Positions 1-64,000 of a DNA stretch of 64,000 nt are shown here, in pieces (within the stretch, counting starts at the first letter, position 1; every line of letters begins with the position of its first letter). Source of the stretch: Anaerolineaceae bacterium (GTDB taxonomy: Bacteria > Chloroflexota > Anaerolineae > Anaerolineales > Anaerolineaceae); the NCBI GenBank assembly GCA_012839565.1, contig DUMZ01000005.1:171444-235443 (forward strand), given 5' to 3'. Made by a program: the position numbers and the translations under genes. The notes below the pieces were generated by a model. That model was not told where the DNA came from and did no database searches. It was given only the letters and a program-made list of their open reading frames with translations.

Positions 1-1
1 A

Positions 2-1207
2 AGTTTCAGTGATGGCCCCTACAATGCCCGGGTTGACTTTCTCATTCACGACACACAGACCGACACTTACGAACTCATTGAAGTCAAAAGCAGCACTGAA
101 GTGAAGAAAGACCACATCCCCGACCTTGCTTTTCAGTTCGCCATACTGCAAAACCAAGTCCAAATCAGTAAATGTATCGTGATGCATCTCAATAAAGATT
201 ATCGCCGGCATGGTAACCTGGAAATCAGCGAACTCTTTACGCTTTCCGATGTCACCGATGAAGTCAGAAATGCGGTGCTTGATGTGATTCTCCTCCGTCC
301 TGAAGCGCTTCGTGCGGCGCAGCTGGAGGACTACAGCGAAGCCGCGCACTGTCTGAAACCAAGGGACTGTCCCTATCCAAATTTGTGCCATGCAGACCTG
401 CCCGAACAGTCGATCTATGATGTCCCGTACCTTATGGCCAGAAAAAAACAAGCCCTGCTGGATATCGGCGCGCTCAGCATTCACGATATCCCCAGTGATT
501 TCGCGCTGAGCGAATCACAGCGTCGGGTGGTGGATTGCGCCCAGCAAAACCGCGTGCATATCGACCATGCGCAACTCAAACACGCAATAGACAGTCTGGA
601 ATATCCCTTGTGGTTCCTTGATTATGAATCCTGCATCTCCGCAATCCCTCTTTTTGATGGTCACTGGCCCCAGCAGCAAATTTTGTTCCAGTACTCACTC
701 CACAAAATTGCCTTCCCTGGTGCTAAGCTGGAGCATTTCGCCTTCCTAAGCTTTGAACCCGGCAACCCCATACCCGCTCTCATGGCCAGTTTGCGCGAAA
801 ACCTGGGGAACGGAGGCAGCATCATCGTTTGGAACAAGAATTTCGAAACGACCCGCCATAAAGAACTCATGGAGCTTTACCCGGAACACAGTGCCTATCT
901 GGATAATGTCAACAATCGCATTTTTGACCTGATGGATATAGTCAGCAAACATATGTATTACGACCCGCGTTTCAATGGCCGATATGGGCTTAAATACGTC
1001 TTGCCTGTCCTGGTACCGGAACTTTCCTACGAAGACATGCCCATCAATATTGGCACAAAAGCCAGCGTGGCATGGTGGCAAATGAACGCCGGGCTTATTT
1101 CTGATGACGCTTTGACCGAAGTCCGACAAAACATGCTCGATTATTGCCACCTCGACACCCTGGCGATGGTAAGATTACTGGCGTTCTTTCAGTCAGTACT
1201 CGAATAA
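2..1207 (+). CDS. DUF2779 nuclease-like protein, 5' end outside window
   Basis: The frame is open from base 2, so the gene starts upstream of the window; the ORF-track ATG at 101 is internal. The visible 401 residues begin with a PD-(D/E)XK-like core: VDF near residue 11 and EVKS near residue 27, spaced as in Cas4/RecB-type nucleases. A Cys cluster follows (HCLKPRDCPYPNLC, around residue 116). From about residue 200 comes a DUF2779 segment (FLDYES, then PLFDGHWPQQQ), an RNase H-like exonuclease-type fold. I infer a DNA-processing nuclease; its substrate is unknown. The next gene begins 23 bases downstream and may be cotranscribed. No phage or CRISPR gene is visible beside it. Confidence 0.75.
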   Translation, partial: SFSDGPYNARVDFLIHDTQTDTYELIEVKSSTEVKKDHIPDLAFQFAILQNQVQISKCIVMHLNKDYRRHGNLEISELFTLSDVTDEVRNAVLDVILLRPEALRAAQLEDYSEAAHCLKPRDCPYPNLCHADLPEQSIYDVPYLMARKKQALLDIGALSIHDIPSDFALSESQRRVVDCAQQNRVHIDHAQLKHAIDSLEYPLWFLDYESCISAIPLFDGHWPQQQILFQYSLHKIAFPGAKLEHFAFLSFEPGNPIPALMASLRENLGNGGSIIVWNKNFETTRHKELMELYPEHSAYLDNVNNRIFDLMDIVSKHMYYDPRFNGRYGLKYVLPVLVPELSYEDMPINIGTKASVAWWQMNAGLISDDALTEVRQNMLDYCHLDTLAMVRLLAFFQSVLE

Positions 1208-1230
1208 AAAAGGAAACAAGAAAACACAGC

Positions 1231-3285
1231 ATGATACAAGTTGACAGCTCCGTGCCCCGCAAAAATATCACCCGCGAAAAGCGTCCGTTTGGCTGGGTTG
1301 AACTGCTTTTTGTGCTTGGTTTGATGCTTTATTTGGCGACACGCTTTATCGCTCTCGATAAATTTCCGATTTATTTTTTCTCCGATGAAGCCATTCAGAC
1401 CGAGTTGGCAGGCAAGTTAATCGAAAATGGTTTCAAAGACGCCAGCGGGCAAATCCCGGTCTATTTCGAGAACGGGGGACAGTTCAATCTAAGTCTTTCA
1501 GTCTGGCTGCAAGCCCTGGTGGCGCCATTTGAACGTTCCATCTGGCTCACGCGGGGCATTTCCGCGCTAATCACCGTCATTTTTCCGCTCACGCTTGGCC
1601 TGGCATTGCGCGATTTCTTCAAGATAAAGTATTGGTGGTTCGCGCCCTTTGTTGTCAGCGTGATACCCGCCTGGTTTTTGCACAGTCGCACTGCCTTTGA
1701 AACCGCGCTTGGCACCGCGCTCTTTTGCGTTTTTCTCTACTTTTACCTGCGTTACCGCATGCAAGACCGCGACTTTTTGCCTATCGCGTTGCTGTTTGGC
1801 GCTTTGACCTTTTACGCCTATGCGCCTTTGCAGATGGTCGTCGTGCTGTGTGGTTTTTTCATGCTCATCGTTGACTGGAACTATCACTTTAAAGATAAAA
1901 AAGTGCCCTGGTTGGGCGTCATCACCTTGCTTGTGCTCGCTTTGCCCTATGTCCTGTTTAGAATTCGTCATCCTGAATCGCTTGGACAACATTTCAGCAT
2001 CCTGCAAAGCTACTGGGCTGGCAACGCGTCATTTTTCAGCAAACTAGGCGAGTTCTTTAAGCGTTATCTCAAAGGACTTGACCCGCGATATTGGTTCTTG
2101 CCTAATCAAACCGACCTGATTCGCCATCAGATGAAAGGCATGGCGCACTTTCCACGCCTTTTATCGCCGTTTATCGCTCTGGGAATAATCAAAGCGCTGA
2201 CTAAACTCAAAAATCCCGCCTGGCGCCTGGCCATAATCGCCCTGCTGGTCGCGCCCAGTGGTGCCGCGCTTGCCGATGTCGCGATCACACGCAACTTGGT
2301 AACCGTTGTTCCCCTGGCGATGCTGGCGTGTCTGGGGCTTGACGCGCAGCTAAACTGGCTTGCAAACAAACCTAAAAAAGCGCTTGTGCCTGTCCTGCTG
2401 GTCATTTTGGCTTTAGTTGCTTCAACTGTTTTCATGACCCATACCGCCATCACCAAAGCCCCCACCTGGTATCAGGATTACGGTTTATATGGCATGCAAT
2501 GGGGCGGCAGGGAGCTCTCCGCGGAAATCAAATCTTTCCAGGCTGAACACCCCGAAAAGAAGATTATCGTCAGTCCCACCTGGGCAAACAATACTGATGT
2601 CATCCTGTCTTTTTTCTTGGGCGATCCCTTGCCAGTGGAAGTAAACAGTATCAACGATTGGACTTTTAGCTTGCGGGAACTGGACGAGAACATGGTTTTT
2701 GTCATGCCACCCGAAGAATTTAGCAACGCGAAGGCGAGCGGTAAATTTACGGATTTTGAAGTCGTGCACAGCCTGAACTGGCCCAACGGGGAAACAGGAT
2801 TTTATTTCCTTACTTTAAGATATGTGGACAACGTTCAGGAAATTTTTGATCGCGAAGCTATCGTTCGTGCCCAGCCAGAAGACACCATCATTCGATTGTT
2901 TGACCAAGACGTGCTAGTCAGCCACTCGCTGTTGGATATTGGACACATTTCAAACGCCTTTGATGGCGACAGCAACACGCTCATTCGCGGGCTTGAAGCC
3001 AACCCCCTAAGCATCAAACTGGTTTTTGAAAAGCCCATTGAGATGCGGGGCCTGCGACTGCTCATTGGCTTACCACCTTCTGTGCTCATTGCTGAAATCA
3101 AAGTCGCTGGTGATGGACAGACCTTTCATTCTGGCACGCAAAGCATTGGGTTCGAGAAAAACGACTGGCTGGAAACCTACTTTGCTGGCAGTTACATGGT
3201 TGAAGAACTAAAAATCAGCCTGCGGGAAAACACCAACAATCCCCAGCCCCATATTCACATTTGGGAGATTGAGATTATTGAGTGA
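1231..3285 (+). CDS. GT39-like membrane glycosyltransferase with C-terminal discoidin-like domain
   Basis: The protein has about 684 residues and many hydrophobic helices over its first 420 residues. An acidic pair in the first extracytoplasmic loop (FFSDEAIQTE) resembles the DE site of the PMT/ArnT (GT39, PMT_2) family, which moves sugars from a polyprenyl-phosphate carrier. After the last helix there is a long extracytoplasmic part. Its final 100 residues (AFDGDSNTLI, then KLVFEKPIEMRGLRLLIG) look like an F5/8 type C fold that may bind glycan. I chose ATG 1231, preceded by AAAAAGGAAAC, over the track start at 1144, which lies inside the previous gene. Donor and acceptor cannot be told from sequence. 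Confidence 0.72.
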   Translation: MIQVDSSVPRKNITREKRPFGWVELLFVLGLMLYLATRFIALDKFPIYFFSDEAIQTELAGKLIENGFKDASGQIPVYFENGGQFNLSLSVWLQALVAPFERSIWLTRGISALITVIFPLTLGLALRDFFKIKYWWFAPFVVSVIPAWFLHSRTAFETALGTALFCVFLYFYLRYRMQDRDFLPIALLFGALTFYAYAPLQMVVVLCGFFMLIVDWNYHFKDKKVPWLGVITLLVLALPYVLFRIRHPESLGQHFSILQSYWAGNASFFSKLGEFFKRYLKGLDPRYWFLPNQTDLIRHQMKGMAHFPRLLSPFIALGIIKALTKLKNPAWRLAIIALLVAPSGAALADVAITRNLVTVVPLAMLACLGLDAQLNWLANKPKKALVPVLLVILALVASTVFMTHTAITKAPTWYQDYGLYGMQWGGRELSAEIKSFQAEHPEKKIIVSPTWANNTDVILSFFLGDPLPVEVNSINDWTFSLRELDENMVFVMPPEEFSNAKASGKFTDFEVVHSLNWPNGETGFYFLTLRYVDNVQEIFDREAIVRAQPEDTIIRLFDQDVLVSHSLLDIGHISNAFDGDSNTLIRGLEANPLSIKLVFEKPIEMRGLRLLIGLPPSVLIAEIKVAGDGQTFHSGTQSIGFEKNDWLETYFAGSYMVEELKISLRENTNNPQPHIHIWEIEIIE

Positions 3286-3415
3286 ATTATACTCACATAG
3301 ATAAGCTTCAGCCAAAGTGCAAACTTTCCGTCGAAATTAAAATGCCATACAACTCTATACTGCACAACGCAACATCTCCTCTACAATAAACTTCGAAACA
3401 TTCTGCTTTTTCCCC

Positions 3416-3441
3416 TTGACTCCCAAAAAATATGATATACT
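3416..3441 (+). promoter_or_regulatory. rpsB-tsf promoter (extended -10)
   Basis: TTGACT at 3416-3421 and TATACT at 3436-3441 with TGA directly before it, an extended -10. The spacer is 14 bases, which is short, so the TG element probably compensates. Transcription would begin near 3448, leaving a leader of about 120 bases. Confidence 0.6.
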
Positions 3442-3447
3442 CAATCC

Positions 3448-3569
3448 GGCTCCGGGGTAGACCTTGGAGACTACTATTACACACGCCTTGGTACAGACGC
3501 TCCCGCGTGCCCAAAACGGGTTCGGAGTGCTCGCAAAACCAGGCGGAGGCATAACGCAAAGGAGAAATA
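3448..3569 (+). promoter_or_regulatory. Structured 5' leader of rpsB, candidate r-protein leader
   Basis: The untranslated stretch contains a small hairpin ACGC-tccc-GCGT (3497-3508), a CCC/GGG stem around AAAAC (3510-3520), two copies of CCTTGG, and a long-range match CTCCG (3450-3454) with CGGAG (3523-3527) that could close a multi-branched fold. rpsB leaders that bind S2 are known in several phyla. Whether this is one is inference. It ends in the RBS AAAGGAG. Confidence 0.4.
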
Positions 3570-4433
3570 ATGCCCCCTGTATCAATGAAAGCTCTGCTTG
3601 AGAGCGGTGTCCATTTTGGACACAGAACAAACAAATGGAACCCCAAGATGCGCCCATACATCTTCACCGAGCGCAATGGAATCCACATCATCGACCTTCA
3701 GCAAACCGTTAAATTGCTCGAAGAAGCCGCCGAAAAAGTGACCGAAGTGGTTGCCAACGGTGGTACTGTGCTTTTTGTTGGCACCAAACGCCAGGCTCAG
3801 GAAACCATCCAGGAAGAAGCCGAACGCTGTGGTATGCCCTACGTCAACCAACGCTGGTTGGGTGGCACTCTTACCAACTGGATCACCATCCAGGAACGTA
3901 TCGTTGAACTTGCCCGTCTTGAAAAAATGTTTGAGACCGGCGAAGTCCAGGCGCTAACCAAAAAAGAACGCCTTCTTTTGGAACGCGACATCAATCGCCT
4001 TGACACCCGCCTGAGCGGTCTGCGCAACATGAAAACCCTGCCCAGCCTGCTCTTTGTGGTTGACATCGAACGCGAAGACACCGCAGTAAAAGAAGCCGTT
4101 TCTAAAGACATCCCGGTGCTGGCCATGGTTGACACCAACTGTGATCCCCGCTACATCGATTATGTGATTCCCAGCAACGATGACGCCATCCGCGCCATCA
4201 AACTGCTCGTGGGACGCATTGCCGACGCTGTCGTTGAAGGCAAGCTGATGCGTAAAGACGTTGAGGAAGAAGAAGTACCCGTACTCGAAACCCGTTCCCG
4301 CATCGCCCGCCGCCTGGATGACGACGAAGAACTGGACGACGAAGACCTCTTGGGTGAATCCACCCGAGCCAAAATCATCATCGAACGAGCTCAAGAAGCT
4401 GATGATGACGAAGAAGAAGAAGACGAAGAATAA
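3570..4433 (+). CDS. rpsB: 30S ribosomal protein S2
   Basis: Small-subunit protein uS2, 287 residues against about 240 in E. coli. The N-terminal signature ([20 protein letters not shown]) and the central [11 protein letters not shown] are typical. The extra length is a C-terminal extension after about residue 230 that ends in a run of Asp and Glu ([10 protein letters not shown]). ATG 3570 follows AAAGGAG at good spacing. tsf starts 32 bases after the stop, the usual rpsB-tsf order. The last codons are almost identical to those of tsf; see findings. Confidence 0.97.
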
Positions 4434-4465
4434 TATCGCGGTTGCCCCGCAAGAAAAGGAGCAAA

Positions 4466-5095
4466 ATGGAAATTACAATTGATATGATTAAAGACCTGCG
4501 CGAAAAAACCGGCTGTGGAATCATGGACTGCAAAAATGCCCTCATCAATTCCAAAGGCGATTTTGATGCCGCGCTCGAAGTTCTGCGTGCCCAAGGCTTG
4601 CAAAAAGCAGAAAAACGCGTCAACCGCGAAGCTTCCGAAGGCCGTGTTGAAGTATACGTGCACTCTGAAGGCCGTTTGGTTGTGGTTGTGGAAATCAACA
4701 GCGAAACTGACTTCGTTGCCAAATCCGAACCCTTCCTGGAACTCTGCCACGAAGTTGCCCTGCAAATCGCTGCCAACAGCCCCAAATTCGTCTCCGAAGA
4801 AGACATCCCCGCGGAAGTCATCGAAGCCGAAAAAGAAGGCGTTGCCGCTCGCGTGCGCGAAGAAGGCAAACCTGAAGCCATCATTCCCAAAATTGTGGAA
4901 GGCTACATGAAGAAGTACATGGACGAGAACGTTCTGCTCAACCAAAAGTATATTCGCGACGAAAATAAAACCATCGCCGACCTGGTCAACGACAAAGTTG
5001 CCGCCCTTGGCGAACGTATTGTTATCCGCCGCTTCATCCGCTACGCTTTGGGCGAAACCACCAAGCATCTTGAGGAAGAAGAAGACGAAGAATAA
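4466..5095 (+). CDS. tsf: Translation elongation factor Ts
   Basis: EF-Ts recycles EF-Tu by exchanging GDP for GTP. The UBA-like N-terminus (LREKTGCGIMDCKNAL) and the core motif SETDFVAK are both present. At 209 residues it is the short form seen in Thermus and cyanobacteria, with one core repeat less than the roughly 280-residue E. coli protein. I chose ATG 4466 because MEITIDMIK is the conserved start and AAAAGGAGC sits just before it; the track start at 4442 adds eight non-conserved residues. The protein ends in EEEEDEE like S2. A terminator follows directly. Confidence 0.96.
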   Translation: MEITIDMIKDLREKTGCGIMDCKNALINSKGDFDAALEVLRAQGLQKAEKRVNREASEGRVEVYVHSEGRLVVVVEINSETDFVAKSEPFLELCHEVALQIAANSPKFVSEEDIPAEVIEAEKEGVAARVREEGKPEAIIPKIVEGYMKKYMDENVLLNQKYIRDENKTIADLVNDKVAALGERIVIRRFIRYALGETTKHLEEEEDEE

Positions 5096-5104
5096 TTCAA
5101 GCAA

Positions 5105-5136
5105 AAGAGCCGGCCAGATGGTCGGCTCTTTTTTTA
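5105..5136 (+). terminator. Terminator of rpsB-tsf
   Basis: An 11-bp stem (AAGAGCCGGCC with GGTCGGCTCTT, one G-T pair), an AGAT loop and a run of T. It lies 10 bases after the tsf stop. Confidence 0.9.
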
Positions 5137-5143
5137 TACCTTT

Positions 5144-5174
5144 TTGGCGCCAAAACTGGCGACCATGATATTAT
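5144..5174 (+). promoter_or_regulatory. pyrH promoter (extended -10)
   Basis: TTGGCG at 5144-5149 and TATTAT at 5169-5174 preceded by TGA. The 19-base spacer is on the long side. It follows the rpsB-tsf terminator, so pyrH is probably transcribed on its own. Confidence 0.5.
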
Positions 5175-5192
5175 TGTAGCCAAACATAATAA

Positions 5193-5927
<735 letters not shown>

Positions 5928-5952
5928 GCCGATTAAAATCATTTAAAAAAAG

Positions 5953-5986
5953 AAAGCTGGCGCAATATCAAACGCCAGCTTTTTTC
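5953..5986 (+). terminator. Terminator of pyrH
   Basis: Stem AAAGCTGGCG / CGCCAGCTTT with a 10-base loop, followed by TTTT. An A-run on the other side would also allow it to work for the convergent serine hydrolase gene. Confidence 0.88.
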
Positions 5987-6023
5987 TAAATCGAAAGATT
6001 ATCTTCTATATCCCTTTTAAGCC

Positions 6024-7835
6024 CTAGAGCAGCGCCCAGAACTGATAGCTTTGGAAATAGAAAATAGCCACGATAGCCAAGACATTAACAAGGAATAGCA
6101 AAATGGTCTTGAAGCGTTCTTTGGGGTAGGTCTTGAGTACAGGCGGCAGAGACATAAAGCGAATCAGATGCAAAACCAAGCCTATCAAAACCAGTAACGC
6201 CAAAACCGAGACAACAATAACTTGCCATGACAGCGAGAAAGTTAACAAACATGCAAAAAAGCCTAAAAACACCAGCAATACGAAAAGTTGCATCAACAGG
6301 CCAGTCAATCGCCATTTTCGCAAAGGTTGAAGATCTTCAAATTCATCTGGTGTTTGCTGCTTTTTATTGCGTTTTACCAAAGCCCGTATACCCATCACAA
6401 TCAAAATCGTCAAAGACACCAAGCCACCTAATACGATTGCTACAATGGAAAGCAGGACAATGATAAGTTCCGCTGTGCCGATTTTTTTCAAATCAAAAAT
6501 GGGGTGTCTGATGACTGTTTTACCGTCCACAGTGTCCTGTTCCCATGCCTGGCTAAGCATCTCATTGTCCATCGCCATAAACTGCACGCCGGCAATTCGT
6601 AATGGACCGTGTTCAACAGCGCGAAAAGGCTTGAATATTCCCCCCACCAGTTCGCGTTCAGGCATGCCATGTTTGTGGACGTTTTGCTGCCCAAAGATAA
6701 TCTTTTCCAAACCTGCGGTGTAAACCTGCTCGGCTCCTTGGTTGGTCATCACCACAATGCCGATACCTGAAACAGGGTCAAGTTGCAACTTGCTGGACAT
6801 GCCCGCGGTATTGCCCCCATGCCCAAAAACGATAACATCATAATAGTCCACCCAAAAGCCATGGCAGTTTTTAGCCAAGCCACTTTTAGGGAACACATCT
6901 GTGGCACTGTAAAGTGTTTCAAACGTGGCAGGATTTTGAAACAGATGTGAAGCATTTTTTGAACCAGGCACCAGGGCTTGCGCGAATGTAGCAAGGTCTT
7001 TTAATGTGCCTGTCGCAGAACCAGCGGGATACATTGGAACGACAAAGTCACATTCAACAGGCTTTAGTTTTGCTGTATAACAATTTACGTTTTTTCGCTG
7101 AGCCTGCACCCATGTGTTGTCACTCATACCAGGGAAAATAGAGGTGTGGTTCATGTCAAGTGCCTTAAAAATATGGGTATTGACATAATCAGCAAAGTTT
7201 TGTCCGCTTACGCGTTCAACAATATAGCCTGCCAAAGTAGCACCCCAATTGGAATAAGCGGTAAGCTTTCCAGGCGGGAAGATTTGTCTGGGTTCGCTTT
7301 CGACCAGCAAGGTCTCCAGGTTTTTGGCAGAGCCTGCTTCATTGGCGAAAATATTTTTATACACTTCTTCAAACCCAGGCGTATGATTCATCAGATGAAT
7401 CATCGTAATCGGTTCGTCATATGTCAGATCAGAAAGAAGTGTATCAGGCAGATAGGTTCTGATGTCCGCGTTGAGATCCAGCAATCCTTGTTCCCAGACT
7501 TGCATCACGCTTACCCAGGTAATGAGCTTGGTCACACTGCCCCACTCGAAAACAGTATCAGCGTCAACGTGTAAGTTCTCCGCCTTGTTCGCAAAACCAA
7601 AATGATTTTCGTACAGAATCTCATCGCCGTCAAAAACGCCAACTGCCATACCTGCGGTCGTGGCTTGATTTTCCTGGACATAGTCTTCAATCGCCGTTGC
7701 CAGCTGAGAAACGGGCAGACCAGATGGCAAGACCTCTGTGCTTTGCGCTTGGGCACTTTGCAATGGGGAGATAAGCGATATTAATAAAATCGCCAAAAGA
7801 AAGATGATTTGAGTTGTTTTTTGATATTTTTTCAT
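6024..7835 (-). CDS. Membrane-anchored serine hydrolase (beta-lactamase/PBP4-like family)
   Basis: 603 residues with an N-terminal signal segment (residues 10-30) and an extracytoplasmic class C beta-lactamase/esterase-type domain. The catalytic motifs are complete: SVTK with Ser about 100 and Lys 103, YSN near 205, and HGG near 340. The last 150 residues contain four or five membrane helices, so the enzyme is tethered by its C-terminus. Such proteins include D-aminopeptidases, esterases and wall-modifying enzymes; the substrate cannot be assigned. There is no Shine-Dalgarno, and a TATAAT lies six bases before ATG, so a leaderless message is likely. Confidence 0.85.
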   Translation of the reverse strand: MKKYQKTTQIIFLLAILLISLISPLQSAQAQSTEVLPSGLPVSQLATAIEDYVQENQATTAGMAVGVFDGDEILYENHFGFANKAENLHVDADTVFEWGSVTKLITWVSVMQVWEQGLLDLNADIRTYLPDTLLSDLTYDEPITMIHLMNHTPGFEEVYKNIFANEAGSAKNLETLLVESEPRQIFPPGKLTAYSNWGATLAGYIVERVSGQNFADYVNTHIFKALDMNHTSIFPGMSDNTWVQAQRKNVNCYTAKLKPVECDFVVPMYPAGSATGTLKDLATFAQALVPGSKNASHLFQNPATFETLYSATDVFPKSGLAKNCHGFWVDYYDVIVFGHGGNTAGMSSKLQLDPVSGIGIVVMTNQGAEQVYTAGLEKIIFGQQNVHKHGMPERELVGGIFKPFRAVEHGPLRIAGVQFMAMDNEMLSQAWEQDTVDGKTVIRHPIFDLKKIGTAELIIVLLSIVAIVLGGLVSLTILIVMGIRALVKRNKKQQTPDEFEDLQPLRKWRLTGLLMQLFVLLVFLGFFACLLTFSLSWQVIVVSVLALLVLIGLVLHLIRFMSLPPVLKTYPKERFKTILLFLVNVLAIVAIFYFQSYQFWALL

Positions 7836-7841
7836 AGATTA

Positions 7842-7847
7842 ATTATA
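7842..7847 (-). promoter_or_regulatory. -10 box of leaderless serine hydrolase gene
   Basis: On the minus strand TATAAT is followed by exactly six bases (TAATCT) and then the ATG. No convincing -35 is visible. There is no SD-like sequence. Confidence 0.5.
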
Positions 7848-7944
7848 GCGAAACGCGATAACATCTTGTTTCATGACTGTAAAATAGCTGTAAAGCATAC
7901 CTATACTTATGTTTGCCAACTAACAAATTCCCACCCTGGAATAC

Positions 7945-7982
7945 AAAACAGGGTCTTCTGATATTGAAAGCCCTGTTTTTTT
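7945..7982 (-). terminator. Terminator after nitroreductase gene
   Basis: Stem AAAACAGGG / CCCTGTTTT with a 17-base loop between the nitroreductase stop and the serine hydrolase promoter. On the minus strand the stem runs into TTTTG. Confidence 0.65.
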
Positions 7983-8015
7983 ACTTAGAAACTAACTGAG
8001 TCGAAAGCTTACAGC

Positions 8016-8546
8016 TTATGCGATGTAGTGCTTAGCAATTTTTTGTTTATCAACATCACGAACAGGCATTGCTTCGTCAGTTTCGCCGATCGTCACCGAA
8101 CACACCGCCACAAAGCCTTCAGGCAAGCCAAAGCGCGCTTTTAGTTCAGGGTTTTGATTAGCCAGCCCAATCGCGCCCCAAATATCGCAGCTTCCCAATC
8201 CCAAAGCGGTCGCGGCAAGGGTCATGTTATGCGCAATCATTGCCGCGCTGGAGTATTCGTTGTTTTGGGGCACCTCGCCAGCTGGTTTAACAGATACCAG
8301 CACCAAGACTGGCGCGCCAAAGAGCGGGTCTCTATCTCGTCCGGTCTTTTGGCGGACATTTTCAGAGATAGCCTGCAATAAAGTTTTATCGCTAATGACG
8401 GTAAGATGCATATCTTCAAAACGCGCGCGGGCAACCGGCGACAGCATAGCTGCATCCAAAATAAGTTCCAAATCTTCCTGGCTGACAGCTTTTCCAGTAT
8501 ATTGACGGGTAGATCGTCGTCTCTTCAAGACTTCAAAAATTTCCAT
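8016..8546 (-). CDS. Nitroreductase family FMN oxidoreductase
   Basis: A 176-residue flavoprotein of the NfsA/FRP nitroreductase superfamily. The FMN-binding start RRSTRQYTGKAV is clear, as is the helix with AMIAHNMTLAATALGLGSCDIWG and the late VTIGE segment (IGYP position in relatives). Members reduce nitro compounds or quinones with NAD(P)H, or have special substrates; none can be chosen here. ATG 8546 follows AAAGGAG. The gene is divergent from guaB and monocistronic, ending at a hairpin. Confidence 0.88.
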   Translation of the reverse strand: MEIFEVLKRRRSTRQYTGKAVSQEDLELILDAAMLSPVARARFEDMHLTVISDKTLLQAISENVRQKTGRDRDPLFGAPVLVLVSVKPAGEVPQNNEYSSAAMIAHNMTLAATALGLGSCDIWGAIGLANQNPELKARFGLPEGFVAVCSVTIGETDEAMPVRDVDKQKIAKHYIA

Positions 8547-8577
8547 ATATTCTCCTTTGCTTTTTTCTGTTAAGTTT

Positions 8578-8586
8578 ATGATAACA
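8578..8586 (-). promoter_or_regulatory. Nitroreductase promoter (extended -10)
   Basis: TGTTATCAT on the minus strand, that is TGN plus TATCAT. The -35 region is A/T-rich without a good match. The leader would be about 25 bases with a normal RBS. Confidence 0.45.
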
Positions 8587-8687
8587 TGTGAACAGATAAA
8601 TTTTTATTAGAAAATTCGGGGGACATGAAACGCGGGGATAAACAATGCCAAACACGGTTGCTATTCGCCCTGTTTTTACTGGAATAA

Positions 8688-9815
<1,128 letters not shown>

Positions 9816-9825
9816 AGCGTTCTGA

Positions 9826-10572
9826 TTACAAACTGGCGATAAACTCAGCTACCGCGTTGCGACTGACGCGCTTATATTCGCTTTCGGGCGGGCTTTTGGG
9901 GTCCCCAAAACGCAAGTCGGGATTATGTTGCGTGGAACTGTCTTGCATCAGGCGCGAAACACCACCCAGGTGAATTTCGCTTGCGCCTGTTACGGCTAAA
10001 AGCTCTTGCACATTCCCGACGCAAATTCCCCCGCCAGGCATGACCTGCAGACGACCCGCAGCATAGTCCATCATCTCGCGTAAAACATAGCACCCGTCAT
10101 AAGCCGATGAGGCCTGCCCACTGCTTAAAACACGTTGCACACCGATTTTCATCAGGCCATCAAACGCTTCCCGCCAGTCAGGCACGACGTCAATCGCGCG
10201 GTGAAAACACACCGGCACGTCACCAGCCAGTTCGACCATTGCCCGCGTGCGCGCCAAGTCAACACGGCCGTCCGCATGCAAAAAACCGACCACCAAAGCA
10301 TCCGTGCCATGTTTCAGCATCTGTTCCGCGTCGTGCATCGCTACCCTAAAATCACTTTCGGAATAGCAAAACCCGCCCTGGCGGGGACGGATAATTGTCG
10401 CGACTTCAATCTTCGCTTGTGCTTTTAGTTCCAGTAATGAACCCAGCGATGGTGTTAAGCCACCCAAAAAGAGTGCCGAACACAATTCCACGCGGTCCGC
10501 GCCACCATACCAGGCTTCAATGGCATCTTCCGCCGAACCACAGCAGATTTCAACAAGCACTTTGTTTGACAT
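9826..10572 (-). CDS. cutC: CutC family protein (copper homeostasis protein-like)
   Basis: 248 residues of the CutC TIM-barrel family. Recognisable segments are VEICCGSAEDA at the start, GADRVELCSAL, the RPR(Q)GGF loop, GFLHADGRVD, CFHRAID and the MPGGGI segment. CutC was linked to copper tolerance in E. coli, but its biochemical role is disputed. It follows yitT on the same strand: the yitT stop TAG overlaps a possible GTG start (10578), and ATG 10572 lies six bases on. I prefer the ATG because relatives begin a few residues before VEICCG. No SD is visible, so translation is probably coupled. It converges on guaB with only ten bases between the stops. Confidence 0.9.
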   Translation of the reverse strand: MSNKVLVEICCGSAEDAIEAWYGGADRVELCSALFLGGLTPSLGSLLELKAQAKIEVATIIRPRQGGFCYSESDFRVAMHDAEQMLKHGTDALVVGFLHADGRVDLARTRAMVELAGDVPVCFHRAIDVVPDWREAFDGLMKIGVQRVLSSGQASSAYDGCYVLREMMDYAAGRLQVMPGGGICVGNVQELLAVTGASEIHLGGVSRLMQDSSTQHNPDLRFGDPKSPPESEYKRVSRNAVAEFIASL

Positions 10573-10577
10573 TTGCA

Positions 10578-11522
10578 CTAGAAAAAGTTGGACAAAAACT
10601 TCCCGGTCACGTGCACATCGGTACTTTCAACGATGAACGCGTTGGGGTCACGTTCCTGAATATGACGCCTTAAGCGAATCAGCTCATACTTCGATACCAC
10701 CGTGTTGATGACAAAGGTGTCCTGTCCGGAATAACCACCTTTACCCTGCCAGTAGGTAGCACCACGCCCAAGATCTTTGGTGATGATATCTAAAACGTCT
10801 TCCTGTTTTGTGAATATTGTCAAGCTAATCTTCACATTTTGATAGTGGGTTAAATCGACCACAAAGGCGTAGATTAAGGTGAAGATAAGCGAATAAATCA
10901 TCACGCTAAAGTCTTTCACAAAGAAAGCGTAGGCATAGATAATCAGGCTGATAATCAAATTGATACGTCCCACGCTGAATTCTTTTCGCTTCATGCTAAT
11001 ATACACGCCAAAGATATCTGTACCACCACCGCTGCCACCGGCTTGCAAACACAAACCCGCACCAAAACCGGCAATCACAGCGCCGATAATTGTGATCGTA
11101 ATCGTTTCAAGAGTCTCGGGCAAAATCTGCACGATGGGGATAAAGGTCATCGCAATGAACATTGAAGCAACCGTAATGACTGTTTTCCAGAAAAATTTGC
11201 GATTGATTGACGTAAAGGAAATGATAAACCAGGGCAAGTTGAAAAGGAAGAGCAACAAACCCGTTATATCGCGATTGATCGGGAAAAAGGCCTTTAGAAT
11301 GTCCTGCACAACCTGTGCTAAACCGGTCATATTACCGATAAACAGCCCGCTTGGCAACACGATCAAATTAATTGAAGCAGCATAAATCAAACCACCAAGG
11401 ATGCATAATAAAAATTGTCCAAGGTCTTCCAGGAAGTGTTTGCGCTTTTGCTTACGCTGTTCGGGGCTCAATGGTTCGCGTTCTCGCGATTTTTTAGGAC
11501 GGGGTTTTGACTCTTTTGCCAT
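10578..11522 (-). CDS. YitT family membrane protein (DUF2179)
   Basis: 314 residues: a basic N-terminal stretch, about six membrane helices between residues 30 and 215, and a C-terminal DUF2179 domain (DLGRGATYWQGKGGYSGQD, then VVSKYELIRLRRHI). This is the standard YitT/YebE architecture of Gram-positive-like membrane proteins of unknown function. The glycine-rich GFGAGLCLQAGGSGGGTDI loop is typical. The gene begins six bases after a TAACAT box with no SD, so the message is probably leaderless. It leads a two-gene unit with cutC. Confidence 0.9.
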   Translation of the reverse strand: MAKESKPRPKKSREREPLSPEQRKQKRKHFLEDLGQFLLCILGGLIYAASINLIVLPSGLFIGNMTGLAQVVQDILKAFFPINRDITGLLLFLFNLPWFIISFTSINRKFFWKTVITVASMFIAMTFIPIVQILPETLETITITIIGAVIAGFGAGLCLQAGGSGGGTDIFGVYISMKRKEFSVGRINLIISLIIYAYAFFVKDFSVMIYSLIFTLIYAFVVDLTHYQNVKISLTIFTKQEDVLDIITKDLGRGATYWQGKGGYSGQDTFVINTVVSKYELIRLRRHIQERDPNAFIVESTDVHVTGKFLSNFF

Positions 11523-11528
11523 GGCCTA

Positions 11529-11557
11529 ATGTTATCCCAAAGATGCCTGGTGAGCAA
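11529..11557 (-). promoter_or_regulatory. Leaderless promoter of yitT-cutC
   Basis: On the minus strand TTGCTC (11557-11552), 17 bases, TAACAT (11534-11529), then exactly six bases before the ATG at 11522. Both boxes and the spacing fit a sigma-70-type promoter whose transcript starts at or next to the A of ATG. Confidence 0.65.
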
Positions 11558-11643
11558 GCGATTCAGCTGAGCATTTTTTCTTTGCAAGACAGGCACTGTG
11601 CGTCATACGAAAACTGACAAACGTGCTTATCTGCCAGAATATT

Positions 11644-11671
11644 TTGAAAATCCCCCTTACCGTGATATCAT
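11644..11671 (+). promoter_or_regulatory. Promoter of 11706 gene and murE
   Basis: TTGAAA (11644-11649), a 16-base spacer, and TATCAT (11666-11671) preceded by TGA. The predicted start is near 11678, giving a leader of about 28 bases. Confidence 0.65.
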
Positions 11672-11705
11672 CTTTAGGCAAATCTATTCAGTTTTGGTGA
11701 ATTAT

Positions 11706-12338
11706 ATGAAAAAGCCTTACTATCTCATCCTTATCGTTCTTGGCATTAGTTTGCTTGTTTTTGGCGTTATTGTCTACCGTAATACGGACTCCACAGAAGA
11801 ATTCCGCATTGAACGGGCAGAACTTTTTGACCGCCTTTCAAATAGTAAAGGTTATGCTTACGCAACGCTGAAATATCCATCAGAACTTCTTATAAAAGAA
11901 GAAGCTGTTATTAGCCTGGAAATTATGCCCGATAAGAATTTGAAAAACATCCTGGAACATGGCGTCGCTATTGACACGCTCATTTCTCCCAAACGCCTTG
12001 TACTAAGCTCTGAACGTCGTCAGCTCGAAGCTGTCAATGCCAGTGGCACAACCGTTAGCTGGCGTATTGAAGCCACACGCCTGGGAACCAGCAGCGCCAC
12101 AGTGAGCCTCGGACTAAGTGATTTACGCACCGATATCACCATTTACCCGATCACTCCGCAACATACTTTTCAGATAAACATTCCCGTCGTTGAAACAAAG
12201 TCCAAAGCATCATTTGGCGAGTACATCGGCCCCATCATGATCGCGGTCGGTAGCCTTTCGCTTTTGGCTGGTTTTGTTATTGCATCAAAAGACTTTGATA
12301 AAGCGACAAAACAATCAAGGAAAAAGAATAAAAGATAA
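11706..12338 (+). CDS. Predicted membrane-anchored protein of unknown function
   Basis: I do not recognise this 210-residue protein. It has one helix at the N-terminus (YYLILIVLGISLLVFGVIVY) and one near the C-terminus (IGPIMIAVGSLSLLAGFVIA), then a basic tail. The 150 residues between are hydrophilic, probably extracytoplasmic and beta-rich. ATG 11706 is chosen because the promoter at 11644-11671 lies inside the longer track ORF (11598) and MKKPYY is a typical membrane-protein start; the RBS is weak (GGTGA). It ends one base before murE, so translation is probably coupled. Confidence 0.6.
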   Translation: MKKPYYLILIVLGISLLVFGVIVYRNTDSTEEFRIERAELFDRLSNSKGYAYATLKYPSELLIKEEAVISLEIMPDKNLKNILEHGVAIDTLISPKRLVLSSERRQLEAVNASGTTVSWRIEATRLGTSSATVSLGLSDLRTDITIYPITPQHTFQINIPVVETKSKASFGEYIGPIMIAVGSLSLLAGFVIASKDFDKATKQSRKKNKR

Positions 12339-12339
12339 C

Positions 12340-13896
12340 ATGGCAAAATACATACACACTATCCTACGTGATATCCCCGTTCAACCTGTTTCAGACATAC
12401 CACGCGTACTTTTGCATGGCGTTAGCGCGGACTCGCGCCAAATAAAAGACGGTTACGCCTTTGTCGCTGTCAAAGGCGATAGCGTTGACGGCAATCAATT
12501 TATCCCCAACGCGATTGAAAACGGCGCGCGTCTCATCGTCAGCGCTCACCCCAAACCGAAAGGTCTAAACATCGCCTGGTTACAAATCGAAAGCGACCCG
12601 CGTGCCGCCCTGGCGCATATCGCCGCGGCGCTTAACGGTTTTCCCGCCCGAAAGCTGCGCGTTATCGGCGTAACCGGCACCGATGGCAAAACCACCACGT
12701 CGTCGATGATTCACCACCTGCTCATTCAGGCGGGCATTAAAGCCGGCATGATTTCAACTGTCAGCGCCCTGATCGGCGACAAAGCCCTGGATACCGGTTT
12801 TCATGTCACAACTCCCGACTCACCCGACATCCAAAACTATATGCGCCTGATGGCTGAGGCGGGCATGACGCATTGCGTGCTCGAAACGACTTCGCACGGA
12901 CTAAGCCAGGGGCGTGTCATCGCCGCGGATATCGACATTGCCGTTATCACCAACATCACCCACGAACATCTTGACTATCACGGCTCGCTTGAAGCCTACG
13001 TGCAAGCCAAAGGTCTCCTGGTTGAAGCCCTGGCGCAAACCCCGCGCAAGCGCATCGGCAACCCCCGCCTGGCAGTCTTGAACAAAGATGATGAACATTA
13101 TGCTTACACCAAACGCCTGGCACCGGGCAAATTCGTTTCTTACAGTCGCCTGAACGAAGCGGACATTTGGGCCAGCGATATCGACAACCGACCGGAACAA
13201 CTCCGCTTTACCGCGCATATCGGCAAGCAGTCCTACCCGGTAAAAAGCCCTATGATTGGCATTTTTAATGTCTCCAACAGCTTGGCTGCCCTGGCGTCGA
13301 CCGTGCTTGGGCTTGGACTGGACCCCGCGCAAGCGGCGCAGCACATCGCGACCTTGCCCCCCGTTCCCGGACGTATGGAAGTAATCCAAATGGGGCAGGA
13401 TTTTACCGCCATCGTTGACTTCGCGCACACCCCCAACGCGCTGGAACGCTCTTTGGAGACCATTCGCCTGATGACCCCCGGCAAGTTAATCACCGTTTAT
13501 GGCTCAGCCGGCTTGCGCGACCGCGAAAAACGACGCATGATGCCCAAAGTGTCCATCAAAGGCGCGGATATTTCTATTTTGACCGCGGAAGACCCGCGCA
13601 CCGAGTCGCTGGATGCTATTCTCGAAGACATGGCGCAAGCCGCGATTGAAGCTGGTGGCGTGGAAGGCGTCAACTTCTACCGTGTACCTGATCGTGGCGA
13701 CGCCATTCGCAAAGCGGTTGAACTCGCCCAGCCTGGTGACACCATCGTAGCGCAAGGCAAGGGGCATGAACAATCGATGTGCTTCATTGATACGGAATAT
13801 TTATGGGATGACCGCACCGCGATGCGCGCCGCGCTGGCGGAACATTTAGGCATGGATGGTCCCGAAATGCCCTGGTTACCCACCAGCACGCGATAA
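12340..13896 (+). CDS. murE: UDP-N-acetylmuramyl-tripeptide synthetase
   Basis: Adds the third amino acid to UDP-MurNAc-L-Ala-D-Glu in peptidoglycan synthesis. The 518 residues carry the three Mur ligase domains: a substrate-binding N-domain (GVSADSRQIKDG), the ATP-binding centre (VTGTDGKTTT near 110; TTPDSPD; ETTSHGL) and a C-domain with DFAHTPNAL. The residue that selects meso-DAP sits in DNPR in DAP enzymes; here the segment is EDPRTE (near 416), so the substrate may be L-ornithine, L-lysine or another diamino acid. ATG 12340 is one base after the upstream stop. The track start at 12274 lies in the previous gene. A strong terminator follows. Confidence 0.93.
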   Translation: MAKYIHTILRDIPVQPVSDIPRVLLHGVSADSRQIKDGYAFVAVKGDSVDGNQFIPNAIENGARLIVSAHPKPKGLNIAWLQIESDPRAALAHIAAALNGFPARKLRVIGVTGTDGKTTTSSMIHHLLIQAGIKAGMISTVSALIGDKALDTGFHVTTPDSPDIQNYMRLMAEAGMTHCVLETTSHGLSQGRVIAADIDIAVITNITHEHLDYHGSLEAYVQAKGLLVEALAQTPRKRIGNPRLAVLNKDDEHYAYTKRLAPGKFVSYSRLNEADIWASDIDNRPEQLRFTAHIGKQSYPVKSPMIGIFNVSNSLAALASTVLGLGLDPAQAAQHIATLPPVPGRMEVIQMGQDFTAIVDFAHTPNALERSLETIRLMTPGKLITVYGSAGLRDREKRRMMPKVSIKGADISILTAEDPRTESLDAILEDMAQAAIEAGGVEGVNFYRVPDRGDAIRKAVELAQPGDTIVAQGKGHEQSMCFIDTEYLWDDRTAMRAALAEHLGMDGPEMPWLPTSTR

Positions 13897-13919
13897 GAAA
13901 TAAGAAACAAAGCACTAAG

Positions 13920-13956
13920 AAACCGCCTTGCGTTGACTAATTGCAAGGCGGTTTTT
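13920..13956 (+). terminator. Terminator of murE
   Basis: A 12-bp stem AAACCGCCTTGC / GCAAGGCGGTTT with an 11-base loop and a T-run. It lies 23 bases after the murE stop. Confidence 0.9.
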
Positions 13957-13991
13957 GTTGACTTAAATACTGACAAAGTTTATCGTATCTT

Positions 13992-14411
13992 TTATAAATC
14001 TGCGTCTTTTTCACTTCGCTTGCGCCCATGACCGAACATCATGCCCAGCCCAGCGCCATTGAACCCACCCAGGGGGCCCATAAAGCCCACCAGGGGCACC
14101 AAAGTCAACGAATTGCGGAATAAAATTAAGCCACAAACCAGCATGCAGGCCAGTCCAGCGTAAAGCCCGTAGGTCATACCGCGTTTATCTTTGGCGAGAA
14201 ACGCTAAAAAGAATGCAAGCGTTGAGATACCGATAAAAATTCCCAGCATCAGCGTGGTATCCACACCGGTTATCTGATTAGGATAGCTTTGCATGAGATA
14301 ATCAACCAGCGCCAGGTAAGCGAAACCCCAGGCACCGCCTAAAACGATGCTCAGGATAAACAACCAGGTTTTCGTACCCCGTGGGTCCAGCCATGTGATT
14401 AACTTTTTCAT
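13992..14411 (-). CDS. Small four-helix membrane protein, unknown function
   Basis: 139 residues with four hydrophobic helices (about 16-38, 53-71, 80-97 and 103-122) and a basic/acidic C-terminus (GHGRKRSEKDADL). No family is recognised. A Gly-rich segment, GPLGGFNGAGLGMMFGHG, lies between the last helix and the tail. ATG 14411 has only a weak SD (ATGGACAG). The gene starts 11 bases after the stop of the SDR gene, so the two are probably cotranscribed. Confidence 0.65.
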   Translation of the reverse strand: MKKLITWLDPRGTKTWLFILSIVLGGAWGFAYLALVDYLMQSYPNQITGVDTTLMLGIFIGISTLAFFLAFLAKDKRGMTYGLYAGLACMLVCGLILFRNSLTLVPLVGFMGPLGGFNGAGLGMMFGHGRKRSEKDADL

Positions 14412-14422
14412 TTTCTGTCCAT

Positions 14423-15421
14423 CTATGCCTTATTATTCTTATCTTTTTCCTTGAGCGCCTTATAGACTTTTACCGTATCTTCAAACGCTTCCTGCAAATC
14501 GGCGTGTTCATACCCCAGTTCTTTTGGCGCGTCGTCCAGGTTCAAAAAGGCGTTGCGCGTTTGCACCTGAACATAGGGCACCAAATCCAGCCCGGCTTCG
14601 CGCCCTTGCAGTTTATGATACAAAACAATCAGCCCGGCTCCAAATTTCACCAGCCAGTTGGGCAAGGTGATGATTTTCTTCGGCTTTTGGAGCATATGGC
14701 CAAGACGCGTTAGAAATTCAGGCCAGCTAAGATTTTCACTGGCGATGGAATAGAGTTTGCCAGGTTCACCTCGTTCCAGTGCCCCGACTGCCGCCCGGGC
14801 GACTTCCCGGACGCCCACCATCGCGCTGCCCCCAGCCGGATAAAAGACCCATGGCAAAGCGCTTTCGAGATAGCTCAAAAGAGGAGCCCATAAAGGCATG
14901 CGTCCCGGCATGGCGCCAAAGATGTAGGGCAAAGCCAAAAAGCTCACCGTCATTTCATCACCCGCGACACGCCTGGCCATCTCAATTTGTTCCACACGGC
15001 TTTTGATGTAGGGATGGCTTTCGCTCAGTTTCAGTTCGGGCCACATTTGATGGCAGGCCACAAAATAGGAACTGAAGATAACCGCGCGTTTTACGCCAGC
15101 CTGTTTTGCCAGGCGCATAACGCGCTCGGTGGTACGCACATTGCCGGCGTAAAAGAAAGGATAAGCCGGCGCTTTGGGCACAACGCGGTCGTCCACCCCA
15201 GCGGCGAAAATGAGCCCATCCGCGCCTTGCAGATGTGCCAGAAGGGCGTCATCGCTTATCTTGTTCATATCCGCGACGTCGAGTTTGACTTCTTTTGGGA
15301 AATCAAGCTCATCAGGTGGTGGCATGTGCGCCAAAGTGCTCACCTTATGCCCGCGCCTGAGAAGTTCCAAACAGGTGTAATAACCTAAAAAGCCCGTTCC
15401 ACCAACAATGAATGTTTTCAT
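14423..15421 (-). CDS. Atypical SDR / NAD(P)-dependent epimerase-like protein
   Basis: 332 residues of the extended short-chain dehydrogenase/NmrA-like superfamily. The Rossmann motif GGTGFLG is at residues 6-12, followed by an acidic strand end (KLDVADMN). FSSYFV stands at the active-site Ser strand and YIKSRVEQIE at the Tyr helix, where the usual Lys of YxxxK is Arg. That suggests altered catalysis or mainly a binding role. I chose ATG 15421 (MKTFIVGG) because a TATAAT lies six bases before it; the track start at 15496 would lie upstream of that promoter. The substrate is unknown. Confidence 0.8.
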   Translation of the reverse strand: MKTFIVGGTGFLGYYTCLELLRRGHKVSTLAHMPPPDELDFPKEVKLDVADMNKISDDALLAHLQGADGLIFAAGVDDRVVPKAPAYPFFYAGNVRTTERVMRLAKQAGVKRAVIFSSYFVACHQMWPELKLSESHPYIKSRVEQIEMARRVAGDEMTVSFLALPYIFGAMPGRMPLWAPLLSYLESALPWVFYPAGGSAMVGVREVARAAVGALERGEPGKLYSIASENLSWPEFLTRLGHMLQKPKKIITLPNWLVKFGAGLIVLYHKLQGREAGLDLVPYVQVQTRNAFLNLDDAPKELGYEHADLQEAFEDTVKVYKALKEKDKNNKA

Positions 15422-15427
15422 AAGGCA

Positions 15428-15433
15428 ATTATA
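15428..15433 (-). promoter_or_regulatory. -10 box of leaderless SDR gene
   Basis: TATAAT on the minus strand, then TGCCTT, then ATG 15421. The spacing is six bases and there is no SD. The -35 region is poor. Confidence 0.5.
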
Positions 15434-15498
15434 AGGCTTTTTTCGCTGAGAATCTATGTTTGCTATGCCCGCGGCGATACGCCGGGACGAGAGCATTT

Positions 15499-15529
15499 AA
15501 AGCACGTGGTCGGGAGACCACGCGCGAAC
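15499..15529. repeat. REP-like palindromic repeat, copy 1
   Basis: A 31-base element containing CGTGGTC-GGGA-GACCACG, extendable to a 10-bp stem with one mismatch. It matches the copy at 21962 at 28 of 31 positions. It lies between the stop of the 838-residue gene and the SDR promoter and may also act as a transcript end. Confidence 0.7.
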
Positions 15530-15586
15530 AAAAAACAATCTCCTGCCGGCGTCCTGCCGTGCAGATTCACCTATTTAACTTTCACC

Positions 15587-18103
15587 CTATGGCAGTTGGG
15601 CGAAGTACAATTCCGAACCAAAGGCGATGAAAACAATTTGCGAACTCGACACGGTCATCGCCGTCGCGTTTTGTCGTGGGGTTGCCTGGTCGCCAAAACT
15701 GACTTTTAGCACATCGGTAGGCACCAAACGATAGGAATAGCGCGAAATCGATGGCTCACCTGGCTCCAAAAAATACAGCACGTTATCGGCCACCTGCAAA
15801 CCGGAAATCTGGCTAAAGTTACCCTGCGCCACCTGCCAGGGCACATTAGGCGCCTGAGCTTCAACAAACCCGCTAAATGACGGGACATTGCTAAAAACCG
15901 TCCTGCCATCCGCGTAAAGCACAAAAAGGCCTTCGCGTCGCACCGTGATGTCAATCGCCGACGTCAAATCAGCATCTGAAGCATCCAAATATAAGCCAGG
16001 CTCATAAGGGAAGGCTTCCCCCAGCCCCCGATAGACCCAAATCTTGTTTTGACTGACATCCATGATATACAAACCGTCATTGCCATAGTGAATCGCGTCG
16101 ATGCTGCCAAAACCGCCTTCGGGCTGGGTCAAAGAAGTCGCGATTTGTTCCTGCCCACCGTCTGAACACAGAACGATATTGCCCATCGCGTCGATACCAA
16201 GCACATTAGCTGAGTTTGGACTGCTGCCTTGCACATCGGTGATGTCGATGATTTTGCCCATTTCCACATCGCCGATTGTCACCGGCCCGCAGGCAAATTT
16301 TGTGTCCAACAAGTAAGTGTCACCAGCTTGATAGAAACGCAAGATATTGCCGGTGTTCGCGTTCAAAGCAAAAACGGCATTTCGCCCCGGTACCAAATGG
16401 CTAATATATAAATCAGGATGGACGATGTTTCCAAAAGCGTTGCTCAGCATCAGCCGGCGCACGTTGTCCATCTTGTCCAGCTGACCCTGGGCTTCGTTGC
16501 GCATTTTGATAATTTCTTCTGTATCACCCTGATTGAACTCACGGGCCTGGTTCAGCCAAACAACCGCCTGCACCAAAGCCTGGCGCTGTTCACCCTGGGT
16601 GGCGCTGGACTTGGCTGCCTGGATTTGCGCGTGGGCCTGGTTGATGTAGTAGACGTATTGCCTGTCCAGTCCGCGCGCGAAGTAGATGCTCACCGTGATA
16701 GCCACCACCAGCAAGGGCACGATAATCACAATCGCCCATTTTGCGAAGGGCGACAGGGATGGGATTTCCTGCCCTGACGCGCTCACTTTTTGCTCCGTGC
16801 GGCGCGCGAAGCTTTGGGCGTTCATCTCAATGCCCCGCAACCAGCCCGCGCTTCTGGCAACGCCGGTTAGCGCGCCTTTTTTGAGTTTTTCAAGGCGCTC
16901 CTGCCGGGCAATCGCTTCCAGGTCCGGTTGGGGTGGCGCCGGGGGCTCATCAGGAAAAATTTCATTTTCATTGTCATCATCAACAGGTTCCGGTTCAGGC
17001 ACAAAGACGAATTCTTGGTCTTCTTCCTGCGTATCTACATGGAATGTATCACTTATTTCCGCCTGAAAATCCACTGGTTCATCATCGTGCCGGTCTGTGG
17101 TTATGTCGCTTGCTTGCACAGGAATATCACTTATAGCAAGGTCTGTATCTGTAACAAAATTAGTATCGGTCATTTCAAACGTATCGCTTCCAGACTCTTC
17201 CTGGGGAATATCAATGATGACAGGCTCTTCAATAATTTTCACACCGGGTTCTTCATCTTCTTCCACAAGAAAGGCATCGGGTTCCTGAAAATCAAGCTGT
17301 TTTTCTTCAACCACATCAGCCAAGTCTGTATCCGCTTCTGTAACTTCGTCTGGAGAAAGTTCATCAGCCAGTTCTTCTGCAGGTCTAATCTGGGCTCCTG
17401 TTTGGGTATCTGTCGGGGGATCGGCTTCGTCCAGCAGCATCGCCAAAGAAAGCAGACGGTTTTCAACTTTCCCTTCGCCCAGGCTTATTTTCGTCAGGGA
17501 ATAGGCACTGGGCAAGTCAGCGATCTCATTCACCAGCCGAATGACCGACTTTGGTGTTGGTGCTTCGCGCTCAATCACAGCTAGGCTGCTTGGCGCGCCC
17601 ATCAAGAGATAATCTTCGCCAAAGAAATCGCCCCGATAATAGCGCAATTCCAACAAATCGCTCAAACCCAAACCGCGTTGCTCAATATCGCCATCGAAGA
17701 ACAGGCGCGTGCCCGCCCCACTCACCAACAAAGCGCTGGCATGAGCCACCTGTGCCAAATACAAAGCCCCATCGCGCAAAACGCCAACCATCATCGCCGC
17801 TGATTCAGGGCTTTGGTCCAGGCGCAAGCCACTGTTTTGCACACGCAAAGCCTTGTTGACACACTCGATGGCATCGCGCATCGCGCTCGTTATCGAACCC
17901 GGACTTCGGTAAAAAGCCACTGCCGCCTCGCGCGTCAGCTTTGCCAAACGCGAATCCCAAAAAGCTGTGTTCTGCGCGGGTATCAGGTGGATAACCAGGA
18001 AGTCATCTTCCCGCTGACGCGAAGCACCGCGCGAGGGCTGGCTGGCGAAAAAGCCTGGGTTTTCTTTATTATCTGACTGATAGCAAACTAAGTTGTATTT
18101 CAT
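15587..18103 (-). CDS. Membrane protein: PP2C-like N-domain, acidic linker, beta-propeller-like C-domain
   Basis: An 838-residue protein in four parts. Residues 1-205 look like a degenerate PPM/PP2C phosphatase fold: GALYLAQVAHASALLV stands where active enzymes have the GDSR metal site, so it is probably not catalytic. Residues 208-394 are very rich in Asp and Glu and form a disordered linker. One membrane helix lies near 451-474 (WAIVIIVPLLVVAITVSIYF). A coiled stretch (about 480-550) is followed by a repeat-rich outer domain to the end, with NHL/beta-propeller character (GIDAMGNIVLCSDGG, HYGNDGLYIMDVSQNKIWVY). A sensor joining inside and outside is inference. ATG 18103 follows AGGTG. It is divergent from hrcA. 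Confidence 0.7.
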   Translation of the reverse strand: MKYNLVCYQSDNKENPGFFASQPSRGASRQREDDFLVIHLIPAQNTAFWDSRLAKLTREAAVAFYRSPGSITSAMRDAIECVNKALRVQNSGLRLDQSPESAAMMVGVLRDGALYLAQVAHASALLVSGAGTRLFFDGDIEQRGLGLSDLLELRYYRGDFFGEDYLLMGAPSSLAVIEREAPTPKSVIRLVNEIADLPSAYSLTKISLGEGKVENRLLSLAMLLDEADPPTDTQTGAQIRPAEELADELSPDEVTEADTDLADVVEEKQLDFQEPDAFLVEEDEEPGVKIIEEPVIIDIPQEESGSDTFEMTDTNFVTDTDLAISDIPVQASDITTDRHDDEPVDFQAEISDTFHVDTQEEDQEFVFVPEPEPVDDDNENEIFPDEPPAPPQPDLEAIARQERLEKLKKGALTGVARSAGWLRGIEMNAQSFARRTEQKVSASGQEIPSLSPFAKWAIVIIVPLLVVAITVSIYFARGLDRQYVYYINQAHAQIQAAKSSATQGEQRQALVQAVVWLNQAREFNQGDTEEIIKMRNEAQGQLDKMDNVRRLMLSNAFGNIVHPDLYISHLVPGRNAVFALNANTGNILRFYQAGDTYLLDTKFACGPVTIGDVEMGKIIDITDVQGSSPNSANVLGIDAMGNIVLCSDGGQEQIATSLTQPEGGFGSIDAIHYGNDGLYIMDVSQNKIWVYRGLGEAFPYEPGLYLDASDADLTSAIDITVRREGLFVLYADGRTVFSNVPSFSGFVEAQAPNVPWQVAQGNFSQISGLQVADNVLYFLEPGEPSISRYSYRLVPTDVLKVSFGDQATPRQNATAMTVSSSQIVFIAFGSELYFAQLP

Positions 18104-18302
18104 AATAGCACCTGTTATCTGTCCTTAAATGCAAAGACAAGTCGTATACATTATTGAGCAACATTCATGCCAGCTTATGAAAAGCTTAGAACAACCAGGC
18201 ATCAAAGCGCAAGCAATCGCGACATAAGTAAAACATACATATCACCCATCCTTTATATGACAATTTTTAACGAAAGATTAACGTCCTGGGGCCCCCCGAT
18301 TC

Positions 18303-18331
18303 TTGACGCTCCTATACCCGCATGATATCAT
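18303..18331 (+). promoter_or_regulatory. hrcA-grpE-dnaK promoter
   Basis: TTGACG (18303-18308), a 17-base spacer, and TATCAT (18326-18331) preceded by TGA. The predicted start is near 18338, just before the CIRCE operator. Confidence 0.85.
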
Positions 18332-18344
18332 TAATTTGAGATTT

Positions 18345-18371
18345 TTAGCACTCTCGTACTGAGAGTGCTAA
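18345..18371 (+). promoter_or_regulatory. CIRCE operator (HrcA-binding site)
   Basis: A perfect CIRCE: TTAGCACTC, nine bases, GAGTGCTAA. It lies just downstream of the promoter and 14 bases before the hrcA start, so HrcA would repress its own operon until heat stress. Confidence 0.97.
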
Positions 18372-18385
18372 TTTATGAGATAACG

Positions 18386-19420
18386 ATGACGACACTTAGC
18401 GAACGACAAAAAATAATCCTTTCTTTGGTGGTGCATGAGCATATCAAAGGCTCACAAGCCGTCGCTTCGGGTGCATTAATTCGCGATTACAATCTCAAAA
18501 TCAGCTCTGCAACCGTGCGTGCGGAACTCAACACGCTTACCGAGTTGGGCTATTTGCGCCAGCCACACACTTCCGCTGGACGCGTTCCCACCGAGGAAGG
18601 TTACCGCTATTTTGTCAACAATCTTCTCAACCAAAGTGACTTGCCTGCCACAACGCGCAACACCATCAATCATCAGTTTTATCAAAGCGATAAAGGTCTG
18701 CACGAATGGTTGCCCCTGGCTGCTTCGGTGCTCGCCACGCAAAACCGCGCTGTGTCAATCGTCACTTCCCCGCATACAAAGCGCGTCGCTTTCAAGCATT
18801 TGGAACTCATCTCGGTCAGAGGCTCGCAGGTTTTGATGGTCCTGGTTTTAGTCGGTGGAGAAATTCGTCAGCAAATTATTTCGCTTGATAATATCTACAC
18901 GCAAAATCAACTTTCAGACCTGGCCCAAAAAATCAACAACGGCTGTGAAAATTCCACGCTTGATGAAATCGAACAGTTCAGGCTCATCGACGAACCGCTT
19001 TCGGACACCATTCTCAACGCGGTTGCCGACCAAATGCGCTTCAGCGAAGACTACGCGAATGGCAAGCTGTTCATGGATGGGCTCACCAACGTGCTGGGCG
19101 CCGATGAACCTGTCGACCCCGACCAGGCCCGTGTGGCGCTCAAGCTCATTGAAGAACGCCAAAACCTTGACGACCTGATGCTACGCGCTAATCACAACCA
19201 GGAAATCGGTGGTGTGCAGGTGCTTATCGGTTGCGAAAACACCTGGCAGGAACTCCGCGACTGGTCCATCATTCTCACCCGCTATGGCGTTCCCGAACAA
19301 ATGAGTGGCACACTGGGCATTCTGGGCCCCATGCGCATGCCTTACGGCCACGCCATCAACACCGTGCGCTTTGTTGGAGAGTTGCTTTCTGACTTAATCT
19401 CAGAAAACATGGTGGAATAG
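18386..19420 (+). CDS. hrcA: Heat-inducible transcription repressor HrcA
   Basis: Binds CIRCE and represses chaperone genes; GroEL-dependent folding of HrcA links it to stress in other bacteria. The 344 residues start with a winged helix (LSERQKIILSLVV, SSATVRAELNTLTELGYLRQPHTSAGRVPTEEGYR split over about residues 4-75). The C-terminal part has the family segment NVLGADEP and ends in GPMRMPYGHAINTVRFV. ATG 18386 is the start; the GTG offered by the ORF track at 18365 lies inside the CIRCE. grpE follows after 33 bases. Confidence 0.95.
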   Translation: MTTLSERQKIILSLVVHEHIKGSQAVASGALIRDYNLKISSATVRAELNTLTELGYLRQPHTSAGRVPTEEGYRYFVNNLLNQSDLPATTRNTINHQFYQSDKGLHEWLPLAASVLATQNRAVSIVTSPHTKRVAFKHLELISVRGSQVLMVLVLVGGEIRQQIISLDNIYTQNQLSDLAQKINNGCENSTLDEIEQFRLIDEPLSDTILNAVADQMRFSEDYANGKLFMDGLTNVLGADEPVDPDQARVALKLIEERQNLDDLMLRANHNQEIGGVQVLIGCENTWQELRDWSIILTRYGVPEQMSGTLGILGPMRMPYGHAINTVRFVGELLSDLISENMVE

Positions 19421-19453
19421 CTAGTATAAACACGAAACCTTTTAGAGGCAGGA

Positions 19454-19984
19454 ATGACTAAGGAAAAGAAAACAGAAGAAACTAAAGAAGAAACCCAAAA
19501 AACCTATACCCAGGCGGACATCGACGCTTATCAAACCGCGTTAGATGACGCCCAAGCCGTTGCCGAACAGTATCTGGAAGACCTACAACGCGAACGCGCC
19601 TCTTTTGTCAATTACAAAAAGCGCGTTGACCAGGACAACCAGCTGATGGCTGATATCCAGCTAGGCAAAAGCATCAACCTCTTCTTACCCGTGATTGATG
19701 ACCTTGAACGCGCGCTAAAAAATCAGCCCGAAGATATGGCCAGCAAAGCCTGGGCTGAAGGCATAGAACTCATCTTACAAAAGTTGCGCACCGCAATGGC
19801 TAAACTCAACGTTGAAGTAATTGACATCAAACCCGGTGATGAATTCGACCCCACCGACCAGGAAGCCCTCACCCACGAAGAGAGTGAGACCTACAAAGAC
19901 GGTCAGGTGATTGAAGTTGTTCAAACTGGGTATAAATTAAAAGATCGCATCATTCGCCCCGCTGCAGTTCGGGTCGCAAAATAG
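19454..19984 (+). CDS. grpE: Nucleotide exchange factor GrpE
   Basis: Releases ADP from DnaK. A 176-residue protein with a charged, disordered start (residues 1-25), a long coiled coil (about 25-85) and the C-terminal beta domain. Family marks are [13 protein letters not shown] and the segment ALTHEESE (normally HEAV in relatives), ending in [18 protein letters not shown] 19454 has a modest RBS (AGAGGCAGGA). It is third-from-last of the hrcA-grpE-dnaK block and sits ten bases before dnaK. Confidence 0.95.
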
Positions 19985-19994
19985 GAGAAGAAAC

Positions 19995-21908
19995 ATGGCA
20001 AAAATTATTGGTATTGACTTAGGCACCACCAACTCTGTGGCTGCTGTAATGATGGGTGGCGAACCCGTGGTTATCCCTTCCGCTGAAGGTGAACGCCTTA
20101 TCCCTTCAGTTGTCGCTGTCAACAAAAACGGCGAACGACTTGTAGGTCGTGTGGCACGCAACCAGGCCATCATTAACCCCGAAAACACGATTTTCTCAAT
20201 CAAACGTTTTATGGGACGTCGTTATGATGACCTTGAAGTGCAACGCGCTTTGAGCCACATCCCTTATCGCATCAGCAAAGCCCCCAACGGCGATATGCAG
20301 GTGGATATGGGTGGCAAACAGTATAGTGCCCAGGAAATTTCTGCGATGATTCTCAGCAAAATCAAACGCGACGCCGAAGCCTATCTGGGCGAACCCGTTA
20401 CCCAGGCGGTTATTACCGTGCCGGCTTACTTCAACGACGCGCAACGCAACGCCACCAAAGACGCTGGCAAAATTGCCGGCCTGGACGTGCTGCGCATCAT
20501 CAACGAGCCAACCGCCTCATCCCTTGCTTATGGGCTCGACAAAAAAGATAAAAACGAGATTATCGCGGTCTATGACCTCGGTGGCGGGACCTTTGATATT
20601 TCCATTCTCGAAGTTGGCGATGGCGTCTTCCAGGTGAAATCCACCTCGGGCGATACATTCCTGGGTGGCGATGACTTTGACCAGCGCATCATTAACTGGC
20701 TGGCTGATGACTTCAAACGCGAGCAAGGCCTTGACCTCCGCCAGGACCGCCAGGCCCTGCAACGTCTAAAAGAAGCTGCTGAAAAAGCCAAGATTGAACT
20801 CTCCAGCACCATGCAGGCTGAAATCAACCTGCCTTATATCACCGCGGATGCCACTGGCCCCAAACACCTGGTGACCACGCTAACCCGTTCTAAGTTTGAG
20901 CAACTGAGCGCGGACCTTATCGAGAAATCTCTCAAACCCGTTGCCCAGGCACTGGCCGATGCCAACCTGAAACCCGGCGACATTCACGAAGTCGTCATGG
21001 TCGGTGGCATGACCCGTATGCCCGCCGTGCAAGAAGCCGTGCGCAAGTACTTCAACCGCGAGCCCCATAAGGGTGTTAACCCCGACGAAGTCGTCGCGAT
21101 CGGTGCCGCCATTCAGGCCGGCGTTTTAGGTGGCGACGTGAAAGACATTTTGCTGCTAGACGTTACCCCGCTTTCACTCTCAATTGAAACTCTGGGTGGC
21201 ATCGCCACGCCGCTCATTAAGCGCAACACCACTATCCCCACACGCGAAAGCCAGGTCTTCTCCACCGCTTCCGATAGCCAAACCCAGGTTGAAATCAACG
21301 TGCTGCAAGGCGAACGCCCCATGGCGATTGACAACAAAAGCCTTGGCAAATTCACCCTGGACGGCATTCCGCCCGCCCCACGTGGTGTACCCCAAATTGA
21401 AGTAACTTTCGATATCAACGTCAACGGTATCCTTGAAGTTACCGCGAAAGACAAAGCCACGGGCCGACAGCAAAATATTACTATCACCGCTTCCAGTGGA
21501 TTGAGCGATGCTGAAATTGAACAGATGCGCCGCGACGCAGAAGCCCACGCCGAAGAAGACCAGAAACGCCGTGAGCTCATCGAAGCCCGCAATACCGCTG
21601 ATAACGCCATCTATACAACCGAAAAGACCCTCAAAGACCTTGGCGATAAGGTCAGCGAGCAACACAAAGCCGCGGTTGAAGATCAAATCGCTACGCTGCG
21701 CAGACTCCGCGAAGAAGATGACGCTGAAGCCATCAACAAGGCGATTGAAGATTTGATGAAAACCCTTCAGGAAATCGGACAAGCCGCCTATGCGCAGGAA
21801 CAAGCCCAGGCGCAACAAGCCCCACAAGACGATGGCACCGGTCAGGGCACATCTCACGCTGATGACCAGGGCGATGTCATCGATGGCGAGTTCACGGAAG
21901 CGAACTAA
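19995..21908 (+). CDS. dnaK: Molecular chaperone DnaK (Hsp70)
   Basis: An ATP-driven chaperone of 637 residues. The ATPase domain (1-375) has [32 protein letters not shown] and [11 protein letters not shown]. The linker [16 protein letters not shown] leads to the substrate domain and a helical lid. The tail is Gln/Ala-rich and ends in [12 protein letters not shown], similar to the EEVD-like ends of many bacterial DnaK. An SD (AGGAGAAG) precedes ATG. The 24-residue insertion typical of Gram-negative DnaK in subdomain IB was not checked by alignment. Confidence 0.98.
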
Positions 21909-21961
21909 GACAATTCAAACAGGAACGATGAAGACAGTAATTTCCAGAGAAAACGAAATGC

Positions 21962-21992
21962 AAAGCTCGTGGTCAGGAGACCACGAGCGAAC
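21962..21992. repeat. REP-like palindromic repeat, copy 2
   Basis: A 31-base element with a perfect 10-bp stem GCTCGTGGTC / GACCACGAGC and an AGGA loop, the second copy of the element at 15499. It lies 54 bases after the dnaK stop, where it could stabilise or end part of the hrcA-grpE-dnaK message. Confidence 0.75.
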
Positions 21993-22090
21993 TTTCGTTC
22001 GGGCCCTCGTTCGGACACCTGTTCGGACACTGCTTGCGTGTCGAGCTCTTTTCTCGACATGGTTTCCTGACCATGTCCTTCACTCATTTA
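21993..22090. repeat. Repeat-rich dnaK-dnaJ spacer with further hairpins
   Basis: Downstream of the palindrome are two direct copies of GTTCGGACAC (22009, 22021), a TCGAG/CTCGA hairpin (22041-22057) and GACATGGT-TTCCTG-ACCATGTC (22056-22077). No gene is seen in the 265-base dnaK-dnaJ gap, and there is no clear dnaJ promoter. Confidence 0.5.
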
Positions 22091-22173
22091 GAAACAGCAA
22101 TGTTTAATATGAGCGTTTCGATGATGAGAGCCCTCACCAAGTCCTTCATCGTCATCATTTAAGTGACATAAAC

Positions 22174-23310
22174 ATGGCAGAAAAAAGAGACTATTACGAA
22201 GTGCTGGGCATTCCCCGAAGTGCCAGCCAAGACGATATCAAAAACGCTTTTCGCAGTTTGGCGCGCGAATACCATCCTGACGTCAATAAATCGCCTGACG
22301 CGGAAGAACGCTTTAAGGAAATTAACGAAGCCTACGGCGTCCTGAGTGACCCCGAAAAACGCGCCGCCTACGACCGCTTTGGTTTCCAGGGCGTTAACAC
22401 CAGCGGCATGCCCAACTACGCCGACATCGGACTGGGTGACTTAATGGACCTTTTGTTTGGCTTTGGTATGGGTGGTTTTGGTGGTTTTGGCGGACGAAGC
22501 ACACGCGCGGCTAACGCGCCCAGACGTGGCGCTGACCTTAGCACCCGCGTTAGACTGAGCTTTGAAGAAGCCGTTTTTGGCACGGAAAAGGAAGTGTCCA
22601 TCTCCCGCAACGAGCGCTGTAGCACCTGCGGCGGGAATGGCGCAGCACCTGGTACAGGCATCGTAACTTGCCAAACCTGCCATGGGCAAGGCGAAGTGCG
22701 CCAGATGCAACAGACCTTTCTGGGGTCCATGGTGCAAGTCACCACCTGCCCGACCTGTCGCGGACGCGGCGAGATGGTTGAAGTGCCCTGCAACACCTGC
22801 AGTGGCACCGGTCTGGAACGCAAAAATGTCAATTTAAACGTAAGAATTCCCGCCGGCGTGGATGATGGCAACCAGGTGCGTCTCGTTGGCGAAGGCCAGC
22901 CAGGCGCCTTTGGCGGGCCCAACGGCAATCTCTTTATCCGCCTTGAAGTCGCCCCACATCAATTCTTCAGACGCAGTGGCAACGACATTCTGTTAGACAT
23001 CGACATCAACATGGCGCAAGCCGCTCTGGGCGATGAAATTACCGTGCCCACCCTTGATGGCGACCAGAGCCTGCGCATTCCACCCGGCACTCAGCCCGGC
23101 AAGGTCTTCAAACTGCGCGACAAAGGCGTGCCCGTGCTCAACCGCGATGCGCGTGGCGATCAACTGGTCACCATCAATGTACAAATCCCCAGAAACCTCA
23201 CCCACGAACAGGAAGAACTCCTGCAAGCGCTTAGTCGCACGATGGGACGCGAAGTTAAAATTCAGGAACGCAGCTTCCTGGACAAATTAAAGGACGCTTT
23301 CCTTGGATAA
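22174..23310 (+). CDS. dnaJ: Molecular chaperone DnaJ (Hsp40)
   Basis: Stimulates the DnaK ATPase and delivers substrates. The 378 residues have the classic type I order: J domain (residues 4-68) with HPD, a short G/F region (GFGGFGGRS), four zinc repeats ([32 protein letters not shown], about 147-215) and the two C-terminal beta domains. ATG 22174 has no clear SD. The spacer to dnaK carries REP-like hairpins, so dnaJ level may differ from dnaK. Its last eight bases overlap prmA. Confidence 0.97.
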
Positions 23311-24268
23311 TTCAACAGACAATCAAAAAAACAACACACCAGATCTTGGCGATTACGCCTGGCTGGAAGTATCGCTGGTTTGCAGTGGCGAAATTGCTGA
23401 AGCCATCAGCGAACTTTTTTCACGCTATGCGCCCGATGGCGTCGTTTTGCATAGCATCACCAGCTTCGACACCGCCGATTACGAGGAAGTACCCACCGGC
23501 GATATGCGCGTGGTGGCCTATCTCGCCAACGACGAAAACCTTGAGGATACACTCTATAAACTGGAAGAGTCGCTTTTTTATATGCGCCAAATCCTGCCTT
23601 TTGACGAGCTTGAAAAAGCCTGGGTAGAAAATCAGGACTGGATTGCAGCCTGGAAACAGCATTATCACCCCTTGCCCATCGGCAAAAACCTGATGATTCT
23701 GCCCGCCTGGGTTGACCCCAGCGTGGCTGGCGAACGCACGCCCATCATCATCTCGCCCGATATGGCTTTTGGCACCGGCACCCATCCCAGCACGCAACTG
23801 TGTATGGCCGCTCTCGAAAAATACGGTTGCCAGGGGAAAAACGTCATTGACATCGGTTGTGGCAGTGGCATTTTAGCTATTCAGGCTGTCCGCCAAGGTG
23901 CGGCGGCTGTTTTGGGCGTGGATAACGACCCCGACGCCATTCCCAGTTGCGTGCGCAACGCCGCGCTCAATGGCATGGAAGAAGGACGTATTATCTTTGA
24001 AGTAGGCACGCATACCGATATCCTGGCACGCGAAGATGGCTTAAATCAGGCACCGGTCGTCCTGGCAAACATCCTGTCGCCGATTCTCACCCAAATGTTG
24101 CACACCGGCCTGGCGGATATCGTCTCGCCCGATGGCATCATCATCATGGGCGGTATCTTAGACACCCAAGCCCCTGAGCTTATTGACGTGGCAGAAACCA
24201 AGGACTTGCACCATATCGAAACACTTCAAGATGGCGACTGGGTGGTCTTGGTCTTTAAGCGTTCTTAA
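23303..24268 (+). CDS. prmA: Ribosomal protein L11 methyltransferase
   Basis: Methylates L11 using S-adenosylmethionine. The 321 residues comprise an N-terminal substrate-recognition domain (about 1-115) and a Rossmann methyltransferase domain with [24 protein letters not shown] and [10 protein letters not shown]. The start is TTG 23303, overlapping dnaJ by eight bases. It is supported by AAAGGA eight bases upstream and by the lack of another early start before the conserved WLEVSL segment. prmA after dnaJ is the standard order in Firmicutes-like genomes. Confidence 0.92.
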
Positions 24269-24295
24269 ACAAATCAAACAATCTATGTTAAAAAC

Positions 24296-24322
24296 ACAGA
24301 GCCTGCGTAATGCAAGCTCTGT
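24296..24322 (-). terminator. Terminator of bcd-etfB-etfA
   Basis: Stem ACAGAGC / GCTCTGT with an inner TGC/GCA pairing. On the minus strand it runs into GTTTTT, so it serves the etfA side of this convergent junction; on the plus strand no T-run follows. Confidence 0.7.
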
Positions 24323-24344
24323 TGATTATCAAAGCATAAAACGC

Positions 24345-25352
24345 TTATTCTTGTCGGGAAGCCAAAATCTTCTCAGTCAGCATAGGCACGATGCGGTGCA
24401 AATCGCCCACAATACCCACGTCCGCCACGTTGAAGATCGGCGCGTCGGGGTCTTTGTTAATAGCGACGATGTAGTCGGATTCTTCCATGCCAGCCAGGTG
24501 CTGAATAGCGCCGGAGATACCACAGGCGATGTAAAGCTGGGGTCGCACGGTTTTACCCGTTTGCCCGACCTGACGTTCTTTGGGTTGCCAGCCGGCATCC
24601 ACCACCGCGCGCGAGCAGGACACCTCGCCACCCAGAGCGTCTGCCAGACCTTGCAGCATCTCAAAACAGCTCGCGTCACCCATGCCACGCCCACCCGAGA
24701 CCAAAACTTTAGCCTGGGTGATATCAATCTTGTGGGAAACTTTCTTGATAACTTCTTCAATCTCGAACCAGCACTGGTTTTCTTCGAAAGTGTAATCGAA
24801 ATTCACAATTTCACCTTCGCGGGAGTCATCGCGCAGTTCCTTAACCATCACGCCGGGACGCACAGTTGCCATTGATGGACGATGATCGGGGCAGATAATG
24901 GTTGCCATCAGGTTACCGCCAAAAGCGGGACGGGTCATGCGGAATTCTTTGCTTTCAGGGTCAATATCCAGGCTGGTGCAGTCAGCGGTCAGACCGGTAT
25001 GTATACGGCCTGCCACCCGTGGCGCCAGGTCACGCCCAATAGCGGTCGCGCCAAAAAGTACGATTTCGGGTTTGTAGCTTTCAATAATCGCGGTTACACC
25101 CTGGGTATAGGGTTCCGTGCGATATTCATCCAGTACTGGGTCATCAATAATAATCACATGGTCCGCGCCAAAAGCAATCAAGTCTTTAGCCAAATGCGAA
25201 ACGTTATGACCCAACAAAATCACGCTGACATCAGTTTGTAAATCTTGCGCCAAATCGCGCGCTTTGCCGATAAGTTCAAGCGACACATTGCTCAGCTCGC
25301 CGTGTACCTGTTGGGCAAAAGTAAATACACCTTTATAGTCTTCAATCGTCAT
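24345..25352 (-). CDS. etfA: Electron transfer flavoprotein subunit alpha
   Basis: The FAD-binding subunit of ETF, 335 residues. The N-terminal alpha/beta domain holds GLTADCTSLDID and TRPAFGGNLMATI; the C-terminal FAD domain has VSGGRGMGD, DAGWQPKERQVGQTGK and the signature GISGAIQHLAGM with INKDPDAPIF. It carries electrons between flavoproteins; here the partner is the acyl-CoA dehydrogenase of the same operon. The GLTADCT and ATVRPGVM segments resemble ETFs of butyrate-forming anaerobes, some of which bifurcate electrons; that is not proven here. SD GGAGGT precedes ATG. Confidence 0.95.
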   Translation of the reverse strand: MTIEDYKGVFTFAQQVHGELSNVSLELIGKARDLAQDLQTDVSVILLGHNVSHLAKDLIAFGADHVIIIDDPVLDEYRTEPYTQGVTAIIESYKPEIVLFGATAIGRDLAPRVAGRIHTGLTADCTSLDIDPESKEFRMTRPAFGGNLMATIICPDHRPSMATVRPGVMVKELRDDSREGEIVNFDYTFEENQCWFEIEEVIKKVSHKIDITQAKVLVSGGRGMGDASCFEMLQGLADALGGEVSCSRAVVDAGWQPKERQVGQTGKTVRPQLYIACGISGAIQHLAGMEESDYIVAINKDPDAPIFNVADVGIVGDLHRIVPMLTEKILASRQE

Positions 25353-25365
25353 TGTTTACCTCCAC

Positions 25366-26148
25366 CTAAAGCAGATACTTTTCTTTGAGCTTGTCAAAAA
25401 TAAATTCCACCGATTCCTCAACACCTTCTTCGATTTTCATTCCGGGTGCTTTCATGGTCTTGGGGAACGATTTTGCCACACGTGTTGGGGAACCACGATA
25501 GCCGATATTGCTGTCATCCACGGGCACGTCCGGGCGGTTCCATTCAACGATTTCCGCCTCGCGCCAGGCGTCGAAAATGGCGCCGGGGGTCATATAGCGG
25601 GGCTTGTTGAGTTCACCCAAGGCGGTGATGAGCACAGGGAACTTCGCGCGTACGAGATGCGAGTAGTCCTCAAACTGGCGTTTGACCACAAGCGTATCAC
25701 CATCCACGTGGACTTCCTCGGCATAGCTGATGTTGGGGATGCCCAAATGTTCAGCGGTTTCAGGCCCAACCTGCGCGGTATCGCCGTCAATCGCCTGGCG
25801 ACCGGTGATGATGAGGTCATAATCCAGTTTGCTGATTGCCGCGGCCAAAATGCTGGAAGTCGCCCAGGTGTCTGAGGCGGCAAAAGCACGGTCGGTGATC
25901 AAATAAGCCGCGTCCGCGCCCATGGCGAGAGCTTCGCGCAACATTTCTCTGGCCTGGAAGGGGCCCATGCTAATCACACTCACGTGCGCGCCATGTTCAT
26001 CTTTGATACGCAAAGCGGCTTCAAGGCCAGCCTTATCATCCGGGTTCATGATTGAGGGAACACCCTCACGAATCAAGGTACCGGTCTTGGGGTCAAGCTT
26101 GACTTCGGTGGTATCGGGTACCTGTTTGATACAAACAATAATCTTCAT
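25366..26148 (-). CDS. etfB: Electron transfer flavoprotein subunit beta
   Basis: 260 residues, starting MKIIVCIKQVPDT as usual. The AMP/FAD-site segments VISMGPFQAREMLREALAMG and TGRQAIDGDTAQVGP are clear. It pairs with EtfA. ATG 26148 is preceded by AGAGGTG; the track GTG at 26154 lies within that SD. Order bcd-etfB-etfA with 8- and 13-base gaps shows one operon. Confidence 0.95.
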   Translation of the reverse strand: MKIIVCIKQVPDTTEVKLDPKTGTLIREGVPSIMNPDDKAGLEAALRIKDEHGAHVSVISMGPFQAREMLREALAMGADAAYLITDRAFAASDTWATSSILAAAISKLDYDLIITGRQAIDGDTAQVGPETAEHLGIPNISYAEEVHVDGDTLVVKRQFEDYSHLVRAKFPVLITALGELNKPRYMTPGAIFDAWREAEIVEWNRPDVPVDDSNIGYRGSPTRVAKSFPKTMKAPGMKIEEGVEESVEFIFDKLKEKYLL

Positions 26149-26156
26149 CAGCACCT

Positions 26157-27296
26157 CTACTTCAACAGGGCAGCAGAAACAACCATCAACATCACTTCTG
26201 AAGTGCCCTCATAAATTTCTGTAATCTTCGCGTCGCGCATCATGCGTTCAACGCCGTAGTCCTGGATATAACCATAACCACCATGCAATTGCACGGCCTG
26301 GTTGGTAATCCACGAGGCTACGCGCGAAGCTTTGAGTTTGGCCATAGCCGCTTCCACACTGTGTTTTTCACCTTTGTCGTACTTGCTGGCGGCAAGATAA
26401 ACCAACCAGCGCGCGGCTTCAAGTTCAGTTTTCATTTCAGCCAGTTTGAATTGCGTGTTTTGGAAAGCTGAAATAGGGCGACCAAATTGCTTACGTTCCT
26501 TAACATAGGCCACAGTTTTCTCCAATGCGCCACCAGCGATGCCCAGAGCCTGCGCGGCGATGCCGATGCGGCCATCATCCAGGGTGCTCATTGCCACGCC
26601 AAAACCTTTGCCTTCTTTACCTAAGAGTTGGTCTTTCGGAATGCGACAATCGCGGAAGATGAGTTCGCGTGTCGCGGAGCCACGAATACCCATTTTCTTC
26701 TCGTTGATGCCAAATTCAAAACCGGGCGTGCCCTTTTCGACGATGAATGCGGAAATACCGCGGGTTCCGGCGGCTTTATCGGTCATTGCAAAAATGACAT
26801 AGATTTCCGCCTCGCCACCGTTGGTGATGAAAATTTTGTTACCATTGATGACCCACTCATCACCGTCCAATACAGCCTTGGTTTGTTGGCCGGCGGCGTC
26901 GGTACCGGCTTCTGGTTCGGTAAGACCAAAAGCGCCAATTTTTCTGCCATCAGCCAGTGGGCGCAGAAACTTGTCTTTTTGTTCCGGCGTGCCGTAGGCG
27001 TTAATCGCGCCTGCGCACAGTGATGTGTGCGCCGAGAGAATAACACCCGTGGTTCCACAAACTTTTGAGATTTCCTCAACCGCGAGCGCGTAGGTCAGGT
27101 AATCACAACCCTGCCCACCCCACTCTTTGGAAAAAGGAATACCCATAAAGCCGTATTTTTGCATTAAGGCGACTGTTTCAGTCGGGAAACGGTGATTTTC
27201 ATCAACCTCTTCCGCGATGGGAGCCACCTCATTTTGCGCGAAATCTCTAAAGAGTTTCTGCGCCATCGCATATTCATTCGTTAAGGAAAAATCCAT
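26157..27296 (-). CDS. bcd: Acyl-CoA dehydrogenase, butyryl-CoA dehydrogenase type
   Basis: A 379-residue FAD enzyme. Family motifs: GAFGLTEPEAGTDA (FAD/substrate), the FITNGG strand, KERKQFGRPI, QLHGGYGYIQDYGVERMMRDAK split across 330-355, and IYEGTSE with the catalytic Glu position of short/medium-chain enzymes. Its neighbours etfB-etfA and the thl-crt-hbd operon nearby point to crotonyl-CoA reduction to butyryl-CoA; degradation in reverse is also possible. The symbol is given for that role and the exact chain length is not certain. RBS AAAGGATGG. Confidence 0.88.
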   Translation of the reverse strand: MDFSLTNEYAMAQKLFRDFAQNEVAPIAEEVDENHRFPTETVALMQKYGFMGIPFSKEWGGQGCDYLTYALAVEEISKVCGTTGVILSAHTSLCAGAINAYGTPEQKDKFLRPLADGRKIGAFGLTEPEAGTDAAGQQTKAVLDGDEWVINGNKIFITNGGEAEIYVIFAMTDKAAGTRGISAFIVEKGTPGFEFGINEKKMGIRGSATRELIFRDCRIPKDQLLGKEGKGFGVAMSTLDDGRIGIAAQALGIAGGALEKTVAYVKERKQFGRPISAFQNTQFKLAEMKTELEAARWLVYLAASKYDKGEKHSVEAAMAKLKASRVASWITNQAVQLHGGYGYIQDYGVERMMRDAKITEIYEGTSEVMLMVVSAALLK

Positions 27297-27740
27297 AAGC
27301 CATCCTTTTTTAAGTATTCACTATTGTTTTCAACGCTAAAAAACGCAAGTTGCCTCACGCGAGTTTATTATAGTCCAGATTAATCATTTCGGGCGGGATT
27401 CTTCAATATAAAAAGACTATTCTCATCCCAATACTTGCGCAACTGATTTTATCCACGGCGAGATGCCGGAACAAGAATTAATATCCCCCCGTGCTGGTGT
27501 TCTCGTTGAGCACTTTTCGCGCATGGCGGGAAATTTCCAAGCATTTCATCTTTGCTGCACCCTTCTGATACAGACTGTCCATACCCTGCATTTTCACTTC
27601 GGCAAGAATCAAGCATGAGACTTACACTTTGATCTCAGCGAACAAGCTTATGCCACAACGATATGCCAGGTGGATGCATAATTCCCATCCACCCAGCTTC
27701 TAAACATCAAATCAATACCACGAAAACACAGCTCAAGAAC
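27297..27740. other. 444-base gap with no gene
   Basis: No coding sequence is supported. It holds a possible bcd promoter (27367) and a hairpin GGTGGATG / CATCCACC (27669-27693), without a T-run, 48 bases past the stop of the repeat-protein gene. Nothing else stood out. Confidence 0.5.
27367..27372 (-). promoter_or_regulatory. Possible -10 of bcd-etfBA
   Basis: TATAAT on the minus strand 70 bases before the bcd ATG. No good -35 at normal spacing, so this is tentative. Confidence 0.35.
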
Positions 27741-29696
27741 TTATTCTTTATAGAGCATCGGTATATATAGCTTTGGACTGTTACTCAGTCCACGGTATAA
27801 TCCCGTTTTAGGGGTTCCCGCGTAAAGTATGTTTGGTTTTTGGGGGTTAATCGCAAGAATACTGATAATGGCATTATCTGGGAGACCCTTATTAGCAGCC
27901 TCCCATGAGCCACCACCATTAAGACTTTTAAAAACGCCATGTCCATTGGTTCCCGCATATATCGTGCCTGTGGTGTGCGGGTCAATCACGATGGATATTA
28001 TGCATTCAGCAGAAAGTCCGTTGTTGACCTTAGTCCAGCTCCCACCACTATCGCTGCTCTTGAAGATTCCTTCAAATTTCGTTCCCACATAAAGTGTGCC
28101 TGGCGTTTGTGGGTCTATCGCGATGGAAACAATATATAAATCTGTCAAACCATCATTAACCGCGCTCCAAGTCTCCCCATCATCAATGCTCTTATACAGC
28201 CCATCACCGTAGGTTCCCGCATAAATTGTGGTTGGAGTTAACGGATCTATCGCGAGGAAACTAACGAGCTTGCTCGTTAATATGTCTCCAACTGCACTCC
28301 AGTTTCCACCGCCATTGTAACTCTTAAAGACTCTTCCATTCATTGTTCTCACATAAAGTACATTCGGTCTTTGAGAGTCCATCGTGATGGAAGCAATATT
28401 TAAATCTGTCAAGCCATCATTAACCGCGCTCCAGGTTTCACCGCCATTGCTACTCCTAAAGACTCCTTTGCCATTCGTTCCCGCGAAAAGTGTATTCGGT
28501 AATTTCGGATTTATCGCGATAGATCGAATAGACAGTCCTCTCAATCTGTCGCTAGGCAGATACCAATTCTTCCCGCCATCAACACTCTTAAACACGCCAT
28601 CATCCGAAGCTCCCGCATAAATTGTTTCTGGTGTTTCTGGGTTAATGGCAACCGTCTGAATTGTTTTACCCAGCAATCCCGCGCTTATAATGCGCCAGTT
28701 TCCTCCGCCATCATTACTTTTGAAAACCTCACCGTCCCATGATCCCGTATAAAGTGTGTCTGGTGTTTGTGGGTCTATGGAGAGAGAATAAAACCGTTGA
28801 GTTGGTAAACCACTGCTAATTTCAAGCCAGCTTTCACCTGCATCATTACTTTTGTAGATCCCGCTACCTTCTGATCCTGCATAAAGTGTATCCGGTGTTT
28901 GAGGGTTTATTGCGATAGTCATAATGGAACGATAGATTTTCATCACTGATCTCCAGCTCTCTCCACCATTATCGGTTTTGAAGACTGCATTACTTGTTGC
29001 TGCGTAAACTGTTGATGGCGTTTGTGGATCTATCGCAAGACAATGAACATACCGATTCTCCAACCCATCATTGAGCGGGTACCAATTTTCACCACCGTCG
29101 ATACTCTTAAAGATACCGCTACCCCAGCTTCCCGAATAAAGTGTGCTAGGCGAATGTGGGTCTATAGCCAGGCCTTTAATATGCAAATCTGTCAATCCTG
29201 TATTGACCGCACTCCAATTATCACCACCATCAATACTTTTAAATATACCCCTCCAGCTTCCCAAATAAAGCGTGGATGGCATGTGCGGATCTATAACGAT
29301 AGACTCAACGACAAGGCTTGACGGCAATCCAGCATTAATTTGGCTCCAACTCCCACCGCCATTGACGCTCTTGAACACGCCATTTGTGCTTCCCGCGTAA
29401 AGCGTAGATGGCGTTTGTGGATTTATCGCAAAGGAATAAAACCATTGAGGGAGATCAATTCCATTGTTAATTTCATACCAACTCTCTCCGCCATTGACAC
29501 TTTTGTAAACCCCACGCTTAGTCGCGTAAAGAGTACTTGGTGTTTGTGGATCTATTGCTATCGATCCAATAAGGATAGATTCCATTCCTATATCAGAACG
29601 TTCCCAAATAATAGCATCTCTTGCGTAAACATCAGTAGCAGGTAAGCTGAGCACCAGCAATATCATCATTAATAGTGTGCCAATCGTTTTTTTCAT
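27741..29696 (-). CDS. Secreted protein of 14 YCF48/BNR-like repeats
   Basis: 651 residues: a signal peptide (about 1-26, ending VYARD) followed by about 14 tandem repeats of 42-45 residues. Each repeat has the pattern AIDPQTPSTLYAG, then GVFKS, then GGESW. This pattern belongs to the sortilin/YCF48/BNR-type beta-propeller superfamily, so one or two large propellers outside the cell are expected. The protein ends LYIPMLYKE, with no anchor. A binding or scaffold role is inferred; no catalytic residues are recognised. The gene stands alone between the two halves of the butyryl-CoA pathway. RBS GGAG. Confidence 0.8.
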   Translation of the reverse strand: MKKTIGTLLMMILLVLSLPATDVYARDAIIWERSDIGMESILIGSIAIDPQTPSTLYATKRGVYKSVNGGESWYEINNGIDLPQWFYSFAINPQTPSTLYAGSTNGVFKSVNGGGSWSQINAGLPSSLVVESIVIDPHMPSTLYLGSWRGIFKSIDGGDNWSAVNTGLTDLHIKGLAIDPHSPSTLYSGSWGSGIFKSIDGGENWYPLNDGLENRYVHCLAIDPQTPSTVYAATSNAVFKTDNGGESWRSVMKIYRSIMTIAINPQTPDTLYAGSEGSGIYKSNDAGESWLEISSGLPTQRFYSLSIDPQTPDTLYTGSWDGEVFKSNDGGGNWRIISAGLLGKTIQTVAINPETPETIYAGASDDGVFKSVDGGKNWYLPSDRLRGLSIRSIAINPKLPNTLFAGTNGKGVFRSSNGGETWSAVNDGLTDLNIASITMDSQRPNVLYVRTMNGRVFKSYNGGGNWSAVGDILTSKLVSFLAIDPLTPTTIYAGTYGDGLYKSIDDGETWSAVNDGLTDLYIVSIAIDPQTPGTLYVGTKFEGIFKSSDSGGSWTKVNNGLSAECIISIVIDPHTTGTIYAGTNGHGVFKSLNGGGSWEAANKGLPDNAIISILAINPQKPNILYAGTPKTGLYRGLSNSPKLYIPMLYKE

Positions 29697-29885
29697 CTCT
29701 TTCTCCAGGCTATTGTGATCATTTGTGAATATGCTTTATAAAAAAGCTATCTTAAAGCAACAAACACAACATGTCCCATTATAACCTTAACCATGCCATA
29801 GTATTTTAATGTCAATTCTCGATGATAAAGTCGTTCGGGGTTAGGAAACCGGGTTAGCCAAACAACACCATCCCAAAGCTAACTA

Positions 29886-29917
29886 AAAAGCCAGGCGTGC
29901 GAACACACCTGGCTTTT
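29886..29917 (-). terminator. Terminator of thl-crt-hbd
   Basis: Stem AAAAGCCAGG / CCTGGCTTTT, extended by GTG/CAC, with TTTTT on the minus-strand side. It lies 33 bases after hbd. Confidence 0.85.
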
Positions 29918-29949
29918 AGTCTCTTTCGCTTAAAAAGCTAAGCTGGATT

Positions 29950-30786
29950 CTAGTATTTATAGAAGCCTTCACCACTCTTGCGGCCTAATTTACCACCGCG
30001 CACCATCTTGCGCAGCAGGGGATGAGGGCGGTATTTCGGGTCGCCGGTTTCAGCCTGCAAGACTTCCATAATTGCCAAACAGACATCCAAACCGACCAAA
30101 TCGCCCAACTCCAGCGGACCCATGGGGTGCGCCGCGCCAAGTTTCATGGCTGTGTCGATACCCTCAGCGGAAGCCAAACCATCTGCCAGGATACCGATTG
30201 CCTCGTTAATCATCGGTACCAAAATGCGGTTGACCACAAAGCCGGGGCCTTCCTGGACCAAAACCGGGGTCTTGCCTATCGCTTCAGCGATCTCGGTTAC
30301 CTTAGTGACCAATTCTTCCGGTGTGTTCAAGCCCGGGATAATCTCCACCAGTTTCATAACTGGCGCGGGATTGAAGAAATGCAGACCCACCAAGGGGCGC
30401 GAAAGCCCGCTGCCAAGTTCGGTGATTGAAAGCGACGACGTGTTTGTGGTAAACAGACATTCCGGCTTGGCAATCGCGTCAAGCTTGACAAATGTTTCTT
30501 TCTTTACCGCCATAACCTCGGATGCTGATTCAACAATCAAGTCCACATCGGCACAAGCTTCATACAAACCGGGTGTCAAGCGCGCGGCAATCGCGTCGAC
30601 TTCCGCCTGCTCCATGCGACCACGGTCAACCCGTTTTTGCAGGCCCTTAATAATGCCATCGATGCCTTGCTGGGAGCGTTCCAGTCTGGCATAATGCACC
30701 AATACAACCTCAAAGCCTTCAACCTGAGCAAAAGCCTGGGCAATGCCAGAGCCCATCGTTCCAGGACCAATAACTGCAACTTTCAT
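29950..30786 (-). CDS. hbd: 3-hydroxybutyryl-CoA dehydrogenase
   Basis: Interconverts acetoacetyl-CoA and 3-hydroxybutyryl-CoA with NAD(P). 278 residues, the short stand-alone form. The Rossmann motif is [11 protein letters not shown] (residues 7-17); the catalytic His lies in [15 protein letters not shown]; then [13 protein letters not shown] and [14 protein letters not shown] in the C-terminal domain. It is last in thl-crt-hbd, nine bases after crt. RBS AGGAGACG. Confidence 0.95.
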
Positions 30787-30795
30787 TTGCGTCTC

Positions 30796-31575
30796 CTATC
30801 GATTCTTAAAGTTCTTTTCTTTGCGTTTTTCGAGAAATGCCGCCATGCCTTCTTTTTGATCTTCGCTGTCGAAGCATTCGCTAAACAAATCTGTTTCAAG
30901 TTCAATGCCTTCTTCAAGACCAAGTTCCATCGTAGCGTTCACACTGGTTTTCGCGTTTTCCACCGCGATGGGCGCGTTGGCAGAAATACGGTTGGCGATT
31001 TTCCACGCCTCGTCCAAAAGCGACTCTTGCGGATGAACCGCACTTACCAGGCCAATGCGCAAAGCTTCATCTGATCGCACATTGCGCCCGGTATAAAGCA
31101 ACTCTTTCGCGACGGACATTGAGCCAATTAAGCGGGGTAGGCGCTGGGTGCCACCAAAGCCGGGGGTGATACCCAAACCAACTTCCGGCTGACCGAAAAC
31201 CGCATTTTCGCTGGCAATACGGATATCACAAGCCATGGCCAGCTCACAGCCGCCACCTAAAGCGTAGCCATTCACCGCGACGATAACTGGCATGGGGAAA
31301 TACTCGATGGTTTCCATCAGTTCGTGCCCCAGTTCCGCGAAAGTCCTTGCTTCTTCGCTGCTCATGTTCGCCATCGCGGCGATATCAGCACCCGCTACAA
31401 AAGCGCGGTCATCAGCGCCGGTCAAGATGACACAGCGCGTGTTGTCAACATCAATCATATCAAAAGCGTCAATCAGCTCTTCAATGACTTCCACGTTCAA
31501 CGCGTTCATGGCTTCCGGACGATTAATCGTCACCAGTGCCACATAGCCTTGTTGACTTAAAATTACTTTTGCCAT
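30796..31575 (-). CDS. crt: Enoyl-CoA hydratase (crotonase)
   Basis: Hydrates crotonyl-CoA. 259 residues of the crotonase fold with the oxyanion-hole segments AFVAGADIAAM and GYALGGGCELAMACD, the first catalytic Glu position in CELA, and the second in QPEVGLGITPGFGGTQRL. Both Glu are present, as in true hydratases. It is the middle gene of thl-crt-hbd. RBS AAAGG. Confidence 0.93.
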   Translation of the reverse strand: MAKVILSQQGYVALVTINRPEAMNALNVEVIEELIDAFDMIDVDNTRCVILTGADDRAFVAGADIAAMANMSSEEARTFAELGHELMETIEYFPMPVIVAVNGYALGGGCELAMACDIRIASENAVFGQPEVGLGITPGFGGTQRLPRLIGSMSVAKELLYTGRNVRSDEALRIGLVSAVHPQESLLDEAWKIANRISANAPIAVENAKTSVNATMELGLEEGIELETDLFSECFDSEDQKEGMAAFLEKRKEKNFKNR

Positions 31576-31620
31576 TTCTCAACCTTTCTCATTCCATTCA
31601 TTCTGCCAAAAAGCAGACCA

Positions 31621-31643
31621 ATGCGCCCGACAAAATGGCGCAT
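31621..31643 (-). other. Hairpin in the thl-crt gap
   Basis: A 7-bp stem ATGCGCC / GGCGCAT between thl and crt with no direct T-run. It could be an attenuating or mRNA-processing element in the 77-base gap. Confidence 0.35.
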
Positions 31644-31652
31644 CTCAGTAAA

Positions 31653-32837
31653 CTAGACTTTGCGCACTGCCGCAGCGACGCCCATGCCACCGCCAATACA
31701 CAGGGTGGCCAAACCTAATTTCGCGTCGGGATCACGTTGCATTTCGTAAATCAAGCTGACCAGAATACGCGCGCCTGAAGCGCCAACCGGGTGACCCAAA
31801 GCAATCGCGCCACCGTTGATGTTGACTTTGTCGGGATCCATGCCCAAATCTTTCAGCACCGCCACAGATTGCGCGGCAAAAGCTTCATTAGCTTCAATGA
31901 GATCAAAGTCGGCAAGTTCAGCGTCCATTTTTTTAAGCAGTTCCTGGGTAGCAGCCACAGGACCAATGCCCATAATGCGGGGTTCCACACCACGCAAAGC
32001 ACCTTCGAGCCATTCCACCTGCGGGGTTACGCCCAGTTCTTTGGCTTTTTCTTCGCTAATCAGCACCACCGCGGCGGCACCGTCGTTGATAGTTGAAGAG
32101 TTGCCAGCGGTCACGATACCATCAGCTTTAAACGCTGGGCGCAGCTTGCTAAGACCTTCAACTGTTGTACCCGCGCGAATACCTTCATCTTCTTTGAATT
32201 CAATAATTTCGCGTTTAACCTTAACAGGAACCGTCACGATTTCATCAACAAACTTGCCCTCAGCCTGAGCTTTGGCAGCCTTGTTTTGTGACTTGGCAGC
32301 AAATTCGTCCAACTCTTCACGAGTCAAGCCCCATTGTTCAACGATATTTTCGGCGGTGATGCCCATATGAGTACCGCTAAAGATATCAGTTAAACCATCA
32401 TGCACCATCGAGTCGATAATCTTGCCATCGCCCATGCGGTAGCCATAGCGCGCGTTGGGCAGCAGATATGGCGCGGCGGACATATTCTCAACACCACCTG
32501 CTACGACGATATCAGCTTCGCCGTATTTAATCATGCGAGCGCCCATATTCACGGACTCAAGCCCTGAACCACATACGACGTTAACGGTAACCGCGGGGAC
32601 CTCAACCGGCATGCCACTGTGGATAGCAGCCTGGCGGGCGACGTTTTGTCCGAGCCCTGCCTGCAAAACATTGCCGAAGTAAACGATATCAACATCAGCG
32701 GGTTGAATGCCAGCGCGTTGCATGGCTTCTTTTACCACAATTTCTGCCAACTTGGCCGCGGGCACATCCGCCAAACTACCACCAAACTTTCCGATCGCTG
32801 TGCGAACTGCTCCTGCAATATAAACTTTTCTAGTCAT
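31653..32837 (-). CDS. thl: Acetyl-CoA acetyltransferase (thiolase)
   Basis: Condenses two acetyl-CoA to acetoacetyl-CoA, or the reverse. 394 residues. The catalytic Cys is in VNVVCGSGLESV (near residue 90), the catalytic His in GGAIALGHPVGASGAR and the second Cys in LCIGGGMGVA; NEAFAAQ is also present. ATG 32837 follows AAAGGA and begins MTRKVYIAGAVRT; the track start at 32882 adds unconserved residues. First gene of thl-crt-hbd. Confidence 0.96.
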   Translation of the reverse strand: MTRKVYIAGAVRTAIGKFGGSLADVPAAKLAEIVVKEAMQRAGIQPADVDIVYFGNVLQAGLGQNVARQAAIHSGMPVEVPAVTVNVVCGSGLESVNMGARMIKYGEADIVVAGGVENMSAAPYLLPNARYGYRMGDGKIIDSMVHDGLTDIFSGTHMGITAENIVEQWGLTREELDEFAAKSQNKAAKAQAEGKFVDEIVTVPVKVKREIIEFKEDEGIRAGTTVEGLSKLRPAFKADGIVTAGNSSTINDGAAAVVLISEEKAKELGVTPQVEWLEGALRGVEPRIMGIGPVAATQELLKKMDAELADFDLIEANEAFAAQSVAVLKDLGMDPDKVNINGGAIALGHPVGASGARILVSLIYEMQRDPDAKLGLATLCIGGGMGVAAAVRKV

Positions 32838-32932
32838 CACTAATCCTTTCAACTGTTGTTTCATTAACCCCACAAGTGGCACATCAAAGAAAGCCAGATG
32901 AAGGGCTTAATGGCTCTATTATTTTCCCTACA

Positions 32933-32941
32933 ATTATGCCA
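32933..32941 (-). promoter_or_regulatory. Possible thl-crt-hbd promoter (extended -10)
   Basis: TGGCATAAT on the minus strand, about 96 bases before the thl start. The -35 is weak. Confidence 0.35.
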
Positions 32942-33103
32942 TATTTAATGCATTTTTGGGAGAGCTTGTAGATAGGATTACGCTGAGTTTTACTTGATGC
33001 CTGTGATATCTGAAACAGCCGACATCTGGTATCTATATTTCTTATTATTAGCTAGTATCTTTTTTATAACAGGCAAATTCTATGCTTATCTCTCTTAAAA
33101 CAA

Positions 33104-33131
33104 AAACGCCACTGGATGAAAAGTGGCGTTT
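33104..33131 (-). terminator. Terminator of the 33168 gene
   Basis: A 10-bp stem AAACGCCACT / AGTGGCGTTT with an 8-base loop and a T-run on the minus strand. Confidence 0.85.
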
Positions 33132-33167
33132 ACATGATCTATAAGTAAAGCAAAAAGCCCTTAATCC

Positions 33168-33704
33168 TTATTGAGGATTTTGTGGATATTGTGGATATTG
33201 CGTTCCTTGCGCCTGTGCATAAGCTGCCTGGCGTTGTTCTGCTTCCTGTCTTTGAGCTTCATGAATTAAGTGTTGCCATTGAGCCTTGAGACCATTCAAC
33301 TGGTCAATCTCTTTTATGCCATTCACCATGAACAAAATGAGCAAGATTCTTAAGGCAAGGCTCCCGAGAACCTTAATTTCTATTGCGCCCATGATCACAC
33401 TAACAATCTGAATGATCCCACCAATTGCTAACAAAACGATGGCTAAGATAAAACCTGCTTTGTTAAGTCTTGTAATTAAGATGCCGGCAACAATGAGCCC
33501 AATAAGGATGAGCATATCAATGATTACGGCTTTATGGAAGAAGCCAATAATACTGGCGCTTACAAGGGTGCCAATAATCCCAAGCCCCGTAAGGATAAAC
33601 AACCATATAGATTTGCTCTTAATCTTTTTTTCCAGTGCTGAGATTTCCAGGTTTAAGGTTTGGATACGCTGACTGGCGTTTGTGTAAGGTATGTTAGTAT
33701 TCAT
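33168..33704 (-). CDS. Small membrane protein with coiled-coil start and Q/P-rich tail
   Basis: A 178-residue protein of no family I recognise. Residues 10-35 form a heptad-like helix (IQTLNLEISALEKKIKSKS). Four membrane helices follow (about 36-55, 58-75, 80-100 and 105-128). The last 30 residues are rich in Gln, Ala, Tyr and Pro (YPQYPQNPQ). RBS AAAGGAAAT before ATG 33704. Monocistronic, ending at its own terminator. Confidence 0.65.
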   Translation of the reverse strand: MNTNIPYTNASQRIQTLNLEISALEKKIKSKSIWLFILTGLGIIGTLVSASIIGFFHKAVIIDMLILIGLIVAGILITRLNKAGFILAIVLLAIGGIIQIVSVIMGAIEIKVLGSLALRILLILFMVNGIKEIDQLNGLKAQWQHLIHEAQRQEAEQRQAAYAQAQGTQYPQYPQNPQ

Positions 33705-33803
33705 ATTATTTCCTTTCTCTTCATAAGAACACAGCTTTTGTAAAATGGTTACTATTTAAACCATTCCTTTTATGGTTTTAGCTGAATCTGTTATTACGCT
33801 TTG

Positions 33804-36191
33804 CTACTTCCCATCCGGCACGGTGCCACCCAGCTCTTTTTCAAGCCTGCGGGTAATCGCCACCATGCGCTTGTCAATATCCACCGCGGTCATAGTGCCT
33901 TCATTTGAACCCAGCCAAACTCTAAAACTCAAACTGCGCTTGCCTTCGGGTACGTTGCCACCCCGGAATTCGGTGAGATAGGCCAAATCGCGCACCATCG
34001 GGCGCACCAAAGCCTCCACACGCGCCCAGGTTACCTGGTCGTCCAAAATGACCGAAAGGTCCTTAGCCACCAGCGGATAAACCGGCAAAGCCTGATAAAC
34101 GTTGTCGCGACTGGGCAATGGCACCAAAGCGTCCATATTCAACTCAACGATAACCACATTCAAGCGTTTAATCGCTGCCAGTCGCTTGGCACGCACAGAA
34201 AGCGCGCCCATCACGCCAAAAACGCCGTCCTTGTTGCGCAAATTCAGACACAAACCGGGTTCAGCCCAGCCAGGCACTTTGTCGCTTACGAAGTCGAAAG
34301 GTTCACACTGCACCAAACGGGGCAAGCCCTGCAACACACCTTTGGCTTCCAAAAGTAGTTTTTCAGCATCTTCGCCAGCCAAGGCAAAGGCCAAATAATT
34401 GCGCTGATCGTGCAAACCATGAAAAACAACACCTTGTTCGAAAACTTTGAAGGTTTCAAAATGATGTTGGTTGAGTTGCACCGCGTCAATCAAGCCCGGC
34501 ACCAGGCTGGGGCGCAAATGGGCTTGTTCAGGCGAAGGTGGTGTGGCAAGTTTCAGCAAGCCTTCAGTTTCAATGCCGGCTGCTTCCAAATAGCGGTCTT
34601 CAACCCAGGGATAAGTAAAGATTTCCTGCATACCCAAACGTTCGCTCAGCACGCGGGCAATGGCTTGGCTCATGTTTACGCGGGGTTGATGCAGAGCTTT
34701 TTCCAGCGCGACAACAGGTGGCTTAAACTCAAAGCTTTCATAGCCCCGTATACGCGCCACTTCTTCCAAAATATCCGCTGGCAGGCTCACATCACCGGTC
34801 GCGCGCCAGCTGGGCACATGACATGTAAACACGCCATCTGCAAAAGTCACCTCAAAGCCCAGGCGACCTAAAAGCGCTTGTACTTCATCCACTTCGAGTG
34901 TGCTGCCCAAACGTTTTTCCAAATAATCCTTACCAACGGGCACTAGCAAGGCTTGTGTTTCCTTCTTAATAACATCCGTAAAACCAGTAAAACGTGCTTC
35001 GGGCATGAGTTCTTTAAGGAGCGCGACCGTCATTCCCAAAGCCTGGTCAACGCGCTGGGTATCAAGTGCTTTTTCAAAGCGACTGCTCGACTCAGTACGC
35101 ACGCCCAAACGCGTTGCCGTGCGGCGGGTGCCAATCGCGTCAAAATTAGCCACTTCAAGGATAACCGCCTGGGTATCGTCCAGGACAGAATCCAGCTTAC
35201 CACCCATCACACCCGCCAAAGCGAGTGCTTTTACCTTGTCCGCGATCAGCAAATCGCTGTCGCAAAGTTCAACAACTTCGTCATTAAGCAAGGTCAGCTT
35301 TTCGCCAGCCTCTGCCCGACGTACCACGATGCCACCTTCAACGTGCGCGGCATCAAAGGCATGCGTCGGCTCGCCCACACACAACATGACGTAATTTGTG
35401 ATATCAACCATTAAATTAATGGGACGCACATCCAAACTGGCCAAGCGCTCGCGCATCCAAATAGGTGACGGTTTATTGACGATACCTTCAATGCTCAAGG
35501 CCGCGTATCGCGCGCAACGGGAGTCATCTTCAATTTCCACCGATATTCCAGCAGGCAGTTGCTCTTTAAATTCGGGCAAAGGCTTCAAAGGCAAATCATA
35601 AATGGCAGCCAGCTCACGGGCGATGCCATAATGCCCCCACAAATCGGGACGGTTGGTGATACTTTTATTGTCAATCTCAAAAATGATGTCGTCACGCCCA
35701 ACAAGCTTGCTGACAGGCTGTCCGGGGGTGGCATCATAACCCGCAAGGTCTACAATTTCAGCTTCTTCTTTGGCGGGGAAGAGTTCTTCCATGCCGATTT
35801 CCGCGCTGGCGCAAATCATGCCCGCGGAGGGCACGCCACGCAACTTGCTGGCCTTGATTTCTACCGGTTCACCCTCGCCATGCCAGCGCACATACGAACC
35901 AGGTTTAGCCAGTACAACCATTTGTCCCACTTCAAGATTGCTGCCACCACACACCACCTGGCAGAGTTCATCTTCGCCAGCATCCACTTTGACTACGCGC
36001 AAGCGGTCTGCCTGGGGATGAGGCTCAACAGATTCAATTTTAGCGACAACGATTTTATCCAAACTCGCGCCGAGATCTTCAAAGCCTTCCACCTCAACCG
36101 TGCGCATGGTCAGGTCATAAGCCAGTTGTTGAATGCTTAAGTCAGTCGGGAGGTCTACAAATTCTTTAATCCAGTTTAATGATACTTTCAT
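33804..36191 (-). CDS. pheT: Phenylalanyl-tRNA synthetase beta subunit
   Basis: 795 residues, the normal length. Order: N-terminal fold, EMAP-type tRNA-binding domain (about 40-150; KIESVEPHPQADRLRVVKVD, CGGSN), B3/B4 editing domain (about 210-370), B5 (about 400-475), catalytic-like core, and the ferredoxin-like anticodon-binding domain at the end. It works as an alpha2beta2 tetramer with PheS, whose gene ends nine bases upstream. RBS AAGAGGCAG. Confidence 0.97.
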   Translation of the reverse strand: MKVSLNWIKEFVDLPTDLSIQQLAYDLTMRTVEVEGFEDLGASLDKIVVAKIESVEPHPQADRLRVVKVDAGEDELCQVVCGGSNLEVGQMVVLAKPGSYVRWHGEGEPVEIKASKLRGVPSAGMICASAEIGMEELFPAKEEAEIVDLAGYDATPGQPVSKLVGRDDIIFEIDNKSITNRPDLWGHYGIARELAAIYDLPLKPLPEFKEQLPAGISVEIEDDSRCARYAALSIEGIVNKPSPIWMRERLASLDVRPINLMVDITNYVMLCVGEPTHAFDAAHVEGGIVVRRAEAGEKLTLLNDEVVELCDSDLLIADKVKALALAGVMGGKLDSVLDDTQAVILEVANFDAIGTRRTATRLGVRTESSSRFEKALDTQRVDQALGMTVALLKELMPEARFTGFTDVIKKETQALLVPVGKDYLEKRLGSTLEVDEVQALLGRLGFEVTFADGVFTCHVPSWRATGDVSLPADILEEVARIRGYESFEFKPPVVALEKALHQPRVNMSQAIARVLSERLGMQEIFTYPWVEDRYLEAAGIETEGLLKLATPPSPEQAHLRPSLVPGLIDAVQLNQHHFETFKVFEQGVVFHGLHDQRNYLAFALAGEDAEKLLLEAKGVLQGLPRLVQCEPFDFVSDKVPGWAEPGLCLNLRNKDGVFGVMGALSVRAKRLAAIKRLNVVIVELNMDALVPLPSRDNVYQALPVYPLVAKDLSVILDDQVTWARVEALVRPMVRDLAYLTEFRGGNVPEGKRSLSFRVWLGSNEGTMTAVDIDKRMVAITRRLEKELGGTVPDGK

Positions 36192-36200
36192 GTCTGCCTC

Positions 36201-37235
36201 TTACTTAAATTGCCCCAGGAATCTCAAATCGGCACTGTGGAAAAGACGCACGTCGTCAATGCCGTAACGCATCATCACCAATCGGTCAAGACCGATATTG
36301 ATATAGAAACCAGACCATTCCATGGGGTCCAGTCCTGCCGCCAGTAGAACGTTGGGATGTGGCACGCCACCGGGCATAATCTCAATCCAGCCAACGTACT
36401 TGCACACCCCACAACCCTTGCCACCGCAAACCTGGCAGCGCATGTCAATCTCAAAACCGGGCTCCACAAAGGGGAAGAAACCAGCCCGCATGCGGGTTTC
36501 AATCGGCTTGCCAAAAACGCGTTCCAATATGGTATCAATCAGCAAGCGCCCGCTGGAGAACGAGAAATCCTTTTCGACGATGAGGGCTTCGTATTGATAA
36601 AACGCGCGTTCGTGGCCTGGGTCGGTGCTCTCGTTGCGATAAACCATGCCGGGATAAACAAAACGTGCCGGCGCGCCGTGTTCCTTGAGATAATCGACCG
36701 AAGCACCGGTGAGATGCGGCCTTAGGCAATAGCGTTCATCCGCGCTTTTATCTTCCGTGCCGGCAATCCAGTAGGTATCCATCGTTTCGCGCGCGGGATG
36801 ATCAGGCTTAAAATTAAGGTTATCGAACGCGGTTTGCTCGGTGCTGATGTGCGCGCCGTGATAAATCTCAAAACCCAATGACATAAAGGCCTGGTTAAGG
36901 TCATCGCGCATCTGTCGGGTAGGATGCAAGCCCCCTTGTGTGATGTCAAAACCGGGAATGGTCAAATCAAGTTTTATGCCACTGCCAGCCTGGTCAATAA
37001 ATACTTCCTCCAGGCTTGCCAGTTTTTCCGTAAGCATGGTTTTGATTTCGTTCGCGCCGATGCCAAACGGACGGCGTTGCTCAGCCGGCAAGGTTGGAAT
37101 GGCTTTGAGGATATCGGTCAGCTTGCCGTTTTTGCTCAACCAGTCGTGCTTTACTTTTTGCAAAGCTTCCATGTCAGTAATGCCTGCCAAATCAGCTTCA
37201 GCTTCATGTCGCAAGGTTTCAAGTTTTTCTAACAT
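36201..37235 (-). CDS. pheS: Phenylalanyl-tRNA synthetase alpha subunit
   Basis: Charges tRNA-Phe. 344 residues: an N-terminal coiled coil (1-80) and a class II catalytic core with TRQMRDDL, the motif 2 region RFVYPGMVYRNESTD, and motif 3 GLDRLVMMRYGIDDVR. A cysteine cluster CQVCGGKGCGVCK is present, as in many PheS. ATG 37235 has AGGAG at ideal spacing; the track start at 37250 lies before that SD. Confidence 0.97.
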   Translation of the reverse strand: MLEKLETLRHEAEADLAGITDMEALQKVKHDWLSKNGKLTDILKAIPTLPAEQRRPFGIGANEIKTMLTEKLASLEEVFIDQAGSGIKLDLTIPGFDITQGGLHPTRQMRDDLNQAFMSLGFEIYHGAHISTEQTAFDNLNFKPDHPARETMDTYWIAGTEDKSADERYCLRPHLTGASVDYLKEHGAPARFVYPGMVYRNESTDPGHERAFYQYEALIVEKDFSFSSGRLLIDTILERVFGKPIETRMRAGFFPFVEPGFEIDMRCQVCGGKGCGVCKYVGWIEIMPGGVPHPNVLLAAGLDPMEWSGFYINIGLDRLVMMRYGIDDVRLFHSADLRFLGQFK

Positions 37236-37284
37236 AAAATCTCCTAACAAACACTTGGGCTTTTTGCCCAGTTCACGCCCGAAA

Positions 37285-37312
37285 ATTATAGGTTTTTCGC
37301 GGGCGGAGTCAA
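37285..37312 (-). promoter_or_regulatory. pheST promoter
   Basis: TTGACT, 16 bases, TATAAT on the minus strand, giving a leader of about 45 bases. No T-box or leader peptide fits in this short leader. Confidence 0.8.
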
Positions 37313-37339
37313 GTCAATTATTCCGCTTTCAGATGGCAA

Positions 37340-38110
37340 CTACAGGGTTTCAGCGGCAGCTTTCACCACAGCCACAAAAGCATCCGCTTTCAGGCTCGCG
37401 CCACCAATCAAACCGCCGTCAATATCCGACATGGCGAACAATTCGCCGGCGTTTTCGGCATTCACCGAACCACCGTACAAAATGCGCATGCCTTCAGCAA
37501 TTTCAGCGCCAAACAAATCGCGCAATACGGGGCGAATAACGTCGCGATGCACTTCGTTCGCGCCTTCCGGCGTCGCGGCCAGCCCGGTGCCAATCGCCCA
37601 TACGGGTTCATAGGCGATGACGATGTTTTGGGCTTGCTCGGGCGTGATGGCCTGCAAACTTTCCCGGCACTGTGTTTCAACCACTTGCGCGGTCTCGCCA
37701 GCCTGGTTTTGCTCAAGGCTTTCACCCACGCAGATGATGGGTTTCAGATCATGCGCCAGGGCGGTATGCGCTTTCTTGTTCACGGTTTCGTTCGTTTCGC
37801 CAAACATTTGGCGTCGTTCACTGTGCCCTAATATGACATAATCACAAAAATCCGCCAGCATTGATGCGGAAATCTCGCCAGTGAAAGCGCCTTTTTCCTG
37901 CCAGTGCATATTTTGCGCGCCAAGTTTTAGGTCGGTTTCGGCAATTTGCTCACAAGCCAGACTCAAATTTGTAAAAGGCGGACAAAGCACAATGTCCACA
38001 GCCTCAATTTTCTTTAGTTCAGGCAGCAACGCCTGGGTAAGCTCACGCGCTTCAAAAGCTGTCTTGTTCATTTTCCAATTAGCAGCAACCATAGGTTTTC
38101 TTGCAGTCAT
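37340..38110 (-). CDS. tpiA: Triosephosphate isomerase
   Basis: Interconverts dihydroxyacetone phosphate and glyceraldehyde 3-phosphate. 256 residues. AANWKMNK holds the N-terminal Lys, ILGHSERR the electrophilic His, and AYEPVWAIGTG the catalytic Glu and loop 6; the YGGSV phosphate site follows. RBS TGAGGTG. It precedes pheST on the same strand, but pheST has its own promoter. Confidence 0.97.
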   Translation of the reverse strand: MTARKPMVAANWKMNKTAFEARELTQALLPELKKIEAVDIVLCPPFTNLSLACEQIAETDLKLGAQNMHWQEKGAFTGEISASMLADFCDYVILGHSERRQMFGETNETVNKKAHTALAHDLKPIICVGESLEQNQAGETAQVVETQCRESLQAITPEQAQNIVIAYEPVWAIGTGLAATPEGANEVHRDVIRPVLRDLFGAEIAEGMRILYGGSVNAENAGELFAMSDIDGGLIGGASLKADAFVAVVKAAAETL

Positions 38111-38140
38111 TTTTCACCTCAGGATGATTTGTTTTCTTTC

Positions 38141-38149
38141 ATTTTATCA
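38141..38149 (-). promoter_or_regulatory. tpiA promoter (extended -10)
   Basis: TGATAAAAT on the minus strand (TGN plus TAAAAT), about 31 bases before ATG. The -35 (TTATAT) is weak. Confidence 0.45.
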
Positions 38150-38252
38150 CGCCAAGGTATGAATATAACGCATAATTCTTTAATATGTGTATAGATTTCC
38201 AGGATAAGTGCCAAAACGGGAACAAGCCCCTATAGCCTTGCGCGATATAGAA

Positions 38253-38277
38253 AAAACCGTGCGCGTGGCACGGTTTT
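38253..38277 (-). terminator. Terminator of the first NBR1-Ig lipoprotein gene
   Basis: Stem AAAACCGTGC / GCACGGTTTT with a 5-base loop and TTTTTT on the minus strand. Confidence 0.9.
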
Positions 38278-38302
38278 AACTTTTTCAAAAAATCATCTCA
38301 TT

Positions 38303-39556
38303 TTACGGACGGTAAATAATCGGGTCAAGCCAAAGTCCGATATTGTCCTCGGCTGTGCCATGGTTCCATACCACCAGCGAGAAGGTGACTTTGTTTCCAG
38401 CCAATGCGCTAAGGTCGATAGAAATGGTATTCCATTTCTTTTCATAGACCTCAATCCATTCGCCCAGTTCGATGAACTTACCATCGCCAATTTTATAGTA
38501 CAACTCAAATTTCAAACTGCACTTCTCAGCACCGCCTTCACATTGAATCAAAGCCCGGAACTCATCGCCAGATTTAATGTTGATCGCGGGATAAATGCCC
38601 TGGATATAACCACCACTCACTGTTGGGCTGGGTCGTGTAATCAATCCTGGGTCGTTCTCTTTACCACCATCTTCGCGAATGGGGTTTTTCTCGTAAATGA
38701 CATAACCTTGACCCGCCTTTTTCCGGTCACCCGGGCAAGGAAGTTTGCTGTTCAAATCACTCGACCAATCGGCATCGCAGGCAGAAGTGGCGAAGTTATA
38801 AATCGCGCCTTTGCCATCCACAACTTCAATCTTCGCCCAAAAAGTGCCATCGCTCTTTGGTCCACCGCCAAACTTCACGCCATTAGGATTTACCATTTGC
38901 CACTCAGACGTATAAACGCCATTAGTCGTGGGCGCGGTCATTTCAATGGAGATTTCCACGGTTTCGCCAGGTTTTACAACTTTACGGAAATCATAAATTG
39001 CCGACGCTGCCAGCTGCGTGCCCCTTACAAAAGCGACATCAAAGCGTTCATCCCAGGTACAAGACCCCGTGTTCTTAATGCGCCAGGTCTTGGTAAAGGT
39101 ATTTCCACCGGGGATTTTCGTCCCGTCAGGAATGGTTACATCCGCCACAAAACTCAGCTGATAGCAAGGTATCGGTGTTGCCGTGGGTGCAGGACGCGTT
39201 GGCACAGCAGTTGGAGGTACTGCCGTCGGTGGCACTGCTGTTGGGGGCACACTGGTAGCAGGCACTGCGGTCGGTTCGACGGTATTGCTGGGTTGCACAA
39301 CCGGGCTTTCTGTCGGTTCAACTGGCTCGACAGGCTCGGTGCTTTCGACAGGCACGGTAGCTGTCAACTGTGCCACCAGGGTTTGAAAATGCTCTTGCGT
39401 TTGCTGCGCGATTAACGTTTGCTTGGCTTGTTCAATCGGGTCCCCCAAAGGTTTCTCGGAACCAGGTAAATTACAAGCCGCAAGGGCAACAACGGATATC
39501 ACAATCACAGCGACTGCGACAATCCAATTCGTTTTGAAAAAAGTTTGCTTCTTCAT
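38303..39556 (-). CDS. Lipoprotein with NBR1-like Ig domain
   Basis: 417 residues. The signal peptide ends in the lipobox LAAC (about residue 28). A coiled stretch and a Thr/Pro/Val-rich linker (VPPTAVPPTAVPPTAVPT, about 95-125) lead to an Ig-like domain of the NBR1 'next to BRCA1' type (FTKTWRIKNTGSCTW, then GVYTSEWQM; about 135-240). The last 170 residues are another beta-rich domain (SLKFELYYKIGDGKF) that I cannot name. NBR1-like Ig domains occur on surface proteins of Anaerolineae-like bacteria; their ligand is unknown. RBS AGGAG. Confidence 0.8.
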   Translation of the reverse strand: MKKQTFFKTNWIVAVAVIVISVVALAACNLPGSEKPLGDPIEQAKQTLIAQQTQEHFQTLVAQLTATVPVESTEPVEPVEPTESPVVQPSNTVEPTAVPATSVPPTAVPPTAVPPTAVPTRPAPTATPIPCYQLSFVADVTIPDGTKIPGGNTFTKTWRIKNTGSCTWDERFDVAFVRGTQLAASAIYDFRKVVKPGETVEISIEMTAPTTNGVYTSEWQMVNPNGVKFGGGPKSDGTFWAKIEVVDGKGAIYNFATSACDADWSSDLNSKLPCPGDRKKAGQGYVIYEKNPIREDGGKENDPGLITRPSPTVSGGYIQGIYPAINIKSGDEFRALIQCEGGAEKCSLKFELYYKIGDGKFIELGEWIEVYEKKWNTISIDLSALAGNKVTFSLVVWNHGTAEDNIGLWLDPIIYRP

Positions 39557-39629
39557 CTTAAGCTCCTATTTGTCTTAATAATCCAGACTTTACATATAAG
39601 ACGTATCCCAAGCGAAAAAAGTTCCAAAA

Positions 39630-39653
39630 AAAGCCACCCATTTAGGTGGCTTT
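39630..39653 (-). terminator. Terminator of the second NBR1-Ig lipoprotein gene
   Basis: Stem AAAGCCACC / GGTGGCTTT with a 6-base loop and TTTTTT on the minus strand. Confidence 0.88.
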
Positions 39654-39661
39654 CATCTTTT

Positions 39662-40351
39662 TTACGGCTTGCGCACTTCAATCTGGATGGACAGCCCCCA
39701 ATCTCCGTTTGGCCCATAACCAAATCTGATTCCATCAACTGTCATCACAACCCAATAACTGTAATAGGTTCCTGGTGTTTGTGGTGCCACCAGATCATAA
39801 AGCGTGACTGTTGTCGTCTCCCCGGGGGGGACATTTTCCTTAAAATCACCATACTTATTCGAACCGTAGGCTTCACCACCACTCAAATAGACGTCAAATT
39901 CTCTGGACCATTCACAGGTACCAGTGTTTCTGATTGTCCAGGATTTTTCGAATTTCTCACCTGGGGTCATGGTCGTACCTGCGGGAATTGTTTCAGATAC
40001 AAGCTCCATCGCATAACATTTTGTACCTGTATCCTGGGTAGGCGGTACCGTTGTCGCAGTCGGCTGTACTGGGTTAACTACTGCCGTAGGGGGTACCTGC
40101 GTGGGTGGGGGCGCCTGGGTTGGGATTTCAGTTGGGATGGGGGTAAACGTTGGCATACTCAAAGCGGTCAGCTGGGCTGCCATCGTTTCAACCGCGAACT
40201 GTGTCGCTCTTGCGCTCTGGGTTTCAAGCACCTGTCGTTGTAAATCTTCTTCAGTGTAAACTGGTTCCTGTTGACTCGGTTTACAAGCCGTAATCAACAA
40301 AACCAAAACGCTTAATATAATGAGTGCGTATGTAGTTTTTGTCTTTTTCAT
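39662..40351 (-). CDS. Lipoprotein with NBR1-like Ig domain (paralogue)
   Basis: 229 residues. Lipobox ITAC near residue 23, then a charged helix (YTEEDLQRQVLETQSARATQ), a Pro/Thr-rich linker, and an NBR1-type Ig domain (KFEKSWTIRNTGTCEW, then GTYYSYWVVM; about 120-225). It is a shorter paralogue of the neighbouring gene, lacking the extra C-terminal domain. Each copy has its own terminator, so the pair is probably not one operon. RBS CGGAGAG. Confidence 0.8.
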   Translation of the reverse strand: MKKTKTTYALIILSVLVLLITACKPSQQEPVYTEEDLQRQVLETQSARATQFAVETMAAQLTALSMPTFTPIPTEIPTQAPPPTQVPPTAVVNPVQPTATTVPPTQDTGTKCYAMELVSETIPAGTTMTPGEKFEKSWTIRNTGTCEWSREFDVYLSGGEAYGSNKYGDFKENVPPGETTTVTLYDLVAPQTPGTYYSYWVVMTVDGIRFGYGPNGDWGLSIQIEVRKP

Positions 40352-40434
40352 AATCTCTCCGATTTAACGCATAGTTTCAAAAGTGTTCCTTCAAAACACT
40401 GACTTAATTCTATCACGCTTTAAGAAATGCAAGT

Positions 40435-41610
40435 TTACTTATCATCCAGGGCAGCTACACCCGGGAGTTCGATACCTTCCAGCATTTCCAGTGACGCACC
40501 ACCACCGGTTGAGATATGCGTAATTTTTTCCGCCAAACCGCTTTGGTTAATCGCAGCCACCGAATCGCCACCGCCGATGATGGTCACGCCTTCGCATTCT
40601 GCCACGGCGCGCGCGATACCAAAAGTGCCTTCAGCAAAACGCGGGAACTCAAAGACACCCATGGGACCATTCCAAACCACTGTACCAGCTTTGGCAATTT
40701 CCGCGCCAAAAGCTTTGACCGTTTCAGGGCCAATGTCCAAAACGCGCCAGCCTTCAGGAACATCACCAGCCGCGATGGTTTGCGCCTTGGCTTCAGCATC
40801 AAAAGCGTCCGCGATAACTACATCCACAGGCAACAGCAGTTTGCCATCACTCTTCGCCAGCAATTCTTTTGCGGTTTCAAGTGATTCAGCTTCTACCAAT
40901 GAATCCGCCATTACGTATCCTTTGGCAGCCAAAAAGGTATTCGCCATGCCACCGCCAATCAGGATTTTGTCGGCTTTGCTGAGCAGATTTTCAATCACGC
41001 CGATTTTATCGCTGATTTTCGCGCCACCCAAAATCGCCACAAAGGGATGTTTGGGGTCATTGATGGCGTTACCCAAATAGTTAATTTCCTTTTCCAGCAA
41101 AAAGCCAGCCGCGGAGGGCAAATAGTCTGTCACGCCCGCGGTTGAGGCATGCGCGCGATGAGCGGTACCAAAGGCGTCGTTCACATAAAGGTCTGCCAAC
41201 TCTGCCAGGTCTTTAGCCATTTCGGGGTCGTTCTTTTCCTCGCCTTCGTAAAAGCGGGTGTTCTCCAGCACCATCACCTCGCCGGGTTGCAAGGTTTTGG
41301 CCGCTTCTTTGGTCTCTGAGCCACGGCAATCATCCGCAAAACGCACCGGCGCGACCAAAAGTTTCGCCAGATAAACCGCGACGGGTTTCAAGCTGTATTC
41401 CAGGTTCACTTTTCCCTTGGGGCGTCCCAGATGCGAAGCCAAAATAACCGCCGCACCATTATTCAGCAAATAATTGATTGTGGGCAGAGCAGCCAAAATG
41501 CGTGTGTCATCTTGCACAACGCCATCTTTTAGGGGCACATTAAAGTCAACCCGTACCAAAACTTTTTTGCCTTGCAGGTCTAAATCAGTTAACATTTTCT
41601 TATTGAGCAT
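40435..41610 (-). CDS. pgk: Phosphoglycerate kinase
   Basis: Makes ATP from 1,3-bisphosphoglycerate. 391 residues. N-domain [14 protein letters not shown] and [21 protein letters not shown]-domain [16 protein letters not shown] and the nucleotide loop [12 protein letters not shown] 41610 has GGAGGAA at five bases. gap lies upstream on the same strand with a 98-base gap, and pgk also has a promoter of its own. Confidence 0.97.
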
Positions 41611-41642
41611 TATTCCTCCAAAAACGCTTTGTTTATATCGTT

Positions 41643-41651
41643 ATATTATCA
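41643..41651 (-). promoter_or_regulatory. pgk promoter (extended -10)
   Basis: TGATAATAT on the minus strand about 33 bases before the pgk ATG. It would allow pgk expression separate from gap. The -35 is weak. Confidence 0.4.
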
Positions 41652-41708
41652 CTTTTTACTGTTACAACAGAGTGCCGTGCACTTATTAGTGCCAGACATT
41701 CTCATATC

Positions 41709-42767
41709 TTATGCCATCTTGCTGGCAATAAGCTTCGCCAAATCAACTGTGCGGCTGGAATAGCCCCACTCATTGTCATACCAGGTCACCACTTTCAGCA
41801 AGTTGGTGCCCATCAGCATATTGTTGGGCAGGTCAACAATTGAACTGCGTGTATCACCGCGGAAGTCCACCGAGACCAAAGGGTCGTCATACTCGCCCTT
41901 GACCACACCCACAATGCCCTTATATTCGCCTTCAGCGGCGTCAATAAAAGCCTGATTAACTTCTTCAATCGTCGTGTCTTTTTCAAGCAAAGCCACAAAG
42001 TCAATAATCGAAACCGTTGGGGTTGGTATGCGCAGAGAGTGGCCATCAAACTTGCCAGCCAGTTCGGGAATAACAAGCGCAATCGCCTTGGCCGCGCCGG
42101 TTGAAGTGGGCACAATGTTCAGAGCCGCAGCCCGCCCACGACGCACGTCCTTTTTATGACCCTGGTCCAGTAGCACCTGGTCGTTCGTATAACTGTGCAC
42201 GGTACTCATCACCGCGTTTACAATGCCCCAGTTGTCGTTGACAATCTTAGCCGCCGGCGCCAATGCGTTGGTGGTGCATGAAGCATTCGAGACAATGTGA
42301 TGCAGTTCAGGGTCGTATTTTTTATCGTTCACACCCATCACGATGGTGATATCTTCGCCTTTGGCTGGCGCGGTGATGATAACTTTCTTCGCACCAGCTT
42401 TGATATGCGCGTCCGCGCCTGTTTTGCCAGTTTTCTCATCACTGCGCGCGGTGGTAAAGACGCCCGTGGATTCGATGACCAAATCAACGCCAAGATCTTT
42501 CCAGGGCAAATTGTTGGGGTCACGTTCCTGCAAAACGTCAATCCAATGGCCATCCACAATCAGGTCATCGTTTTCGTCCACCACAACCTCACAGCTGCAC
42601 TTTCCGTAGCTTGAGTCGTATTTAAAGAGATGCGCGTTCATCTTACTGTCGTAAAGGTCATTAATCGCGACCAAATCCAGCAAGCCAGACTTATCGTCCA
42701 TGATAATTTTTGCTACCTGGCGACCAATTCGTCCAAAGCCATTGATAGCAACTTTTACTTTTTTCAT
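41709..42767 (-). CDS. gap: Glyceraldehyde-3-phosphate dehydrogenase, type I
   Basis: A 352-residue NAD enzyme of glycolysis. [13 protein letters not shown] is the cofactor site, [12 protein letters not shown] holds the catalytic Cys (near 165), the phosphate segments [20 protein letters not shown] follow, and [11 protein letters not shown] ends the core. A few residues longer than the usual 335-340. RBS GGAGGAA. Confidence 0.97.
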
Positions 42768-42825
42768 AAATTCCTCCAGTCAACAAGTTAAATTACTCGT
42801 TGAAAAACGTTTCCATATCAACTAC

Positions 42826-42831
42826 ATTATA
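42826..42831 (-). promoter_or_regulatory. Possible gap -10 box
   Basis: TATAAT on the minus strand 58 bases before the gap ATG; no clear -35. Confidence 0.35.
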
Positions 42832-42936
42832 ATCCTTTACAGCAAAGCATGCGGAAAAATGAAGAACCTTAGCCAGTTCAGACATTAATTAATGTCTACC
42901 TCACGTCCCATTTCGTATATCACAGATAAATTATTT

Positions 42937-42956
42937 GATTAGATTAGATTAGATTA
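42937..42956. repeat. (GATTA)4 tandem repeat
   Basis: Four perfect copies of GATTA in the gap-ABC intergenic region. Confidence 0.9.
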
Positions 42957-43040
42957 GACTATACTACTTTTGGACATGGCACACGGAAAGTTTTGTAAAT
43001 TTCCTGTTGACATAGTAGTTGCGAGTTTCTCAATTTCAAC

Positions 43041-43069
43041 TTGACAGCACCTTGAAGCTTTGTTATTAT
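43041..43069 (+). promoter_or_regulatory. Strong promoter of the ABC/GntR operon
   Basis: TTGACA (43041-43046), 17 bases, TATTAT (43064-43069) preceded by TGT. This is the best sigma-70-type promoter in the window. The start would fall near 43076, at the edge of the palindrome. Confidence 0.88.
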
Positions 43070-43075
43070 AAGCAT

Positions 43076-43105
43076 ACTAGTACACTATCTTAGTAGTGTA
43101 CTAGT
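43076..43105 (+). promoter_or_regulatory. Palindromic operator, probably for the GntR (YtrA-type) regulator
   Basis: Perfect 12-base arms ACTAGTACACTA and TAGTGTACTAGT around a 6-base centre (TCTTAG), starting at the predicted +1. Position and symmetry suit a repressor dimer, and the operon's second gene is a GntR regulator. Long inverted repeats with a TAGT/ACTA core are known for YtrA-type regulators. The pairing is inferred. Confidence 0.75.
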
Positions 43106-43124
43106 CGGAAAGGACAAAGACAAA

Positions 43125-43856
43125 ATGGAGCTGTTCGCAAATACTAATCTTGCTTCAAACCAATCTACCTCCAATAATCAAGGTGTGGATTACTTGGCCA
43201 TTGATGCTAGAAAAATAAGCAAGCGCTTTGGTAAAAATCAGGTGCTTGATAATCTCGACTTTTCACTGCCAAAAGGTCAAATCTACGGTATTAGCGGATC
43301 AAACGGGGTTGGCAAAAGCGTATTTCTTCGAATTATCGTAGGGCTTATTATCCCAGATTCGGGCACAATCATTGTTAACAATCAGAAAGTCGGTATAGAT
43401 GTCGAATTTCCAGATAAAGTCGGCGCACTCATTGACCACCCCGGGTTTTTGCTGTCTGAAAGTGCTTATCGAAATCTTCACCTGCTCGCTATCATTTCCG
43501 GCAAAGCCGATAAAGAATCTATTTATAAAACAATGCGTTTCGTTGGACTAGATCCAAACGACCGCAAACCTATTCGGACCTATTCTGTCGGCATGCGCCA
43601 ACGTTTAGGACTTGCCCAAGCCATAATGGAAGACCCTGACTTGCTCATTCTAGATGAACCTACCGCCGGATTGGATTTTGACGCGCAAAAAGAGATTTAT
43701 GACTATCTGCTTGCATTACGAAGAGAAGGAAAAACGATCCTTATCACCAGTCACAGTTTGAACGAAATAAAATTTCTTTGCGATAAAGCGTTCCAACTGC
43801 GTGATGGAAAGCTTGAACAAATGACCCAAATAGATTCCACCACAGCTTACAGGTAA
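43125..43856 (+). CDS. ABC transporter ATP-binding protein
   Basis: 243 residues with all ABC motifs: Walker A GSNGVGKS (near 63), signature YSVGMRQRLG, Walker B LLILDEPTAGLD and the switch His in ITSHSLN. A 25-residue Asn/Ser-rich start precedes the ABC core. It most resembles exporter ATPases of the YtrB/CcmA type, which pair with separate permeases; two such genes follow. First gene of the operon, under the palindromic operator. AAAGGA lies about 10 bases before ATG. Confidence 0.92.
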   Translation: MELFANTNLASNQSTSNNQGVDYLAIDARKISKRFGKNQVLDNLDFSLPKGQIYGISGSNGVGKSVFLRIIVGLIIPDSGTIIVNNQKVGIDVEFPDKVGALIDHPGFLLSESAYRNLHLLAIISGKADKESIYKTMRFVGLDPNDRKPIRTYSVGMRQRLGLAQAIMEDPDLLILDEPTAGLDFDAQKEIYDYLLALRREGKTILITSHSLNEIKFLCDKAFQLRDGKLEQMTQIDSTTAYR

Positions 43857-43860
43857 AAAA

Positions 43861-44244
43861 ATGGATAACAACTACAATAATTATGAACCTATCTATTTAC
43901 AGATTATCCGACGAATTTGTTATCAAATCTTCCGGGGTGAATATAAACCCGGCGATAAACTGCCTTCGTGGATAGACGCGGGCTTAGCATTTGACGTTAA
44001 TCACAACACCATTGCTCGCGTTTACCAGGAATTAGCCTTATTGGGAATCATTGAAACCAGACGAGGCGAAGGCAGTTTTGTGACTGACAATCAATCCCGT
44101 ATTGACGAATTACACGACAATATGAGAGACGATTTAATTTCAACCATGGTAATGGAAATGACTCAAATGGGCTATAGTCTCGACGACATCAACCAAGCTT
44201 TCAGTCGCTACATTGATTCGGTTAGTGAAGTTTCACATTATTAA
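43861..44244 (+). CDS. GntR family transcriptional regulator, YtrA type
   Basis: 127 residues. An N-terminal winged helix (PIYLQIIRRICYQIFRGEYK, PGDKLPSW, NHNTIARVYQELALLGII) is followed by a wing (TRRGEGSFV) and a short C-terminal helical part of about 45 residues. That small tail is the YtrA subfamily layout, usually linked to ABC exporter genes. It starts four bases after the ATPase stop, so it is expressed with its targets and probably represses the operon. Confidence 0.88.
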   Translation: MDNNYNNYEPIYLQIIRRICYQIFRGEYKPGDKLPSWIDAGLAFDVNHNTIARVYQELALLGIIETRRGEGSFVTDNQSRIDELHDNMRDDLISTMVMEMTQMGYSLDDINQAFSRYIDSVSEVSHY

Positions 44245-44279
44245 CAGAGATTATCCGCAAATAATCGGTTGAGGATATT

Positions 44280-45068
44280 ATGAAAAAAGCTAATGTCTAT
44301 AAAGAAGAATTCTTTAGGGCGTTTTGGAATCCACGCTGGCTTATTGTTATCCTGTTATCCATCATCATTTTTTTCATCGGAAATTATCGGTGGCCAATAC
44401 CGCTAAAGAACCCAGTTAATCGCATGATGATGCTTTTAGATTATGGTTACTTCGATTTTTTGGGAGCAGTACTCCTGGCAGTACCTTTCGCAGATTCATT
44501 TCTCACAGATTCACAGCAAGGGTTCACTCGATTCATCATTCAACGCACGAACTTTAAACATTACCTAAGCGCGAAAATTCTTGCAACAGGTCTTAGCGGG
44601 GGGGTAAGCCTGATTTTGTCTAATCTAATCGTCTTTTTGCTTGGGCTTGGAAAAGGCATTGACTTTTCCGATGTCAGTTTTAGAGCTGGGTATCAGGGAA
44701 CTATGCCATGGGGTCCGTTTTCTGAGTTATATGGGCAAAATCCATGTGCTTATTTCGGCTATCTTTTGCTGAGTGTGTTTATCTTTGGTTTTGTATGGTC
44801 ACTTTTAGCAATGTTTTTTTCAACGCTAAGCCGTAATCGCTACATTACCCTTGCAGCACCTTTGGTCATCACTCAAGGACTTCGTGTCCTAATCGAACGC
44901 AATGACATCGTTCCATATCAACTTAATGCTCTCTTTGGCTTACAACCTTATGCCGTGTTTTTTGAGCGACCCACTTTTTCTATTCAACTTTTACAGTATC
45001 TGGCTGTTCTTGTATTATCACTTATCGGTTTGTTTGTTTTTACACGGAAAAAACATGAAACAATCTAA
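44280..45068 (+). CDS. ABC-2-like permease subunit 1
   Basis: 262 residues, about six membrane helices: near 18-34, 65-80, 105-125, 160-185, 195-210 and 235-255. No substrate-binding motif is evident. Phe-rich and AT-rich in codon use. RBS TGAGGA; 35 bases after the regulator. It probably forms a heterodimeric exporter channel with the next gene product. Substrate unknown. Confidence 0.75.
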   Translation: MKKANVYKEEFFRAFWNPRWLIVILLSIIIFFIGNYRWPIPLKNPVNRMMMLLDYGYFDFLGAVLLAVPFADSFLTDSQQGFTRFIIQRTNFKHYLSAKILATGLSGGVSLILSNLIVFLLGLGKGIDFSDVSFRAGYQGTMPWGPFSELYGQNPCAYFGYLLLSVFIFGFVWSLLAMFFSTLSRNRYITLAAPLVITQGLRVLIERNDIVPYQLNALFGLQPYAVFFERPTFSIQLLQYLAVLVLSLIGLFVFTRKKHETI

Positions 45069-45077
45069 GGAAAAGAA

Positions 45078-45923
45078 ATGAAATCCTTTTTAACATACTT
45101 GAAGTTAGAACTCCAAAGTTATCTTTTTCGTTTACGATGGCTGTTACCAATACCTGTATTCGTTTATCTTTGTATGCATGCTAACGACTACTTAACAAGC
45201 TATTTAGCACAAATAGCCCCACAACTCCCAAATAGATGGGACTTATTGTTCGTGGTATTCGGTGATCAATATTATCTTTATCTTGGTTTAGGTCCACTCT
45301 TTATTTTTCTTATAAGCGATCTCCTACCTGAATCCAATCTTGGACAGATGAAGCTTTTACGCCTGAAATCGCGTAAGAAATGGTGGCTCGTAAAAGTATG
45401 CACTCTCTTTATCCTAACCTTGTTCTTTTTATTGTTGTTGCTTTCATTTGTCTCGGTAACAGCCTATATTACATTACCTGGTACGACAGGTTACTCAGAA
45501 CTGGCACAATTCGAACCCATGTTTCTTAATCTGGACATACGCTTCTTTGTTAAACTTCAGCCGCCAAGTCCAGCAATCTATTTCACACAAAATTTTGGGC
45601 TCTTGTTATTAGGATTCTTTAGTTTTGGACTAATCCTTCTATTAGTCAATCTAATAACAGATAGGTATTATCTTGGTTTGATAGCTGGTTTTAGCATTTT
45701 ACTTGTAAGTTATATAAGTGTGTCTTTAAGCGGGCCTCCCAGTTGGGCACGTTTCTTACCAGGCGTACATCTTAGCTATGTGCAAATCATCCCCTTTAGG
45801 TATGTTCCTCTCTGGCAATCTTTTCTATATTGGGTAATTCTAATCACCGTGACAATATCAATCGGTCTTCTGGTATGTAAAAAAAGGGACTTTAGTGCCC
45901 TTCAAGACAACACGGAGAAATAG
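45078..45923 (+). CDS. ABC-2-like permease subunit 2
   Basis: 281 residues with about six membrane helices (18-35, 70-88, 112-135, 170-195, 200-222 and 250-270). The KLLRLKSRKKWW segment after the second helix is strongly basic and likely cytoplasmic. No close family is recognised. RBS TAAGGAAAAG; nine bases after the first permease. Confidence 0.72.
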   Translation: MKSFLTYLKLELQSYLFRLRWLLPIPVFVYLCMHANDYLTSYLAQIAPQLPNRWDLLFVVFGDQYYLYLGLGPLFIFLISDLLPESNLGQMKLLRLKSRKKWWLVKVCTLFILTLFFLLLLLSFVSVTAYITLPGTTGYSELAQFEPMFLNLDIRFFVKLQPPSPAIYFTQNFGLLLLGFFSFGLILLLVNLITDRYYLGLIAGFSILLVSYISVSLSGPPSWARFLPGVHLSYVQIIPFRYVPLWQSFLYWVILITVTISIGLLVCKKRDFSALQDNTEK

Positions 45924-45926
45924 TAT

Positions 45927-46925
45927 ATGAAGAATAAAATCGCATCATTATTTCTTTTCCTCTTACTACTTGTCACAGCATGCGAAGCTCAATCCATTGA
46001 ACCTAGTCCGAATGAGTTACCAACTCCAAAGGTCTCATCAATGCACGATGAATTATCATCAGCATTAAACATCCCAACGCCTACACCTGAAGAAAACACC
46101 ATCATTCCAGACCACTTGCTTGTAACCCCAGACTGGAACTACACAGAAGAAAATCCGCTTACCGATCCAAACCTTATAATTGGCTGGTTTGAAAGACTAG
46201 ACGCGCTTGAAATAGCCTTAGTTAAAAAAGGAAGCTGGTACTTTGAAACCGAATCATATCAAGCTACAAACGATCCGCTTAACGAACCTGGTTATAAGAT
46301 CTCCTTTACGCATATACACGAAGACCGCATTGAATGTGACGAATATATTGAGTTTGAACCAAGCTGGGGCAGTATTACGGAAATTTACGATTATGCTAAG
46401 GCAGGAGAATTTAATATTACCTTTTATAGAAAACCTGGATACCCAGAGCAATACTACGTAGAAAGTCCAGACGCCTGTTGTAGCTATTACAGTGTTAAAG
46501 ATTCAGACTGGCGTCGCCCATTCATACTAACTAATTTTTACCCTACTTTTGAACATACACTATATCTATTGAAATTAAATGGTGATGCGTTTGGAAAAAA
46601 TGAATTTAAAATGTGGTTTGAAAAAACTGAAAACGCTGAATTATTACATTTTGAAGAGAATGCATGGGATACAACGGGTGGCTTTTTTACCAGCACTAAT
46701 TCCGAAATCCTTCCTATTACGGCTAAAACAACACATTTCATATTTGATGTTGCAACTGGACAAATGATTTACGAGTTTGAAACTTTAAAAAGCTATAATA
46801 ATGAAAGTAAAACGGATGAAGTTTACTACTATCAATTAGCCATGAATGACATTCCGCAAATATATAAAGATGCGATGAATAAGCTGTACCTGGATTTGGG
46901 AAAACCGCCACGTTGGGCAGATTAA
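45927..46925 (+). CDS. Lipoprotein of unknown fold, partner of the ABC operon
   Basis: 332 residues with a signal peptide and lipobox VTAC (Cys about 19), then a Pro/Thr/Glu linker (to about 60). The rest is an acidic, aromatic-rich extracytoplasmic domain with a vicinal DACCSYY Cys pair. I recognise no family. It starts three bases after the second permease stop, with GGAG before it, so it is the last gene of the operon and probably helps the transporter or senses its substrate. It converges on yvcK. Confidence 0.75.
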   Translation: MKNKIASLFLFLLLLVTACEAQSIEPSPNELPTPKVSSMHDELSSALNIPTPTPEENTIIPDHLLVTPDWNYTEENPLTDPNLIIGWFERLDALEIALVKKGSWYFETESYQATNDPLNEPGYKISFTHIHEDRIECDEYIEFEPSWGSITEIYDYAKAGEFNITFYRKPGYPEQYYVESPDACCSYYSVKDSDWRRPFILTNFYPTFEHTLYLLKLNGDAFGKNEFKMWFEKTENAELLHFEENAWDTTGGFFTSTNSEILPITAKTTHFIFDVATGQMIYEFETLKSYNNESKTDEVYYYQLAMNDIPQIYKDAMNKLYLDLGKPPRWAD

Positions 46926-46955
46926 AGGGATATGGCTTTTTCCGTTGGCGAAAAC

Positions 46956-48293
46956 CTAATCAAAAAGTGGCCCGGTGCGTTCTTCAAAGACGCTTATAAT
47001 CGCTTTGGCCAATTTTTTCGAGTCATGTCGCCAGGGATAAAGCCCATCAACCAAATCTGTTTCATAGACCTTATAAGAGCGTCGGCTGGTCGCGTCGTTG
47101 CGCACCCAATCGACTCCTTCACCCAAATCGCCTTTAAAGTTGTTGTTGCTAATGACCAAATCGAAAATGTTTTTGCCAATATGCTGTTCTAAAACGTGCA
47201 TATGATCAGACACATTAAAACCGTCCGTCTCGCCCCGCTGCGTCGCCACATTTGACACCAAAAAGACCTCCGCGCGACTGCTGCGTATGGCATCAACCAA
47301 ACCCGACACCAACAGATTAGGTAAGATGCTGGTATATAAACTGCCTGGCCCGATAAGAATCAAATCCGCGTTCAAAATCGCCGCGACGGTTGGCGGATAA
47401 GCTTGCGCGTTTGATGGATCAAGCAAAACACGCAAAATCCTGCCATTCGCCCCTGTAATTTTGCTTTCACCTTTGATATGCACAATCTCATCGCTGTCGT
47501 GCAAGCGCACATCACCCACCAGTTGCACGTTACTCAGCGTAGATGGCAATACCTTCCCATAAATCGCCAAAACACGCCCGGATTCCGCCACCGCTTCTTC
47601 AAAACTGCCGGTAATCTCTGCCAGCGCGGTGATAAACAAGTTGCCCAATGAATGCCCCTCAAGCCCGGCACCCGATTTGAAACGGTACTGAAAAACCTGC
47701 GAAAGCAAGGCTTCATCGTTACTCAAGGCGCTTAAACAGTTGCGGATATCCCCTGGGGGCAAAACGCCCAAATCACGGCGCAGTTCACCCGACGAACCGC
47801 CATCATCCGAAACGGTCACGATGGCCGTAATGTTATGCGTGTAAGCCTTGATGCCACTAAGTAAAGTTGCCAGTCCATGCCCGCCACCAATCGCCACGAC
47901 CTTGATGCCGCGGTCTTTGCGCCGATATTGCTGCACGGCCTCCCAGGCCGGGCGTCCCTCGCGTTCAAAAGGTTTGAGCACCGCGCGATTAGCCCCCCAA
48001 ATGCCGAAGAGAATCAGCGTGAAACCAATCCCGCCGAAAAGCAGAAATCGAATGGGACGGTCAAGAAATCGGAGAGATAAAACTGCCAGGATAGGCGTTA
48101 GAAATTCGTTAGTCGTTGTGCGGTAGTATTGCAGGACAATCACTGCCAGGCCTAAGCCCAGCAACATCGCGCCGATGACGGTCAAAGCCAGCCATCGTTT
48201 ATAGCCGAGGCCAGGCAAAAACCAGCGGAACTCACGGTTGAGTTTGTCTGTAAAACGCTTCCACCAGCTCGTTTTCTTCCCGTTATCGTGCAT
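46956..48293 (-). CDS. yvcK: YvcK/CofD-like UDP-sugar-binding protein with N-terminal membrane region
   Basis: 445 residues. The YvcK core (from about 125) has KVVAIGGGHGLATLLSGIK, VSDDGGSSGELRRD, PGDIRNCLSAL and GPGSLYTSILPNLLV. In B. subtilis YvcK binds UDP-GlcNAc and is needed for wall synthesis under gluconeogenic growth. The core is usually about 320 residues; here about 120 extra residues hold two membrane helices (about 28-50 and 82-103), so the protein is probably anchored. A TTGACG-17-TATTAT promoter ends exactly six bases before ATG, with no SD. Confidence 0.9.
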   Translation of the reverse strand: MHDNGKKTSWWKRFTDKLNREFRWFLPGLGYKRWLALTVIGAMLLGLGLAVIVLQYYRTTTNEFLTPILAVLSLRFLDRPIRFLLFGGIGFTLILFGIWGANRAVLKPFEREGRPAWEAVQQYRRKDRGIKVVAIGGGHGLATLLSGIKAYTHNITAIVTVSDDGGSSGELRRDLGVLPPGDIRNCLSALSNDEALLSQVFQYRFKSGAGLEGHSLGNLFITALAEITGSFEEAVAESGRVLAIYGKVLPSTLSNVQLVGDVRLHDSDEIVHIKGESKITGANGRILRVLLDPSNAQAYPPTVAAILNADLILIGPGSLYTSILPNLLVSGLVDAIRSSRAEVFLVSNVATQRGETDGFNVSDHMHVLEQHIGKNIFDLVISNNNFKGDLGEGVDWVRNDATSRRSYKVYETDLVDGLYPWRHDSKKLAKAIISVFEERTGPLFD

Positions 48294-48299
48294 GAATTG

Positions 48300-48328
48300 A
48301 TAATAACTTCTTTTTAAACAGGCGTCAA
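48300..48328 (-). promoter_or_regulatory. Leaderless promoter of yvcK
   Basis: On the minus strand TTGACG (48328-48323), 17 bases, TATTAT (48305-48300), then six bases (CAATTC) and ATG 48293. This is the clearest leaderless signature in the window. Confidence 0.8.
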
Positions 48329-48371
48329 TCTGTTTTGCTTTACCAGCTACACATTTTCCATTCAGGGCATT

Positions 48372-49295
48372 TTATAAAGCTTCGTCTGAGAAAAAATCAT
48401 AGTCAATTTTCTTTATCTCATAAGACGTGTTTAACGTTACGCCTACATTATAGTCAATCATAAGTTCAGCGAGTCGTTCGCCATCAATCAAGATTACCTT
48501 GGCGTCAATTTTTTTAGCATAATTAATGGCGTCCTGCGTAAATTTTGCTGTGGTAATAAAAACGCCTCTTCGGGCATGTTGACCAAATAGTGCACCAACA
48601 AATTTTTGAATTTCTGGTCTACCGATTGAAGAATCCGATTTCCAATTCTTTGCTTGAATATAAATCGTATCCAGCCCTAACTTATCCTGGTCAATAACAC
48701 CATCAATCCCTTCATCGCCATGCCGGCCAACTGCACGGGCTAATTCCCGCTGAGTGCCTCCATAGCCCATTTTATGCAAGAGTTCAACAACCAGCTTTTC
48801 AAAAAAGCCAGGTGACGTGGATGTCACAACGTTTAAAACTTCTGCAGCTAATGTCTCCCGTAACTCCTGGTATGCTGATTCCATTATCTCTTCTGGTGTT
48901 TCAATTGAATCTGTTTCTGATTTTTCTACTATCTCATCACTTCTTTGGGGTCTCCTTTGTCTAAACTTAACAAACTCAGGGTAGCGAGATAGTATTTTAT
49001 TATTAATAGCTTTTGGATTTTCCGCCAGTAAATCAAGCCCTCTTTGTGTTATCTTAAAGTAAGTTCGTCTTGGATCTTCCAAAAGTTTAGCTGCTTTCAT
49101 GTAAGACCTGGCCCAACCAACACGATTATAAAAAACTGACTGAGTACCGCTCGGTAGTAATGCCCCTTTTTCTTCTTCGGTTAGCTTGAAATAATTACTT
49201 AATTCTTCAACTGCGTCATGGATATAGTGTTCTTTTCCATCAGATGCCAGTTTTAATAGTGGCAGCATGATTGTTTGAAAATCTGGAATTGCCAT
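48372..49295 (-). CDS. Mrr-type restriction endonuclease family protein
   Basis: 307 residues. The N-terminal winged-helix Mrr_N domain (about 5-95; GTQSVFYNRVGWARSYMKAA, RRTYFKITQRG) is followed by a PD-(D/E)XK domain (about 160-300) with the split motif GDEGIDGVI ... IYIQAKNW, Asp and Gln-x-Lys at the catalytic positions. Such proteins cut methylated DNA (type IV). No methylase or specificity subunit is nearby. ATG 49295 has GGAG at 11 bases; the track GTG at 49307 would overlap that SD. It is 36 bases after the mevalonate decarboxylase gene and may be read through from it. Confidence 0.88.
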   Translation of the reverse strand: MAIPDFQTIMLPLLKLASDGKEHYIHDAVEELSNYFKLTEEEKGALLPSGTQSVFYNRVGWARSYMKAAKLLEDPRRTYFKITQRGLDLLAENPKAINNKILSRYPEFVKFRQRRPQRSDEIVEKSETDSIETPEEIMESAYQELRETLAAEVLNVVTSTSPGFFEKLVVELLHKMGYGGTQRELARAVGRHGDEGIDGVIDQDKLGLDTIYIQAKNWKSDSSIGRPEIQKFVGALFGQHARRGVFITTAKFTQDAINYAKKIDAKVILIDGERLAELMIDYNVGVTLNTSYEIKKIDYDFFSDEAL

Positions 49296-49331
49296 ATTTG
49301 TCTTCACTCCTTCAGTCCTTTAAGTTCTCGC

Positions 49332-50360
49332 TTATATCAAACCCGCACCGGCGCCCGGCCTGGCAACAATCACATCCATCACACCCGGCAAAGCTTTGAG
49401 CGCGGGCAGGGCGAAATCAAGTTCGTTTTGCGTGCCGATAACATGCACATTCGGACCCGCGTCCACCGTGGTACACAGCGCGTGCCCCTGCTGACGCCAG
49501 TAGCGCACTTGCCACAAGATGAGTTCGGTCAGTTCCGTCCAGTAGCGCAAAGAAGGCGTGCTGGTGCGCATCACCGCGTGCATCCACTCCGAGTCCAACT
49601 CCGTCGCCCAGGCAAAAGCTTCAAAATCGCGGGCCAGTATCGCGTTTTTACAGACCTTTAGGCGTTCGTCCACACCCGCTACGCGCAATTCGTTCAGTGG
49701 CGAAGTACGCGCCAGCGGATGCCCCTGCGAAGAGCCCACCTGCTTATGCCCGCGGTCAACGATGACCACCATATCCACCAAATCCCAGTGACTGGGTGGG
49801 GCAAAACTCTCCGCGTAGCTGCTTTCATCGTCCTGCCCGGCGTGCCATTCGACAAAACCAGTCGGTATTGAACGTGAAGCTGAGCCAGACCCCAAACGCG
49901 CCAGGCGCGAAAGTTGGGCTTCGGGCAAGTTCAGGCCCAAGGCGCCATCCACCGCCATCGCCAAAGCCGCGAACGCCGATGCCGACGAAGCAATACCTGC
50001 CCCGGCTGGAAAACTGTTTTCGCTGACAACCTGGGCAAAGTAACGTTTTTGCAATTCAGGCTTTAATATGCCCCGCTGAACAGCTAATTCACGCGCGGAG
50101 TCCAAAAACGCTGAAACCCGCGCCAAACCCGCGCCTTCCTGCAAGATGCCATTCAAAGTCAGGCTGTCTGCGTTCAAACTTTCATCGAAACTTATCGTCG
50201 TGCGCGTTTCAAGTCCGTCCAGGTTCATCGAAAGCGAACTGTTGAGTGGCAAACGCAAGGCGTCATCACGATTGCCCCAATACTTTATAAAAGCGATATT
50301 CGGATGCGCGATGGCAGTAGCGGAATGAGTTGGTTTTTGGCTGTGGTTTTTATCTTTCAT
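49332..50360 (-). CDS. Mevalonate-pathway decarboxylase (diphosphomevalonate or phosphomevalonate decarboxylase)
   Basis: A 342-residue GHMP-fold enzyme that makes isopentenyl precursors. NIAFIKYWG and LPLNSSLSMNLD near the start, FPAGAGIASSASAFAAL as phosphate loop, GSGSASRSIPTGFVEW, and TVDAGPNVHV with the catalytic Asp. The family's KYWGKRD is KYWGNRDD here. The Lys helps hold the second phosphate in classical enzymes, so the substrate could be mevalonate 5-phosphate, the route shown for Roseiflexus. No other mevalonate gene is in the window. ATG 50360 is six bases after TATAAT; the track TTG at 50366 is rejected. Confidence 0.88.
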   Translation of the reverse strand: MKDKNHSQKPTHSATAIAHPNIAFIKYWGNRDDALRLPLNSSLSMNLDGLETRTTISFDESLNADSLTLNGILQEGAGLARVSAFLDSARELAVQRGILKPELQKRYFAQVVSENSFPAGAGIASSASAFAALAMAVDGALGLNLPEAQLSRLARLGSGSASRSIPTGFVEWHAGQDDESSYAESFAPPSHWDLVDMVVIVDRGHKQVGSSQGHPLARTSPLNELRVAGVDERLKVCKNAILARDFEAFAWATELDSEWMHAVMRTSTPSLRYWTELTELILWQVRYWRQQGHALCTTVDAGPNVHVIGTQNELDFALPALKALPGVMDVIVARPGAGAGLI

Positions 50361-50366
50361 AACCAA

Positions 50367-50372
50367 ATTATA
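50367..50372 (-). promoter_or_regulatory. -10 box of leaderless mevalonate decarboxylase gene
   Basis: TATAAT, six bases (TTGGTT), ATG on the minus strand; no SD and a weak -35. Confidence 0.5.
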
Positions 50373-50611
50373 CCTGCAAACAGGGTCGTAGTTGTGTCTT
50401 AATTAAAGAACAATGTACCGATAAAAACAATTCGTTTTAGTTAATCGCATAAGCTTTTTTACCAATTTCGGTGAAAAAAATATGAAGAGACATCTTTGAA
50501 AACAAAGTTGTGTTTAATAAAATATGGTAAACTTTAAAATAATAATAGATTGTCCCATATTTTGAGTTACAGAACCTTAATTCATTACAAGCTACAAGCT
50601 TTGGAGGAGAA

Positions 50612-51637
50612 ATGAAAAAGAAGACTGCCTTTCTTATCGCCACAATAAGTCTTTGCCTTGTCCTTTCGTTGACATCCTGTAGTTTTTTAGCCAAGACTTT
50701 AAGAGCGGGTGCCGATAGAATTGAACAGGAAAGCGCTAAAACCGAAGAACTCGGCGTGGAAGACCAGGTTGCCAGCCTGGTCGCGGATATCTCAACTCAA
50801 ACCAAGGCGGCTCAGCTGGAAACGCCTGTGCCGATGGAACCAGCTGTCAATACACCTGTGCCAAGCCCTACGATTGAATCCATCGTTCCGCCCACCGTCA
50901 CACCCCAGCCAGGCCAAACATCAACTGACACGCCATCAAACAAACCCGACAAGGAAATCCGCCTGATGGGATTAAGTTTCACGCTTCCAGGTGACCTTGA
51001 CTATACGGTGACCATTGAAGAGCTTGATGAGTGGCCCGACCCCAACACCCTGGAACCCGGCAATATTGGCCCAGCCCGCATTATTTTCCATCTCAATCCA
51101 TCTTATGACCATCAACACTTTCACGATGGACCCAGAATCTATGTTTTCCCTGGATATAGCTATGCGAAGTATTATGATGTCGCTATGTCCTTTTTCCAGC
51201 TAAATATGCTGATGGACACGGAAGATTTTTCGGATTATGATGTCGATGAAGCACTGCCCTTCCCCCCGCTTTTTAATGCCATGCAGATGTTCCACAGCAA
51301 CGAGAAAGTCATTCACTTCCAAAATGGCTCCGGCATCCGCTACTTAACGGCATATCACCAAATTTACGCGCCTATCGTTACCCAGGACTTGTTCTACGCT
51401 TTCATGGGTTTTACTGAAGACCATAATTACATTGTGGTCGCGATAATACCGATTTACGAATCGCCACTGCCCTGGAGTACACCGCTCCCTCCGGATGGCG
51501 ATCCTTTCTATAGCAATTACACCCAACATTTACTGGACACAGCCAATGCCTTGAATGCTGCCAGCCCTGCTGATTTTGACCCAAACCTGGACTTGCTGGA
51601 CAAACTCTTTGAAAGCTTAAGACTAAGCATGCAATAA
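50612..51637 (+). CDS. Lipoprotein of unknown function
   Basis: 341 residues. Signal peptide with lipobox LTSC (Cys about 23), a short helical stretch, a Pro/Thr linker (about 68-108) and a 230-residue outer domain beginning IRLMGLSFTLPGDLDYTV. No family is recognised. Several aromatic segments (HFHDGPRIYVFPGYSYAKYY) suggest a compact beta domain. RBS GGAGGAG. It stands alone in an AT-rich spacer and ends at a strong terminator. Confidence 0.75.
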   Translation: MKKKTAFLIATISLCLVLSLTSCSFLAKTLRAGADRIEQESAKTEELGVEDQVASLVADISTQTKAAQLETPVPMEPAVNTPVPSPTIESIVPPTVTPQPGQTSTDTPSNKPDKEIRLMGLSFTLPGDLDYTVTIEELDEWPDPNTLEPGNIGPARIIFHLNPSYDHQHFHDGPRIYVFPGYSYAKYYDVAMSFFQLNMLMDTEDFSDYDVDEALPFPPLFNAMQMFHSNEKVIHFQNGSGIRYLTAYHQIYAPIVTQDLFYAFMGFTEDHNYIVVAIIPIYESPLPWSTPLPPDGDPFYSNYTQHLLDTANALNAASPADFDPNLDLLDKLFESLRLSMQ

Positions 51638-51662
51638 AATTTTGCTTTTCAGTTCTGAAATC

Positions 51663-51693
51663 AACCCTGCTCAAATCTCTGGGCAGGGTTTTT
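51663..51693 (+). terminator. Terminator of the 50612 lipoprotein gene
   Basis: Stem AACCCTGC / GCAGGGTT with a 12-base loop and a T-run. Confidence 0.88.
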
Positions 51694-51807
51694 CTATAGC
51701 GTTTTACATTTATCGTTACATTAAACCTGTAAAACACAGGGTATCATTCTGTAAAATTAACACTATAAAAATCAAAATCCAACCTTTCTCAGCAAGGACG
51801 ATTAAGG

Positions 51808-51813
51808 TATCAT
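51808..51813 (+). promoter_or_regulatory. -10 box of leaderless YgiQ gene
   Basis: TATCAT, six bases (TATGGC), ATG 51820. No SD; the -35 (TTTCTC at 17 bases) is weak. Confidence 0.5.
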
Positions 51814-51819
51814 TATGGC

Positions 51820-54153
51820 ATGTTTATACCAACCACCCCCGAAGAATTAAAGAAACTCGGATGGGATAGCCTTGACGTCATTTTAGTCAGTGGCGATACC
51901 TACATCGACAGCCCCTATAGTGGCGTGGCACTCATCGGCCACCAGCTTATTCGCGCTGGCTACAAAACGGGCATCATCGCCCAGCCCAACACCACAAACT
52001 ACATTGATATCGCCCGTCTTGGCGTTCCCCGTCTGTTCTGGGGGGTTACCGCGGGTATGGTGGACTCGATGGTCGCCAACACCACTGCCCTGGGCAAACC
52101 GCGCCGCATGGACGATAACACCCCTGGTGGCCTAAACAACCGAAGGCCCAATCGTGCCACACTTGTCTACACGAATTTAATTCGACGCTGGTTCAAAAAC
52201 ACCGCGCCTATCGTTTTGGGTGGGATTGAAGCCTCACTGCGCCGCCTCAGTCATTATGACTTTTGGTCAAACTCCTTGCGCCGTTCTGTTCTGTTGGACT
52301 CCAAAGCGGACTATTTGCTTTACGGTATGGCAGATAAAAGCATCCTGGAACTTGCCGAAATTCTCAAAATGCGCGGTGACGCGCGTGGCATTCGCGGTTT
52401 GTGTTATCTAAGCCCAACAGTGCCAAAAGATTATATCGAATTACCCAGTTTCGAAGCCTGCGAGTTGAGCAAACAAAAGTTTATTGACATGTTCAATACC
52501 TTTTACGCCAACAACGACCCCATCACTGCCAAAGGCCTCGCCCAAAAATCGGGTAGCCGTTACGTCATTCAAAACCCACCCGCCATGCCTTTGACAACCG
52601 AAGAAATGGATTATGTCTACAACGCGCCATTTGAAAACGCGGTGCACCCCTACTACAGAGCCATGGGCGAAGTGCGCGCGATGGACACCATTCGCAACTC
52701 AATCGTCACCCATCGTGGCTGTTATGGCGAGTGCAATTTTTGCGCGATTGCTTCACACGAAGGACGTCACATCAGCTGGCGTTCCAAAGAATCTATCTTA
52801 AAGGAAGCCAAACAACTCAGCAGCCGCAAAGATTTCCGCGGTATCATCCATGATCTTTCCGGTCCAACAGCAAACATGTACGGCTTCGATTGCGAAATTA
52901 AACGCCAAAAAGGCGCTTGTAAAAATCGCAGCTGCATTTACCCGGAAGTATGCCCCAGTCTAAAGCTGACCCACCTGCCACACCTTGAACTCCTGCGCGC
53001 CGTCCGCGATTTGCCAGGCGTGCGCAAGGTCTTTGTGGGGTCTGGCATTCGCTATGACATGGTCATGGCAGATAAACTACATGGCCGCGCCTATGTCCGT
53101 GAACTGGCTGGACATCATGTATCTGGCCAACTTAAACTCGCGCCCGAACACTCCGAGCCAAACGTGCTTGCCTGTATGCGCAAACCGCACACCCAAGCCC
53201 TGCTGGACTTCAAAAAAGCCTTTGAACTCGAAAGCGAAGCGCATGGCCTTGAACAGTATCTGACCTATTATCTCATTGCTGCCCACCCGGGTTGCACAAA
53301 AGAAGACATGATTCAACTGCAAGAGTTTGCTGCCAGCGAACTGAAGGTGATGCCTGAGCAGGTGCAAATTTTCACCCCAACGCCATCAACCTACGCCAGC
53401 TTGATGTACTACACCGAGACTGACCCCTTCACTGGGAAGAAGATTTTTGTGGAAAAAACCGACACCGGCAAGATGCAGCAGAAGGCTCTTATCACCGGTT
53501 GGCGTGGTAAAAAGTCCCGTCAGGTTGACGAGCGCGAAGCCCGTGGCGCCGATCGCGGAGATAAGCGTAGTGATAAGCGCGACCGTCCTAAACAACAAGC
53601 CGGAGATGAACCACGTCGCGAAACCCGCATTGTACGCGATGACGATGGGCGTTTCTTTATGAACCGCAAGCCCGAAGGCTGGGTAGATAAAAAATCCAAA
53701 GACTACAAAAAGAAGTCAAAAACAAGCCGGACACTGTCTGAATCCAGACCCTACGACCCAGAACGCAGACCAAGACCTACCGATGGTGATGGTGAAAAGT
53801 CCCCACGCCCGCGCAAGCCTTTCGACCCTGACCGCAGACCACCCCGTGCTGATGGTGACCAGTCCCAGGGTCCGCGCAAGCCCTACGACCCCAAGCGCAG
53901 ACCACCACGTGCGGATGGCGACAAACCCCAGGGTACGCGCAAGCCTTACGACCCCAAGCGCAGATCACCACGTGCTGATGATGATAAAGCCCAAGGCGCG
54001 CGCAAACCTTACGACTCCAAGCGCAAGCCACCACGTGCTGATGGCGACAAATCCCAGGGCACACGCAAACCTTATTCGCAAAAACGCGATCCAAAAGACA
54101 AGCGTCAATCCCATTCTGGCGACACCAAGAAAGAGAAAACAAGAACAACATGA
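51820..54153 (+). CDS. ygiQ: YgiQ family radical SAM protein with basic repeat tail
   Basis: 777 residues. A cobalamin-binding-like N-domain (1-280; DVILVSGDTYIDSPYSG is the family start) is followed by a radical SAM core with RGCYGECNFC, three Cys of the CxxxCxxC cluster near residue 300. The core continues with the YgiQ segments AHPGCTKEDM and FTPTPSTYASLMYYTETDPFTG. The biochemical role of YgiQ is unknown. From about residue 555 the protein is very basic, and residues 643 to about 757 are tandem 21-residue repeats (RKPYDPKRRPPRADGDK). The tail suggests nucleic-acid or surface binding (inference). Its stop overlaps the next ATG (ATGA). Confidence 0.9.
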   Translation: MFIPTTPEELKKLGWDSLDVILVSGDTYIDSPYSGVALIGHQLIRAGYKTGIIAQPNTTNYIDIARLGVPRLFWGVTAGMVDSMVANTTALGKPRRMDDNTPGGLNNRRPNRATLVYTNLIRRWFKNTAPIVLGGIEASLRRLSHYDFWSNSLRRSVLLDSKADYLLYGMADKSILELAEILKMRGDARGIRGLCYLSPTVPKDYIELPSFEACELSKQKFIDMFNTFYANNDPITAKGLAQKSGSRYVIQNPPAMPLTTEEMDYVYNAPFENAVHPYYRAMGEVRAMDTIRNSIVTHRGCYGECNFCAIASHEGRHISWRSKESILKEAKQLSSRKDFRGIIHDLSGPTANMYGFDCEIKRQKGACKNRSCIYPEVCPSLKLTHLPHLELLRAVRDLPGVRKVFVGSGIRYDMVMADKLHGRAYVRELAGHHVSGQLKLAPEHSEPNVLACMRKPHTQALLDFKKAFELESEAHGLEQYLTYYLIAAHPGCTKEDMIQLQEFAASELKVMPEQVQIFTPTPSTYASLMYYTETDPFTGKKIFVEKTDTGKMQQKALITGWRGKKSRQVDEREARGADRGDKRSDKRDRPKQQAGDEPRRETRIVRDDDGRFFMNRKPEGWVDKKSKDYKKKSKTSRTLSESRPYDPERRPRPTDGDGEKSPRPRKPFDPDRRPPRADGDQSQGPRKPYDPKRRPPRADGDKPQGTRKPYDPKRRSPRADDDKAQGARKPYDSKRKPPRADGDKSQGTRKPYSQKRDPKDKRQSHSGDTKKEKTRTT
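53746..54090 (+). repeat. 63-base tandem repeat in the 3' part of ygiQ
   Basis: About five units, each coding for RKPYDPKRRPPRADGDK plus four or five further residues. DNA identity is high between units but not perfect, so slippage-type expansion is likely. Confidence 0.85.
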
Positions 54154-55304
54154 TTGAAATTCCTTATACGGTCAAAATTCTGGCAAGCGTTATCCTGGCT
54201 TTCCTGCTGTTAGGCATTGCCATCATCTTCATTAATAAAACCCGCAAGCGTCGCCAGCAAGACGCCACAGTGCGCGAACGCCAAAGTCGAAAGCCCTTTC
54301 CGCAATCTGCCACCTTGTCAGAAAACGCGCTTATTGCCAAACAAGGCGACCCGCAAAGCCGCGAGCAAATTATCCGCGACCACTATCGCGACTGGCTTGC
54401 GCGCTATCTCCTGCCAACTTACGATGCCCGTGGCGCTTTTGTGCGGGTGGGCGTTGAGCGCAAGCGTTTACGCTATCAAGTCAGCACCACCTCCCTGGCA
54501 CAAGGATTTGCTTTGCTGCAAAGTGTGCTTATCGGCGGAGATGACCTGGCCGCCTCCGACCGTTACGAGCGATTGTTGACCTTCGTGATAGCTTACCCCA
54601 GCAATCAAAGCGAAGACCTGTGTTCCTGGCACACCCTGCCCGATATGACCGCCCCACCAAAACTCGAATCTGACCCACACGCCGAAGCCTGGATTGCCTT
54701 CAGTCTTTTGATGGCAGAAAAACAATGGGGCCAAAGTGAAAACTTCGATTACAAACGCATGCTTGAGTATCGCTTAAGCGCGCTTTTGGAATTGCAACAA
54801 AGCATTGAAGCCAGTGACCACAAACGCGCCATCTACGCGCCTTTGTTCTTTGATGCCTTCGCGCGTCACTCAGACGCTGAAGCCTGGCAAAAAACAGCCC
54901 TGGACCTGCGCAAGGAACTGCTCGCGCATATCAAAGGCGCGGAACTTAGCGCAGATGGGTCTGCTGAAGAAGCCTGGCTGGCATTTAGCACCTTGCATGT
55001 TGGCCTGGCAGGACTTCTGCTGAAAGAGTCCAGCCACCAAAATCTGGCAAATCAGTTTGAAGGTCTGGTCTACAATGCCATAAAAACCCTGCCCGCGAAA
55101 CTTGAGCAAGCCGAAGAAGACGGACTTTCGCCACTGGCACTCCTGGCTTGCTGCGCGCCCCTGGCGATGTTGCAAAACGACCAGGATTTGCTTGAAAAAT
55201 ACTGGAATACACTCAGCACACACAAAAGCGCCCAACACGACGCCATCGGCGAAACCCTGCGCCTCCTCGCGCTGATGACTATGAACGGAAACTTTTGGGT
55301 TTAG
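54150..55304 (+). CDS. Membrane-anchored GH8/six-hairpin-like protein
   Basis: 384 residues. One N-terminal helix (VKILASVILAFLLLGIAIIFI) and a basic segment anchor a soluble all-helical domain. DPHAEAWIAFSLLMAEKQWG resembles the D-x-D-x-x-I-A-x-x-L-L-A helix of GH8 glycosidases, and the alternation of helices fits a six-hairpin barrel. I could not identify the catalytic acid with confidence, so activity is unproven. The start overlaps ygiQ by four bases (ATGA), so the two are coupled. Confidence 0.6.
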   Translation: MIEIPYTVKILASVILAFLLLGIAIIFINKTRKRRQQDATVRERQSRKPFPQSATLSENALIAKQGDPQSREQIIRDHYRDWLARYLLPTYDARGAFVRVGVERKRLRYQVSTTSLAQGFALLQSVLIGGDDLAASDRYERLLTFVIAYPSNQSEDLCSWHTLPDMTAPPKLESDPHAEAWIAFSLLMAEKQWGQSENFDYKRMLEYRLSALLELQQSIEASDHKRAIYAPLFFDAFARHSDAEAWQKTALDLRKELLAHIKGAELSADGSAEEAWLAFSTLHVGLAGLLLKESSHQNLANQFEGLVYNAIKTLPAKLEQAEEDGLSPLALLACCAPLAMLQNDQDLLEKYWNTLSTHKSAQHDAIGETLRLLALMTMNGNFWV

Positions 55305-55372
55305 ACGATATAAGTCAAACAATCCGTGTAACTAATACCGTCATTTCCTACTATATTGCATTGAGCAAATTA

Positions 55373-55401
55373 TTGACGCACGGCGGGCGACGTGTTATTA
55401 T
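55373..55401 (+). promoter_or_regulatory. tRNA-Glu promoter
   Basis: TTGACG (55373-55378), 17 bases, TATTAT (55396-55401) preceded by TGT. It ends 12 bases before the tRNA. Confidence 0.85.
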
Positions 55402-55413
55402 TTTTTGCACCTT

Positions 55414-55486
55414 GCCCCCATCGTCTAGCGGCCTAGGACGTGGCCCTCTCAAGGCCAAAACCGGGATTCGAATTCCCGTGGGGGCA
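55414..55486 (+). tRNA. tRNA-Glu (anticodon CUC)
   Basis: A complete cloverleaf: acceptor GCCCCCA / TGGGGGC, D-arm GTCT..GGAC, anticodon stem TGGCC / GGCCA with loop CTCTCAA (anticodon CTC reading GAG), T-arm CCGGG-ATTCGAA-TTCCCG type with TTCGAAT, discriminator A. CCA is not encoded (ACAAA follows). Confidence 0.95.
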
Positions 55487-55493
55487 CAAATTC

Positions 55494-55530
55494 AAATGGA
55501 GAGCGTAACGAATGCTCCCCATTTTTGTTA
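55494..55530 (+). terminator. Terminator of tRNA-Glu
   Basis: Stem AAATGGAGAGC / GCTCCCCATTT (one mismatch) with a 9-base loop and TTTTG. It lies between the tRNA and the acyltransferase start. Confidence 0.75.
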
Positions 55531-55546
55531 TGTAAATGTGAGTAAA

Positions 55547-56629
55547 ATGATTAAATACCCCCGCTATCGCATTCGTCGCGCCATTCTAGATGGTATCGGC
55601 AAAGCCCTCATAGGTCTTTTAACCAACGTTAATATTGAAGGCCTTGAAAACATTCCCAAAACCGGCCCCGTAATTCTTGCTGGTAATCATGTTGAAAGCC
55701 TTGAATCAGCTTTTCAAGCTTTATATCCAAAACGTGTTGTTGAACCCATCGGCGCCGGCGACATCCCCTTTGACAGAGGTTTGGATAAATTTGTCAATCT
55801 TTATGGTTTCATTGCGGTTGACCGTGGAACGGTTGATCGCGCCGCCATGCGCGAAGCACAATCTGTGCTAGAACAGGGAGCTGCTTTGGGTATTTTCCCT
55901 GAAGGCGGTACCTGGCGACCCGCCAAGATGCCCGCGCAAATTGGTGTGGCTTTGCTCAGCGAGCGCGGAAAGGCACCTGTTGTACCGATCGGTTACAGTG
56001 GCTTTATCGGTGCCGTCAAAGCTGCTTTGAAGTTTCAACGCCCAAAACTAACCATGCGCGTTGGCAAACCCATTCCAGCTTTGGTCATTGACCCAAACGG
56101 CGCGCCTGTCAAAGAACAAATGCAAGCCTATGCCGATAAGGTTATGGACGAAGTGCACGCGCTCTTGGACGAAGCGGAACACAACATTATGCCCGAACGC
56201 GAAATTTTGCAGTTTACCATTCGCCGTGGAAAAGATGGCGATAAACTTCAAGAGTTGGAACCTGTCCAGGGTGGTGAAGCATTTGTAAGTTTAATTAATA
56301 CCAAAGTCATCCTCGATACACTTGCTCTTAGTCTAAAATTACCAACCCAGCCCTTTTACCCGGGGCAGGAAAGCATCACTGCTAGCAGCTTCATCGAAGC
56401 GATTAACGCGACTTTAACGTATCTCGAAGAAAAGCCCACTTTCTTCACCTACCGTATGGGACAGGAAATGGGCGAGCAAATCCCTGGTGTTTTGGAAAAA
56501 CTAAGACAGTTAGTTATCGAAAGCAAAGACCTGGGGCAGGATCTCATTTTGGATGGCTATGTTGAAGCTTTTTACCTGAATGGCGAAGAACGCCAAACGC
56601 ATCATATTTTCAAGATTGTAGCCGACTAA
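55547..56629 (+). CDS. PlsC-like 1-acylglycerol-3-phosphate acyltransferase family protein
   Basis: 360 residues. The acyltransferase domain (about 25-215) has GNHVESLES as block I, FVNLYGFIAVDRG as block II, FPEGGTW as block III and VPIGYSG as block IV. Block I gives HX4E instead of HX4D. The C-terminal 145 residues are extra relative to a typical 240-residue PlsC and are not recognised. ATG 55547 is chosen since the longer ORF (55295) would run through the tRNA; GTG 55538 is an alternative. Predicted role is phospholipid acylation at the membrane; the acyl donor is unknown. Confidence 0.8.
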   Translation: MIKYPRYRIRRAILDGIGKALIGLLTNVNIEGLENIPKTGPVILAGNHVESLESAFQALYPKRVVEPIGAGDIPFDRGLDKFVNLYGFIAVDRGTVDRAAMREAQSVLEQGAALGIFPEGGTWRPAKMPAQIGVALLSERGKAPVVPIGYSGFIGAVKAALKFQRPKLTMRVGKPIPALVIDPNGAPVKEQMQAYADKVMDEVHALLDEAEHNIMPEREILQFTIRRGKDGDKLQELEPVQGGEAFVSLINTKVILDTLALSLKLPTQPFYPGQESITASSFIEAINATLTYLEEKPTFFTYRMGQEMGEQIPGVLEKLRQLVIESKDLGQDLILDGYVEAFYLNGEERQTHHIFKIVAD

Positions 56630-56657
56630 CAGCCAAAGAACTTACCAACAAAAGAAA

Positions 56658-58385
56658 CTAAGCGGGCTTTGGCTCGCTTTTTTTGATATCTTTTACATTC
56701 AGCTGCACATTGCGCATGCCCATATACTCATTGATTTCGACCGTATAGGCGATGTCGATATAGTCCGGCATGTTATTTACCCAATGTCCTTGCCGGAAAG
56801 CAATCGCATCGAATTCCTGTTGGCCATCACGCACACTAAACTTCAGATGCGCCCCATTACCCACCGTGCGCACCCGCAAAGCCTGGCAATGATGGCTGCT
56901 AAAAAGCGCGTCTGGGTTCTTGTGCCCGGTTGGTTCCAGTTGCGCTACATCGTTGAGAATGCCCGGTATATGTTCCGGTTTCAGACGCGCAAGGTCAATA
57001 TCATAATCAATGCGCAAAATGGGCAGGAGCGTCATATCTCCCAGTTTTTCTGTCGCCACCTGGTTAATGCGCTCCACAAAAGCATCAACGTTCTCCAGTT
57101 TAAGCGTCAGTCCGGCTGCCATGGCATGTCCGCCATGCTTTTCGAGTAAATCTTCGCATTCCTTTAAAGTTTCGTGGATGTTTAACTCTTCAATGGAACG
57201 GGCGGAAGCGACGATTTTATCGCCTTCAATGTGCCCGACAATAGCAGGTTTATAAAGCGATTCAACAATTCTTCCCGCTGCCAGGCCCACCAGACCTTGA
57301 TTGAAATCTTCTGATGCCACGAAGATAACTTTGAAATCCTCGTCCGAAGCCAAAGCTTCCTGAACGGCGATTTCTTCAATTTCATTAAGCAAATTTTTGC
57401 GTTCCTGGTTTTTATTGTCCAGGTCCTGAGCAAGGCGCGCCGCCTCAAACAGTTCCTGCGTGACCAAAAGTTCAAACGCTGCCATCGCGGAATCCATGCG
57501 TCCCGCCGCATTCAAGCGGGGTCCAATGCCAAAACCGAGATGTCCGGCATTGAGTTGGTCAAGCTTGATGCCCGCCACCTGGCTAAGCGAAAACAAACCC
57601 TGACGCGGATGCATGCGCATGAGTGCCAGACCACGTTTTACCAAAGAGCGGTTTTCGCCGTTTAGTTCAGCCACATCGACAACGGTGCCAATCGCCACCA
57701 GGTCAAGCCACTGGTCAGGGTCAATTTCCGGGTTTGGATAGCGTTGCAAATAAGCCACAACCAGCTTCCAGGCGATGCCCACGCCAGCCAGTTCTTTGTA
57801 AGGATACGGGTCGGTGGGACGATGCGGATTGATAATTGCCGCGGCATCAGGCAAAACCTCCGGCACCTGATGATGGTCGGTGATAATCACGCGCATTCCC
57901 AGTTCGCTGGCACGGGCGACCTCAGCCACGGAACTGATGCCACAGTCAACGGTAATTAACAGTTTCACGCCTTCATCAGCCAGTTGTTCAATGGCCTCGA
58001 GATTAAGCCCATAGCCTTCATCAAAGCGGTTTGGGATATAAACCCGCGCGTCCAGACCCAACTGCGCCAAAAATTCATATAAGATAGCTGACGATGTCAC
58101 CCCATCGGCATCATAATCACCATAGATGGCGATCTTTTGCCCGGACTGAATAGCGTCATGCAAGACTTCAACCGCTTCATGCATTCCCAGCATCTGAAAC
58201 GGGTCAGGATTAGTAGGTGAGTCGCCGGAAATATAAGCCAAAGCGGCCTCGTTGCTTTCAATACCCCGGTTGTAAAGCAATTGTCTTAAAAATGGAGAGA
58301 CATCAGGCATTTGGCGACTGATGTTCGGCGGGATAAGCGGTGAAGTAATCCATCTTTTAGCTAACTGTCGGGGTGTCTTTGGCAT
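56658..58385 (-). CDS. recJ: Single-stranded-DNA-specific exonuclease RecJ
   Basis: A 5'-3' ssDNA exonuclease of repair and recombination. 575 residues with the DHH domain (IYGDYDADGVTSSAIL near 75; ITVDCGISSVAEV; ITDHHQVPE with the namesake DHH) and DHHA1 (HGGHAMAAGLTL), then an OB fold. All phosphoesterase Asp/His residues are visible. ATG 58385 follows AAGGAAA. The 3' end overlaps the terminator of the convergent acyltransferase gene. Confidence 0.96.
   Translation of the reverse strand: MPKTPRQLAKRWITSPLIPPNISRQMPDVSPFLRQLLYNRGIESNEAALAYISGDSPTNPDPFQMLGMHEAVEVLHDAIQSGQKIAIYGDYDADGVTSSAILYEFLAQLGLDARVYIPNRFDEGYGLNLEAIEQLADEGVKLLITVDCGISSVAEVARASELGMRVIITDHHQVPEVLPDAAAIINPHRPTDPYPYKELAGVGIAWKLVVAYLQRYPNPEIDPDQWLDLVAIGTVVDVAELNGENRSLVKRGLALMRMHPRQGLFSLSQVAGIKLDQLNAGHLGFGIGPRLNAAGRMDSAMAAFELLVTQELFEAARLAQDLDNKNQERKNLLNEIEEIAVQEALASDEDFKVIFVASEDFNQGLVGLAAGRIVESLYKPAIVGHIEGDKIVASARSIEELNIHETLKECEDLLEKHGGHAMAAGLTLKLENVDAFVERINQVATEKLGDMTLLPILRIDYDIDLARLKPEHIPGILNDVAQLEPTGHKNPDALFSSHHCQALRVRTVGNGAHLKFSVRDGQQEFDAIAFRQGHWVNNMPDYIDIAYTVEINEYMGMRNVQLNVKDIKKSEPKPA
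56660..56684 (+). terminator. Terminator of the acyltransferase gene, inside the recJ 3' end
   Basis: Stem AAGCGGGC / GCTCGCTT (one G-T) with a TTTG loop and eight T. The same bases encode the last residues of RecJ. Confidence 0.8.
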
Positions 58386-58523
58386 TGTGTTTTCCTTGGT
58401 TTTTCTCTATTCTACCTTTTTATCTTCGCTTTTCAAAAACATCCTGCAAAAGCTGATGATAAAAGGTCTAAGGACATAATGAAACCAAATAATTTTATTA
58501 CTTGTTTATGTACTGGCAATATT

Positions 58524-58552
58524 GCGACAGAACAGGGCATGTGTTGTAAAAT
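58524..58552 (+). promoter_or_regulatory. Leaderless promoter of psuG
   Basis: GCGACA (58524-58529), 17 bases, TAAAAT (58547-58552), then six bases (TAGTGC) and ATG 58559. No SD. Confidence 0.55.
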
Positions 58553-58558
58553 TAGTGC

Positions 58559-59527
58559 ATGGAAGATACAACTAAAAATCACCAAACAATTCATACTGAC
58601 GTGCTGGACAGCCCCGAAGTACGCCAGGCCCGCGCCACTGGCGCGCCTATCGTTGCCCTTGAGTCAACCGTCATTACTCATGGTTTGCCCCAGGGAGAAA
58701 ACCTAAAACTTGCCCGGGCGATGGAAAAGACCGTCATTGAAAACGGTGCGATACCTGCCACAGTCGCCGTCATCGACGGACGCATTCGCCTGGGTATCAC
58801 CAACGAAGAACTCGAAGCGCTTGCCGTACACCCCAATCCGCGTAAAGTGAGCATCCGCGATTTTGGCTACACCCTGTCAAAAGGCATAAGTGGCGGCACG
58901 ACCGTAGCAGCCACAGCGTTTGTTGCCCACAAGCAAGGAGTGCGGGTCTTCGCGACAGGTGGCATCGGTGGCGTGCACCGTCAAGCCCCATTTGACGTCT
59001 CCACCGACCTCAACCAGATTGCCAAAACCCCGCTGTTGGTCGTTTGTGCCGGCATGAAAGCCATCCTGGATTTACCGTCCACAATGGAGTATCTCGAAAC
59101 CCAGGGCGTGCCCGTTATCGGTTACCAAACCGATGAACTCCCCGCTTTCTATTCCCGCAGCAGTGGCATTCGCCTGAACCAACGCGCTGACAGTCCGCTT
59201 GAAGTCGCGCGAATTGCTTACGCACACTGGTCACTGGGCTTCAGGCAAGGTATTGTCCTTACCGTTCCTGTGCCAGAAAAAGACGCCATCGCGCGTGAAG
59301 AGATGGAAGGCTGGATTGATGACGCGCTCATTGAAGCGCAGCATGCGGGCATTTTGGGCAACGCGGTAACGCCATTCCTGTTGGACAAAGTCAGCCAACT
59401 TAGTGGCGGGCGCAGTATGCACAGTAATATCGCTCTGCTCCTCAATAACGCGATGGTGGCAAGTCAGGTTGCACGCGAGCTAAACACACTTTTGCGCCAC
59501 GAAGAAAGTCAGCTTCAGCTTAGTTAG
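58559..59527 (+). CDS. psuG: Pseudouridine-5'-phosphate glycosidase
   Basis: Reversibly splits pseudouridine 5'-phosphate to uracil and ribose 5-phosphate in pseudouridine salvage. 322 residues. VALESTVITHGLPQGEN is the family start, followed by ATVAVIDGRIRLG, the lysine segment SGGTTVAATAF, FATGGIGGVHR and GRSMHSNIALLLNNA. Length and motifs are complete. The partner kinase psuK is not in the window. Confidence 0.95.
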   Translation: MEDTTKNHQTIHTDVLDSPEVRQARATGAPIVALESTVITHGLPQGENLKLARAMEKTVIENGAIPATVAVIDGRIRLGITNEELEALAVHPNPRKVSIRDFGYTLSKGISGGTTVAATAFVAHKQGVRVFATGGIGGVHRQAPFDVSTDLNQIAKTPLLVVCAGMKAILDLPSTMEYLETQGVPVIGYQTDELPAFYSRSSGIRLNQRADSPLEVARIAYAHWSLGFRQGIVLTVPVPEKDAIAREEMEGWIDDALIEAQHAGILGNAVTPFLLDKVSQLSGGRSMHSNIALLLNNAMVASQVARELNTLLRHEESQLQLS

Positions 59528-59574
59528 GCTTTCTGGCTATAAATCAATGTTGACAGTATCGGATTAGGTGACAA

Positions 59575-60435
59575 TCAGGGCGTATTCGTTGGCCAGGGCG
59601 TAGACGTGCGCGTTGGCGTTGATGTTGGCAAGGCGGTATTCGTTGGTGTCGCAGTTTGGGTTGGGGTGATTGTTGGCGTGCTTGTGGGTGGCGTGCCCAG
59701 GACAGTGAAACTCGCCGACCTGACCCAACCATGCCCCACAAAAAACAGCAGGCGATAAGCCCCTGGTTTCCACTTGCTGGGTTCAAGTTCCAGCTTCGCC
59801 ACGCCATAGCCCCCACTTCCGCCCTGCCAGCGACCCGTATGTGACTGGATGAGATCACCATCACGGTACCAAAGTTCAGTCCACTGCACGCCTTCGTCCA
59901 TCATGTTGTAACTGTAACAGGCATAAATCGTTTCCAGCGGGTTCTCAAATTCTGTTGCCGGGTCAATCGGCTGCAAACCATCATCAATTTCCCGTGCGAA
60001 GACAATGCCACTCAAAGCATAATTATCACCTGGGGTGATAATCGACTCAAACTGAGACGCAATATCATCTGGCACAGACGGGGTATTCGTGACCGATGGG
60101 GTGTTGGTGATGGTTGGCGTAAGCGTGATGGTGGGCGTTAGCGTAATCGTTGGTGTCAGGGTGATGGTAGGTGTCAGTGATGGCGTCAAACTGGGTGGAA
60201 AATAGGTGTACATAACGCCTTCACCATAGCGAAAATTCAAATAGGCGAAAGCAAAAAGTGCCAAAGCACCAATAATCAAGCGAATGCCCAACTCAATTTG
60301 ATGACGACGCTTGGTGAAAAAAGAGAGTTTCCGACCTTCGACAATCGTTCTTCGGGCACGAGACGCTGTTGCAAGCCCCGCCACGACAGCCAGGATGCTG
60401 ATGGTCATTATCGTCGAACGAATGTCGATGTTCAT
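59575..60435 (-). CDS. T/P-repeat membrane protein of unknown function
   Basis: 286 residues. Two membrane helices (about 8-25 and 52-70) precede a run of PTITLT-like repeats (about 80-120), a 130-residue outer domain (DNYALSGIVFAREIDDG, TIYACYSYNMMDEGVQW, YRLLFFVGHGW) and a second Thr/Pro tail to the stop. I recognise no family; the middle part resembles domains of other Anaerolineae surface proteins in style only. ATG 60435 is six bases after TATAAT; the track ORF start at 60768 is inside the FemAB gene. Confidence 0.65.
   Translation of the reverse strand: MNIDIRSTIMTISILAVVAGLATASRARRTIVEGRKLSFFTKRRHQIELGIRLIIGALALFAFAYLNFRYGEGVMYTYFPPSLTPSLTPTITLTPTITLTPTITLTPTITNTPSVTNTPSVPDDIASQFESIITPGDNYALSGIVFAREIDDGLQPIDPATEFENPLETIYACYSYNMMDEGVQWTELWYRDGDLIQSHTGRWQGGSGGYGVAKLELEPSKWKPGAYRLLFFVGHGWVRSASFTVLGTPPTSTPTITPTQTATPTNTALPTSTPTRTSTPWPTNTP
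60065..60195. repeat. Tandem 24-base repeats coding for TPTITL units
   Basis: Degenerate GTGATGGTTGGCGTTAG-type copies within the T/P-rich segment of the 59575 gene. Confidence 0.65.
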
Positions 60436-60441
60436 GGTCTG

Positions 60442-60447
60442 ATTATA
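60442..60447 (-). promoter_or_regulatory. -10 box of leaderless T/P-repeat gene
   Basis: TGCTATAAT, six bases (CAGACC), ATG 60435 on the minus strand. TTTCCA lies 17 bases upstream. No SD. Confidence 0.55.
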
Positions 60448-60500
60448 GCATTGCTGCCAGGGTCTGGAAAAGCTGAAAAAATAGCGTTCGGCTTTAAAAA

Positions 60501-61607
60501 TTATTCGTTGAGTGATTCTCTCGTGGCTTGCTTGCCACGCCGGCGCATAATGTCCAGCAAACGTGGCAAAACCTTCGTGTAAAGATTGTAGAGCAAGGGT
60601 CTGGCCAAAAAATCCCAGGCACCAATGTGTCGCGCGGTTGTGCCGTTGAAGCCTTCTTTGAAACGGTAAACACCCCAAAGACTGTCGCTTTCGTCGAAGA
60701 CATCCGGCGCGCCCCACATATCGTAACTTTCGCAACCCAGCTGTTTGGAAAGTTTTATCGCTTCCCATTGCAAAAGGTAATTTGGCATCAACTCCCGATA
60801 TTTGTCAGTAGACATACCATACATATACCGTGCCACACCGTTAAAGTGAAAGATAAACAGTCCCGCCACCGCTTCACCTTCAACTTCGGCGATAAGCGCG
60901 TGGCACATATCAGCTTCCACAAAACTTTCCCAAAGCTCCAGATAGTAATCTTCTCCGCGGATAACAAAATCATCGCGTAAGGCGGTATACGCGTAAGTCT
61001 GATAAAGCATGGGTAAGTCAGCCAAACTTGCCTGACGCACACTTACACCACGTCGCGTGGCAAGCCGAATGTTGTAGCGTGTTTTTTGTTTCATCGCGGC
61101 AAGGATTTCTTCTTCATCGCGCGTCAAATCGATAAAAACAGTGTTACGAAATTGAATCTGGTCTTGCGAAAACAACCAGTTCCGTCCCTTGAGTTCGTTT
61201 TCAAACTCAACACCTAATGCTGATACTGTTTCATCTTCTGCGCCAGGAACACCGGTACCTAAAAGCACATCAGGGTCGATTTTGAGAAAGATAGCTTTCT
61301 GATCGCGCGCGTAGTTCTGCAAATCGTCTAAAACCCGTTCGCGTAAGGCTTTGTTCGCCCAGTTAAGGTTCGGACCCTTGGGACAATATAAAACACGCAG
61401 GCGGAGAAAGCCAAGTTTGAGTTCCCGTCTCAAAAAAAGCGCGCAGGCTTCAATATTTTGAGCTTCGTTATACCAAACAAAGGTTTCGGGCGTCCAGCCG
61501 TTGCGGATTTTTGACGCGCCCCATTCCCAGGTCTGTAAAATATGCGCCTCAGGGAACTGCAACAAAAGCTGGTTCCACTCACTTGGCGTCGTCTTAAAGG
61601 CTTGCAT
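60501..61607 (-). CDS. FemAB-family aminoacyl ligase 2
   Basis: 368 residues of the FemX/FemAB GNAT-fold family, which transfer amino acids from aminoacyl-tRNA to peptidoglycan stem peptides. Visible are ILQTWEWGASKIRNGW, MKQKTRYNIRLATRRG and YLLQWEAIKLSKQLGCESYDMWG. The start overlaps the previous FemAB gene by 14 bases (ATG 61607); the longer ORF (61679) lies in it. The amino acid added cannot be read from sequence. It ends in a basic tail (RRRGKQATR). Confidence 0.9.
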   Translation of the reverse strand: MQAFKTTPSEWNQLLLQFPEAHILQTWEWGASKIRNGWTPETFVWYNEAQNIEACALFLRRELKLGFLRLRVLYCPKGPNLNWANKALRERVLDDLQNYARDQKAIFLKIDPDVLLGTGVPGAEDETVSALGVEFENELKGRNWLFSQDQIQFRNTVFIDLTRDEEEILAAMKQKTRYNIRLATRRGVSVRQASLADLPMLYQTYAYTALRDDFVIRGEDYYLELWESFVEADMCHALIAEVEGEAVAGLFIFHFNGVARYMYGMSTDKYRELMPNYLLQWEAIKLSKQLGCESYDMWGAPDVFDESDSLWGVYRFKEGFNGTTARHIGAWDFLARPLLYNLYTKVLPRLLDIMRRRGKQATRESLNE

Positions 61608-62574
61608 TTTCGCCACCTGTCCGCTTATTTCTAAGCCAGCGATAAGCTTTGTACAAGAGGGGTTTAAAGACCTTAACATAAGCTGGTGCGGAACGCTTCA
61701 CTTCACCACCAAAGCCGCGTTTGAAGCGATAAACACCCCATAAGCCATCCGAACGTAACATAAATTGTTCTTCAAGCTCGTCTTCATCAGCATCAGGAAT
61801 GCCCCACATATCATACAGTGTGGCACCGTGGACCTTGGCATAACGCATGGCTTCCCATTGCAAGAGATAGGTAGGCATCAGATTACGATGCTTGTCATTT
61901 GACGCGCCATAAAAATACCAGGCACGCTGCCCATATAAAAAGAGCATCAAATAGGCCAGTGATTCACCTTCATACGATGCCCGCAAAAGCACACACTGAC
62001 CTTTTGGTTCAAAGATTTCAAACGCATTTTGGTAATAAGGCAGACTGTGTAGCGCAAAACCATCCCGTCCGCTGGTGATAAGCATCTGCTCGTAGAAATC
62101 ATCCAGGTCGTGGCTCGTTTCAACCTTGATGCCCTTGCGTTCAGCCAGGCGAATGTTATAGCGGGTTTTTTGTTTCATTGTCGCTAGAATAGTCGTTTCT
62201 TCCGAACTGATATCAATCAGAATCGTGCCACGTGGTTGTATTGTTGCTTCGTCTTTTATGTAATTTGGAAAGACACTGTCTAAACCAGCAGTGTCATAAG
62301 GCTCGTCAAGGTCAGGTTCAATTTGCAGGAAAACCGCGTTGCGCTGACGACATTCAGTTTCAATTTTGGGCAACAATCGCGTCCATTCTTCACCAATGCC
62401 CGCTTTCGGCACATAAGCTACCGAAAGTCCAAGAGGCAAGCGCTTGAACAGCACCAGTGCCGACTCTTGCCCGCTATGTAAGCGGACTGGTTCCCATCCA
62501 TAGCGCGCCTTAAATTCGCCCCAGCTATCGGTTTGCAGAATATGCTGGCTGGCAGGAAAAGCAGAAAATGTCAC
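61594..62574 (-). CDS. FemAB-family aminoacyl ligase 1
   Basis: 326 residues, a paralogue of the downstream gene with the same blocks: ILQTDSWGEFKARYGWEP, MKQKTRYNIRLAERKG, HRNLMPTYLLQWEAM and TLYDMWGIPDADE. The start is GTG 62574, one base after the stop of the sugar transferase gene, so translation is coupled. Two ligases in a row suggest a bridge of two residues or two linkage steps, as with FemA and FemB in staphylococci. Confidence 0.9.
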   Translation of the reverse strand: MTFSAFPASQHILQTDSWGEFKARYGWEPVRLHSGQESALVLFKRLPLGLSVAYVPKAGIGEEWTRLLPKIETECRQRNAVFLQIEPDLDEPYDTAGLDSVFPNYIKDEATIQPRGTILIDISSEETTILATMKQKTRYNIRLAERKGIKVETSHDLDDFYEQMLITSGRDGFALHSLPYYQNAFEIFEPKGQCVLLRASYEGESLAYLMLFLYGQRAWYFYGASNDKHRNLMPTYLLQWEAMRYAKVHGATLYDMWGIPDADEDELEEQFMLRSDGLWGVYRFKRGFGGEVKRSAPAYVKVFKPLLYKAYRWLRNKRTGGENASL

Positions 62575-62575
62575 T

Positions 62576-63970
62576 TTAGCGCCCTTTTAAGCCCAAAACC
62601 GAGCCGACAGTACGCAAAAGAATTGTAATGTCCATCCAAATTGTGGCATGAGAAATATAGTAAAGGTCATACTCAAGTTTAAGCGATGTCTCTTCAACGG
62701 TTTCGGCATAGCCTTGATGTATCTGCGCCCAGCCCGTGATGCCCGGTTTGACCAACATTCGCGTCCGGTAGAAAGGCACTTCGCTCTGGAAAACCTGTAC
62801 CAGCTCACTGCGTTCAGGTCGTGGCCCCACAAAGCTCATCTCGCCTTTCAGAACATTAATCACCTGGGGCAACTCATCTAAGTGTGTCTTGCGCAGCAAT
62901 TTACCAAACTTGGTAATGCGCGGATCTTTTTCTGCAGTTACCAGGGCAGCATCATCATCCGAATTATGCTTGCGCATCGTTGGGAATTTATAGATTGTAT
63001 ACGGTTTTCCACCCCGGCCAAGGCGTTCTTGCTTAAAGATAATGGGTATATTTCCTTCAATTAAAAGGCCAAGCGCAATAACCGGAAAAACAACAGCTAA
63101 GCCAATAAGACCAAGCCCAGCTAAAAACAAGTCCAGCAAACGTTTAAAAATACGATAAAAGCCACTGTTGGGTTTTCGGTCCAAAAACGACCTTATTACC
63201 CAATCCGGTTGCAGCAAATCGATGGGAACCCGGCCCGTAATACCCTCATAAGCATCTTGCATGGTGGTTAGTTGAAGTCCGGCTTCTTGTGCGTCCAGAA
63301 TGGTATGAAGCATGCCTGGATTCAATTCATGAGTAATAGCTAAGATAAAATCACTTACGCCCAGTCTTTCGGTAATGGATTCCATTGTCTTATGATCGCC
63401 CAAAACCGGAATACCTTCTATGCGGGTATTCAGTTTGAGTGGGTCATCATCAATTAAGCCAATTAGATTGAAAGGTTTTGGATCTGTCTTATTTATTTCA
63501 CGAATAAGTTCTGTGCCTGCTTTACCCGCGCCGATAATCAGGACCCGGTTTTGTTGACTTGCCGCCTTGAACATACGGATAAAAATCAAACGCCAAACAA
63601 GGGTCAACATTGCAGTAATAATAATAAAAATTGCCACACCCACTCTTGGTAAAGACATCGGTGGCACCAGAAAATAAACTATTAAATAAATCGCTACAGC
63701 AATTGCCAGCGCGATAATAACACCTTTCAAAGTGGATTTAAATTTGCCGGCTTTGCCCAAATCATAGGTATCAACTAGCAGGACAATCCAAATAATGGGC
63801 AGAAAGTAAAACCAGGTATCTACACGATCTCGAAAGAAAGCGGCTGAGAAATCGAGCGAGTCTATTTGCGCCCAAATAAACAAAGACAAAAACAGAGCAA
63901 TTGTTGCGGCTAAAAAATCACCAAAAATTTTAGGAGTCTTAATATGGAAGCCCGACAACATAACGATCAT
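62576..63970 (-). CDS. Undecaprenyl-phosphate sugar phosphotransferase (WcaJ/WbaP-like)
   Basis: Starts a surface polysaccharide by moving sugar-1-phosphate to undecaprenyl phosphate. 464 residues: four N-terminal helices (about 15-125), a Rossmann-like CoA-binding-type domain (about 140-250; VLIIGAGKAGTELIREI), then a membrane helix and the bacterial sugar transferase domain from about 270 (KRLLDLFLAG, FKQERLGRGGKPYTIYKF, RKTHLDELPQVINVLKGEMS, FVGPRPERSEL). The sugar is not readable. An in-frame TAG lies upstream within the window, so the gene is complete; there is no SD. It heads the FemAB genes. Confidence 0.93.
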   Translation of the reverse strand: MIVMLSGFHIKTPKIFGDFLAATIALFLSLFIWAQIDSLDFSAAFFRDRVDTWFYFLPIIWIVLLVDTYDLGKAGKFKSTLKGVIIALAIAVAIYLIVYFLVPPMSLPRVGVAIFIIITAMLTLVWRLIFIRMFKAASQQNRVLIIGAGKAGTELIREINKTDPKPFNLIGLIDDDPLKLNTRIEGIPVLGDHKTMESITERLGVSDFILAITHELNPGMLHTILDAQEAGLQLTTMQDAYEGITGRVPIDLLQPDWVIRSFLDRKPNSGFYRIFKRLLDLFLAGLGLIGLAVVFPVIALGLLIEGNIPIIFKQERLGRGGKPYTIYKFPTMRKHNSDDDAALVTAEKDPRITKFGKLLRKTHLDELPQVINVLKGEMSFVGPRPERSELVQVFQSEVPFYRTRMLVKPGITGWAQIHQGYAETVEETSLKLEYDLYYISHATIWMDITILLRTVGSVLGLKGR

Positions 63971-64000
63971 TTCGAACGGTTCAGGCTAAAAAACTCTGAA

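Follow-up and report, generated by a model that had tools for sequence, protein, structure and literature searches.

A probably laterally acquired YtrA-type ABC-2 exporter cassette with a lipoprotein of an undescribed family in Anaerolineaceae

The window, the whole 64-kb stretch of DNA analysed here, comes from a genome assembly of 1.97 Mb in 20 contigs. Its open reading frame listing reveals five genes on the + strand in the region 43041–46925, separated by intergenic gaps of 3–35 bp and arranged in the order ATPase, YtrA-type GntR regulator, permease A, permease B and lipoprotein. None of the five frames is disrupted, and their ribosome-binding sites are plausible. Pfam assigns the first gene to ABC_tran and the second to GntR, and has no family for either permease or the lipoprotein. 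The open reading frames and Pfam assignments agree with the gene content given by an earlier, sequence-only reading of the locus, which described five tightly spaced genes including an ATPase, a YtrA-type regulator, two unlike permeases and a lipoprotein. The features of the locus are as follows.

41709–42767, − strand: gap
42768–46955, no strand: full gap–yvcK interval holding the inserted operon (comparison with congeners)
43041–43069, + strand: sigma-70-type promoter, TTGACA-17-TATTAT with TG before the −10 element (consensus match only)
43076–43105, no strand: probable operator, a perfect 12-6-12 palindrome at the expected transcription start (sequence only)
43125–43856, + strand: ABC ATPase, 243 aa (Walker A GSNGVGKS, signature YSVGMRQRLG, Walker B LLILDEP)
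43861–44244, + strand: YtrA-type GntR repressor, 127 aa, without a membrane segment (Pfam, profiles, solved relatives)
44280–45068, + strand: permease A, 262 aa, probably of ABC-2 type (hydropathy, weak ABC2_membrane_3 matches in relatives, fusions)
45078–45923, + strand: permease B, 281 aa, ABC-2 fold (AlphaFold2 model, match to PmtCD 6xjh)
45927–46925, + strand: lipoprotein, 332 aa (signal peptide with Cys19, low-confidence model)
46956–48293, − strand: yvcK

The operon has a GC content of 0.390 compared with 0.495 in the rest of the window (z = −3.35), the lowest value among its 3.8-kb stretches, which bears out the AT-richness remarked on in the sequence-only reading. The neighbours of the cassette are gap, pgk, yvcK and mrr. 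Comparison with congeners revealed an empty site. There are 26 congener yvcK–gap loci, two of which were left out because the stored contig ends before the test is possible, and in 24 of the 24 testable loci yvcK is followed directly by gap. Only in this genome does the cassette lie between these genes, which are here 4.2 kb apart with the operon on the opposite strand. In the nearest congener by yvcK (G120, 90% identity), the spacing is 368 bp, and only the start region of gap itself and the end of yvcK align with the window locus. G120 has a module elsewhere; since its ATPase is 71% identical to that of the window, against 90% for yvcK, this module is not a simple displaced orthologue. The module recurs across Anaerolineaceae, and its copies in relatives mostly match the GC content of their surroundings, so that the AT-richness is peculiar to the window copy. 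Lateral acquisition of the cassette by this lineage, which had been suggested earlier, is thus well supported by the empty site and by base composition.

A GATTA repeat that had been taken as a mark of transfer does exist, as four units at 42937–42956, but nothing shows it to be a boundary, and it was rejected as such in view of the restricted extent of the G120 alignment. The window copy of the module showed no integrase, and a phage or plasmid origin was also rejected, as the lipoprotein lacked a plasmid match and permease B a phage match (E 0.01). In another genome (G105, L048:3167–13501), a fused permease–ATPase–lipoprotein set together with ECF sigma and DUF4367 genes lies no more than about 6 kb from genes for a tyrosine integrase, MobC and a relaxase. 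The region has the appearance of an integrative mobilisable element and suggests that mobile DNA can carry cassettes of this kind. Just upstream of yvcK in the window lies a gene for an Mrr-type restriction endonuclease (48372–49307, 38.9% GC); an mrr match is absent from the stored yvcK flank of G120 and other congeners, and this gene is possibly a second acquisition beside yvcK.

The promoter at 43041–43069 scores 11/12. It had been described as the strongest in the window; it is indeed close to consensus, but it ties with a site at 37312 on the minus strand. The palindrome downstream, ACTAGTACACTA-TCTTAG-TAGTGTACTAGT, stands alone in the 64 kb as a perfect inverted repeat whose arms reach 12 nucleotides and whose loop does not exceed 10, and shuffled sequences never produced its equal. 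The perfect 12-6-12 repeat reported at +1 is present. Palindromes of the type CTA-N6-TAG occur at the promoters of four of 11 modules (window, L031, L033 and L095), or three of ten without the window, where shuffling leads to an expectation of about 3% per module. This pattern was chosen post hoc from the window palindrome, and its recurrence is therefore support rather than proof. The host genome contains one site of this type; the regulon is therefore probably limited to the five-gene operon. Together with the short gaps and the shared strand, the related palindromes and the single genomic site are consistent with the single self-regulated operon proposed in the sequence-only reading, and we regard the palindrome as the probable operator of the cassette regulator.

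The regulator itself (Pfam GntR, 1.3e-10) is closest among solved structures to GntR proteins of 125–128 aa, the size of YtrA, and its closest named relatives are from Anaerolineaceae (Chloroflexota). Its score of 45.7 bits against the NCBIfam PmtR profile is below the equivalog cut-off of 200. It is a short GntR protein with a reduced C-terminal domain, encoded in the same operon as ABC genes both here and in relatives, with a single long palindromic predicted operator at the promoter. YtrA regulators mostly control one ABC-transporter operon each, and their operator is usually one long palindrome (PMC4494728). The footprint of PmtR covers 36 bp and overlaps the transcription start (PMC5080381), and the same layout of a predicted operator over the start site argues in favour of autorepression.

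Turning to the transporter, the ATPase is canonical save for an acidic residue (LIDHPGF) at the position of the Q-loop glutamine. Most ABC ATPases have glutamine here, and an acidic residue replaces it in the LanFEG ATPases, forming an E-loop. The residue is Asp in ten of 11 aligned ATPases and Glu in L046. The best NCBIfam match of the ATPase is to LanF (TIGR03740, 1e-47) at 162.7 bits, below the cut-off of 309.75; the PmtC profile gives 144.8 bits, below the equivalog cut-off of 375, and the best bacterial relatives of solved structure include PmtC 6xjh. Permease A has five clear helices by hydropathy, where six helices and about 250 aa are expected of the LanFEG type, and two of its relatives have a weak ABC2_membrane_3 match. 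Of the permease pair, permease B was modelled with AlphaFold2 (pLDDT 80.5, pTM 0.80) and has an ABC-2 fold, its top solved match being PmtCD 6xjh (probability 1.00, TM 0.60/0.66), followed by NosY. As the E-values are modest (best 0.0035), this match shows fold rather than close kinship. The statement that the permeases fit no known family is upheld as far as Pfam is concerned but not in the case of the permease B fold. In several congeners, permeases A and B are fused as one protein of about 600 aa, which supports a heterodimer of the two. The five-gene operon encodes one ABC_tran protein, and a second ATPase and a MacB or FtsX domain are absent from it by Pfam. The permease family extends through its own family of bacteria, a few other families of the order and class and three genomes in other families of the phylum. 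In L046, L047 and L049, an extra, third permease-like gene is situated between permease B and the ATPase.

The fold match to PmtCD and the profile matches to LanF, PmtC and PmtR place the transporter and regulator in the group of YtrA-type ABC-2 exporters, as divergent members of the known Pmt/LanFEG/Ytr group. The suggestion that the system as a whole is undescribed is consequently not sustained. The novelty lies in the empty site, in the family of the lipoprotein and in the connection of that family with ECF anti-sigma factors.

The lipoprotein consists of a signal peptide with Cys19, a Pro/Ser/Thr-rich linker and an undescribed domain with the motifs YTEENPLTD, GSW, W230 and FD..TG. Searches of Pfam, NCBIfam and the PDB gave no match beyond weak ones at chance level, in keeping with the view that it resembles no known family, and by this measure we conclude that it belongs to an undescribed one. 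A profile from nine relatives identified full-length members in one further genus of the family and, within the genus itself, in seven genomes, that of the window among them; a second family of the order later contributed two genomes. Profile matches covering the signal peptide and linker only, which were the majority across the family, were discarded, and two first-look matches (L040 and L041) were rejected as unrelated proteins.

In the neighbourhood search that the sequence-only reading proposed, this type of transporter adjoins the gene in 12 of the 15 full-length relatives, the remaining three lying at or near contig ends. The position of the lipoprotein gene varies: it comes before the ATPase in L042 and L037, after GntR in L031 and L033, after the permeases in the window and L032, and after the ATPase in L048 and L038. 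Several modules, L035 and L036 among them, are without an adjacent lipoprotein gene, and the pump can therefore apparently do without it. At L031:5048–12992, two differing module copies face each other, one with GntR and the other behind an ECF sigma gene.

In both L031 and L048, lipoprotein–pump sets lie behind ECF sigma and DUF4367 genes. At L166:6002–8567, an ECF sigma gene is followed by that of a 665-aa zf-HC2 anti-sigma factor in which two domains of the lipoprotein type are arranged in tandem after a hydrophobic segment. These neighbours and this fusion suggest that the domain is an envelope sensor, and the association with sigma and anti-sigma factors is consistent with the role in envelope stress put forward in the sequence-only reading. 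The arrangement is reminiscent of sensing by ECF sigma factors, anti-sigma factors and RseB; the window, in contrast, has a GntR regulator and a free lipoprotein, which lacks sequence similarity to Escherichia coli RseB. More tentatively, and as a possibility that we do not rate as probable, the domain could define a new family of envelope sensors deployed across differing control circuits in Anaerolineales, free beside YtrA-repressed pumps, beside ECF-sigma pumps and in tandem in a zinc-finger anti-sigma factor, each detecting the same envelope damage or peptide and setting a pump or a sigma factor.

On balance, the locus probably represents an exporter cassette of ABC-2 type that arrived by lateral transfer, regulates itself and protects the envelope; in this reading, the regulator represses, an envelope-active compound derepresses, the pump clears the compound and the lipoprotein binds or senses on the outside. 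The gene order, promoter match, palindrome, absence from congeners, recurrence of the module and adjacency of lipoprotein and transporter genes are read from the sequences. In this scheme, the YtrA-type GntR protein would bind the palindrome over the start site and shut off its own operon until repression was relieved by a compound, probably a peptide, that acts on the membrane or on lipid II. Two ATPases, one permease A and one permease B would form a LanFEG/Pmt-like pump, which would expel the compound from the membrane. For derepression and export, the basis is what is known of the families together with the arrangement of the genes. The lipoprotein, outside the cytoplasmic membrane, may bind the compound or a damaged envelope component and hand the ligand to the pump or report on it; this step, the least certain part of the mechanism, rests on co-occurrence and one fusion.

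In gene content there is a parallel with LanFEG plus LanI immunity and CprABC-type resistance transporters, which likewise pair a single ATPase with two unlike permeases and a lipoprotein, LanF being the subfamily of the best, though sub-threshold, ATPase match. LanI lipoproteins and LanFEG pumps split the work of lantibiotic immunity (PMC5786555), a division which we use as a model for reading the cassette and not as evidence of a lantibiotic substrate. The cassette differs in having a GntR regulator in the operon and a lipoprotein of no known family, and no lantibiotic genes adjoin it.

The Bacillus subtilis ytrGABCDEF operon also couples a YtrA-type autorepressor to an ABC transporter and an extracytoplasmic partner. 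It is induced by lipid II-binding antibiotics without a consistent survival benefit (PMC12772383), which counts against a protective exporter here. The cassette could by analogy be a wall-homeostasis module, its transporter acting on a lipid-linked wall precursor or on turnover and antibiotics mimicking the natural signal; the regulator subfamily and operon logic are in common, and Ytr stimulates wall synthesis without a consistent effect on resistance (PMC12772383). We nevertheless regard this as unlikely, since Ytr has two ATPases and the MacB-type YtrF, in place of which the cassette has one ATPase and an unrelated lipoprotein, and since patchy distribution and arrival in one lineage fit an accessory protective trait better than housekeeping.

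The Staphylococcus aureus pmtR–pmtABCD system, an exporter of phenol-soluble modulins, shares with the cassette a YtrA-type repressor in the operon, an operator over the start site (predicted here), the ABC-2 permease fold (for permease B only) and a PmtC-like ATPase. That PmtCD is the best fold match for permease B and that PmtR and PmtC profiles match would be accounted for by an exporter of a self-made peptide whose regulator senses the cell's own product. Pmt, however, is encoded by two genes each for ATPase and permease and lacks a lipoprotein, whereas the cassette combines a single ATPase gene with divergent permeases and a lipoprotein, and reaches neither of the Pmt equivalog cut-offs given above. 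Moreover, within the window no biosynthetic or peptide-precursor gene was recognised beside the cassette, and the insertion comprises the cassette alone, although small peptides may be encoded in other parts of the genome. Peptide export and peptide removal may fit the gene set alike, but on these grounds we think it improbable that the peptide is the cell's own.

A third possibility, that the lipoprotein is a LolA-type carrier of lipids or lipoproteins and the transporter moves envelope lipids, arises from Foldseek matches to LolA (probability 0.99) and RseB (0.96), with LprF and LmcA weaker. These were obtained with a weak model (pLDDT 60) at TM values of 0.19–0.38, and profile comparison with LolA and RseB, including E. 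coli RseB, by hhalign gave nothing beyond the signal peptide, so that kinship by sequence was rejected. The RseB and LolA-like Pfam families have no match in the host genome. LolCDE transporters have permeases of a different type, and we judge a Lol-like function highly unlikely. Finally, the AT-richness and presence at this position in one lineage alone could indicate transferred cargo without a present role in the host, but the five frames are intact and have plausible ribosome-binding sites, the promoter is close to consensus and the palindrome is perfect, which makes this the least credible of the explanations.

A literature search for the five-gene module in Anaerolineaceae returned nothing relevant, and to our knowledge no system of this kind has been characterised in the family. 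The protective exporter that we favour would be a well-bounded, single-operator, horizontally acquired set. Its lipoprotein establishes a domain family that Pfam lacks, and the gene neighbourhoods and the fusion of this family link pumps with signalling by sigma factors. Should the lipoprotein domain be a sensor, it would provide a compact means of studying how removal of membrane-active compounds is coupled to gene control.

Two further loci in the window were noted. Two adjacent lipoproteins encoded at 38303–40351 contain N_BRCA1_IG domains, and two tandem overlapping genes at 60501–62574 belong to the FemAB family, that of the lipid II interpeptide-bridge transferases.
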